NCBI GenBank assembly: GCA_017624715.1 | Contig: JAGAMN010000008.1 | Span: forward strand, 1-41,239 | Direction: 5' to 3' | Source of the DNA: Oscillospiraceae bacterium | Lineage (GTDB): Bacteria > Bacillota > Clostridia > Oscillospirales > Oscillospiraceae | DNA length: 41,239 nucleotides | In this document: piece after piece, positions 1-41,239 of the stretch | Numbering within the stretch: position 1 is the stretch's first letter | Layout of the letters: the number at the start of each line of letters is the position of its first letter | Notes under the pieces: model-generated | Databases searched by the model: none | What the model saw: only the letters and a program-made list of their open reading frames with translations | What the model was told of the DNA's origin: nothing | Made by a program: the position numbers and the translations under genes

Positions 1-66
1 CTGTTGGCACACAGTTGTTTTTCCAACTCCCATAGTGCCACCAATCATATATAAAGTTTTCATCAT
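1..66 (-). CDS. P-loop ATPase/kinase, N-terminus only (cut by window edge)
   Basis: The first 22 codons of a leftward gene are present and the rest lies outside the window. The peptide begins MMKTLYMIGGTMGVGKTT, which contains a clear Walker A loop (GGTMGVGKTT) right at the N-terminus. This is typical of small AAA-type nucleotide or metabolite kinases. Two adjacent ATG codons (at 66 and 63) are possible starts. The neighbouring gene at 117-635 is another short P-loop protein in the same orientation, so the two may form a small kinase pair. The substrate cannot be inferred from this fragment. Confidence 0.7.
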   Translation of the reverse strand, partial: MMKTLYMIGGTMGVGKTTVCQQ

Positions 67-116
67 TCACACCTACAATTTCTTATTTATCTAACCGTTC
101 GACATATTGGAATTTA

Positions 117-635
117 TCAATCTAAATCAATGTTAATCTCGTATTGGTCATCAATGAGAACAAAGTTTGCATTATGCTTTTTCGCAAGGGCGAGGACTTC
201 CGCATTATCTGTCAAAACGCTCTCAACGGTACACCATCCATCATCCAAACGATTTTCAATGACATTTGCATATTTCTTTATGTCAGCAAAGTGATTTCTA
301 ATATATTCCTCACTCATTATAAGACAGTAATATTTGATGTTTTCAAGATATTTGGAGTCAAAGTCTTTTTGCCAATCGAATGGAATATAGCAGCCTTCGA
401 TAATTAAGTTCTGCTTGTTTTCGATAGCAGTTTTAACCATTTCACGAATGATGGGCCATAAGTATGCGGTCAAATCCTTATCATCACTCATAGGAGTAAG
501 TTCTGTATTGCCGCTGCGAATCAGACCCATTTTCAGATGATCTATTGAAAGATAGGGGTATTTATGTTTTTCAAGCAGTCTTTGAGCAAGTGCAGTTTTG
601 CCTGTATGCGATGCTCCTGTAATTAAAATAATCAT
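117..635 (-). CDS. small P-loop kinase-like protein
   Basis: A protein of about 172 residues starting MIILITGASHTGKTALAQ. It has a Walker A loop (GASHTGKT) at residues 7-14, followed by a typical YLSIDHLKMG segment and a later IIEGCYIPFDW stretch, as seen in AAA-type small-molecule kinases related to 2-phosphoglycerate or shikimate kinases. I chose the ATG at 635 because GGGG lies about 9 nt upstream. The open frame continues to 830, but that extension runs over a remnant on the other strand and has no ribosome site. The acceptor substrate is unknown. It lies just downstream of nothing obvious and 50 nt before the other P-loop gene at the window edge. Confidence 0.75.
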   Translation of the reverse strand: MIILITGASHTGKTALAQRLLEKHKYPYLSIDHLKMGLIRSGNTELTPMSDDKDLTAYLWPIIREMVKTAIENKQNLIIEGCYIPFDWQKDFDSKYLENIKYYCLIMSEEYIRNHFADIKKYANVIENRLDDGWCTVESVLTDNAEVLALAKKHNANFVLIDDQYEINIDLD

Positions 636-713
636 CTCAATCATCCCCACAAATACAAATTTATCTGCGTGCTTTGTCTTAAATGCATTATATCGCATTT
701 TTGTAGGGTTGGC

Positions 714-851
714 AACAAAAAGCGGATGCCGAGATACACGCCTGTTAAGGTTAAAAAACTCGGCAGTATAAGGAAAGTCAGCACCTGCCCCGACTACAAG
801 GAAGCTGCCATAATGGATGCGTTCCACCATTGCGGCATCTGCAAATCATAA
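714..851 (+). pseudogene. C-terminal remnant of an unrecognised protein
   Basis: An open stretch encodes about 45 residues ending DYKEAAIMDAFHHCGICKS before TAA. The composition looks like a genuine conserved C-terminus (charged, with a Cys-x-x-Cys ending), but there is no start codon with a ribosome site and no upstream portion. It is probably the tail of a gene cut off by rearrangement in the island. I do not recognise the family. Confidence 0.3.
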
Positions 852-858
852 TAGCACA

Positions 859-881
859 GCCGCCTCCGTGATGGAGACGGC
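859..881. terminator. hairpin between remnant and M48 gene
   Basis: A 9-bp stem (GCCGCCTCC / GGAGACGGC, one mismatch) with a GTGAT loop. It lies just after the stop of the rightward remnant and after the stop of the leftward M48 gene, so it could end both. There is no good U-tract on either side. Confidence 0.5.
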
Positions 882-892
882 CGGTTTCATAT

Positions 893-1819
893 CTATGCCT
901 GAGCTATTTCCTTAAAATCATCAGAACTAGCAAACTTTTGTGCCTCGTATGCTCTAACTGCAAGAAGCGGGTGTGTATCGTTTTTAGTCAGCAGAAATTC
1001 TAGACCCTTATTAACAATGTCTTTTTCCATGCTCTGCTGATAATCTGCTGCCTGAGCAATAAACAAGTCTTTATCTATCTCGGAATCAATGTGCGTTGTT
1101 CCACCTGCAAGTCGCATCATTGTTTCGATAACGGGGTCAGCACTTCCGCAACAAATTATTGCAACTCTATCGGCAGAAAGCTCACTACACCTAAACCAGT
1201 GGAAGAAAGCCAACTCCAAGGCACTATCAACCGCAGAAACAACATTTCCTGCAATAGCACCAACAACGCCTTTGGTATTAAGATAATTTGATAATTCGTG
1301 TAAACCAATTGCTCCACCACTTAAAACCATACCGCCTATTGTGTGGTAGAGTCCGTGTTTGCAAGCAATATGACCACACTCGTGGGCAAGCACAGCATAA
1401 AGCTCATCGTCCTGCAAGCATTCTATCAATCCAGAATGAATTATTATTGTAAATTTCTCTGTTCCGTATGTATATGCATTTGGCTCTCTGTTTAACTCAA
1501 GGTAGAGTTCTGGCATATCAATTCCAATTTTGCAACAGATACTTTGCACCATTCTATAGATTTTGGGCAGTTGTTTTTCTGTTATGTGAATCTTTGTTGA
1601 CATGTTGATTATTGTATTTTGCTTATCATTCATTATAGACAGGAGCTTTGCACAAATGGTATCAAGCAAGGGGATTTTTTTCAAAGCTACTAATGCAGCT
1701 TTATCAAGGCTGTGTATATACTGCTCACAATCAATTGGATTTGTGCTTTTTAGGTTCTGCTTGACAATGTTTTGTGTCCACCTTTTGGCTTTATAATCAC
1801 TAAACCACACTCTGCTCAT
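893..1819 (-). CDS. M48-family zinc metallopeptidase
   Basis: A protein of about 308 residues with the HExxH zinc-peptidase motif in VLAHECGHIACKHGL, preceded by LIECLQDDELYAVLAHE. It is followed by a hydrophobic helix and, further on, CSELSADRVAII, whose Glu-x-x-x-Asp is the usual third-ligand helix of M48 (Ste24/HtpX-like) peptidases. The start at 1819 (MSRVWFSDY) gives the usual family length. The frame is open upstream to 1975, but that part covers a strong terminator and has no ribosome site, so I treat it as leader. AAAGAGG directly abuts the ATG, so the exact start is uncertain. The substrate is unknown. Expression may be controlled by the leader at 1835-1994. Confidence 0.85.
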   Translation of the reverse strand: MSRVWFSDYKAKRWTQNIVKQNLKSTNPIDCEQYIHSLDKAALVALKKIPLLDTICAKLLSIMNDKQNTIINMSTKIHITEKQLPKIYRMVQSICCKIGIDMPELYLELNREPNAYTYGTEKFTIIIHSGLIECLQDDELYAVLAHECGHIACKHGLYHTIGGMVLSGGAIGLHELSNYLNTKGVVGAIAGNVVSAVDSALELAFFHWFRCSELSADRVAIICCGSADPVIETMMRLAGGTTHIDSEIDKDLFIAQAADYQQSMEKDIVNKGLEFLLTKNDTHPLLAVRAYEAQKFASSDDFKEIAQA

Positions 1820-1834
1820 CCTCTTTCTATCTAT

Positions 1835-1862
1835 AAAAAAGTGCGTGACCGAAGCCACGCAC
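1835..1862 (-). terminator. intrinsic terminator ahead of the M48 gene
   Basis: On the minus strand, GTGCGTG(G) and (T)CACGCAC pair around a C-UUCG-G tetraloop and are followed directly by TTTTTT. This is a textbook intrinsic terminator located 15 nt upstream of the M48 start, so readthrough would be needed for the peptidase to be expressed from the 2001-2029 promoter. Confidence 0.85.
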
Positions 1863-1994
1863 CGAAAAACGCATAGCTCCGATTGCTGCGACACAACTCC
1901 AGACACACCGAAAGTATGCTGAAACGAGCATACTTTTTTACCAAAGTAAAAATGCACACATTCGGGTTGTGTCATTCGTAGGGAATTGTGTCAC
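1835..1994 (-). ncRNA. structured leader or small RNA with its own promoter and terminator
   Basis: Leftward transcription from the promoter at 2001-2029 would start near 1994 and meet a strong terminator at 1862-1835, giving an RNA of about 160 nt. Inside it are a perfect 8-bp hairpin (1913-1934, AGTATGCT/AGCATACT) and a longer-range 8-bp pairing (1890-1897 with 1966-1973, GACACAAC/GTTGTGTC). A second TTGTGTC at 1986-1992 could compete for the same partner. The M48 peptidase gene begins 15 nt beyond the terminator, so this is either a free small RNA or an attenuator/riboswitch-like leader of that gene. It matches no RNA family I recognise. Confidence 0.5.
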
Positions 1995-2000
1995 ACGATT

Positions 2001-2029
2001 ATTTTATCAGAGCTTTTCCAAGGTTGCAA
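2001..2029 (-). promoter_or_regulatory. promoter of the M48 leader RNA
   Basis: On the minus strand, TTGCAA (2029-2024) and TAAAAT (2006-2001) are separated by exactly 17 nt. Transcription would start near 1994. Confidence 0.65.
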
Positions 2030-2108
2030 TACCAAAAACATCTTTTAGCCGCAGCTACCCAACCCTAAAGGTTTGCCGTTAGTGATATTGGGTTATTGCC
2101 ATTGCCTG

Positions 2109-2840
2109 TTATAGGCGGGAAAGATAGGTATCAATGACCTGCTTGGCAAAGGCGCCTGTGCCCTCGCCGCCGACTTTGTCGATGTTTTCCGTCATGCTGC
2201 CACCACCGGCGTAACTTTCTGCCAGACCCTTGAGAATTTGGGGCGTGCAAGTGTAAAAATGCTCCGTAAAGAACGCCTGCAGCTCCTTTGCCCATTTTTG
2301 GGCTTCTTTGCTATCCGGTGCACAGGGGCGCATTTTGCCGAGCCGAGCAAAGAAGTCCATCACCTGTGCGTTTAAGTCCTTTTCCTGTTCGGCGGTGCGA
2401 TTCTTGGACTTCTGCTCAAATTCTTTGTAGGCATCCGTCTTGCCGTAAAGCACCTTAGCCTGCTGGCTGTACTCGTCAATTTTCTTGGGGTCAAATCCTT
2501 CAAAATCCATATATTTCACTCCTAACATTAACATTCCTCTTGCAAAACTGATTCGGTTTTGCAGTTTTTCTACGCGCTCCTGCATCAGCTTGATCTGGTG
2601 CTCCAAAACCCGATTTCGGTCATAGTCCGGCGCATCCAGAATGCAGCCGATCTCATTCAGAGAGAGCCCCAGCTCCCGATACACCAGGATCATATAAAGC
2701 TTGTCCAAAGCCGCATCGTCGTATAGCCGATAGCCGGCCTCGGTTACCTCGGTGGGCTTCAGCAGGCCGATCTGATCGTAATGGTGCAGCGTCCGCACAC
2801 TGACACCGGTGCGCTTGCTCACTTGCGCTACCGTCATCAT
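2109..2840 (-). CDS. MerR-family transcriptional activator with TipAS-type ligand domain
   Basis: A protein of about 243 residues. The N-terminal MerR winged helix-turn-helix is clear (VAQVSKRTGVSVRTLHHYDQIGLLKP...GYRLYDDAALDKL, residues 3-50), followed by the dimer coiled coil and a C-terminal all-helical domain of TipAS type (LNAQVMDFFARLG ... FFTEHFYTCTPQILKGLAESY). Members such as TipA and Mta bind drugs or peptides and activate promoters with over-long spacers. AGGAGGG sits too close to the ATG at 2846, so ATG at 2840 or 2837 is the more likely start. It probably autoregulates: its own promoter has a 19-nt spacer with a palindrome. No obvious drug-efflux target gene lies beside it. Confidence 0.9.
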   Translation of the reverse strand: MMTVAQVSKRTGVSVRTLHHYDQIGLLKPTEVTEAGYRLYDDAALDKLYMILVYRELGLSLNEIGCILDAPDYDRNRVLEHQIKLMQERVEKLQNRISFARGMLMLGVKYMDFEGFDPKKIDEYSQQAKVLYGKTDAYKEFEQKSKNRTAEQEKDLNAQVMDFFARLGKMRPCAPDSKEAQKWAKELQAFFTEHFYTCTPQILKGLAESYAGGGSMTENIDKVGGEGTGAFAKQVIDTYLSRL

Positions 2841-2860
2841 ACGCATCCCTCCTTGGCACT

Positions 2861-2891
2861 ATCATATACTATGACGTTACGTCAGAGTCAA
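2861..2891 (-). promoter_or_regulatory. MerR-type promoter/operator
   Basis: On the minus strand, TTGACT (2891-2886) and TATGAT (2866-2861) are separated by 19 nt rather than 17. A perfect dyad, TGACGT-A-ACGTCA (2872-2884), lies in the spacer. An over-long spacer filled by a palindrome is the hallmark of MerR-activated promoters. Confidence 0.85.
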
Positions 2892-3113
2892 GAGGTTTTT
2901 TGTTTGTACTCAAAATAAAAATTGGACCAATTGTTCATTTGTCATTGATGTGAGACTAGTATCATCGCACCTCATGTCACCTTAACCCGATGTAATTGCC
3001 AGCGACCATACCACTAAGGTATACCCTAATGACAAACTGAAATGGTACGCATTTTCGTGTCACAAGAGTTTGTAAACATATTTTGAAATATTGCACTCAA
3101 AGTGAATACCCTA

Positions 3114-3142
3114 TTGCAACAAAAAGCCTCCTTTGGTACAAT
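3114..3142 (+). promoter_or_regulatory. promoter of the serine recombinase gene
   Basis: TTGCAA (3114-3119) and TACAAT (3137-3142) with a 17-nt spacer. The -10 region lies inside the inverted repeat 3126-3161. Confidence 0.7.
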
Positions 3143-3161
3143 GAGTACATACAAAGGAGGC
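3126..3161. repeat. inverted repeat over recombinase promoter and ribosome site
   Basis: GCCTCCTTTG (3126-3135) and CAAAGGAGGC (3152-3161) are a perfect 10-bp inverted repeat around 16 nt. The left arm is in the promoter spacer and the right arm is the Shine-Dalgarno sequence. Transcription should start near 3149, so only the right arm is in the RNA. The dyad therefore acts as DNA, either as an operator or as a recombination subsite bound by the recombinase. Confidence 0.7.
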
Positions 3162-3168
3162 TGATATT

Positions 3169-3729
3169 TTGAGAGTTGGTTATGTGCGCTGCTCCACCCT
3201 CGAGCAAAACGAGGCACGGCAGCTGAAGATGATGGAAGAACAAAAAGCTGAGCGGGTCTTCGTTGACAAAGCCAGCGGCAAAAACACGGACCGCAAGGAA
3301 TTCAAGGAAATGATGGCCTTCGTCCGTGTCGGCGACACCTTGATTGTCGAGAGCATCTCCCGGATCGCAAGAAACACCAGAGATCTGCTGACAATCGTCT
3401 CTAACCTGACCGAGAAGGGTGTAGAGTTTGTCAGTCTAAAGGAGAACATCGACACCACAACACCTCACGGCCGATTCATGCTCACCGTCTTCGGTGCCCT
3501 GGCAGAACTGGAACGCGAGAGCATCCTCGAACGCCAACGTGAGGGCATCGAGATTGCCAAGGCCGAGGGTAAGTATAAAGGCCGCAAGCCGATTGCCATC
3601 GACGAAGCCAAATTCCGCGCCGTGTGCACCCGCTGGCGTGCTGGCAATATCACCGCAACAGCAGCAATGCAGGAAGTTGGATTAAAGCCAAATACATTTT
3701 ATCGGCGAGTGAAAGAACTAGGTCTATAG
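3169..3729 (+). CDS. small serine recombinase (resolvase/invertase family)
   Basis: A 186-residue protein with the complete resolvase/invertase fold. The N-terminal catalytic motif is VGYVRCSTLEQ (nucleophile Ser9), followed by IVESISRIARNTRDLL with the active-site arginines, then HGRFMLTVFGALAELERE (long dimer helix E). A C-terminal Hin-type helix-turn-helix ends NTFYRRVKELGL. Length is normal for Tn3-type resolvases and invertases. The start is TTG at 3169, 8 nt after AAAGGAGG. It probably resolves or inverts a local mobile segment and represses its own promoter through the dyad at 3126-3161. A decayed homologue lies at 5836-6134, so this family has inserted here twice. Confidence 0.93.
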   Translation: MRVGYVRCSTLEQNEARQLKMMEEQKAERVFVDKASGKNTDRKEFKEMMAFVRVGDTLIVESISRIARNTRDLLTIVSNLTEKGVEFVSLKENIDTTTPHGRFMLTVFGALAELERESILERQREGIEIAKAEGKYKGRKPIAIDEAKFRAVCTRWRAGNITATAAMQEVGLKPNTFYRRVKELGL

Positions 3730-3767
3730 TTCTATGTACCAATACCACATCTGTTTTTAAGTACATA

Positions 3768-4601
3768 TTATGTGATTGCGCTGATAAGATACTTGACTCG
3801 TTGGTGCGCATCCTGCTTAGTAAGCTCACGTTCTTCCTCGTTTCTGATATCCAGGAACGCTACAATATCCATAGGACCAGCATGCTCTGGTGATGTAAAC
3901 TTTTCACTCAGTTTCTGCCGCATCTGCAAAACAAGCTCTTTGTTCTTATACGGGATAAACTCACCTGCTAATGCTTTCACTCCACCAGGATAATGCTTTA
4001 ATGTAGTATAGATGTCATATGCATCTTTCGGTTTCCCACGACCAAGCGCGGCTGCCTTCATCACCAAATAAGGGACAACGGAAATAACATTCACATGTCC
4101 CACATCCAGTGCTCCATCTGAACGTCTATACTCAATCTGAATATCCTCGGGAGGAAAATCAAACGCAAAATTACCGCCAGTAGCAGGTAACGCCTTGACG
4201 CCATCTATGTGTTTGCTTACCTGACCACCTTCACCTCCGTATTTACCGGAAAGGAAGTCCACATCCACATCATAACTCACCCCATGGACATCCACAGTTT
4301 TAACAAAAGTAAAGTACTGTTCAGGGTGCCGCACATAGCCATTTTTCTCCAGTATCCGCTTGATAGTCAAATACCCGTCAGTCTTTTCAATCCTCAACTG
4401 ATTCAGCAGAACATCCACATCAATTGAACCAATGTGACCACTATGTGGATATAGTAGGGACGGAACCCATCCTCCAATAATCCGGAAGTTATCGGTAAAC
4501 TCATTTAGCAGATTGACGATTTCTCCCAAGACCATATATGCAGCATCCTTTTGGCCTTCAGAGTAATCAATTGCCTGTTTCAATTCTATATCTTTAAACA
4601 T
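3768..4601 (-). CDS. AbiEii-like nucleotidyltransferase toxin (type IV toxin-antitoxin)
   Basis: A 277-residue protein with a minimal nucleotidyltransferase signature: IIGGWVPSLL (glycine loop) followed about 15 residues later by SIDVDVLL (the two metal-binding Asp), with a third acidic site in VSYDVDVDFL. This arrangement (GGxx...DxD) is that of AbiEii/MNT-type toxins, which transfer nucleotides to tRNA or other targets and arrest growth. It starts 9 nt after the antitoxin-like gene stop, with GGAGAAATAG just upstream, so the two are translated from one message. The antitoxin-then-toxin order matches known AbiE loci, which provide phage abortive infection or plasmid stability. Confidence 0.82.
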   Translation of the reverse strand: MFKDIELKQAIDYSEGQKDAAYMVLGEIVNLLNEFTDNFRIIGGWVPSLLYPHSGHIGSIDVDVLLNQLRIEKTDGYLTIKRILEKNGYVRHPEQYFTFVKTVDVHGVSYDVDVDFLSGKYGGEGGQVSKHIDGVKALPATGGNFAFDFPPEDIQIEYRRSDGALDVGHVNVISVVPYLVMKAAALGRGKPKDAYDIYTTLKHYPGGVKALAGEFIPYKNKELVLQMRQKLSEKFTSPEHAGPMDIVAFLDIRNEEERELTKQDAHQRVKYLISAIT

Positions 4602-4610
4602 CTATTTCTC

Positions 4611-5672
4611 CTATCTAAATTCTTTCTGAATGATCGCTTCTGCGGCTTCCTCTCCTCGTCCACAATTCCCCAACAGATCAATTATAGTCTGAACAGGAGA
4701 TGTCACAAGATCACCATTTATCGTCCGGACAAACATGCACGGTGTTTCATCATGAGGGATTGTAACAACAACATTACCACCGGACGAAACCTGCTGCAAA
4801 TCGAGCTGCCGCACAAACGCATCCAGGTTTTTCTGCTCCACATAAACATGCACCCTATTATACCGTACTGTGGGTGCGTATCGCGCTGCAGCAGAAAAAC
4901 CTCCCAACACGGCATTCGTATCTCGTATAGTATTGCAAAATTGGACCTCCGATTCAATTTTAGGAATGGGATCAAGGGAATAATATTCCACTGTACGTGG
5001 TGCCCGAAGATGATAGTTTTTTGCCCATATATAGAGTATTTCCCGTTCATTCCTCAATTCAAAACCATGAGGGTACTCCACAATCCAATCTTGTTCTTGC
5101 AAGAACTTCTTCACATTAAAAACCGTTCCAAGAGCTTTTCCTGTTAATTCAGAAAGGAGTTTAATAGACCACACCGCATGCGGCTTATCTAACATAGTAC
5201 GCATCACCACGGACGCTGCCGTAGCATTTTTGGAAAAATAGTCTCGCTTCTCTCGGTGGTCTTTGTATTGGTTGGGTTGACCTGCAAAATGTATGACAAA
5301 ATACTTGGATAGAATATAGCAGTTCCCAGATAAGTCCATATAGCTAAAGTTATTTTGGCATATTGTCTCGGCAGAACTTTCAGAAATATACGGTGCCATA
5401 AAAACGTAAGAAACATCATCATTATGTTGAGATGCCATTTTTATAAATTGATTTGCAAAGCGTTTCTCACCATTTGATTTTACCTCTACAGCAAATATAG
5501 CAGGTTCCCTGTTGTCTTTAAATAATACAACTGCACGAAAATTTCCAAAGCCACACTGTAAACCAACGAGAGAGATTTCAACACGCAAAACATAAGGGAT
5601 GTCTTCAATAACTTTGCGGAACTTTTCAATTGCTAACTGCTCATATTCCATTTCTGATAGCTTTATTTTCAT
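4611..5672 (-). CDS. AbiEi-like antitoxin/transcriptional regulator
   Basis: A 353-residue protein. The central part (about 170-215, AVWSIKLLSELTGKALGTVFNVKKFLQEQDWI) is a winged helix-turn-helix and the C-terminal part (about 235-350, ending TSPVQTIIDLLGNCGRGEEAAEAII) is the AbiEi C-terminal domain. The N-terminal 140 residues include AIFAVEVKSNGEKRFANQF and YMDLSGNCYI, which resemble a PD-(D/E)xK restriction-fold core (E-x-K). This makes it longer than the classical AbiEi of about 200-280 residues. AbiEi proteins neutralise the paired nucleotidyltransferase without binding it and repress their own promoter. Here a perfect inverted repeat lies between the promoter and the gene. Confidence 0.8.
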   Translation of the reverse strand: MKIKLSEMEYEQLAIEKFRKVIEDIPYVLRVEISLVGLQCGFGNFRAVVLFKDNREPAIFAVEVKSNGEKRFANQFIKMASQHNDDVSYVFMAPYISESSAETICQNNFSYMDLSGNCYILSKYFVIHFAGQPNQYKDHREKRDYFSKNATAASVVMRTMLDKPHAVWSIKLLSELTGKALGTVFNVKKFLQEQDWIVEYPHGFELRNEREILYIWAKNYHLRAPRTVEYYSLDPIPKIESEVQFCNTIRDTNAVLGGFSAAARYAPTVRYNRVHVYVEQKNLDAFVRQLDLQQVSSGGNVVVTIPHDETPCMFVRTINGDLVTSPVQTIIDLLGNCGRGEEAAEAIIQKEFR

Positions 5673-5683
5673 TTAATCACTCC

Positions 5684-5734
5684 GTTTCACCATCTCGGTG
5701 AAACCATTATATTCGATGAAACAGCTTGTGTCAA
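5684..5734 (-). promoter_or_regulatory. promoter and palindromic operator of the AbiE operon
   Basis: A perfect minus-strand promoter: TTGACA (5734-5729), 17 nt, TATAAT (5711-5706). Just downstream, GTTTCACC and GGTGAAAC (5684-5691 / 5697-5704) form a perfect 8-bp inverted repeat, 5 nt apart, over the start site. A related GATGAAAC half-site sits in the promoter spacer. AbiEi antitoxins are known to repress through inverted repeats in this position. Confidence 0.85.
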
Positions 5735-5835
5735 TAGTTTTATTTCGATTTAAATGCACGTACTTATCTGAGAGCTGTATATTGACCACGGAAGTCACTG
5801 CGTCCCAAATTCACAGAAAAACATGTTGTTTGTGA

Positions 5836-6134
5836 ATAAACATCACGAACCCAATCAACAAGGGAATGAGATTTACCGAGCTAAAGAAAATAAGTACTGC
5901 AACCCATCGCAATCGATTTATGATGAACATCTTCGATGCTTTGGCTGTACAATGCATCAATACGAAGGTATCGAAATTTCCAAAGTCGAAAATAAACACA
6001 AATGTCATAAGTCTGTCGCCATAGATGACATCAAATTCTGCGCCATCTGTGCCCACTTGCGGGCCGTAAAAATCACAGCAACTTATAGAAGAAAAACTGA
6101 ACCGATATATTTTTATAATAAAAGGGGATATTGA
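5836..6134 (+). pseudogene. decayed serine recombinase (relic of a second copy)
   Basis: Two reading frames together match the middle and end of the intact recombinase at 3169-3729. In the first, INKGMRFTELKK..THRNRFMMNIFDALA (about 5850-5945) aligns with LTEKGVEFVSLKE..TPHGRFMLTVFGALA. After a frameshift, YEGIEISKVENKHKCHKSVAIDD...RAVKITAT (5961-6083) aligns with REGIEIAKAEGKYKGRKPIAIDE...RAGNITAT, with about 23 of 41 residues identical by eye. The N-terminal catalytic third is missing, and an upstream stop and the frameshift show that it is dead. The C-terminal helix-turn-helix is shortened (EPIYFYNKRGY). Confidence 0.8.
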
Positions 6135-6137
6135 GAT

Positions 6138-6590
6138 ATGCGTAAAAAACTTAGCGCGGAAGAATTACACAATGTTGCCATAGATTTTCGTACGGCAATA
6201 ATGTCAGCTAAGCGAGCGGGACGATTTAGTTGGCAAGATAGAATGCATAACTTTCCAGGTGGCTGTTGCGACGATGCATGTGATCTCTTAGCACACTATT
6301 TGAATGTAAACTATGGAATTGAGTCCGTGCAAAGGAACGGAGTATACCGGGACGATAATGAATACAATACAACTAATCATGTATGGCTCCTCGTATATGG
6401 AGAGATAATTATTGATCTCACAGTAAGCCAGCTACCTTTCGGGGTTGATATACCGAATGGACTTTATTTTGGAACAGAAAATCTACATTATCGAAATATC
6501 GAAGATACAAGAACACAAACAAATTACAATATCACCAATGATGCGCGATTACTAAATGATTACAGTATCATTATGGAGTATATGCCTTAG
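6138..6590 (+). CDS. small papain/transglutaminase-like orphan protein
   Basis: A 150-residue soluble protein with AAGGGG ending 12 nt before the ATG. It contains PGGCCDDACDLLAHYL (a Cys at a helix start), then TTNHVWLLVYGEIIIDLT, in which an Asn-His and a following Asp fit the Cys-His-Asp order of transglutaminase-like or papain-like folds. The His-to-Asp spacing along two strands is typical. I know no named family. It lies immediately after the dead recombinase and convergent to the Qat operon, so it may be a cargo gene of the island. Peptidase, amidase or acyltransferase activity are all possible. Confidence 0.6.
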   Translation: MRKKLSAEELHNVAIDFRTAIMSAKRAGRFSWQDRMHNFPGGCCDDACDLLAHYLNVNYGIESVQRNGVYRDDNEYNTTNHVWLLVYGEIIIDLTVSQLPFGVDIPNGLYFGTENLHYRNIEDTRTQTNYNITNDARLLNDYSIIMEYMP

Positions 6591-6603
6591 ACCTTACGCA
6601 ACA

Positions 6604-6637
6604 GGACCCGAGCAATTGTTACAAACTGCTCGGGTCC
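6604..6637. terminator. bidirectional hairpin between orphan gene and Qat operon
   Basis: An 11-bp perfect stem (GGACCCGAGCA / TGCTCGGGTCC) with a 12-nt loop. It sits between two converging genes (stops at 6590 and 6644). U-tracts are poor on both sides, so it may be a barrier rather than a standard terminator. Confidence 0.65.
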
Positions 6638-6643
6638 GAAATG

Positions 6644-7366
6644 CTATATGCCCAAAAGAATACGGCTTGTATAATCCAAGATATTCTTAACGGCTCCGTC
6701 TTTCATCTTGCTTAATCCATCTTGTGTCCTTGTTAAGCTTCCTTGTAGAAGTTCTGCTTTATTAATGCCGGCAACAAACGGTGCGTCAGATTCAAGCACA
6801 ATACGTTCAATCGGAATTCGTTCTATTATCTTCGTACCATTTATAGACTTTAGCATTTGCTCGTTTATTGAAAAATAACACCCCATCTCGATAGCCCGCT
6901 CTAACTGTGCCAACGAACCCGAATACCAGTGCAGAATACAGTTGTTGTGCTCTGTCGTTTTATATTTATCGAGAATGTCAAGAACCTGCTTATCTGCAAA
7001 GGCAGAATGAATCGAAATGGTTTTTGCTCGAGCACAAGATTGAATAATATGCTCAAAGACAATTATCTGATCTTCCTTAGAGGAATAGAATCGTTTAGAA
7101 AAATCCAATCCAACTTCACCGATAAATCTGCTCGATGCAGCATACCTGTCGAATATAGCCAACTCTTGCTTTCGCTCAGAGACTAACTGTGGATGCAGAC
7201 CCAACGCAACATTAACCGATGAGTAGTTGGCTAACATACGTGTTTCTGCATAGTACGCCTTAGGTGTCGTAGTCATTGCTAGTATAGAAATATTCAGCAT
7301 TGCTGCGGTTGCGCAAAACCGATTCATTGGATCAATCAGATCCACATGGCAGTGCATATCGAACAC
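6644..7366 (-). CDS. qatD: QatD, TatD-family metal-dependent nuclease
   Basis: A 240-residue TIM-barrel hydrolase of the TatD family. The metal ligands are visible: HCH (residues 5-7, in MHCHVDL), GEVGLDF (Glu), SIHSAF (His), LHWYSG (His) and LESDAP (Asp). TatD proteins are Mg-dependent 3'-5' DNases. As the last gene of a KAP ATPase - QatB - QueC-like - TatD operon this is QatD, required for Qat anti-phage defence. The start is GTG at 7366, after AGAGGTGAT. It follows qatC by 22 nt. Confidence 0.9.
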   Translation of the reverse strand: MFDMHCHVDLIDPMNRFCATAAMLNISILAMTTTPKAYYAETRMLANYSSVNVALGLHPQLVSERKQELAIFDRYAASSRFIGEVGLDFSKRFYSSKEDQIIVFEHIIQSCARAKTISIHSAFADKQVLDILDKYKTTEHNNCILHWYSGSLAQLERAIEMGCYFSINEQMLKSINGTKIIERIPIERIVLESDAPFVAGINKAELLQGSLTRTQDGLSKMKDGAVKNILDYTSRILLGI

Positions 7367-7388
7367 TTTATCACCTCTAACACACTAA

Positions 7389-8747
7389 TTAATGCTTTTC
7401 ATTTTCCAGCGAAAGTCGAACAAACGAATCTACCTCCAACAGCCCACGTAAGTATGCATTCCCCAATCTCTCTAGGTGCTCAAAATCGCCTTCAATAGGA
7501 CCACTCTTATGTATGAGCATTTTGGCTAGTGCAGGTGTTGCGCTAACCCTATCGATAGCAATTTCAAAAGAACGCAGCTGTACACCCTCTGTAGATGCAT
7601 GGTTAGCGCGGATTGTCGAAATTCTGTCATAATAATACTCCGTTGGATCATTGCCAACTCCATAAGCTCGCGCCATTGCTGCTCTACGAATAATACATGG
7701 CACGCAATATCCGCAATGTTGCGGATGTATACCTTTGTACCGAAGCTTCTGTGGTGATGAACAAGAAATCGAATCTGAGATAATGCTATGAAGCAGCACC
7801 TTATTACAACACTCATCTGCCATCTCCCCCTTGGTTTTATCCCAATATGGATTAATGACTGACTTGCCCATTTCCATTTCTGACAAAAGAGAATTCCAAC
7901 ATCCAAGATAGAAAGGATGCGTTGTTCGGGTGCTATGTGATCCTATGCGGAGACTGTCAAGCGGTACATTCAACGCAATTAATGCATTTTCCGGAACATA
8001 CAGGGTGTTAACACTAGGAATTCCACTTAATACGCATACCCCATATGCTATGAACAGGAAGGATCTACTGCGTGTCGAGTTTTCTCCACCACCCGATTCG
8101 ATTAGTTCGTCCTCAAAAGCTGTCCAAAGATCGAAGTACGCAGGCTTATTCTGAGGATATTTGTTATTAAAGTGTGTCAGCAGTTTCCTCTGGGAATTCT
8201 TTGTATAAGAATCCGCCGCATGACTAATGAAAGCAATTCTTGAACCAACTTCTAACAAATTAATGGCTGCAATTAGGCTGTCCATTCCTCCAGAAAACAG
8301 GGTAACTGCATCAAGTTCAATCGGCGGCGATAGAGGATTCGGAAGCTCTGCCAATTCCGTTGATCTATGAGAAAACTCCATCTCCCACAAATCGCCGGTT
8401 AAAAAATTTAACATCCGCTTGATTGTAGGAATTGATGAATTCCACTTGTCAACATTATATACTGGCAAAGAAATGGTTATCTCTCTTGTCCAACTATCTT
8501 GAGAATGGATCTCTCTAGAGATTCGGGTATCCGCCAGGTAGACTAATGTTGCTAAGCACAAAAAATCAATGCCATCTTCGGAAGGCACGATTCCATTGGC
8601 ATGCAATTTACTCATCACATTGCCTAATCCGTATTTCAACATGCTCTCTCTAGTTATCATTGGTACAACAGTCGTATACAGGTGCTCGTTTTCTGTATAT
8701 GATGGTTCTACCGTTGAATAACTGCCAACTAGTTTATATCTCTTCAT
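7389..8747 (-). CDS. qatC: QatC, QueC-like deazaguanine-handling enzyme
   Basis: A 452-residue protein. The PP-loop (ATP pyrophosphatase) motif LFSGGMDSLIAAINLL lies near residue 150, and a C-terminal zinc site reads HCGYCVPCIIRRA, as in QueC (7-cyano-7-deazaguanine synthase). It is much longer than housekeeping QueC (about 220 residues) because of an extra N-terminal domain of about 140 residues and a C-terminal extension, as usual for QatC. From recent work on QueC-like defence enzymes, it may attach a deazaguanine to the N-terminal glycine of QatB. Its ribosome site (GAGGAA) lies in the last codons of qatB. Confidence 0.92.
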   Translation of the reverse strand: MKRYKLVGSYSTVEPSYTENEHLYTTVVPMITRESMLKYGLGNVMSKLHANGIVPSEDGIDFLCLATLVYLADTRISREIHSQDSWTREITISLPVYNVDKWNSSIPTIKRMLNFLTGDLWEMEFSHRSTELAELPNPLSPPIELDAVTLFSGGMDSLIAAINLLEVGSRIAFISHAADSYTKNSQRKLLTHFNNKYPQNKPAYFDLWTAFEDELIESGGGENSTRSRSFLFIAYGVCVLSGIPSVNTLYVPENALIALNVPLDSLRIGSHSTRTTHPFYLGCWNSLLSEMEMGKSVINPYWDKTKGEMADECCNKVLLHSIISDSISCSSPQKLRYKGIHPQHCGYCVPCIIRRAAMARAYGVGNDPTEYYYDRISTIRANHASTEGVQLRSFEIAIDRVSATPALAKMLIHKSGPIEGDFEHLERLGNAYLRGLLEVDSFVRLSLENEKH

Positions 8748-8751
8748 AATA

Positions 8752-9534
8752 TTATTCCTCTATGCCCGTTAATAAGTCATATGATTTCTTATATATCGAA
8801 TCTACAATTTCACTTGCTTGGGAAGAATTAATCCGGGATATGTCAACATTCAGTTTAGCAACTGCGTCTGACACTGCTCCACTTATGAATCCAGCTAATT
8901 GACGTTGAATCTCATCAATTTGCGCAACTGAATCTGGTAAGGAAAAACACTTATTGCCGATATCATTAATTAAGCGGTCTTCGATTACTCTCGACATATA
9001 GTGTTCTGTAAAAGCAAGAAACTCCGGAGGACTCAGATCTTCAATGCTTTTATCCTGCAGTTCTGGCATAGCAATAATCGCTTCGATATATGAATCTCTT
9101 GCTATTCCTTCATCGGTTGAGCCTCCATCAGGACAAATAAACTTACCGATCATAAGTAAGGCGTCTGCCGCTTTCTTGCCTATAATGTCGCCCAAACGGA
9201 ATAATCTTTGAGATTCTGCAACGCCGTGTATAATAATGCTATTAAAGACGGAAAACATTTGCGCAGTGCTTCTCCTAGCTGCACCCAGTCTGACTGTTGC
9301 ATTGCTAGAACCGCCCAAGGTATTGCGCACATAATGAGATGTTGCCCTACTCAAATGACCCGACCGTCCACCATTACCTGACCTGTTGTCATTAATAAAC
9401 CGCGTAAAATCCCCCCGAGGAACAGAAAACCGATCCGGTGACTGTGGTTGTGGGTCAAAACTATTATCATTCAACCATGATGGAATTAGGGGTGTGCCCC
9501 CTTTTTGACCTGGATTACTTGTTGATGTGCCCAC
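8752..9534 (-). CDS. qatB: QatB, Qat defence component
   Basis: A 260-residue protein with the typical QatB layout: a flexible Gly/Ser/Pro-rich N-terminus (MGTSTSNPGQKGGTPLIPSWL), then a mostly helical body. The start is GTG at 9534, with AGGAG 9 nt upstream. The second residue is Gly followed by Thr, so methionine aminopeptidase should expose an N-terminal glycine, the residue reported to be modified by QueC-like partners. It lies 13 nt after qatA and 4 nt before qatC, so translation is tightly coupled. The biochemical role of the body is unknown. Confidence 0.87.
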   Translation of the reverse strand: MGTSTSNPGQKGGTPLIPSWLNDNSFDPQPQSPDRFSVPRGDFTRFINDNRSGNGGRSGHLSRATSHYVRNTLGGSSNATVRLGAARRSTAQMFSVFNSIIIHGVAESQRLFRLGDIIGKKAADALLMIGKFICPDGGSTDEGIARDSYIEAIIAMPELQDKSIEDLSPPEFLAFTEHYMSRVIEDRLINDIGNKCFSLPDSVAQIDEIQRQLAGFISGAVSDAVAKLNVDISRINSSQASEIVDSIYKKSYDLLTGIEE

Positions 9535-9547
9535 CTGTCACAACTCC

Positions 9548-11494
9548 TTACTCATTTATTCTACTCTTTGCTGCAATTTTGGTCACAGCTGTGCCCTTTT
9601 CTGCCAAGAGTCGATAATATCCTTCTAATTGCTTCTTTTCATTTTCTTTCCGAATACACTTATCCCAGCCGGTGCAAACCCATGCGCCAACCTTACCCAC
9701 ATCCAGAACAAGAATCAGCTTCACCAGATCTTGTTCCAATGTGTCGTGATGCTCAACCAGTGTGATAACGCCGTCAATTCCTCTAGGCTTATCAGCTAAA
9801 GCGCCAGCCTGCTGAATTTTGCGAGCAAGAATATCAAATACATATTTTGCATCTCTGGTATTCAACTCTTTAATTTCTGGAACAGCACTTGCTACAGCCA
9901 TTGTATTACCCATTAGCTTGCTGATTAGCTGTCGAATAGCTTCATTTTGAGTTTGGGCAAAGAAATAATCCTCCGCACCTTTGCACGCAAAGAAATACGG
10001 CCGTAGATCTTCATTTCCTAATTGGGGTTCACTGAGTGCCCATGAACAGAAATCCAGCTTGCTTCCCCAATCTGTTATGTGTGCATCTTTTTTGTTCTCG
10101 GATGGTGTGACACCCACTCCCCTCTCGACTGCCATTGCAACTACGGTATCCTGCGTTTCTCTTTCCGTATTCTTTTCTGATGAAGCTATACTCTTCTCGA
10201 ATTCCGCTAGTTGTATGCATTTACCTTCTTCATCCAGCAAAGTAGCTATGGTTTTGTACTCTCCGGCATGGAACTGCTCAGCAAGCATCATTTTAGCCAT
10301 AATAGGTAACTGGATAGATGCTCCAAAACCTCTGGCTTCAGCAATTTCTCGTCTTAACAGCAACATGTTAATGAACCGTTTGATCTTTCGTGGATTGCCT
10401 TGAGTGTTCTTTGACAGAATATCAGCGATCTGATTTGCCACAGAAAATGCTTCTGCCGCTTGAGCATATTTATCACCAAGCGCTGTTTGAATATCACCAA
10501 GCGTAAATCCATTATTCTCCCATGGCTTTTTCATTCTATCTATTGCAATATTAAGTACGTTCTTAAAGTTAGCATCAGATTCATCTAACACCGATCCAAT
10601 CATCAGCATTGCCGTATACATTTCGGATTCAACCTTACCAAGAACAGGGATTCTAAACGGAACTTGAATCAGTTTTTCCAAATAACGTTTAGAGTACTCA
10701 TAACCTGTATGCTGATCATTTTCTGTTGGATAATCTGGGAAATAGCTTCCTACAGCATACTCAATCATCGCTTCATCTGCAGCAATAACAAAAGCCGTAG
10801 AATTTGAGAACAAGAATAATCGAACAGCCTCTAATGTCTCTATCGTAACTTCGGGCAAACATCTGTCTAGATCATCGATTAAGACGATCAATTTTTTTAT
10901 TTTTGTCTCTTTCAACAAGGCATCGAACGATTTTTGAAATTCTGCGAATTCTTTTGATAAGGAGACATCCTCAAACACTTTTGCTTCGTTCAGGTAATTA
11001 CCTACACATTCTATGGCCCCCGAAATCTTTTCTCCATCTGTTACGTCGCTTCTTAATTTGTCAACAAGACCTGTCAGCATATTAATCGGTGGAACACCCG
11101 TTGCAGCAGACACAGCAACACTACCTACTGTTTTCGCTACACTGATCCAGTTAATGTTCTTCCAAAGTTTTTTAGCAACATCCTTTGCCTTTTCACTCAT
11201 TTTACGTCGCCGTGTTATTTCAGATAAAATTGCACTCATTAATGCGATCTTCGAGTCCTCAAACCCTTGATGTTTCCATCCATTAAAGCGAATACATACA
11301 ATTGAGTCATTTTTCCTTGATGGGAACTGTTCCTCAATCATAGCAAGTATACTGGATTTGCCTGCACCCCAGTCTCCATGTACACCAATAGATATAGGTT
11401 GATTTGCACTTTCATTGATCAGCTTTACAATGGTATTTGCGATTGCACGATTATTAAGCATGTCAACTCGAGTTTCATTATCGGTTAAAATCAT
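9548..11494 (-). CDS. qatA: QatA, KAP-family P-loop NTPase
   Basis: A protein of about 648 residues. Walker A is GVHGDWGAGKSS near residue 37 and Walker B is KLIVLIDDLDRCLP near residue 205, with the KAP-type region AFVIAADEAMIEYAV after it and TQGNPRKIKRFINMLLLRR as the sensor/arginine segment. KAP NTPases often have a membrane-inserted helical pair in this insert; here a moderately hydrophobic stretch lies around residues 115-140. I chose ATG at 11494, with AGGAGGG 7 nt upstream, not the longer frame to 11524. It is the first canonical Qat gene and probably the sensor/energy component. Confidence 0.92.
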   Translation of the reverse strand: MILTDNETRVDMLNNRAIANTIVKLINESANQPISIGVHGDWGAGKSSILAMIEEQFPSRKNDSIVCIRFNGWKHQGFEDSKIALMSAILSEITRRRKMSEKAKDVAKKLWKNINWISVAKTVGSVAVSAATGVPPINMLTGLVDKLRSDVTDGEKISGAIECVGNYLNEAKVFEDVSLSKEFAEFQKSFDALLKETKIKKLIVLIDDLDRCLPEVTIETLEAVRLFLFSNSTAFVIAADEAMIEYAVGSYFPDYPTENDQHTGYEYSKRYLEKLIQVPFRIPVLGKVESEMYTAMLMIGSVLDESDANFKNVLNIAIDRMKKPWENNGFTLGDIQTALGDKYAQAAEAFSVANQIADILSKNTQGNPRKIKRFINMLLLRREIAEARGFGASIQLPIMAKMMLAEQFHAGEYKTIATLLDEEGKCIQLAEFEKSIASSEKNTERETQDTVVAMAVERGVGVTPSENKKDAHITDWGSKLDFCSWALSEPQLGNEDLRPYFFACKGAEDYFFAQTQNEAIRQLISKLMGNTMAVASAVPEIKELNTRDAKYVFDILARKIQQAGALADKPRGIDGVITLVEHHDTLEQDLVKLILVLDVGKVGAWVCTGWDKCIRKENEKKQLEGYYRLLAEKGTAVTKIAAKSRINE

Positions 11495-11551
11495 TAGGCG
11501 ACCCTCCTGTCGAAATAATGCCAAAAAAATACTACATATTTTTAAGATAGT

Positions 11552-12214
11552 TTAGGACTTGCTCCATTCAGCACTCAATTGCTTAATAACATGAATAAAT
11601 TGAACTCGAGAGTAGCTATCGGAACAGAAGCTCGGAGCAGAAATTCTGCACACATCGACCAACGCACGATATGTGGCAGTATGATTTCCTACCCAGTCCC
11701 AGCTGAGCAAAATTAGACTTGTAAAATCGAACATGGACACTTGCTGAGGATCTTCACGTAGCTGGTTGATGTACCAACGCCAACAATCTCTATCACTATG
11801 TGTTTGGATATCATCAGGGAGGATGTTGTAAATGGTGTTGACTTGTGAACAAAGATGGTTCAGTTCATGTTCCTCGCCAGTTACCCTAGGGAAGGTCATT
11901 GCTAAATTCCGGGAAAATTCCTCTACCAAAGGACGCCCATTAGACCAACGAGCTTGCCAGTTAAGACCAGCCGCATAGCCGGAAAAAACATTTGCGTAAG
12001 CATCAGATAAGGAACCGCCATCATAGAGAGACTTAATCCAATGCCGAGCATTTGCATCAGTTGGCATAAGCGCTTGTTCTAAAGCCTGTTCGATAACTGC
12101 GGATTCGCTGCGGCCTGACAGGGTAGAAAGATCCTTTACAATTCCCTCGATGGTTTTTCTTTTTTGGGGCGATGAAAACAAGATCATTTTCTTAAGCGAA
12201 TTATCAATAGGCAT
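11552..12214 (-). CDS. unrecognised Qat-operon leader gene with ribbon-helix-helix-like start
   Basis: A 220-residue soluble protein, the first gene behind the Qat promoter. Residues about 12-50 (FSSPQKRKTIEGIVKDLSTLSGRSESAVIEQALEQAL) have the spacing of a strand-helix-turn-helix like Arc/CopG regulators. The rest (residues 55-220) is rich in Trp and charged residues and matches no family I know. AGGAGG lies 7 nt before the ATG. The gap to qatA is only 57 nt with no terminator, so it is co-transcribed. It could be an operon repressor, a phage sensor or an extra effector. A fifth gene is not part of the canonical QatABCD set. Confidence 0.75.
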   Translation of the reverse strand: MPIDNSLKKMILFSSPQKRKTIEGIVKDLSTLSGRSESAVIEQALEQALMPTDANARHWIKSLYDGGSLSDAYANVFSGYAAGLNWQARWSNGRPLVEEFSRNLAMTFPRVTGEEHELNHLCSQVNTIYNILPDDIQTHSDRDCWRWYINQLREDPQQVSMFDFTSLILLSWDWVGNHTATYRALVDVCRISAPSFCSDSYSRVQFIHVIKQLSAEWSKS

Positions 12215-12258
12215 ATAATTACCTCCTGTTTATAACGGATTGCTATAAGGTTAAGAAT

Positions 12259-12287
12259 AGTATAACCCCATTAGGTGGTAATGTCAA
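12259..12287 (-). promoter_or_regulatory. promoter of the Qat operon
   Basis: On the minus strand, TTGACA (12287-12282), 17 nt, TATACT (12264-12259). Between the start site and the ribosome site lies an imperfect dyad (TTATAGC / GTTATAA, about 12231-12248), a possible binding site for the first gene product. Confidence 0.8.
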
Positions 12288-12382
12288 CAATAAAAACCGG
12301 TTAAGCACAAATGATTATTTGACTTTTCCTTTCTTTGCATCATGTTGCATAAGTGCATCTAAAGTGTCGAAAGAATACCCAC

Positions 12383-12454
12383 ACAGATATGGCTCAGGCG
12401 AAAGGACCTCGAGCTTTTAGTCAAGAGGCGAAGACTCGCTTTCCTCTGTCCGCA
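12383..12454 (+). ncRNA. tRNA-like element 1 (most degenerate)
   Basis: This element has a GCTC/GAGC D-stem (12392-12395 / 12411-12414), preceded at tRNA-like distance by ACAGA (12383-12387), which can pair with TCTGT (12445-12449) as an acceptor stem. It ends CCGCA, close to the CCGCCA end of element 2. The D-loop is too long (15 nt) and no standard T-loop forms; GCGA/TCGC closes only 4 nt. I include it because size (72 nt) and spacing (8 nt to element 2) fit the series. Confidence 0.35.
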
Positions 12455-12462
12455 GTAAACAC

Positions 12463-12551
12463 AGAATCCTAGATCGTAATAGAGAGCACATCGATGTAGG
12501 AGACCGTCGCGTAGAAACCATCTGGAAGTTCGAGTCTTCCTGATTCCGCCA
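12463..12551 (+). ncRNA. tRNA-like element 2 (canonical T-arm, encoded CCA)
   Basis: A perfect T-arm GGAAG-TTCGAGT-CTTCC (12524-12540) is followed by TGATTCC, G and an encoded CCA (12549-12551). The acceptor half GAATC (12464-12468) pairs with GATTC. Next comes TA and a D-arm GATC...GAGC-A with an 8-nt loop. The middle is abnormal: the best anticodon stem is CGATG/CGTCG around an 8-nt loop, with a 14-nt variable region. At 89 nt it has class II length. It would probably not work as a normal elongator tRNA. Confidence 0.55.
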
Positions 12552-12556
12552 CATAC

Positions 12557-12632
12557 GGAGCAGCCGCTCAGCCAGTGGAGCATCAGGTTAAAAATCTGAG
12601 CAGCTCTGGTTTAATTCCAACCGGTTTCACCA
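12557..12632 (+). ncRNA. tRNA-like element 3 (76 nt, encoded CCA, anticodon position AAA)
   Basis: This element is exactly tRNA length. The acceptor GGAGCAG/CGGTTTC pairs at 6 of 7 positions. The D-stem is GCTC/GAGC with loop AGCCAGTG. The anticodon arm is TCAGG-TTAAAAA-TCTGA (5 bp, 7-nt loop, U33 kept, positions 34-36 AAA). The variable region is 5 nt, the T-loop is TTTAATT and CCA is at 12630-12632. Decay is visible in two T-stem mismatches, the loss of a clear G18G19 and C56 changed to T. The core D-loop/T-loop contact is therefore weakened. Confidence 0.6.
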
Positions 12633-12635
12633 TAT

Positions 12636-12714
12636 GGGTCGGTCACCTATCAGCAATGACACTGTAAATGCGACGGTTAATCCTACATTGGTTTGATTCC
12701 AACATGACTCACCA
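12636..12714 (+). ncRNA. tRNA-like element 4 (encoded CCA)
   Basis: The acceptor GGGTCG pairs with TGACTC (with two G-U pairs). The D-stem is GTCA/TGAC and the anticodon stem ACTGT/ACGGT has a 7-nt loop AAATGCG. The T-arm is TTGG-TTTGATT-CCAA, then ATGACTC-A-CCA (12712-12714). As in element 3, T-loop position 56 is T instead of C. U33 is replaced by A and the linker positions 8-9 are missing, so it is tRNA-like but not a standard tRNA. It starts 3 nt after element 3. Confidence 0.5.
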
Positions 12715-12736
12715 AATAGCTATGAATATCTGAAAA

Positions 12737-12766
12737 GCGCAGGTCTAGATCGCTCCAAACCTGCGC
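12737..12766 (-). terminator. terminator of the CBASS operon
   Basis: A perfect 8-bp stem GCGCAGGT/ACCTGCGC with a 14-nt loop. On the minus strand it is followed by TTTTC. It lies 27 nt beyond the effector stop. On the plus strand it also follows the tRNA-like array, with only a weak T-rich tail. Confidence 0.75.
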
Positions 12767-12792
12767 AATTTATTAAACCATATATCAGGCGA

Positions 12793-13548
12793 TTATTGTA
12801 CTACTATTTTCTGTTGGATAATATCCCATTTGTTAGACAATTCATCATTATGTTTATTAAAGACCGTGCTGTCTAATCTAACCTTATAGTGGGCCTTAAC
12901 AGCCTCGTATTCAACAGCATACGACAGTAACCATGCTTTCTGTTTTTCGTCTTTGACACCAATGGTAACAAACGCAGAATATGCCTCATCATACAGTTTA
13001 TCCATCTTCAACTTGTATATAGCCAACATTACAGCGTCCTCAATCACATATGCAGAAAACACAGCTTGTGCAATAATAAGCAAGACATCACCATTAGATA
13101 CGAGCCACCCCGTAACAATCAATGCGACAACTGATACTAAGGCCTTTAAAGCGCCTTTCACAAGCATCTTTCCTGCTATGAATGTGCTGTAAAAATTGGA
13201 TTCAAATGCATTGAGCGCATACTTGGCTATAGACGGAGACAACCCATTATTGTAATAACCCTCTGTCTCAAGTTCAGCAAGAGATACATTGAATGCAACC
13301 TGGATGCCGTTTTTGCGTCTCGCCATTTCAGCATTGTACCAAAATAAACCATCATCCACACTCTTAAAGACAACATACAAAACTGCACCTATTATTTGCA
13401 CATAGGTTAAGACAACTTTAATTTGGCCGCTACAAATTGCTGCGGCCAAGGAGATAACACTATTTCCCCAAAAGAGATATTTGCACACCGCCGTCATAGT
13501 CTTAGAACGGTTATACAGCAAATCAACATCATCACGCTTGCTCACCAT
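12793..13548 (-). CDS. CBASS membrane effector, S-4TM-like
   Basis: A 251-residue membrane protein with two hydrophobic pairs: about 22-65 (YLFWGNSVISLAAAICSG and VVLTYVQIIGAVLYVVF) and about 130-180 (ALKALVSVVALIVTGWLV and VLLIIAQAVFSAYVIEDAVML). A conserved-looking cytoplasmic segment, NGIQVAFNVSLAELE, lies between them. This is the layout of SMODS-associated four-helix (S-4TM) effectors, which open the inner membrane when the cyclic nucleotide binds. It starts at the stop of the CD-NTase gene (TAATG overlap), with GGAGG upstream. The family assignment rests on topology and context. Confidence 0.75.
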   Translation of the reverse strand: MVSKRDDVDLLYNRSKTMTAVCKYLFWGNSVISLAAAICSGQIKVVLTYVQIIGAVLYVVFKSVDDGLFWYNAEMARRKNGIQVAFNVSLAELETEGYYNNGLSPSIAKYALNAFESNFYSTFIAGKMLVKGALKALVSVVALIVTGWLVSNGDVLLIIAQAVFSAYVIEDAVMLAIYKLKMDKLYDEAYSAFVTIGVKDEKQKAWLLSYAVEYEAVKAHYKVRLDSTVFNKHNDELSNKWDIIQQKIVVQ

Positions 13549-14318
13549 TACACCTCCGGAAATGCCTTCTGAATTTCGCTCAATGCAGTATAAGGCATAT
13601 TGATATTCTCATACTCCAATGCCTTATCGATATGAGCAATCGCGGTATCAATACGACTGTAGTTTGTGCTAAACTTAAGCACCTGCAGCGCTTTTTTGAC
13701 ATACTCAGTATAGGATGTACAGGTAATATAGGAATACATCATGTCCTCGGCTATTTTCTTCTCAAGGTAATACGAGGCCAAATCCCGATAATTCTTCTGG
13801 ATATTCCAATGCTTAATCAAACGCACTACAGGCTTGATCTTGTATGCATTATTCACATTGCACTTAGTCAATGTGTCATAAAAACCATCGGGATCCGTGA
13901 ACACCCATTCGGATGGTCCCTTGGGAATATAATAACAACCATTTGACACATAAGCAGGTGTCAGTTCAAATTTAATATGGTTGAGTTCGAGAACAATCGT
14001 TGGGCTTGATTGGTAGATCTCCGATCTAGAATAATAGTGCTCAGCAAAATTCTTCAACCTGTTTAAGAAACTCTGCGGCTTGTATCCGTAAGGATTTGAA
14101 AATACTACCATCAAATCCACATCTGATTCCGAGTCTGCCTTTCTCGGCAAAATGGTGCCTCTGACGTATGATCCAAATACTTTTTTCTCTGTGACATCAG
14201 AAAAGTAAGAGTCCAAACGTGATTTGATGGTATTGATAGAAGTGGTAATGCTGGCCTTTTCCGAATCGCTTAGCACCAATTCGCTCGCCAGATTTTGCAA
14301 ATATGAATTAATAGACAT
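13548..14318 (-). CDS. CBASS CD-NTase (cGAS/DncV-like cyclic nucleotide synthase)
   Basis: A 256-residue nucleotidyltransferase. The signature VFGSYVRGTILPRKADSESDVDLMVVF (residues about 48-74) contains G-S and the D-x-D metal pair, and the third acidic site is IKFELTPAY. The helical C-terminal half is of OAS/PAP type (KIKPVVRLIKHWN). Such enzymes make cyclic di- or trinucleotides on phage infection and activate a partner effector. ATG at 14318 has GGAGG 7-8 nt upstream, and the longer frame to 14369 has no ribosome site. It is directly followed by the membrane effector, with no Cap2/Cap3 or HORMA/TRIP13 genes, so this is a minimal (type I-like) CBASS. Confidence 0.88.
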   Translation of the reverse strand: MSINSYLQNLASELVLSDSEKASITTSINTIKSRLDSYFSDVTEKKVFGSYVRGTILPRKADSESDVDLMVVFSNPYGYKPQSFLNRLKNFAEHYYSRSEIYQSSPTIVLELNHIKFELTPAYVSNGCYYIPKGPSEWVFTDPDGFYDTLTKCNVNNAYKIKPVVRLIKHWNIQKNYRDLASYYLEKKIAEDMMYSYITCTSYTEYVKKALQVLKFSTNYSRIDTAIAHIDKALEYENINMPYTALSEIQKAFPEV

Positions 14319-14367
14319 TTTTAGACCTCCATGGCAAAATTTCAACCCGTTTGTTTCATGTAATGAC

Positions 14368-14373
14368 ATTATA
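14368..14373 (-). promoter_or_regulatory. -10 box of the CBASS operon
   Basis: A perfect TATAAT on the minus strand, 50 nt upstream of the CD-NTase start. The -35 element at 17 nt (TGTTAA) is weak, which suggests low or activated expression. Confidence 0.6.
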
Positions 14374-14537
14374 GCACATCAATGCATTTATTAACACCCC
14401 TTTTCTATGCTGAAATTGCAATTGTCACGAAATTACGACAATTTAACCACCATATTGGGCTATGTTTTCTGCCGTAAATGCAATGACTCTATCAACGCGT
14501 CGACTTACGTGCTTAACAACTACATCCTCATAAATTT

Positions 14538-14559
14538 AGGGCAGCCGGTTGGCTGCCCT
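14538..14559. terminator. hairpin after the DUF6809 gene
   Basis: A 9-bp perfect stem (AGGGCAGCC/GGCTGCCCT) with a GGTT loop, about 10 nt beyond the stop of the leftward gene at 14569. The tail on the minus strand (TAAATTTAT) is only partly T-rich. The remaining 160 nt up to the CBASS promoter hold nothing I recognise. Confidence 0.7.
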
Positions 14560-14568
14560 GTTGCTATG

Positions 14569-14877
14569 TTATGGGAGTTTTACTTCTTGTGCCAGGCGGA
14601 GGCCCAGGGCGATTCCGTCGACAAAGCCGCGTTTTTCGTGGTCTCTGCATAGGCGGCAGACGGCATCGATGACCCGGTCTTTCTCCCGGAGAGTCTTGCC
14701 GTGCATAGCCTCGTAAAGGTCCTCAAAGTCCTGTTGGATCTCGTTGTTATCTACGCCGTTGTACTCGTTATAAACGTTGTAAAGCATCTCCAGGACGCTC
14801 TGCGCGTCGTCGCCGTAATTGGGTTGCTGCGCTGCAACGTGTGCCCTCAGAGCCTCGTAAAGCTTGTCCATGGTCAT
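14569..14877 (-). CDS. DUF6809-like small acidic protein, Fic partner gene
   Basis: A 102-residue, mainly helical, acidic protein (MTMDKLYEALRAHVAAQQPNYGDDAQSVLEMLYNVYNEYN...). The DUF6809 assignment comes from memory of the sequence pattern. It has no membrane segment or catalytic motif and no S/T-x-x-x-E-G/N antitoxin motif of FicA type. The ATG overlaps the stop of the Fic-like gene (ATGA), so the two are translationally coupled and probably act together. A toxin-antitoxin-like relation is possible but unproven. Confidence 0.7.
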   Translation of the reverse strand: MTMDKLYEALRAHVAAQQPNYGDDAQSVLEMLYNVYNEYNGVDNNEIQQDFEDLYEAMHGKTLREKDRVIDAVCRLCRDHEKRGFVDGIALGLRLAQEVKLP

Positions 14878-15791
14878 TTCTTTTTCCTCCTCCGTCTTTC
14901 TTTCGCCTGATTGCGCCGCAGGATCAGGAACATCTCATCCTGCTTTCTGAAACGCGCCTGGGACTGCTGCGCCACGATCCTGAGGGTCTCCCTGTCCGTG
15001 TCCCATTCAGCAATGCCCCGGTTATACTCGCTTCTGCGCTTGTCGTCGATGATGAAGGGATCTATACCACGCCGAAGGCATTCCTTCATCATGATCACAC
15101 GGCCTACCCGTCCATTGTAATCCTCGAAGGGGCGGATGCATTCCAAACGGACATGGAACTCCAGAATCCCATCCAGGGTAGGCTCGGCCTTTTCATAGGC
15201 CCGCATTGCGCTGTCCAATGCGCTCGGGATTTGCGCTGGCTGGATACCCATCTTCGCCGATGTTTTGCGATACTCACCGGGTTCGGTTTTTGTGTCCCGT
15301 GCTGCGTAGGTGCCGTAGCTCAGGAGGTAGTGCAGCTTTCTGATCATTGTCTGTGACAGCGGCTTCGACACATTATCCAGCATATAGCTGACACACCGGA
15401 AATGGTTCACGATTTCGATCAGATCATCGATCTTCATCGGCTCAAAAGCGACGGAGATTTTGTCTGTCCGATAGACTTCTTCCACCTGCTGTCTCGTCAG
15501 GCGGTTACTGGCCATCCGGCAAGAGCTGTAGGCCAGGTTGACCTGGATATGCTCATAGACATCAAAGTGGTTATTGCGCTCTTTCTGATAGAGCACGCGT
15601 TTGAGCAGCGATGTAGGCTCAGGCTCCGGTTCTTTGGGAGGAGCACCCGGTCGCTCAGCATCCTCCGGGATCACCCAACCGGTGTCCCTCTGGATTGCTC
15701 CAGGAATCCTTCCCTCCTTGCAAAGCCGCCGGACCCGCTGCCCGGAGACCTCCCATCGCTCCGCGGTCTCTTTTACAGAGCAGTAGTTCAT
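14874..15791 (-). CDS. Fic-like protein with substituted active site and N-terminal helix-turn-helix
   Basis: A 305-residue protein starting MNYCSVKETAERWEVSGQRVRRLCKEGRIPGA, an excisionase/MerR-like DNA-binding domain (residues 1-45). The Fic domain follows. Its core motif reads IRPFEDYNGRVGR (219-231), so the catalytic His of HPFxxGNGRxxR is Arg220. The inhibitory-helix region reads AYSSCRMASNRLT (87-99), where the usual S-x-I-E-G-N-x-L-T has Ala/Ser instead of Glu/Gly. Both changes suggest that it cannot AMPylate in the standard way. AGGAAGG lies 10 nt before the ATG. It is followed by the overlapping DUF6809 gene. Confidence 0.82.
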   Translation of the reverse strand: MNYCSVKETAERWEVSGQRVRRLCKEGRIPGAIQRDTGWVIPEDAERPGAPPKEPEPEPTSLLKRVLYQKERNNHFDVYEHIQVNLAYSSCRMASNRLTRQQVEEVYRTDKISVAFEPMKIDDLIEIVNHFRCVSYMLDNVSKPLSQTMIRKLHYLLSYGTYAARDTKTEPGEYRKTSAKMGIQPAQIPSALDSAMRAYEKAEPTLDGILEFHVRLECIRPFEDYNGRVGRVIMMKECLRRGIDPFIIDDKRRSEYNRGIAEWDTDRETLRIVAQQSQARFRKQDEMFLILRRNQAKERRRRKKK

Positions 15792-15858
15792 TGTATTCAA
15801 TCCTTCCTGATTAAAAGATGCGGTTCCTAGTTTCCACACCGGCTGCAGCCTCAGTTTA

Positions 15859-15916
15859 GGGGGGCAACACTGCTGTTGCACCCCTGCAACAATTTTGACC
15901 GGAATGTTGACCGGAA
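15859..15916 (-). promoter_or_regulatory. leader of the Fic operon: hairpin and direct repeats
   Basis: A hairpin (15859-15884, GGGG-GCAACA / TGTTGC-CCCC around CTGC) lies about 70 nt upstream of the Fic start. Beyond it are two exact copies of TTGACCGGAA (15895-15904 and 15907-15916) with a 12-bp period. This is a likely protein-binding site, possibly for the N-terminal helix-turn-helix of the Fic-like protein. Confidence 0.5.
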
Positions 15917-15932
15917 CGCCAACGAAACACAA

Positions 15933-16098
15933 TGTATCAGATTGAATATAATGGACGATTTGTGCATAAAAATCGTCTAATACGTGTTATTTAGTGCATA
16001 TGTGTCTATGGAGTATACAACCTCTCAAGAATGGCATTCAAGAGGTCAGCGGTTTGGCTTTTCTTGTTTTATGGGGATTGAACTGGTTGTTGAATGTA
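15933..16098. other. non-coding gap at right edge of the defence island
   Basis: No gene is seen here. The stretch holds an imperfect hairpin, CCTCT(CAA)GAATG-G-CATTC(A)AGAGG (16021-16045). It may carry the promoter of the Fic operon, but no clear -35/-10 pair is visible. Confidence 0.4.
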
Positions 16099-16134
16099 AA
16101 AGCAAAACCTCTGGATTACCAGAGGTTTTGCTTT
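16099..16134. terminator. strong bidirectional terminator
   Basis: A perfect 16-bp stem, AAAGCAAAACCTCTGG / CCAGAGGTTTTGCTTT, with an ATTA loop. The A- and T-rich ends of the stem give U-rich tails on both strands. It ends the leftward DUF6062 gene, separates it from the Fic operon and marks the island boundary. Confidence 0.85.
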
Positions 16135-16153
16135 CATTTATAATATTTTGTAT

Positions 16154-16906
16154 TTATTCACTCTTATAAGGCGGATCAGCCGGGTGCAGGCCCTGGAGCT
16201 TTTCCATAGTTCTGGGCAGGGCATCCCGGGAGTTTTTCCAATCGGCTTTCGTATTGCGGTAGTCGTACTTGGCAATGAGCCAATCCAGGTCTTCTTTCAC
16301 CCGGACCAAATTATCCTCCGTCAGCTTCATCACCACAGGATAGAACCATTCCCTCTGGGCATTGGGAAGCTGCTCCTGGGCAAGGTCCATCAGCTGCGCA
16401 AAGTGTCGCAGACAAAAGCCCTTGGAATGCTCCACCTTTTCCCGAAACTGAGGGTCTGCCAACATCACAAAAAAGGTATGGTAGTACCGCGCCATATGAT
16501 ACTCCGTCCGCTCGCAAATAAAGCACCGCTCCTGCCTATGGCGCAGCCGCTGCCACCAGGTTTCCTCAGTATTGACAGGTTTTTTGGCAAAGATACTCCG
16601 CTTGGCGGGGATCTCGAATTTCTCCATACCATTACGGAAGTCCTGCAGCAGACCCGTCATGTGGGTCTGCAGCATCAGTGCACTGCCAAGCGTATTACCG
16701 TAATCATACAGCTTTTTCAAATGAGTGCCACAGAAGCCCGCATCATCCGTTGCAGCCCGGACATCCGGCTCCATATAGCTGGCCCCGGGGCCTGCCACAT
16801 AGCGGATGGTGCTGTGTTCCGCTTTCCGTTCCAACCAGCAAAAGGGGCACTCGTCCCCGGAATCAAAGGCGTCGTTCAGGGGTATGGTATCGATCTGTTC
16901 TTTCAT
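16154..16906 (-). CDS. DUF6062 family cysteine-motif protein
   Basis: A 250-residue soluble protein with two Cys-x-x-Cys motifs, ECPFCWLERK near residue 20 and RCFICERTEYHMARYY near residue 128. Each is followed by a Cys/His helix (GFCGTHLKKLYDY and GFCLRHFAQLMDL). The two halves look like an internal duplication, each with CxxC plus GFCxxH, and may bind two zinc ions. It matches the uncharacterised DUF6062 family common in Clostridia. It is separated from the upstream potCD gene by a terminator, so it is expressed on its own. The function is unknown. Confidence 0.8.
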   Translation of the reverse strand: MKEQIDTIPLNDAFDSGDECPFCWLERKAEHSTIRYVAGPGASYMEPDVRAATDDAGFCGTHLKKLYDYGNTLGSALMLQTHMTGLLQDFRNGMEKFEIPAKRSIFAKKPVNTEETWWQRLRHRQERCFICERTEYHMARYYHTFFVMLADPQFREKVEHSKGFCLRHFAQLMDLAQEQLPNAQREWFYPVVMKLTEDNLVRVKEDLDWLIAKYDYRNTKADWKNSRDALPRTMEKLQGLHPADPPYKSE

Positions 16907-16970
16907 GGTCTTCCCTGCCCTTTCTCTTTTTCGACCATCTTATCACACCGCCACCACCAATGCAACGAAA

Positions 16971-17000
16971 AAATTGCCGGAGCATAGGCTCCGGCAATTT
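16971..17000 (-). terminator. terminator of the polyamine transporter operon
   Basis: A perfect 13-bp stem, AAATTGCCGGAGC / GCTCCGGCAATTT, with an ATAG loop. On the minus strand it is followed by TTTTTTCG and begins 3 nt after the potCD stop. Confidence 0.92.
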
Positions 17001-17002
17001 CA

Positions 17003-19018
17003 TTATAATTTGCGCCGTTTCCGAGTGACGATCAGCAACACCATCGTACCTGCCATCACAACGATCAGCACCGCAGGAACGATCCAACCGTTATCGGGTC
17101 CGGATGCATCCACGGTCTTGGTGGCATTCTGGTAAAGGCCTTCCACAAAACGGGAAGTCTCCTCGGACAGATACCGATAGGCTGTGCCCTTTGCAAGCAC
17201 TTCCTTACTGGGATAGATAATATCGCTTTCCGCCAGATAATCTTCCATATACTGCTTTGCCTCAGAAATGGGAGAGGCATAGCAAATATAGTCCATATTG
17301 GCGCCGGAAATTTCCGGATCGCACAGGAAGTTGATAAACAGCTCAGCAGCTTCCTTTTCCTTACAGCAGGTGGGGATACACATGGCATCGGTAAATCGGT
17401 TGAAGCCCTGGTGCTCCGGCAAATAGAACCGCAGGTCAGGATTGTTTTCCATCATCAGCATGCAGTCGCCTGCATAGTAGGCCGCGATCCAGGCTTCTTC
17501 ATTTTCCATAGTGGAATAGATCTGGTCCATCACGTACTGCTGCACCAGCGGACGCTGCTGCGCCAGCTTATCGGCGCAAGCCTGCAGCTGTGCCTTGTCC
17601 ATGGTATTCACATCGTAACCCAACAGGTACTGGGCAATGCCCATGGCATCCCGAGAGTTATCGATCATCAGGATCTTGCCGGCATAGTTTTCATTCCACA
17701 TCAACTCCCAGCCAGTAACATCCGCCTCGTCCACATACTTGGAGTTGTACAGGATTCCCACCGTACCCCAGGTATAGGGAACGGAGTATTCGTTGGTGGG
17801 ATCGTAGCTGTTCTGATTTTTGAAAGGCTCTTCATCAACATACCGGAAGTTAGGAATGTTGTCGAAGTTCAGTTTCTCCAGCATTCCCTCCTTGATCATC
17901 CGGTCGATCATATAGTCTGACGGAATGATCACATCCACGGTAATGCCGCCGTTTTTCAACTGAGAGTACAGCGCTTCGTTGGATTCGTAATAGGACATAT
18001 TGACCTTGATATTGGGGTATTTCTCCTCAAAGGCGGCAATGATGTCCAAAGTGCCGTCGGTACCGTCAGCCATGTTCATGCCCCAGTTTTTCACATTGAG
18101 GATGATCTTCTCCTGGCGATTGCCGAAGAACAGGAAGCCACCGCCCACAATCAGCGCCACGACCAAAGCACCAGCGACACACCGCTTGGCGATACGCCAG
18201 CCACGGGATTCGGGACGCTTGCTGTCCTTCTTCCGATCGGCACGGATCTGCAGCAGATTCATACCCACCATCAGCACCGCGATCAGCAGGAACAGCAGGG
18301 TGAACATGGCGTACACCTTGGGCTGAATGGGCTTTTTGGTGTAGGTGTAGATTTCAACCGGCAATGTGACAAAGTCCGAACCGGTGACGAAGTAGCTGAT
18401 GACAAAATCGTCAAGACTCATGGTAAAGGCCATGATACCGCCGGATACGATACCGGGCATAATCTCGTGAATGATGACCTTGAAGAAGGCCTGCACCGGG
18501 GTACAGCCCAAGTCCATGGCCGCATCCGTCAGCGCCGGATTCATCTGCTGCAATTTTGGCATCACATTCAGAATCACATAAGGAAGACCGAAGGTGACAT
18601 GGGCAATCAGCAGTGTACCGAAATTCAGAGATTCCCGGTTACCCAACAGGCCCGTACCCACAAACACGAACAGCAGGCTTAAGGAAACACCGGTGACGAT
18701 ATCCGGGTTGGTCATGGGAATATTGGTCAGGCTCATGACCAGTTTGCGCATTTTGGGCTTCAGCCGATGAATACCCACCGCAGCCAGCGTGCCGAAGGTC
18801 ACGGAGATGGCCGTGGACAGCAACGCAATCAGAATGGAGTTACCCAGCAGGCCCAGCAGGTCCTCATCCCGGAAAAGCTCCGTATACTGTTTTAAGGTGA
18901 AGCCTTCAAACTGGGTGATGTCCTTTCCCGTATTGAAGGATGCGACGATGAGCACCACCATAGGGATATACAGGAAAACAAACATCAAGATGGTAAGAAT
19001 ACGGTTTGCCTTTTTCAA
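17003..19018 (-). CDS. potCD: fused spermidine/putrescine ABC permease (PotC) and substrate-binding protein (PotD)
   Basis: A 671-residue fusion. Residues 1-265 are a PotC permease with six membrane segments and the EAA-type loop (DAAMDLGCTPVQAFFKVIIHEIMPGIVSGG). After a transmembrane segment (about 285-305, CVAGALVVALIVGGGFLFF) comes a PotD domain (about 310-635; LNVKNWGMNMADGT, DVIIPSDYMIDRMI, YSVPYTWGTVGILYN). A C-terminal transmembrane helix and KRRKL tail follow. The binding domain is therefore tethered outside the membrane instead of being a lipoprotein. The start is TTG at 19018, overlapping the potB stop (TTGA). It imports polyamines with PotA and PotB. Confidence 0.93.
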   Translation of the reverse strand: MKKANRILTILMFVFLYIPMVVLIVASFNTGKDITQFEGFTLKQYTELFRDEDLLGLLGNSILIALLSTAISVTFGTLAAVGIHRLKPKMRKLVMSLTNIPMTNPDIVTGVSLSLLFVFVGTGLLGNRESLNFGTLLIAHVTFGLPYVILNVMPKLQQMNPALTDAAMDLGCTPVQAFFKVIIHEIMPGIVSGGIMAFTMSLDDFVISYFVTGSDFVTLPVEIYTYTKKPIQPKVYAMFTLLFLLIAVLMVGMNLLQIRADRKKDSKRPESRGWRIAKRCVAGALVVALIVGGGFLFFGNRQEKIILNVKNWGMNMADGTDGTLDIIAAFEEKYPNIKVNMSYYESNEALYSQLKNGGITVDVIIPSDYMIDRMIKEGMLEKLNFDNIPNFRYVDEEPFKNQNSYDPTNEYSVPYTWGTVGILYNSKYVDEADVTGWELMWNENYAGKILMIDNSRDAMGIAQYLLGYDVNTMDKAQLQACADKLAQQRPLVQQYVMDQIYSTMENEEAWIAAYYAGDCMLMMENNPDLRFYLPEHQGFNRFTDAMCIPTCCKEKEAAELFINFLCDPEISGANMDYICYASPISEAKQYMEDYLAESDIIYPSKEVLAKGTAYRYLSEETSRFVEGLYQNATKTVDASGPDNGWIVPAVLIVVMAGTMVLLIVTRKRRKL

Positions 19019-19836
19019 ATGACAACACCGCCTTCCTCATCGCCGCCAAAGCGGTTCATGATGCCGGTGCACACAAACACCAGCAGCATCAGCACCAAGC
19101 TCAGCGCTGCGCCCAGGTTTGGATTGTCGCCCTGCTTAAAGAGGCGCTCAATCAGGTCGCCGATGAGCACTGTGTCGGTGCCGCCCAGCTTTTGAGAAAT
19201 ATAGAAGGTGGAAACTGCCGGCACGAACACCATGGTAATTCCGGACAGAATGCCGGGCACACTTAGCGGCAGGATCACACGGCCAAAGGTCTGCAAAGGC
19301 GTGCAGCCCAGGTCTTCCGCGGCTTCAATGAGCCGGTCATCCATCTTTACCAAAGTGGAATACAGGGGCAGGATCATATAGGGCAGGTAGTTATACACCA
19401 TTCCCAGCACCACCGCGCCGGGGGTACGGATCAACTGCAGCCGCCCAATACCGATGGCGTCAAGGATATTATTGATGATACCCGTATCCTGCAGCAGGCC
19501 CACCCAGGCCAAGGTGCGGAGCAAAAAGCTCATGCACATAGGAAGCATTACCAGCATATACAGGATCTTCTGTGCCACAGGGCCACGGTGGGCGATGTAG
19601 TACGCCACGGGATAGCCCAGCAGCAGGCAGATCAGAGAAGAGATCAGGCTGTACAGCACAGACTGTCCCAAAACCGGCAGGTACATGGAAAGGTCCTGCA
19701 GGTTTCCCAGGGAAAACGCCCCGGTATCCGGATCTGTCAGCGCATAGTAGCCCACTACACACAGCGGAATCAGCGTAAAAGCCAGCATCCACAGCATGTA
19801 GGGCACGCTGAGCAAAACAGACTTATTCTTCTTCAT
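19015..19836 (-). CDS. potB: spermidine/putrescine ABC transporter permease PotB
   Basis: A 273-residue integral membrane permease with six hydrophobic segments, beginning [28 protein letters not shown]. The coupling (EAA) loop is [30 protein letters not shown] chose ATG at 19836, because AGGAGG lies 9 nt upstream; the ATG at 19845 is too close to it. It overlaps potA by 14 nt and potCD by 4 nt, so the operon is translationally coupled. It pairs with the PotC half of PotCD. Confidence 0.93.
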
Positions 19837-20944
19837 CGCCGGCATCCTCCGTCAGCTCGTCATACTCAGCAGAGTAGGAGCTGTAATCGCCAAACATGCC
19901 GGAATACTCACTCTTTTTCATGATGTGAATATCTTCCGGGTTCAAACGAATGCCGATGGTAGAGCCCTCAGCGCAGTGATCCGTGGTCTGGATCAGCCAC
20001 TTGAAGCCCTTGAATTCGACGATGATATCATAGTTCAGGCCCTTGAAGGTAACGGAAGTGACCGTACCCACCAGGTGCCCCTCATCCGGTGCGACGATGT
20101 CGATATCCTCAGGGCGGATAACAACATCCACACTTTCATTCGGTGCAAAGCCCTTATCCACGCACTGGAAGGTGCGGCCGAAGAACCGGACCTTGTAATC
20201 TTCCAGCATCACACCGTCGAGAATGTTACTCTCGCCGATAAAGTCCGCAACAAAGGCGTTTTTGGGTTCATTATATATATCTTCCGGCTTGCCGATCTGC
20301 TGGATGCGACCCTTGTCCATAACAACCACCGTATCAGACATGGAAAGTGCTTCTTCCTGATCGTGGGTAACATAGACGAAGGTGATGCCCATTGCCTGCT
20401 GGATCCGCTTCAGTTCGATCTGCATATCCTTACGCAGGCGCAGATCCAAAGCGCCCAGAGGTTCGTCCAGAAGCAGCACCTTAGGACGGTTCACCAGAGC
20501 ACGGGCAATTGCCACACGCTGCTGCTGACCGCCGGAAAGGGACTGGATCCGCCGGTGACCGTAGCCCTTCAGGCTGACGATCTCCAGCATTTCCTGGACC
20601 CGCTGGTTGATCTCTTCTTTGGGCAGCTTCGCTACCCGCAGGCCGAATGCAATATTGTCAAAAACATTCAAATGGGGAAATAGGGCATAGCGCTGGAAAA
20701 CGGTGTTGATCTGGCGCTCATAAGGCGGCACATCATTAATGCACTTGCCGTCAAAAGTCACCGTTCCGGATGTAGGCGTAAGGAAACCGCCAATGATCCG
20801 CAGCGTTGTGGTCTTTCCGCAGCCGGAGGGGCCGAGCAAAGTTAAAAATTCGTGGTCGTTGATATAGAGATTGATGCCGTCGAGTATACGTTCCCCGTCG
20901 AACTCCATGGTAAGATCCCGGAGCCGGATGAGCTCTTTGGACAT
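19823..20944 (-). CDS. potA: spermidine/putrescine ABC transporter ATPase PotA
   Basis: A 373-residue ATPase with Walker [10 protein letters not shown], signature [15 protein letters not shown], Walker [13 protein letters not shown] and the H-loop His in [11 protein letters not shown]. The C-terminal third (about 240-350, [13 protein letters not shown]...[12 protein letters not shown]) is the TOBE/OB regulatory domain usual for PotA. ATG at 20944 follows GGGGG by 6 nt. First gene of the operon; its promoter is at 20995-21023. Confidence 0.95.
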
Positions 20945-20994
20945 TATCATCCCCCGTTTCTTTATATAACTTCCGTCAAAATATGACAACTATT

Positions 20995-21023
20995 ACTATA
21001 TCGCATTATTTCCCTGCCGTCAA
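20995..21023 (-). promoter_or_regulatory. promoter of the potABCD operon
   Basis: On the minus strand, TTGACG (21023-21018), 17 nt, TATAGT (21000-20995). Just downstream lies the small dyad TGTCA-TATTT-TGACG (about 20983-20997), a possible operator at the start site. Confidence 0.8.
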
Positions 21024-21104
21024 TTAGTTTTGCTCCCCTGGAAAAGAATTATTTTGAATTTTTATCCCCTCGACTCCCTCTCTGAGGGAGCCAAGTAACA
21101 ATCA

Positions 21105-21134
21105 TTGACACAAACGGTTATTCCGTGGTAAACT
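21105..21134 (+). promoter_or_regulatory. promoter of tcdA
   Basis: TTGACA (21105-21110) and TAAACT (21129-21134) with an 18-nt spacer, 30 nt upstream of the gene. CCCTC/GAGGG at 21076-21090 is a short hairpin between the divergent operons. Confidence 0.65.
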
Positions 21135-21163
21135 AACAAAAAAAGCAAGCAAGGAGAATCCTT

Positions 21164-21889
21164 ATGACAGATCAGTATTCCCGGACCCGACTGCTGCTGG
21201 GTGAGGACGGTATTCGAAGGCTGCGAAATGCCCGGGTTGCTTTGTTCGGATTGGGCGGTGTAGGTGGCTATGCGGCAGAGGCTTTGGCCCGCAGCGGTAT
21301 CGGTGCCCTGGATCTCATTGATAATGACACCATCAGCATAACCAATATCAATCGGCAGCTACTGGCTACCCACTCCACCGTGGGTCAGTATAAGGTAGAT
21401 GTGGCCGCGGCCCGAATCAAGGACATTGACCCTACCATCCAGGTCAAAACCTATAAGACCTTCTATCTTCCCGAAACCGCCGGGGAATTTGATTTTACGC
21501 AATATGATTATATTATCGATGCCATTGATACTGTTACCGGAAAGCTGGCGATGATGGAACAGGCCCAGGCCGTCAGCGTTCCCATCATCAGTTGCATGGG
21601 CACCGGCAACAAGCTGGACGCTTCGGCCTTTGAAGTGGCGGATATCTCTAAAACCTCCGGCTGTGCCCTGGCCCGGATCATTCGTAAGGAATGTGCCAAG
21701 CGGGGCATTAAAAAGGTCAAGGTAGTCTATTCCAAGGAACTGCCCATGACCCCCAACATTGACCCGGATGAGCCGGTGCCTGCCGGATCCTCCCGGCGAA
21801 GCCTGCCCGGATCCACCGCTTTTGTCCCCGGTGCAGCCGGTCTGATACTGGCAGGTGAAGTGATTTGTGCGCTGGCACAAGGACATTAA
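21164..21889 (+). CDS. tcdA: tRNA threonylcarbamoyladenosine dehydratase (ThiF/E1-like)
   Basis: A 241-residue E1-like adenylating enzyme. The ATP-binding loop is VALFGLGGVGGYAAEALARSGIG (about 25-47), followed by the conserved DNDTISITNINRQ and the DAIDTVTGKL segment. CMGTGNKLD carries the Cys typical of TcdA. It cyclises t6A37 in ANN-decoding tRNAs to ct6A. Length and motifs fit TcdA better than ThiF or MoeB, since the zinc CxxC pairs are absent. Ribosome site AAGGAGA. Monocistronic, with a terminator after it. Confidence 0.9.
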   Translation: MTDQYSRTRLLLGEDGIRRLRNARVALFGLGGVGGYAAEALARSGIGALDLIDNDTISITNINRQLLATHSTVGQYKVDVAAARIKDIDPTIQVKTYKTFYLPETAGEFDFTQYDYIIDAIDTVTGKLAMMEQAQAVSVPIISCMGTGNKLDASAFEVADISKTSGCALARIIRKECAKRGIKKVKVVYSKELPMTPNIDPDEPVPAGSSRRSLPGSTAFVPGAAGLILAGEVICALAQGH

Positions 21890-21906
21890 TCCGCACCTCA
21901 AAATAC

Positions 21907-21938
21907 ACGTCCTTCCATTTTTCTGGGAGGACGTTTTC
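21907..21938 (+). terminator. terminator of tcdA
   Basis: ACGTCCT...AGGACGT (7 bp plus two inner pairs) followed by TTTTC, 18 nt after the stop. Confidence 0.8.
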
Positions 21939-22078
21939 ATTTATTCATAGTTTGTATTCAATTATTCATTTGTAATAATTCCGACATTTTATGCATTTAT
22001 GCAAAACATATACATTATTTTAGTTAATTTGCACATTTTGCGTGCCCTTCTTTCTATTTATCTTGGATTTAATCACAG

Positions 22079-22107
22079 TTGACGATGAATAATATTCGCG
22101 TTATAAT
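22079..22107 (+). promoter_or_regulatory. promoter of the amino-acid ABC importer operon
   Basis: TTGACG (22079-22084), 17 nt, TATAAT (22102-22107). The short leader contains an ACCCC/GGGGT hairpin (22122-22137) just before the ribosome site. Confidence 0.9.
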
Positions 22108-22158
22108 GCAAACATCAATTCACCCCGGCCGTGGGGTCAGGAAAAGGAGAAATGAAAA

Positions 22159-23037
22159 ATGAAAAAATTGATCGCTGTTTTGCTGAGTGCACTGATGCTG
22201 ATGAGCATGTTCGCCGGCTGTGTCGCTGACGAGCCCGCCGGTCCCGGCAAGAACCCCTACAACCTGAAGACCGTCAAGGAAGGCTACCTGACCGTTATCA
22301 CCTCCCCTGACTACGCGCCCTATGAGTTCTATGCTCTGGACAAGGACGGCAACCCCTCCCTGGCCGGTTTCGATATGGCTCTGGCACAGTACATCGCCGA
22401 TTACCTGGGCCTGACCCTGGAAGTCGTTCCTATGGACTTCAACGGCATCATGGGTGAAATGGCCGCTGGCACCGCTGACTTGGCCATTGCCGGTCTGTCC
22501 CCCGATCCCGAACGTGAGGATTCCATGGACTTCTCCGATATGTACTACGAAGGCAAGCAGGCTTTCATCACCACCAAGGCCAACGCCTCCAAGTTCACCG
22601 ACCTGGCTTCCACCAACAAGGCTGAGTATGAGATCGCAGCCCAGACCGGTACCATTCAGAATGAGCTGGCTGCCCAGTACAGCCCCAATGCTCAGCTGGT
22701 CAACCTGGTCAAGGCTACCGACATCATCGCTGAGCTGATGAGCGGCAAGATCGACGGTGCTTACGTCGAGTGGGACGTGGCCGCTGCTTACAGCGTTAAC
22801 TACCCCGATCTGCACATCGTTTGCGAAGTTCCCTACGATGCCGAAGGCAATGTCATAGGTGTCAAGAAGGGCAACACCGACCTGCTGAAGTACGTCAACG
22901 AGGCTCTGAACAAGTGTGTCGACGAAGGCACCTTCGCTCAGTATGTAGCTAAGGCTTTGGAGCAGGCCGCTGGTGACAACTACCAGGGTATGCTGGGTCC
23001 CGACGGCAAGCCCACCGAAGCTCCCGACGAGAAATAA
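22159..23037 (+). CDS. amino-acid ABC transporter substrate-binding lipoprotein
   Basis: A 292-residue protein with a lipoprotein signal peptide: MKKLIAVLLSALMLMSMFAGC, lipobox FAGC, lipidated Cys21. The mature part is a family 3 (polar amino acid) binding protein: LTVITSPDYAPYEFYALDKDG, LAGFDMALAQYIADYLGL, GEMAAGTADLAIAGLSPDPERED and, late, GNVIGVKKGNTDLLKYVNEAL. The ligand is probably a polar amino acid; which one cannot be read from the sequence. First gene of a three-gene operon, followed by a partial terminator that should keep its expression above that of the permease and ATPase. Confidence 0.92.
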   Translation: MKKLIAVLLSALMLMSMFAGCVADEPAGPGKNPYNLKTVKEGYLTVITSPDYAPYEFYALDKDGNPSLAGFDMALAQYIADYLGLTLEVVPMDFNGIMGEMAAGTADLAIAGLSPDPEREDSMDFSDMYYEGKQAFITTKANASKFTDLASTNKAEYEIAAQTGTIQNELAAQYSPNAQLVNLVKATDIIAELMSGKIDGAYVEWDVAAAYSVNYPDLHIVCEVPYDAEGNVIGVKKGNTDLLKYVNEALNKCVDEGTFAQYVAKALEQAAGDNYQGMLGPDGKPTEAPDEK

Positions 23038-23052
23038 TCGATTCGTACCATT

Positions 23053-23079
23053 ATTCCTCCCCGCTTGCCGGGGAGGAAT
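23053..23079 (+). terminator. internal attenuating terminator between binding protein and permease
   Basis: A perfect 10-bp stem, ATTCCTCCCC / GGGGAGGAAT, followed by only TTTGG, so termination should be partial. This is a common way to make binding protein in excess. Confidence 0.7.
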
Positions 23080-23106
23080 TTGGTGTGTATTGGAAAGGAA
23101 ATCATC

Positions 23107-23895
23107 ATGAACAACTTTATTACCGCGGAAGGCTTCGAAAAAACCTTCCGATATATCAAGCTGATCGAGCAGGGTATCTTTACCACCATTATGTTGGCGC
23201 TATTCACGGTGGTCATCGGCTTTATTCTGGGTATATTGCTCGCTATCATGCGCATGACCGACTTCCGGCCGCTCCGCTTCCTGGCCTACGGCAAAAAAGG
23301 CCGTATCCGCAACAACCGGGCCCTGGTCGCCATCAGCAAATTTAATCCCATTGCCTTTTTGGCAACCGCCTATGTTGAGATCCTTCGCTCCACCCCTGTA
23401 CTGGTGCAGATCATGATCATCTACCATGGCGTGTTCGGCAAGCTGATCGAGATTCCCTCCTTCACCATGTTTGGATTCTTGAAGTCCAACCGATTCATCC
23501 CCGGTGTTGTGGCTCTGGGTATGAACTCCGGTGCTTATCTGTGTGAGATCATCCGTAGCGGCATCCAGTCCATCGACGGCGGTCAGACCGAGGCTGCCCG
23601 AAGTCTGGGCATGACCAAGGTGCAAACTTTGGTACATATCATCCTACCCCAGGCTATCAAAAACATTCTGCCGGCCATTGCCAACGAATTCGTTGTCATC
23701 ATCAAGGAGTCCTCCATCACCTACACCATCGGTGTCCAGGATCTGATGTTCGCAGTGACCGCTGTTCAGGGTGCTAACTACATTGTTATGGAACCCCTGT
23801 TGGTGGCAACGGCAGTATACTTCTGCCTGTGCTTCCCCACTTCCAAGCTGATCGCATATTTCGAAAGGAGGATGAGCCGCGGTGACAAACGATAA
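23107..23895 (+). CDS. amino-acid ABC transporter permease
   Basis: A 262-residue HisM/GlnP-type permease. The first segments ([28 protein letters not shown]) and the coupling loop [34 protein letters not shown] are clear. I chose ATG at 23107, with GGAAAGG upstream; the frame is open to 23065, but that part covers the terminator. It contains a linker of about 25 residues ([21 protein letters not shown]) between the first two segments. Its end overlaps the ATPase gene by 14 nt. Confidence 0.92.
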
Positions 23896-24655
23896 GCTGC
23901 TTCAGATCAAGAATCTGAAAAAATACTACAACAAGGGCGCAATCAAGGCCCTGGACGATGTAAGCATCGACATTCACAGAGGCGATGTGATGGTCGTTAT
24001 CGGCCCTTCCGGTTCCGGTAAATCCACCTTCCTGCGTAGTTTGAACCTGATGGAAGAGCCCACTGACGGTCAGATCATTTTCCACAACATCGACATCACA
24101 AAAAAGAGCTTCATCAACAAAGCCGGCAAGAAGGAAAAGGTCAATATCAACCTGCACCGGCAAAAAATGGGCATGGTGTTCCAGCACTTTAACCTGTTTC
24201 CCCACAAGACCATCCTGCAAAACATGATCCTGGCACCGGTAAAGGTACTGAAGATGCCTCAGGAACAGGCCACCGAAAAGGCCCTGGCGCTTCTGGCCCG
24301 TGTTGGCCTGGAGGATCGCGCCAACGCCTACCCTATCCAGCTGTCCGGCGGTCAGAAGCAGCGTGTTGCCATTGTCCGTGCACTGATGATGGAACCGGAG
24401 GTTATGTTGTTTGATGAGCCCACCTCTGCCTTAGACCCCGAAATGGTTGGTGAAGTGCTCTCCGTTATGAAGGAGCTGGCAAACAGCGGCATGACCATGG
24501 TGGTTGTGACTCACGAAATGGGCTTTGCCCGCGAGGTTGGCAACAGTATGCTCTTTATGGACGAGGGCAAGATCCTGGAACAGGGTGACCCTAAAGAGCT
24601 CTTCGATAATCCCCAGCACCCCCGTCTGCAGGATTTCCTTTCCAAAGTTCTGTAA
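23882..24655 (+). CDS. amino-acid ABC transporter ATPase (GlnQ-like)
   Basis: A 257-residue ATPase with Walker [10 protein letters not shown], signature [15 protein letters not shown], Walker [15 protein letters not shown] and switch His in [10 protein letters not shown]. An insertion of about 20 residues after strand 3 ([19 protein letters not shown]) is longer than in GlnQ. The start is GTG at 23882, with AAAGGAGG about 10 nt upstream inside the permease gene. It energises the importer formed with the two genes before it. Confidence 0.93.
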
Positions 24656-24660
24656 TACAA

Positions 24661-24687
24661 AAAGAGGACGCAAATGCGTCCTCTTTT
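24661..24687. terminator. bidirectional terminator after the importer operon
   Basis: A perfect 11-bp stem, AAAGAGGACGC / GCGTCCTCTTT, with an AAAT loop and a T-rich tail. It overlaps the stop codon of the converging gene at 24686. Confidence 0.88.
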
Positions 24688-25393
24688 ATTTTACTTTTGC
24701 CACCAGTCTGACATTTTCGGGGTCAAATTCCTCCGGATATATCGGTCGGTTTTCCCTTGGCATCAGAACCGGTATCGTTACGCATTGGGTAATACCACCG
24801 AAAAGCATACCGTATTCTTCTGTGTACTGCTTAAATCGCAGGCAGATGCCCTCCTGCTGCTTGACAGACAAATTGGTGATCTGCAGTCCATTATCCGGGC
24901 AAACAGACACTTCCACCGATGCTGATGAAAAATCATCCCACCGAATCCCCAATACCCGGCAGTCGGTAACCGGCTGGGGATCATAGGCAGCCCGTTCCAT
25001 AGCCAAAACCAGCACTCGTTCCCCCGGTGGCAGCCAGGTCACGGTGAAATAGGTGGTCTTACTCCCCTGCTCCAAAGCCAGCACCGCAAAGGAAATCCCC
25101 CGGTCACCGGCATTGTGCAGTACCAGCCCGGCTACACCCGACACCGGCGCATTGGTTCCGTCCTCGATGTACGGCCCATCGTAGCAAATCAGCTTTTCTG
25201 CCACCAAATTCCAGTTTTCCGGTGCATAGGGCAAGGAAAAGGCTGTGCTTTCGGTAGGTGCTTCCGTCTGTGCTAGCGCAGGCTGGGGTACAAAGAAATC
25301 CCGGGGAACTTCCTCCTGCTCTTTGGGCAAAAACCAGAAGCCCAACAGTCCCAGCAATGCAATTAACAAAAACAGCCATAAAAATCGTTCCAT
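24686..25393 (-). CDS. membrane-anchored extracytoplasmic protein of unknown function
   Basis: A 235-residue protein with one N-terminal membrane segment (FLWLFLLIALLGLLGFWFL, residues about 3-21), a Pro/Thr/Glu linker (about 22-55), then an extracytoplasmic beta-rich domain with several Cys (LICYDG, DCRVLGIRWDD, SVCPDNGLQI, QCVTIPV). There is no lipobox. ATG at 25393 follows AAAGGG; a GTG at 25405 is a less likely start. I recognise no family. It converges on the amino-acid importer but shares no promoter with it. Confidence 0.7.
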   Translation of the reverse strand: MERFLWLFLLIALLGLLGFWFLPKEQEEVPRDFFVPQPALAQTEAPTESTAFSLPYAPENWNLVAEKLICYDGPYIEDGTNAPVSGVAGLVLHNAGDRGISFAVLALEQGSKTTYFTVTWLPPGERVLVLAMERAAYDPQPVTDCRVLGIRWDDFSSASVEVSVCPDNGLQITNLSVKQQEGICLRFKQYTEEYGMLFGGITQCVTIPVLMPRENRPIYPEEFDPENVRLVAKVK

Positions 25394-25523
25394 TGTCCCT
25401 TTCACCCTCTTTTGTTCATGTGAGGGAATTATATCGGAAGTTTTGTGACTGATTCAAGGGAAAGCCGCTTATGACAAAAAAGCATGCAATCTCTGTCAGT
25501 TAAATAATTTTCCCGGGTTTTTC

Positions 25524-25552
25524 TTGAAAACCACCAGGATGTATAGTATAAT
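25524..25552 (+). promoter_or_regulatory. promoter of galM
   Basis: TTGAAA (25524-25529), 17 nt, TATAAT (25547-25552). Confidence 0.85.
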
Positions 25553-25587
25553 GACTTTAATCTGCCCCATTGAAAGGAGCTGCTATT

Positions 25588-26607
25588 ATGAAAAAATCAT
25601 TCGGTATCCGTAAGGACGGTCAAGAAGCCCATCTGTACACCATTTCCTGCGGCAACATCACCGCTGAGGTGTCCGACCACGGTGCAACCCTGGTCAAGCT
25701 ATTTGTGCCCGATGCCAAGGGTAATGTGGACGATGTAATTCTGGGATTTGATCACCCTGATGACTACACCGCCAGCACCACCTACTTCGGCGCTACCGTC
25801 GGCAGAAACGCCAACCGCATTGGCGGTGCCAAGTTCACCTTGAACGGCGTGACTTACAAAATCGACGCCAATGACAACGAAGTAAATAACCTGCATAGCG
25901 GCTTTGACCCCTACAAGAACCGGTTGTGGGATGTGGTCAGCCACAAGCCTGACAGTATCACTCTCTCCCTTTCCAGCCCCAATGGCGATCAGGGCTTCCC
26001 CGGCAATGCCGAGATCAAGGTAACCTACAGGCTGGAGGCTCCCGGCATACTTGCCATCATTTATGACGGCGTCTGCGACCAGGATACGGTCTTCAATATG
26101 ACCAACCATACTTATTTCAACCTGGCAGGACATACCCATCCCGAAAAGGCCATGAGTCAGGTGCTGCAGATGCCTGCCCGGCATTTCACCGTCTGTGACG
26201 CTGCCTCCATCCCCACCGGCGAGAACCGCAGTGTAGAGGGCAGTCCCATGGATTTCCGGATTCCCAAGCCCATTGGCCAGGATATTAACCAGGATTACAA
26301 TGCTCTGAAGAATCAGGGCGGCTATGACCACAATTTTGAGGTTTACTGCAACCCCTGTGCCACGCTGTCCGATCCTGAGTCCGGCAGAACCATGACCGTA
26401 GAAACGGATTGCTGCGGCATTCAGTTCTACTCCGGCAACTTCCTGGAGGGTGAAACCGGCAAAGAGAAAGTATCCTACTGCTACCGGGGCGGTATTTGCC
26501 TGGAAACCCAGTTCTATCCGGACTGCATCAACCATCCCGATTGGGTTCAGCCCATCACCAAGGCCGGTCAGCCCTACCATAGCGAAACCCGTTACATTTT
26601 CAAATAA
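25588..26607 (+). CDS. galM: galactose mutarotase (aldose 1-epimerase)
   Basis: A 339-residue protein. Family hallmarks are GATLVKLFVPDAKG, FGATVGRNANRIGGAKFTLNG, NLHSG, NMTNHTYFNLAGH (catalytic His) and CYRGGICLETQFYPDCINH (catalytic Glu). It interconverts alpha- and beta-anomers of galactose and other aldoses, the first step of the Leloir route. ATG at 25588 has GAAAGGAG 8-9 nt upstream; a TTG further upstream at 25570 is in frame but poorly placed. Monocistronic, with its own promoter and terminator. Confidence 0.95.
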   Translation: MKKSFGIRKDGQEAHLYTISCGNITAEVSDHGATLVKLFVPDAKGNVDDVILGFDHPDDYTASTTYFGATVGRNANRIGGAKFTLNGVTYKIDANDNEVNNLHSGFDPYKNRLWDVVSHKPDSITLSLSSPNGDQGFPGNAEIKVTYRLEAPGILAIIYDGVCDQDTVFNMTNHTYFNLAGHTHPEKAMSQVLQMPARHFTVCDAASIPTGENRSVEGSPMDFRIPKPIGQDINQDYNALKNQGGYDHNFEVYCNPCATLSDPESGRTMTVETDCCGIQFYSGNFLEGETGKEKVSYCYRGGICLETQFYPDCINHPDWVQPITKAGQPYHSETRYIFK

Positions 26608-26614
26608 TCCAACT

Positions 26615-26636
26615 GGGCGCGGTACAAACCGCGCCC
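26615..26636 (+). terminator. terminator of galM
   Basis: A perfect 9-bp stem, GGGCGCGGT / ACCGCGCCC, with an ACAA loop, followed by ATTCTTT. Confidence 0.8.
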
Positions 26637-26696
26637 ATTCTTTATTCGTAGGACCGTTTCCTGAATCGCCCCAAAGCCTTCTCCCGGTAGAATGTA

Positions 26697-26836
26697 CCCC
26701 AGTGCGCACACTGGGGGCGGATGAGGGTCTGTCATCCTGAGCGACCCGAAGGGGAGTCGAAGGATCCGTCCCCCCCCCGTAAAAAGAGTACGGATTCTTC
26801 GACTACGCAGCCTGCGGCCGCTACGCTCAGAATGAC
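26697..26836. repeat. dispersed repeat element (MITE/REP-like)
   Basis: An imperfect long inverted repeat whose ends are GTCATCCTGAGCG (26731-26743) and CGCTCAGAATGAC (26824-26836). Inside, GTCGAAGGATCCGT pairs with ACGGATTCTTCGAC. A separate perfect CCCCAGTG/CACTGGGG hairpin precedes it (26697-26716). The same type of end is seen at 37245-37354. It has no coding capacity and is probably a non-autonomous dispersed element. The rest of the 330-nt gap holds the ribosome site of the next gene. Confidence 0.75.
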
Positions 26837-26941
26837 AATCGCTGTATTTTTCGACACCGGTTCTGCACTTAAACCCTCGGCCTGCATAAACTGTCCTGTA
26901 AGCATTTGCTTATCCCTACATCTTAACGGGAGGTATCCATT

Positions 26942-27781
26942 ATGTCTGACCAGATCAGGGACACCCTGCAGGGCGGTTGCGGCGACCAGCAGGCTATGTC
27001 CATCCACACAAGAAAGATCACGGACAGCTGCCGTGACAAGGATTGCATTGAGGATCTCCGGGTCTACCTGACGAAAGGCTCCCAGAGTCTGCTGGACACC
27101 TGTGCCAGCGCCAGAGTTCGCTGTGCGGAGCTGCTGTACACTTACATCGATGTTGAGCCTGTGGCCTTTGATCGGAATCACTACTGCATTGATGTAACCT
27201 TCTACTACCGGATCTTGGCAGATGCCACCATCGGTGCTGCCCGTCCGGCAGCACTCTACGGTTTGGCGGTGTTCACCAAGCGCGCCGTGCTCTGCGGTGA
27301 GGACAGCCGGGCCCACATCTACCGCAGCGACACCCGGCTCTGCGCCCCCGATGGCTTCACCCGCCATTACGCCAACCGCCCCACCGCCGTGGTGGAAGTG
27401 CTGGAGCCCATGGTGCTCAGTTCCAAGATCCGGGATGTCTGCAACGACAAGTGCCGGGACGATTGCACCCTGCAGATCCCCGCGGAGATCAAGTGCCTGT
27501 TCGATGACGACCTGGTGCTCTCCGGCGAGCGCCGTCGGCTGTATGTGACCCTGGGGCAGTTCTCCATCATTCGCCTGGAGCGGGATGCCCAGTTGGTCGT
27601 ACCTGTTCTTGACTACGCCATTCCCACCAAGGAGTGCTGCGACGCGCCCGGCTGTGCGGAAGACCCCTGCGAGATGTTCTCCCGGATCCCCTTCCCTGCC
27701 AGTCAGTTTGCCCCCAACGACTGCGACAACAATTGCAGCGCGCCGGATTACGACTATCGCGGAAGCTGCTGCCAGGACTAA
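26942..27781 (+). CDS. cysteine-rich protein of unknown function
   Basis: A 279-residue protein with about 25 cysteines, many in pairs (SCRDKDC, ECCDAPGCAEDPC, a C-terminal SCCQD). A folded middle domain (VRCAELLYTYIDVEPVAFDRNHYCIDVTFYYRILADA...) is of beta-rich character. It has no signal peptide or membrane segment. GGGAGG lies 10 nt before the ATG. The composition recalls cysteine-rich spore-coat or envelope proteins of Clostridia that contain SPOCS-like (DUF3794) domains, but this is only a resemblance. It is followed by a strong terminator shared with mreB. Confidence 0.65.
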   Translation: MSDQIRDTLQGGCGDQQAMSIHTRKITDSCRDKDCIEDLRVYLTKGSQSLLDTCASARVRCAELLYTYIDVEPVAFDRNHYCIDVTFYYRILADATIGAARPAALYGLAVFTKRAVLCGEDSRAHIYRSDTRLCAPDGFTRHYANRPTAVVEVLEPMVLSSKIRDVCNDKCRDDCTLQIPAEIKCLFDDDLVLSGERRRLYVTLGQFSIIRLERDAQLVVPVLDYAIPTKECCDAPGCAEDPCEMFSRIPFPASQFAPNDCDNNCSAPDYDYRGSCCQD

Positions 27782-27788
27782 AGCAAAT

Positions 27789-27812
27789 CCGCCGGAGCAC
27801 TCGCTCCGGCGG
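27789..27812. terminator. bidirectional terminator between converging genes
   Basis: A perfect 10-bp stem, CCGCCGGAGC / GCTCCGGCGG, with an ACTC loop. It lies between the stops at 27781 and 27820. Plus-strand tail: TCATTATTTAT. Confidence 0.85.
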
Positions 27813-27819
27813 TCATTAT

Positions 27820-28857
27820 TTATCCACGCATCATGCGCTTTCTTGCAATGTTGATAGGACCTTCCTGCATGTGGTTGATCCATGCCAGGCTCTTGCCGCA
27901 GCCGTAGGCCACACAGGAATCCGGATCGTCCGCCAAAGTGCAGAGTACACCGGTTTTCTCTGTCAGCAGCCGATCCATACCCCAAATTTGGCTGCATCCG
28001 CCAGTCAGGGTGATGCCGTTTTCAGAAATGTCGCTGACCAGTTCGGGGGAAGTTTGCTCCAGTACAGACAGCACTTCATCTGCGATCTGTTTGGCAGGTC
28101 TGCTCAGCACCTGATAGATCTCCGAGGATAGCAGCGTCAGTTCCCGAGGCATGCCAGTCTTGGCATCTCTGCCTTTGATATTCATACTCACCGTTTCAGG
28201 ACGGGGGAACACACTGCCGATTTGGATCTTTACATCCTCCGCAGTGACCTGACCGATCACCACGCCGTGCTTCCGGCGGACATACCGACCAATGGCTTCA
28301 TCAAAAGCATCACCGGCCACCTTGATGGAAGAGGACACCGCCACGCCGTTGAGGCTCAGCACCGCCACATCGGTAGTACCGCAGCCGATGTCCACGATCA
28401 TCTGACCGTTTGGGCCCTTGATATCCAAACCTGCACCCAAGGCAGCTGCCAGAGGCTCTTCAATGAGGTAAGCCCGGCGGGCACCGGCATCGATAGCCGC
28501 ATTGATTACCGTCCGCTCTTCCACTTCCGTAACACCGCTGGGCACGCAAATAACCACACGGGGCTTGGGGGTAAACAACGATGATTTCGCAGCCTCCCGG
28601 AAGAAAGCCTGGAGCATTTTGACGGTCATTTCATGGTCAGAGATTACGCCGTCCTTCAGAGGATGCATAGCCACCACATTGCCGGGGGTTCTTCCCAGCA
28701 TATTTCTGGCCGCCGCGCCGACCTCCAAAATATTGCCCGTATTTTTATCCACCGCAACCACGGCAGGTTCCCGGATCACAACGCCCTTGCCGTCCACATA
28801 GATCAGCACATTGGCGGTGCCCAGGTCAATGCCCAGGTCATGAGAAAACAGTTGCAT
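27820..28857 (-). CDS. mreB: rod shape-determining protein, MreB/Mbl actin family
   Basis: A 345-residue bacterial actin. Motifs are DLGIDLGTANVLIYV (phosphate 1), VCVPSGVTEVEERTV, MIVDIGCGTTDVAVLSL (phosphate 2) and GITLTGGCSQIWGMDRLL (adenosine loop). It polymerises under the membrane and guides cell-wall synthesis. I chose ATG at 28857, with AGTAGG in the end of comF; the GTG at 28866 is in frame but less well placed. It is the last gene of recD2-comF-mreB. No mreC or mreD follows, so this is a stand-alone MreB or Mbl-type paralogue. Confidence 0.93.
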   Translation of the reverse strand: MQLFSHDLGIDLGTANVLIYVDGKGVVIREPAVVAVDKNTGNILEVGAAARNMLGRTPGNVVAMHPLKDGVISDHEMTVKMLQAFFREAAKSSLFTPKPRVVICVPSGVTEVEERTVINAAIDAGARRAYLIEEPLAAALGAGLDIKGPNGQMIVDIGCGTTDVAVLSLNGVAVSSSIKVAGDAFDEAIGRYVRRKHGVVIGQVTAEDVKIQIGSVFPRPETVSMNIKGRDAKTGMPRELTLLSSEIYQVLSRPAKQIADEVLSVLEQTSPELVSDISENGITLTGGCSQIWGMDRLLTEKTGVLCTLADDPDSCVAYGCGKSLAWINHMQEGPINIARKRMMRG

Positions 28858-28862
28858 ACGTT

Positions 28863-29528
28863 TCACCTACTTCGTTTTTTGCGCCGGGCGATGGCCACAG
28901 CGCCGCAATGAACTTCCTTTGCGCCGGCTGTCAGCAGCATTCGGGCGCATTCACTCACCGTTGCACCGGTGGTGATAATATCGTCCAAGAGGAGAATTTT
29001 CTTATCTTTCAGTAATTCCGGGTCCGTCACCCGGTATGCGCCCAGTACATTTGCCCGGCGCTGGGCATCTCCGGTAATACCGGATTGGGGTCTGTTGTGC
29101 CGCACCTTAGTAAGAAGCGGTATGGCTTCCATTTCCAGCTCTGCGCCAACAGCGGATGCAAGCAATTCCACTTGGTCATACCCTCTGGTAAATTTGCGCA
29201 AGGCGCTGATGGGCACCCAGGTCAGCAGATCAAAGCCATCCGGGTGGTTTTGCTGCAGCTTCATCGCAAGCATCTGCCCATAGGGTTTTGCATAGCTTTG
29301 GACACCGTGAAATTTATAGCGCAACAGACTGCGTCTTACTGAATCTTCATAATACCAAACCCCGAGCCAACTGTCAAGGAAAGGCAGCTTTTTCCGGTGA
29401 TCTACCGGACAAACCGGGGCATCAATACGGCAGCAGCTGCAAAAATCCGTTTCTTCCTCTGCCAGCACTTTGCCGCACAGAACGCATTTGGGTGGATACA
29501 GCCACCGTAGAATTCTTTCAAAAATCAT
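28863..29528 (-). CDS. comF: ComF-family phosphoribosyltransferase-like protein
   Basis: A 221-residue protein. The N-terminal zinc knuckle is CVLCGKVLAEEETDFCSCC (residues 15-33), then the ComF body (VRRSLLRYKFHGVQSYAKPYGQML, RGYDQVELLA, RHNRPQSGITGDAQRRANVLGAY), ending in the PRPP-binding loop ILLLDDIITTGATVSEC. ComFC works in DNA uptake and recombination with DprA/PriA-type partners. It overlaps recD2 by 4 nt (ATGA) and ends 5 nt before mreB. The pairing with a RecD2 helicase fits a DNA-processing role. Confidence 0.92.
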   Translation of the reverse strand: MIFERILRWLYPPKCVLCGKVLAEEETDFCSCCRIDAPVCPVDHRKKLPFLDSWLGVWYYEDSVRRSLLRYKFHGVQSYAKPYGQMLAMKLQQNHPDGFDLLTWVPISALRKFTRGYDQVELLASAVGAELEMEAIPLLTKVRHNRPQSGITGDAQRRANVLGAYRVTDPELLKDKKILLLDDIITTGATVSECARMLLTAGAKEVHCGAVAIARRKKRSR

Positions 29529-31738
29529 TGTGTTTTTCCTTGCAAGCGCAGTTTCAGGCCTGTATAGCGTCGGTTGCGTTTGGCATTTTCCGTCATCGCC
29601 GCCACGGTCTCCTGCCGACCTACGATAATGAGCAGTTCCCTTGCCCGGGTAATAGCGGTATAGAGCACGCTGCGGCTGAGCAAGTAGGGCGACCCATTCC
29701 AGGCAGACAGGATCACCGCCCGGTATTCGCTGCCCTGGCTTTTATGTACCGTCATGGCATAAGCCGGCTCCAATTCGCCCAGCTGGGTAAAATCATAATC
29801 TGCTTCCCGGTCATCAAAGACCACAGTCATCGTCTCCATGTGGGGATCGATACAGCGGATCGTGCCCACGTCGCCATTGAAAATGCCCGTTCCCACGGCG
29901 CTGCCATCACACTTTTTCCACATAATGTCATAATTGTTGCGGATCTGCATCACCCGGTCGCCCTCACGGAAGCAGAAATCGCCGAACTGGCGCTCCTTTT
30001 TGGTGGGATACTGGGGATTCAGCGCCATTTGTAAGGTCTGGTTCAGCACCGCCGTGCCTACACCGCCCTTGCGAGTCGGGGACAGTACCTGGATCTGCTC
30101 CGGGGCAATGCCCATATTCTTCGGCAGCCGGGTGGTGCACAGGCCGGTGATGGTCTGGCGTACTTCCTCTTCGGAGCGACAGCCCAAAAAGAAAAAGTCG
30201 CTTTTTACATTCCGCAGCTCCGGCATTTGGCCGTTATTGACCCGGTGGGCATTCATAACGATGAGGCTTTCCTGGGCCTGTCGGAATATCTCCGTCAAGC
30301 GCACTGCCGGCAGCATTTCGCTGCGGAGCATATCACTGAAGGGAAATCCCGGGCCTACCGGGGGCAGCTGATCCGGATCGCCCACAAAGATCAGCCGTTT
30401 GCCGGGAGCAATGGCTTTAAGCAGGCTGTGCAGCAGCAAAACATCCACCATGGACATCTCGTCCACGATGATGACATCCGCCTTCAAGGGATCGGATTCA
30501 TCCTTGGCAAAGCACATCTTTCCGGTGGTGGGGTCGATGCCGGCTTCCAAAAGTCTGTGGATGGTGCTGGCATCCTCGCCGGTAACCTCAGACAGCCGCT
30601 TGGCGGCTCTGCCTGTGGGGGCGGCCAGAACGCATTTCAGTTGCATCTGTCCCAGCAGACACAAAATGCCTTTTAAAATAGTGGTTTTGCCGGTGCCCGG
30701 GCCGCCGGTGATCAGCAAAAGGCCGCTGGACGCCGCCTGGCGGATAGCCTGTTCCTGATGCTCGGAATAAGTAACGCCGCTTTCTTTGGCAACACTGCGC
30801 ATCAGGGCGTTTAAGTTTCTGGGTTCAGGGTATTGGAGCATGGATGCTGACAAGAGTCTCCCGGTAATGTAGTTTTCTGCTTCAAACAGCTCCGGCAGGT
30901 AAATCACCGTAATACCGGCCAGGGTGCAGCGGATCAGTTGCTGATCCTTAAGCATCTGCTCAATGGTATTTTCCGCAATTTCCGTTTCCACGGACAGCAG
31001 CTGGGCCACCGCCGCCACCAGCTTGTCCTGGGGCAGGAAGCTGTGTCCGGCGGACAGATTGTAGTAAAGCTCAAACAGCACACCGGCACGAACCCGTCGG
31101 GGATCGTCACCGGAAACGCCGATCTCGATGGCAAACCGATCCACCGCGGCGAAGGGAGCTTCCAGCCCCTCTTCCATCAGAAGATAGGGGTCTTCATACA
31201 GCAGCTCCACCGTCCCCTCGCCATAGAGCTTATAAGCCCGTACAGCCAGTTCCGCAGGAAGCTGATGCAATGTAAAGAACTCCATCAGCTGGCGCATACC
31301 CACTCGGCGACGAAATTCCTCACCGATTTCTTTGGCCTTGGCCTTGGTGATGCCGGAGATTTCTGCCAGCCGTTCCGGCTCCCGCTCCATGACCACCAAA
31401 GTCTGATCTCCAAAACGGCTGACGATCCGGGCGGCAGTTTTGGGGCCGATGCCCTTGATGATCCGGCTAGACAGGTAGTTCAAAATTTCGCTGTTGGTCT
31501 GGGGCATGAGCCGCTCCAAGAATTCCGCCTCAAACTGGCGGCCGTAGCTTTGATGATTGCTCCATTTGCCGGTGACCATGAGCCGTTCGCCGTTAGCAGG
31601 CAGAGGAATTGTACCCACCACCGTAACGGTCTGTCCGCCGCCTACATCCAGCCGCAGGACGGCGTAGCCGTTGTCGTAATTCTGATAAACCACCGCACTG
31701 ATGGTGCCCTGAATGATCTGCAATTCCTGCTCGGTCAC
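29525..31738 (-). CDS. recD2: RecD2-type DNA helicase
   Basis: A 737-residue SF1B helicase. It has an N-terminal OB-like domain (GTISAVVYQNYDNGYAVLRLDVG), helix-hairpin-helix repeats (GIKGIGPKTAARIVSRFG, LAEISGITKAKAKEIG), Walker A LLITGGPGTGKTTILKGI, motif II VIIVDEMSMVD, and motif VI AMTVHKSQGSEYRAVIL...YTAITRARELL. It unwinds DNA 5'-3' independently of RecBC and takes part in repair and mismatch processing. The start is GTG at 31738, with AAAGGGGG 8 nt upstream. First gene of recD2-comF-mreB. Confidence 0.95.
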   Translation of the reverse strand: MTEQELQIIQGTISAVVYQNYDNGYAVLRLDVGGGQTVTVVGTIPLPANGERLMVTGKWSNHQSYGRQFEAEFLERLMPQTNSEILNYLSSRIIKGIGPKTAARIVSRFGDQTLVVMEREPERLAEISGITKAKAKEIGEEFRRRVGMRQLMEFFTLHQLPAELAVRAYKLYGEGTVELLYEDPYLLMEEGLEAPFAAVDRFAIEIGVSGDDPRRVRAGVLFELYYNLSAGHSFLPQDKLVAAVAQLLSVETEIAENTIEQMLKDQQLIRCTLAGITVIYLPELFEAENYITGRLLSASMLQYPEPRNLNALMRSVAKESGVTYSEHQEQAIRQAASSGLLLITGGPGTGKTTILKGILCLLGQMQLKCVLAAPTGRAAKRLSEVTGEDASTIHRLLEAGIDPTTGKMCFAKDESDPLKADVIIVDEMSMVDVLLLHSLLKAIAPGKRLIFVGDPDQLPPVGPGFPFSDMLRSEMLPAVRLTEIFRQAQESLIVMNAHRVNNGQMPELRNVKSDFFFLGCRSEEEVRQTITGLCTTRLPKNMGIAPEQIQVLSPTRKGGVGTAVLNQTLQMALNPQYPTKKERQFGDFCFREGDRVMQIRNNYDIMWKKCDGSAVGTGIFNGDVGTIRCIDPHMETMTVVFDDREADYDFTQLGELEPAYAMTVHKSQGSEYRAVILSAWNGSPYLLSRSVLYTAITRARELLIIVGRQETVAAMTENAKRNRRYTGLKLRLQGKTQ

Positions 31739-31854
31739 AGCCGCCGCCCCCTTTCTTACATAACAGATCTATTTTACTATATTTTCCCCTCCGTGAAAAG
31801 CCCTTTTTGGAATTTCTTTTTTTGCGGCTGCAGGGAAATGTTTACAAATTCTTC

Positions 31855-31883
31855 TTGCATGTCGGTGCGAATTGGGGTATAAT
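31855..31883 (+). promoter_or_regulatory. promoter of the ATP synthase operon
   Basis: TTGCAT (31855-31860), 17 nt, TATAAT (31878-31883), 47 nt upstream of the first gene. Confidence 0.9.
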
Positions 31884-31929
31884 ATACCGGTAGGATTATG
31901 GGATTTGTGCATATTGCAGGAGAAAATCC

Positions 31930-32184
31930 ATGAAAGATTTGAAACTATTGGTGTGGATCTCCCAGCTGGGACTTTCCGTTATTGTGCCGCCTGCCATGTT
32001 TATTCTGCTGGCACTGTGGCTGCGGGATTCCCAGGGCTGGGGTGGCTGGGTGCTTTGGGTCGGAATTGGCCTGGGTATTTACGGCGGAATCTGCGGCTTT
32101 GTATCGTCCCTGCGGACGCTGCGGACCCTTACTGCCAAACAGGAAAAAGATCCGCCGCCGGTGTCCTATAACGACCACCACTAA
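31930..32184 (+). CDS. AtpZ/AtpI-like small membrane protein
   Basis: An 84-residue protein with two membrane helices (LLVWISQLGLSVIVPPAMFILLALWL and WVLWVGIGLGIYGGICGFVSSL), the layout of AtpZ-type proteins found ahead of F-ATPase operons. These are linked to ATP synthase assembly or Mg/Ca handling. First gene of the operon; an AGGAG-like site lies just before the ATG and the next gene is 11 nt away. Confidence 0.8.
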   Translation: MKDLKLLVWISQLGLSVIVPPAMFILLALWLRDSQGWGGWVLWVGIGLGIYGGICGFVSSLRTLRTLTAKQEKDPPPVSYNDHH

Positions 32185-32195
32185 CGGAGGAACCT

Positions 32196-32588
32196 ATGGA
32201 TTCCAGAAAGCTTGTATTGAAAGAAACAGCCGTGATTGCCATTGGCGAAGTGCTGTGCAGTGCGGCAATGATAGGCGTTTTTGCCCTGCTGGGGCAATTC
32301 AGCCTGGCGGTGCTGCTGGGTGCATTGGCCGGCTGTTTGATTATGACCGTAAATTACTTTTTCATGGCAGTTACCGTCAGCCTGGCGGCTGACCGGGCAG
32401 CCCGGGGAGATGTGGAGCAAGGCAAAAAGATGATCCAGCTGTCCTCTACTGTGCGTCTTCTGGTCATGGGCGGTGCGTTGGCGTTGGGCATTTTCCTGGG
32501 AGCCAATGTGATCGCACTGGTGCTGCCTCTTGCCTTTGCCCGCCCGATCTTAATGCTGGCGGAGTTTTTCAGAAAGAAGGGTGATTGA
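32196..32588 (+). CDS. atpI: ATP synthase subunit I (c-ring assembly factor)
   Basis: A 130-residue protein with four hydrophobic segments (AVIAIGEVLCSAAMIGVFALLG, LAVLLGALAGCLIMTVNYFFMAV, LLVMGGALALGIFLG, VIALVLPLAFARPILML). Together with its position between AtpZ and subunit a, this identifies AtpI, which helps c-ring assembly, notably in Na-type enzymes. GGAGG lies 5-6 nt before the ATG. Its stop overlaps the atpB start (TGATG). Confidence 0.82.
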   Translation: MDSRKLVLKETAVIAIGEVLCSAAMIGVFALLGQFSLAVLLGALAGCLIMTVNYFFMAVTVSLAADRAARGDVEQGKKMIQLSSTVRLLVMGGALALGIFLGANVIALVLPLAFARPILMLAEFFRKKGD

Positions 32589-33478
32589 TGGACGGAATTG
32601 AAGTCAGCGGTGCACAAACTCTGTTTTTCATTGGCCCCATTGCCATCCCCCAAACTATCCTTTCCCTGATCGTTGTTACCGCCACGCTCTGCTTTGCCGG
32701 TATTCTGCTTGGCAGGAACCTGCAAAAGCACCCGGGCAAGCTGCAGGTGCTGACGGAAAAAGGCGTTACCATGCTGATGAATCTGGTACGGGACACCATG
32801 GGTGAGCACAATATGGGCTGGGTGCCCTACATCGGCACCATCTTCCTGTCTTCCATACTGGGAAGCCTCATCGGCATGACCGGCTTCCTGCGGTCGACGA
32901 CCGCAGACCTGGCCGTGGTACTGACCTGGGCGGTCATGACCAGCGTAATCATCTGGTATCAGTCCATCAAGCGTAACGGCGTTCTCGGCTGGTTAAAGGG
33001 CTTTACAGAGCCCATTTGGGTCATGACTCCCATGAACCTGGTATCCGAGATCGCCCAGCCCATTGCCATGGCCTTCCGTCATTTCGGCAATGTGGCCGGT
33101 GGCAGCATCATTACCATGATCATCTATACCGCTTTATCCCTGTTGTCCACAACTTTGATCCGGCTTATTGCCAGTTCGATCCTGCTGCCGCTGATCCTGG
33201 TGGCGTTGGGTGCATTCCTGCTGTTTCTGGGCATCCGCAAGAAAAAGCTGCTGCCCAAGATCCTGGCAATTGTCTTCGGCGTACTGGGCATTTTAGGCCT
33301 TGCGACCTGTCTGGAGCTGCTGGGCGATGTCCAGATCCCCATTTTGCAGGTGGGCGTACCTGCGGTGCTGAGTATTTACTTTGATCTGTTTTCCGGATTT
33401 GTTCAGGCCTTCGTGTTCAGCCTGCTGAGCATGGTCTACATCGCAGGTGCCTGTCCGCCGCCGGAGATTCAGGAATAA
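32588..33478 (+). CDS. atpB: F0 subunit a, with an unusually long insertion
   Basis: A 296-residue subunit a. The essential Arg is in AFRHFGNVAGG (R164) and the conserved Gln is in DLFSGFVQAFVFSLL (Q273). In E. coli these two are 42 residues apart (R210, Q252); here they are 109 apart. The extra segment (about 195-250: LLPLILVALGAFLLFLGIRKKKLLPKILAIVFGVLGILGLATCLELLG when read in pieces) is strongly hydrophobic, with a basic turn, and would add two membrane helices. ATG at 32588 follows AGAAGG; a TTG just before it is less likely. It forms the ion half-channels with the c-ring. Confidence 0.92.
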   Translation: MDGIEVSGAQTLFFIGPIAIPQTILSLIVVTATLCFAGILLGRNLQKHPGKLQVLTEKGVTMLMNLVRDTMGEHNMGWVPYIGTIFLSSILGSLIGMTGFLRSTTADLAVVLTWAVMTSVIIWYQSIKRNGVLGWLKGFTEPIWVMTPMNLVSEIAQPIAMAFRHFGNVAGGSIITMIIYTALSLLSTTLIRLIASSILLPLILVALGAFLLFLGIRKKKLLPKILAIVFGVLGILGLATCLELLGDVQIPILQVGVPAVLSIYFDLFSGFVQAFVFSLLSMVYIAGACPPPEIQE

Positions 33479-33766
<288 letters not shown>

Positions 33767-33806
33767 TCTGCCTCTTTCCCAATCTCAACGGAAAGGAGCA
33801 TGAACT

Positions 33807-34310
33807 GTGGGACCGGGAGAATTTCTGAATATTAACTTTTTCACCGCACTGTTTACACTGGCCAATACCATTGTGCTGTTTATTGTGCTGAAAAAGTTTC
33901 TGTTTGTGCCGGTAATGAAGATGATCACCGACCGGCAAAAGGAAATCAACGATATGTACACCGAGGCCGGTAATGCCAAGGCGGAAGCCGAAGCTCTGGA
34001 AGCTGAGTATCAGCAAAAGCTCGCCAACGCCACTCAAACCGGTGAACGCATCGTCAAAGAAGCCGTTGCCCGGGGACAGGCTCGGGAGGAAGAGATCCTC
34101 CGGCAGGCCAACGCGGAAGCCTCTGCCATCATGGACAAGGCCGCCGCGGACATTGCCCTGGAAAAGAAAAAGGCCATCAACGATGCCAAGGACGAGATCT
34201 CTGAGCTGGCTATGGCCATCGCTGAAAAAGTGGTGGGCAGAGAGTTTAACGAAGCGGATCAGACCGATCTGGTGGACAGCTTTATCAACGAATTGGGTGG
34301 CACGCTATGA
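33807..34310 (+). CDS. atpF: F0 subunit b
   Basis: A 167-residue protein with one N-terminal membrane helix (ALFTLANTIVLFIVLKKFLF) and a long charged, Ala/Glu-rich coiled coil (AKAEAEALEAEYQQKLANA...), ending AEKVVGREF. It forms the peripheral stalk. The start is GTG at 33807, with GAAAGGAG 8 nt upstream. It overlaps atpH by 4 nt (ATGA). Confidence 0.95.
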   Translation: MGPGEFLNINFFTALFTLANTIVLFIVLKKFLFVPVMKMITDRQKEINDMYTEAGNAKAEAEALEAEYQQKLANATQTGERIVKEAVARGQAREEEILRQANAEASAIMDKAAADIALEKKKAINDAKDEISELAMAIAEKVVGREFNEADQTDLVDSFINELGGTL

Positions 34311-34846
34311 CGCAGGTGGGTAGTGTTTACGGCGAAGCGCTATACGATCTTGCCAAGAGTGAGCGTCTGTCCCAGAAAATTTTGCAAGAGTTGACGGTTC
34401 TGGAGGAAAGTTTCCGCCAGAGCCCGGAATTCCTGCGGCTTCTAGCCGCCCAAAGTCTGTCAAAACAGGAGCGCTGCGCCATTTTAGACGACAGCTTTCG
34501 CGGCAAATTGCACCCCTATGTGCTGAATTTTTTGAAAATTCTCACCGAAAAGGGTTATCCCAAGCATTTTTTCGATTGTGTTACCGCCTATCGGGAGCAC
34601 TACAATCGTGACAATGGTATTCTGCCGGTAACCGCCATTACCGCTGCTCCGCTATCTGAGGAGCAGTTAACCCGGCTTCGCCAAAAACTGGCGGTCATTA
34701 CCGGCAAGACCATTCAGCTTACCAACAAGCTGGAGCCTAGCGTCCTGGGCGGTATCCGCCTGGACTACGACGGCAAGAGCCTTGACGGCACCATAGCTCA
34801 GCGGCTGGATGCCATCCGTAAAACGCTTAAAAATACCGCACTTTGA
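34307..34846 (+). CDS. atpH: F1 subunit delta
   Basis: A 179-residue protein. It shows [30 protein letters not shown] at the N-terminus and the C-terminal [33 protein letters not shown], both typical of delta (OSCP). It connects the b stalk to the top of the alpha/beta hexamer. It overlaps atpF and ends 19 nt before atpA. Confidence 0.93.
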
Positions 34847-34865
34847 TTCAGAAAGCAGGTACAAT

Positions 34866-36380
34866 ATGGACTTACGACCTGAAGAAATTACAAAAATTAT
34901 CCGCGCGCAAATCAAAAACTACGAAAATAAGCTGGAGACCAGCGAAACCGGCATCGTCATCCTGGTTGGTGACGGCATTGCTAAGGTCTCCGGCCTGGAT
35001 AACTGCATGGCCGGCGAACTGGTAGAGATGTCCAATGGCTCTTACGGCATGGCACAGAATCTGGAAGAAGATACCGTATCCGTCGTTATTTTGGGCACAG
35101 ACAGCGGCATTAAGGAAGGCGACACCGTTAAGCGTACCGGCAAGGTGGTATCTGTCCCTGTGGGCAGCGGCCTTATTGGCCGTGTTGTCAACGCCCTGGG
35201 CGAGCCCATCGACGGCAAAGGCCCCTTTTATGCCGAGGGCTACTGCCCCATTGAGACTCCTGCCCCCGGCATCATCGACCGTCAGCATGTCAGCCGTCCT
35301 CTGCAGACCGGCATCAAGGCCATCGACTCCATGATTCCCATCGGTCGCGGTCAGCGTGAGCTGATCATCGGTGACCGCCAGACCGGCAAGACCACCATCG
35401 CCACTGACACCATTCTGAACCAGAAGGGTAAAAATGTGATCTGCATTTATGTGGCCATCGGTCAGAAGCGCAGTACCGTTGCCCAGATCGTGGAGAGCTT
35501 GACTATCAGCGGCGCTATGGACTACACCATCGTAGTCTCCGCCACCGCTTCGGAGCTGGCGCCCATGCAGTATATTGCCCCCTACGCTGGCTGCGCCATC
35601 GGTGAGCATTTTATGCACCAGGGCAAAGATGTGCTGATCATTTATGATGATCTTTCCAAGCACGCTGTGGCTTACCGTGCCATTTCCCTGCTGATCCGCC
35701 GTCCTCCCGGACGTGAGGCTTATCCCGGTGATGTTTTCTATCTGCACAGCCGTCTTTTGGAGCGCGCTGCCCAGATGTCACCGGAAAAAGGCGGCGGTTC
35801 TTTAACCGCCCTGCCCATCATCGAAACCCAGGCCGGTGACGTATCCGCCTACATTCCCACCAATGTCATTTCCATCACCGACGGCCAGATCTTCCTGGAA
35901 ACCGAGCTGTTCAACGCCGGTGTTATGCCCGCTGTCAACCCCGGTATTTCCGTTTCCCGTGTTGGCGGTGATGCCCAGATCAAGGCCATGAAAAAGGTTG
36001 CCGGTTCTTTGAAGCTGCTGTACTCCCAGTACCGGGAGCTGCAGAGCTTTGCCCAGTTCGGCTCTGACCTGGACGCAGATACCAAGTCCCGTCTTGCCCT
36101 GGGCGAGCGCATCGTTGCCGTGCTGAAGCAGCGCAACAATGCCCCCGTGGAGGTGGCCCACCAGGTCTGCATCCTGTATGCCGTCACCAAGGGCTATCTG
36201 AAGGACATTGCTGTGGAGAGGATCCCTGAATTCGAACAACGGCTGTACGAATTCATGGACAGCCGTAACGACGATGTGCTCTCTTCCATCCGCTCCACCG
36301 GGAAGCTGGAGCCTGACACCGAAAAGGCCCTTCAGGCAGCCCTGAACGACCTGCTCAAAGAATTTAACGCACCCGCATAA
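34866..36380 (+). CDS. atpA: F1 subunit alpha
   Basis: A 504-residue protein. It has the P-loop [15 protein letters not shown], the family signature [17 protein letters not shown] and an N-terminal beta-barrel ([27 protein letters not shown]). It carries the non-catalytic nucleotide sites. I chose ATG at 34866, with AAAGCAGG upstream; the frame runs back to 34809 inside atpH but has no ribosome site there. Confidence 0.96.
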
Positions 36381-36395
36381 GGAAGGAGGAGCCCC

Positions 36396-37232
36396 ATGGC
36401 TGGCGTTTCCACCAAGGAAATCAAAAATCGAATCCGCAGTATGGAATCTACCAAGCAGATCACAAAGGCCATGGAAATGGTGGCCGCTTCCAAGCTGCGT
36501 CATGCCCAGGCACGGGTGACAAATTCCCGTCCCTACTTTGAAATTCTGTACTCCACGATCACCGATATTGTGGATTCCAATTTGGATTTTTCCTCCCCTT
36601 ACCTGATGGAGCGGGATGTCAAAAAGTCCATGTATATCGTCATTGCCGGTGACCGGGGTCTTGCCGGCGGCTACAACAGTAACATTTTGAAGAAGGTTTG
36701 GTCGGAGTTGGAAGGCAAAAATGCCGTAGTCCTGCCCATCGGCAAAAAGGCGGTGGATTTCTTCCGCAGCCGGAAGATGGAGTTGCTGACCGAAAACTAT
36801 GCAGAAGCAGCTGCCATATCCATCGGTGACTGCTTTACCATTGCCAAGCAGCTTTCCAAGGCCTACTGCAAGGGCGAATTTGACGAGATCATCATCGGCT
36901 ACACCAACTTTGTTTCTGTTCTTTCCCAGACCCCTGCTACTTTGCGGCTGCTGCCCCTGCTGCAAAGTGCCGGTGAGAAAAAACCTTCCGACATTGTGTA
37001 CGAACCGAATTGCGCGGAAGTCTTCGAGACGATCGTCCCGGAATACCTGGGCGGTATTCTCTACGGTGCTCTGTGCGAAAGCCGTGCTGCCGAGCAGGCT
37101 GCCCGACGTACTGCCATGGACTCTGCCACCCAAAACGCAGAGGAGATGATTGCAGACCTGAGCCTGAAATTCAATCAGGCCCGGCAGGCTGCCATCACCC
37201 AGGAGATCACAGAGATCGTCGCCGGCTCTTAA
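36396..37232 (+). CDS. atpG: F1 subunit gamma
   Basis: A 278-residue protein with the N-terminal helix STKEIKNRIRSMESTKQITKAMEMVAASKLRHAQ, the Rossmann-like middle (YIVIAGDRGLAGGYNSNILK) and the C-terminal signature RRTAMDSATQNAEEMIADLSLKFNQARQAAITQEITEIVAG when read across its length. It is the rotating central stalk. AAGGAGG lies 8 nt before the ATG. It is followed by a 148-nt gap with a repeat element before atpD. Confidence 0.95.
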   Translation: MAGVSTKEIKNRIRSMESTKQITKAMEMVAASKLRHAQARVTNSRPYFEILYSTITDIVDSNLDFSSPYLMERDVKKSMYIVIAGDRGLAGGYNSNILKKVWSELEGKNAVVLPIGKKAVDFFRSRKMELLTENYAEAAAISIGDCFTIAKQLSKAYCKGEFDEIIIGYTNFVSVLSQTPATLRLLPLLQSAGEKKPSDIVYEPNCAEVFETIVPEYLGGILYGALCESRAAEQAARRTAMDSATQNAEEMIADLSLKFNQARQAAITQEITEIVAGS

Positions 37233-37244
37233 CCCAACAACACT

Positions 37245-39182
<1,938 letters not shown>

Positions 39183-39188
39183 GAAAAC

Positions 39189-39219
39189 CAGCCACCGGAA
39201 TGAACGGTGGCTGTGTTTT
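39189..39219 (+). terminator. terminator of the ATP synthase operon
   Basis: A perfect 9-bp stem, CAGCCACCG / CGGTGGCTG, with a GAATGAA loop, followed by TGTTTTTT. Confidence 0.92.
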
Positions 39220-39247
39220 TTACGAAAAAGTTTTTTGTTTCATAAAG

Positions 39248-39408
39248 GCCCCCTTGTGTAAAGGGGGCTGTCAAAAATCACCGATTTTTGACTGGGGGAT
39301 TGGTGTGAGCGGCACCATCCACGAACTAAGTACGTGACTATAAAATTTCAAACAATCCCTCCGAGCGAAATCAAAGATTTCGCCCACCTCCCTTTGCACA
39401 AGGGAGGC
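39248..39408. repeat. second type of dispersed repeat (inverted ends GCCCCCTTG / CAAGGGAGGC)
   Basis: The outer arms GCCCCCTTGTGTAAAGGGGG (39248-39267) and CTCCCTTTGCACAAGGGAGG are inverted copies. Inside are two perfect small hairpins: TCAAAAATC around ACCGATTTTTGA, and GCGAAATC-AAA-GATTTCGC (39364-39382). It has no coding capacity. It fills most of the 330-nt gap between atpC and the next gene; the remainder holds a promoter. Confidence 0.7.
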
Positions 39409-39456
39409 TTTATCTCCTCTGCAACCGTTGGTTGCGGAATTTCCAAGCCGGGTTGG

Positions 39457-39485
39457 TAGACATTTTTTCGTTAAAATGATAGAAT
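39457..39485 (+). promoter_or_regulatory. promoter of the XRE-type gene
   Basis: TAGACA (39457-39462), 17 nt, TAGAAT (39480-39485), 30 nt before the start codon. Confidence 0.6.
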
Positions 39486-39514
39486 CAAGCCATCCTAACA
39501 AAGGAGGACTATTT

Positions 39515-40356
39515 ATGAATCTCGCCGAAAACATCTACCGCCTGCGCATGCAACGAAATATGTCCCAAGTGGAGCTGGCTGACGACTGGGTGTATCCCGG
39601 CAATCGGTTTCCAAATGGGAAACCGGCACCGCTGTGCCCGAATTGGACAAGCTGGTCAAAATGAGTACCTTGTTCGATGTATCTCTGGACGAACTGGTTG
39701 GCGAAACTATCCCCACCCAATCACCGCCGCAGCTGCAGGATGCCCCCTCTGATCCCCCTCCTCCTACCCATGGTTATTGGGCAGGTTTTATTCTGCTCGC
39801 CTGCGCCTTGCTGTCCTTCCTTCTTCGTGGTTTTACCGGTTTTGTGGCACTGGGAATTCCCCTGATCGTCTGCGGTATTTTGTGCTTGGTGCTCAAGCGG
39901 CACAGATGGCTCTGGTGCGGCTGGGTATTGCTGTTTTGGATTGTAAATTGGTTGCCGAATCCATCACTGGCCTTAACCCCCTGTTGGACACTGGTGGGCA
40001 ATATGGTATTTCCAAACTTCACAGCCACAGCCCTTTACAATTTCATAATTTCCTTGGTTTGCAATGCATTTATTGTGCTGTTGTCTGTTCTTACCCTGCG
40101 CTCCTACCTGACTGCCGCCATCCGATATGTAACCAACCACAAAACGAACCTGCTGCTTGGCTGGCTGTTCATCCTGATTCCGAGTTTTGCAGCCACTATA
40201 CTTTCTACGATAATCGCCTATCGGTTTGTGCGTGAGCAGTTCTCCTTAGATTGGTATTACCGCGCACTCTTCTATCTTAACTGGCTCCATTTTGGCGTAG
40301 TATTGACAATGATTATCTTCACCGTTGCCCGGCTTCGTGCCCCAAGGAAAGAATAA
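39515..40356 (+). pseudogene. XRE-family regulator with membrane domain, disrupted by a frameshift
   Basis: The start (39515, AAAGGAGG upstream) encodes MNLAENIYRLRMQRNMSQVELAD. After that the helix-turn-helix should read about A-L-G-V-S-R-Q-S-V-S-K-W-E-T-G-T-A-V-P-E-L. This sequence is present, but in the next frame: one base is missing near 39581 (GACGACTGGGTG where GACGCACTGGGTG would keep frame). The second frame continues MPELDKLVKMSTLFDVSLDELVGE and then a membrane domain with about five or six helices (GYWAGFILLACALLSFLL...) to 40356. It is either a recent pseudogene or a sequencing error. The intact protein would be a typical Clostridium XRE regulator with a C-terminal membrane domain. 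Confidence 0.85.
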
Positions 40357-40401
40357 TTGGACGGATTTTTCAGTTTTTTCCACAAAAATACATCTTCCCT
40401 C

Positions 40402-40430
40402 TTGTAAAATCTGCTGTTTTGGCTTATACT
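40402..40430 (+). promoter_or_regulatory. promoter of asnS
   Basis: TTGTAA (40402-40407), 17 nt, TATACT (40425-40430), 36 nt before the ATG. Confidence 0.75.
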
Positions 40431-40465
40431 AATCTATAATTCTCCCAAGAAAAGAGGAAAGTGTT

Positions 40466-41239
40466 ATGGAATTGATCACCGTCCGCGAACTGTTCAAGAA
40501 CACCGCCGCCTATGCAGGCAAGGAAATTGAGATCGGCGGCTGGGTGCGCAATCGCCGCCCCTCCAAGCAGTTTGGCTTCATCGTACTGAACGACGGTACC
40601 TATTTTACCCCCGTCCAGGTGGTTTATAACGACACCATCGAAAACTTCCAGGAAATCTCCAAGATCAACATCGGCGCAGCCCTGATCGTCAAGGGCACTG
40701 TGGTGCTGACTCCGGATAGCAAGCAGCCCTTTGAGATCCAAGCTTCCACCGTCACCGTAGAGGGTCCCTCCACCGGTGATTACCCCCTGCAGCCCAAGCG
40801 CCACACCATGGAGTTCCTGCGGTCCATCACCCACCTGCGTCCCCGGACCAACACCTTCCAGGCCGTGTTCCGTGTCCGCAGCCTGGCTGCTATGGCCATC
40901 CACCAGTTCTTCCAGGATCGGGACTTTGTGTATGTCCACACTCCCCTGATTACCGGTTCTGACTGCGAGGGTGCAGGCGAAATGTTCCAGGTCACCACTC
41001 TGGACTTAAACAACATCCCCAAGACCGAAGACGGCAAGGTGGATTTCAGCCAGGACTTCTACGGCAAGCCCACCAATCTGACCGTTTCCGGTCAGCTCAA
41101 CGGCGAAACCTTCGCCATGGCTTTCCGCAACATCTACACCTTTGGCCCCACCTTCCGTGCCGAAAATTCCAACACCACTCGTCACGCCGCCGTGTTCTGG
41201 ATGATCGAGCCGGAGATTGCTTTTGCCGATCTGAATGAC
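40466..41239 (+). CDS. asnS: asparaginyl-tRNA synthetase, N-terminal 258 residues (cut by window edge)
   Basis: The gene is open to the window end. Residues 1-110 form the anticodon-binding OB fold ([25 protein letters not shown]). A class II catalytic core begins after [16 protein letters not shown] with motif 1, and motif 2 is visible in [25 protein letters not shown]. The phrase [14 protein letters not shown] and the [11 protein letters not shown] loop are those of AsnRS, not of AspRS. GAGGAAAG lies 6 nt before the ATG. It charges tRNA-Asn with asparagine. Confidence 0.95.

Follow-up and report, generated by a model that had tools for sequence, protein, structure and literature searches.

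The three tRNA-like elements that stand in a row with a Qat operon on one side and a CBASS operon on the other are very probably the remnant of a mobile-element tRNA array that is decaying in a defence island, of which a single copy is known. The row would consist of decayed Ser-like, Phe and Tyr genes, and its Phe-Tyr pair is collinear with the 3' end of the arrays carried by an IMG/VR contig and by another genome of the family. A dying phage-type tRNA cluster was among the origins considered in an earlier sequence-only reading of this DNA, and both the collinear relatives and the signatures of decay described below support it.

Genomic setting of the array

The window, i.e. the whole stretch of 41,239 bases that was analysed, is one entire contig of an assembly of 2.27 Mb (completeness 85.9%). 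To the right it carries ordinary chromosomal genes (ATP synthase, RecD2 helicase, MreB); the defence-type genes, for an AbiEi-like antitoxin, QatABCD, a CBASS cyclase, its 4TM effector and a Fic protein, are found to the left. Both operons are encoded on the minus strand, and the three tRNA-like elements lie between them on the plus strand, in antisense orientation. PADLOC identified Qat and CBASS on either side of the array, just as the sequence-only reading had placed them. The neighbouring features are as follows.

3768-5672, minus strand: AbiEi_2-type antitoxin gene, then a 277-aa ORF with a GGW...DVDV motif
6644-11524, minus strand: whole QatABCD span (PADLOC)
6644-7366, minus strand: QatD (PADLOC)
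7389-8747, minus strand: QatC (PADLOC)
8752-9534, minus strand: QatB (PADLOC)
9548-11524, minus strand: QatA (PADLOC; NCBIfam QatA, 766.5 bits)
11552-12214, minus strand: 220-aa ORF, family unassigned, 27 nt upstream of QatA
12259-12287, minus strand: promoter-like site TTGACA-17-TATACT (11/12 consensus matches; a consensus match only)
12737-12766, minus strand: strong 13-bp hairpin, then TTTTC (fold -23.1 kcal/mol, z -5.3)
12793-13548, minus strand: CBASS 4TM effector (PADLOC)
13548-14369, minus strand: CBASS oligonucleotide cyclase (PADLOC; Pfam SMODS)

The promoter-like site precedes the 220-aa ORF and the Qat genes and is directed away from the array, and a consensus scan found no promoter-like site on the plus strand between 12143 and 12952. 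The 220-aa ORF, which has no PADLOC, Pfam or NCBIfam match, is present in one of 61 genus genomes, that of the window itself, and homologues were found in none of the 60 others, plasmids or viral contigs; lying behind a near-consensus promoter, it is possibly an extra Qat gene. Just past the array, the hairpin at 12737-12766, which is absent from the output of a consensus terminator scan, is the likely end of the CBASS transcript. The antitoxin gene and the 277-aa ORF, whose GGW...DVDV motif we take to be nucleotidyltransferase-like, possibly form an AbiE-like toxin-antitoxin pair; no family match was found for this putative nucleotidyltransferase, and comparison with solved structures gave one weak match (E 0.3), to an alginate protein. 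Mapping of the island edges via the DUF6062 neighbourhood in genus relatives met a gene order too divergent and yielded no empty site, and a search for repeats found no flanking direct repeats involving the array.

Three elements with encoded CCA ends

Covariance models were built from related array loci using 18 type-II tRNAs (R1), 48 type-I tRNAs (R2) and five Ser-like elements (R3), the training tRNAs of R1 and R2 including the Phe and Tyr of the relatives. When R1 was run with filters off over both strands of the 41,239 bases (its E-values being rough), the top three matches were three plus-strand blocks, each with an encoded CCA and spaced by 5 and 3 nt, and the fourth reached 10.6 bits (E 1.2). 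The three elements, none of which R3 matched in the window, are listed here with their R1 and R2 values.

12463-12551, plus strand, 89 nt: element 2, probably Ser-like (R1 25.1 bits, E 3e-4; R2 17.2 bits, E 0.012)
12557-12632, plus strand, 76 nt: element 3, Phe-like (R1 22.2 bits, E 1.7e-3; R2 40 bits, E 7e-9; Rfam tRNA 26.4 bits)
12636-12714, plus strand, 79 nt: element 4, Tyr-like by tRNA-Tyr homology (R1 24.0 bits, E 6e-4; R2 E 0.36)

Four tRNA-like blocks had been described on this strand by the sequence-only reading. Three stand as the top R1 matches, along with their encoded CCA ends, the T56 seen in two of them (T-loops TTTAATT and TTTGATT) and an odd anticodon arm in one, which proved to be the 8-nt anticodon loop of element 2 (TAGGAGAC). 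The first block (12383-12461, plus strand) was rejected: it is without T-loop and CCA, has no match with R1, R2 or R3, shows a similarity to 78 array-locus tRNAs (25) at the level of shuffles (mean 22.6, 95% 27.5), and has a fold z of -0.11.

When R1 is run over the whole of the window's own genome, element 2 has an E of 0.017 and element 4 one of 0.033, and element 3 is absent from the matches listed; since these E-values are only modest, the strongest support for elements 3 and 4 is sequence homology. A crude scan for T-arm, acceptor and CCA picked up elements 2 and 4 on the plus strand and nothing on the minus strand; on the plus strand of 60 random windows with matching dinucleotide composition it averaged 0.18 matches and never gave more than two. 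It paired element 2 to a different 5' end than the covariance model does and saw element 3 only under relaxed limits. Neither ARAGORN nor Rfam reports a tRNA in the window at default cut-offs. At a relaxed E-value, in the spirit of the relaxed cut-offs that the sequence-only reading had suggested for tRNAscan-SE and Infernal, Rfam recovered element 3 (12557-12629, 26.4 bits, the cut-off being 29) and left the other blocks unmatched. Relaxed ARAGORN was rejected as evidence because it made an overlapping opposite-strand call and read the Tyr element as Val. R2 also matches 15309-15370 on the plus strand (15.7 bits, E 0.03), antisense within the Fic gene, probably by chance.

Element 2 has the length of a type-II tRNA, with a long variable region, and ends in G73-CCA. 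Its T-stem (5/5), acceptor (5/7) and anticodon stem (5/5) pair, its D-loop is without GG, and its best sequence match is a tRNA-Ser with a marginal score of 30 (maximum 31 in 200 shuffles). The model score, T-arm and CCA suggest a tRNA ancestry for 12463-12551, and length, G73 and place indicate that it is probably a decayed tRNA-Ser. Searched alone against phages at E 10, it gave three records with a 19-nt match, and a pattern made from its T-arm and acceptor found nothing in viral contigs.

Element 3 appears from its sequence to be a decayed tRNA-Phe, with a score of 56 against the tRNA-Phe of L087, a locus in a same-family genome (shuffle maximum 31). It has AAA at the anticodon position where its relatives have GAA, bears the core changes T8C, G18A, A21G and C56T, and retains 18 of 21 stem pairs, with a D-stem of 4/4, an anticodon stem of 5/5 and two T-stem mismatches. 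Element 4 likewise appears to be a decayed tRNA-Tyr (GTA) with encoded CCA: it matches an intact tRNA-Tyr of another family genome (G039) at 79% (E 5e-16), and its alignment score to array-locus tRNAs is 91.5 (shuffle maximum 35). It carries G18A and C56T, and a 5-nt gap across the 3' D-stem and 5' anticodon stem removes one side of the D and anticodon stems.

The stems of element 3 bear on the idea that these are working, divergent mobile-element tRNAs that standard tools under-score: its anticodon stem is unlike that of the viral contig L023 (IMGVR_UViG_3300022753_000315) in sequence with pairing preserved, and array tRNAs can be unusual, since ARAGORN also misses a Ser-like element in the relatives. 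Such a reading is nevertheless highly improbable in the face of the missing stem sides of element 4, the loss of C56 from two elements, the 8-nt anticodon loop of element 2 and the T-stem mismatches of element 3 itself.

Relatives of the array

DNA searches of a sample of 400 family genomes, in which the best two candidates per genome were scored, gave one strong match outside the window's genome, the intact G039 tRNA-Tyr (contig C40), also called by ARAGORN, the next outside match being at E 8e-4. A pattern derived from this tRNA-Tyr led to a single viral contig, L023, in which ARAGORN calls eight tRNAs. With the L023 array as query, the 400 genomes returned the Phe-Tyr pair of the window (12545-12717, 73%, E 1.1e-20) and, among the matches listed, array matches that were longer or occurred more than once in G154, G039 (two loci), G117, G209, G354, G290 and G337, so that the sample holds at least seven array-bearing genomes, the count of loci being a lower bound. 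At E <= 1e-5, 366 of the 400 genomes match, mostly once and at tRNA length, presumably through ordinary tRNA genes. BLAST of the region against E. coli, plasmid and phage collections gave no match. An origin by chance resemblance, with no tRNA ancestry, could appeal to the silence of default ARAGORN and Rfam and to the modest own-genome R1 E-values; set against the E of 1.1e-20 to an array Phe-Tyr pair and three adjacent top model matches in 41 kb, its probability is close to nil, and for 12557-12714 it is refuted.

Nine array loci were examined (L022, L023 and L085-L091). The L023 order, in tRNA sense, is Glu-Gln-Cys-Glu-Trp-Gln-(Ser-like)-Phe-Tyr, and that of L087 is Gln-(Ser-like)-Phe-Tyr. 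Gln, Ser-like, Phe and Tyr thus follow one another in two of nine loci (L023, L087) and Gln, Ser-like and Tyr in three (L022, L085 and L088, Gln being damaged in L088); the L086 array ends at Gln, and the content of L089-L091 differs. The Ser-like, Phe and Tyr of the window fit the 3' end of this order, the Ser-like position agreeing, as we infer, by place and type only: element 2 has no sequence resemblance to the relatives' Ser-like element. The L023 contig carries an integrase/resolvase-type recombinase, and defence-type neighbours are found at L086 (type I restriction genes) and L085 (ResIII/PLD helicase). A defence setting is not general among the relatives, because the neighbours searched at L086 and L088 are metabolic, transposase or unmatched.

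Three further observations concern the relatives themselves. A small HTH-like protein (~80 aa, 'PTI(N/D)L.LTGANI..LRKAAGL') precedes the array in L022, L023 and L087, the three loci checked; in the window, the best match to a remnant of its gene spans 12 residues (E 0.095). A conserved Ser(GCT)-like element, missed by ARAGORN, occurs in five of the nine loci.

L022:7962-8047, minus strand: Ser(GCT)-like element
L023:10033-10119, minus strand: Ser(GCT)-like element
L085:9367-9452, plus strand: Ser(GCT)-like element
L087:8757-8845, plus strand: Ser(GCT)-like element
L088:8086-8171, minus strand: Ser(GCT)-like element

It has an 8/4-type acceptor/T-stem in four of five cases, a 6-bp D-arm with a 3-4-nt loop and, again in four of five, C rather than U at position 33. 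Among the five sequences, both partners have changed in nine of 31 pairs, with L087 contributing many of these changes and the structure being taken from that same five-sequence alignment. It looks like an allo-tRNA, as far as the available text of PMC7609411 describes these. Finally, at L022:2139-8367 and L085:8884-15035, in two genera, the array is convergent with genes of an RNA-repair type (RNA-binding/DUF2828 protein, RtcB, and nucleotidyltransferases, among them one of the CCA-adding type). In jumbo phages, tRNAs are proposed to act together with RtcB, CCA-adding enzymes and TROVE proteins in RNA repair, according to the accessible portion of PMC7824862, and the L022 and L085 arrays fit a set of this type. 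A search of the window's own genome, whose assembly is 85.9% complete, detected no RtcB.

Decay versus constraint

Intact L023 Phe scores 69.6 bits with the Rfam tRNA model against 26.4 for element 3, and L023 Tyr 55.4 bits against no match for element 4. Elements 3 and 4 are both without G18 and C56, and element 3 also without T8 and A21, all four nearly invariant in alignments of intact tRNAs. Polarised changes, counted only where two intact relatives agree, number 13 of 77 positions in element 4 (12 GC>AT, 1 AT>GC), in addition to its gap, and 20 of 68 in element 3 (11 GC>AT, 7 AT>GC, 2 neither), the AT bias being clear in the former and weak in the latter. The GC contents of elements 2, 3 and 4 (0.48, 0.51 and 0.46) compare with 0.493 for the whole window and a mean of 0.597 (sd 0.050) for the 78 array-locus tRNAs. 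None of the three minimum-energy folds is a cloverleaf, as that of L023 Phe is. Element 3 does fold more stably than its shuffles (z -2.2, with -2.5 for intact L023 Phe and only -1.2 for intact L023 Tyr), which, like its 18 retained stem pairs, counts against decay.

All three elements have retained their encoded CCA, their acceptor and T arms are fairly well kept, and elements 3 and 4 share the parallel core changes G18A and C56T, both of which drift need not produce. This is what one would cite for tRNA mimics kept by the island, serving as CCA-ended decoys for, or sensors of, enzymes that cleave or modify tRNAs and belong either to phages or to toxins encoded nearby, for example the putative nucleotidyltransferase beside the AbiEi-like antitoxin (3768-5672), which lies in the same region. 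The AT-biased changes of the Tyr element, its stem-destroying gap, the lack of a plus-strand promoter-like site in the scan and the non-cloverleaf folds all speak against such mimics, which we consider improbable to a high degree. Degenerate tRNA copies are moreover not special to the defence locus, because the genome has, besides 55 tRNAs above the Rfam cut-off, several tRNA-like places below that threshold elsewhere, and three of the five listed here lie near an intact tRNA.

C58:21249-21333: weak tRNA-like place, own genome
C33:9114-9198: weak tRNA-like place, own genome
C52:23076-23159: weak tRNA-like place, own genome
C67:13294-13356: weak tRNA-like place, own genome
C44:4616-4669: weak tRNA-like place, own genome

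Searches of genus genomes, plasmids and viral contigs revealed no further copy of the island; as it is known from one copy, drift and constraint are not separable by strain comparison.

Relation to Qat and CBASS

The sequence-only reading had also considered that the island might keep the elements as tRNA mimics, for example as decoys or sensors or as a partner of a neighbouring defence system, and proposed a survey of arrays beside Qat or CBASS loci. Our survey covered the 400 family genomes and this CBASS effector type, the viral contig L023 lying outside it. QatA occurs in two genomes (E <= 1e-30), the window's own and G202, and the effector type in one (E <= 1e-10), the window's own, so that the sampled genomes with array relatives, at least seven, carry neither. 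Among the matches listed, co-occurrence is confined to the window's own genome, and no recurrent association of arrays with Qat or with this effector was seen. In 18 kb at the G202 QatA locus there is no tRNA-model match below E 0.2, and no homologues of the effector were found in viral contigs. With QatA and the effector absent from the genomes of the array relatives and no second island copy, a partnership is without support, and the same distribution counts against mimics kept by the island.

Proposed origin of the remnant

Phage tRNAs have been proposed, in the available parts of PMC10264068 and PMC11555353, to replace host tRNAs cut by defence nucleases. The intact ancestral arrays would, on what can be drawn from this literature, have supplied spare tRNAs for those destroyed by tRNA-cleaving defences. 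The array may then have entered, as cargo, the accessory region that also contains the defence genes; no longer under selection, it would now be drifting, and its place between two operons would reflect how such regions gather cargo and not a working partnership. A variant, most unlikely in our judgement, is that a defence island captured such an array, once an anti-defence kit linked to RNA repair, and turned its tRNAs into CCA-ended decoys that no longer serve translation. In these, G18A and C56T would uncouple the D- and T-loops, and toxins directed at the CCA end or the acceptor, for instance the putative AbiE-like nucleotidyltransferase of the region, would still be bound. If true, this would be a case of host reuse of an anti-defence tRNA kit.

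Comparison with known systems

The locus is new and its kind already known; a literature search found, in titles and abstract openings, no description of degenerate tRNA rows in defence islands. As debris, the decaying array matters little by itself. It indicates that tRNA arrays can land in accessory DNA shared with anti-phage systems and then erode, and it suggests that degenerate tRNA rows of defence islands be compared with mobile-element arrays before decoys are proposed.

Pseudogenes of tRNAs are tRNA-derived and have lost invariant bases and stems. The Phe and Tyr elements of the window answer to this description, the homology of the Ser-like one being marginal, but here three stand side by side and were inherited as an array. 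Mukai and colleagues reportedly described allo-tRNAs and irregular tRNA polycistrons in 2017 (covered in the review PMC7609411). Allo-tRNAs of the 8/4 type have an 8-bp acceptor, a 4-bp T-stem and a 6-bp D-arm with a short loop. The window shares with them an irregular tRNA row, and its relatives carry an element resembling this 8/4 type, their Ser-like one; none of the window's three elements is matched by R3. To anti-defence phage tRNAs, as they appear in the accessible text of PMC10264068 and PMC11555353, the intact ancestors would be likened through their likely role, but the window copies are broken and lie in a bacterial defence region.

The closest comparison is with mobile-element tRNA arrays, for which Mycobacterium units (PMC5966550; PMC12803027) and jumbo-phage arrays (PMC7824862) serve as references within the available portions of these papers. 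Unlike them, the window has only three elements, all degenerate and none reaching the Rfam cut-off; with no ARAGORN call and no match at the Rfam gathering threshold, it is filed as a remnant and not as a working array. What it shares with them is tRNA-derived genes set head to tail on one strand of accessory DNA, a few nt apart and with encoded CCA, together with Phe-Tyr homology and order in common with same-family arrays.
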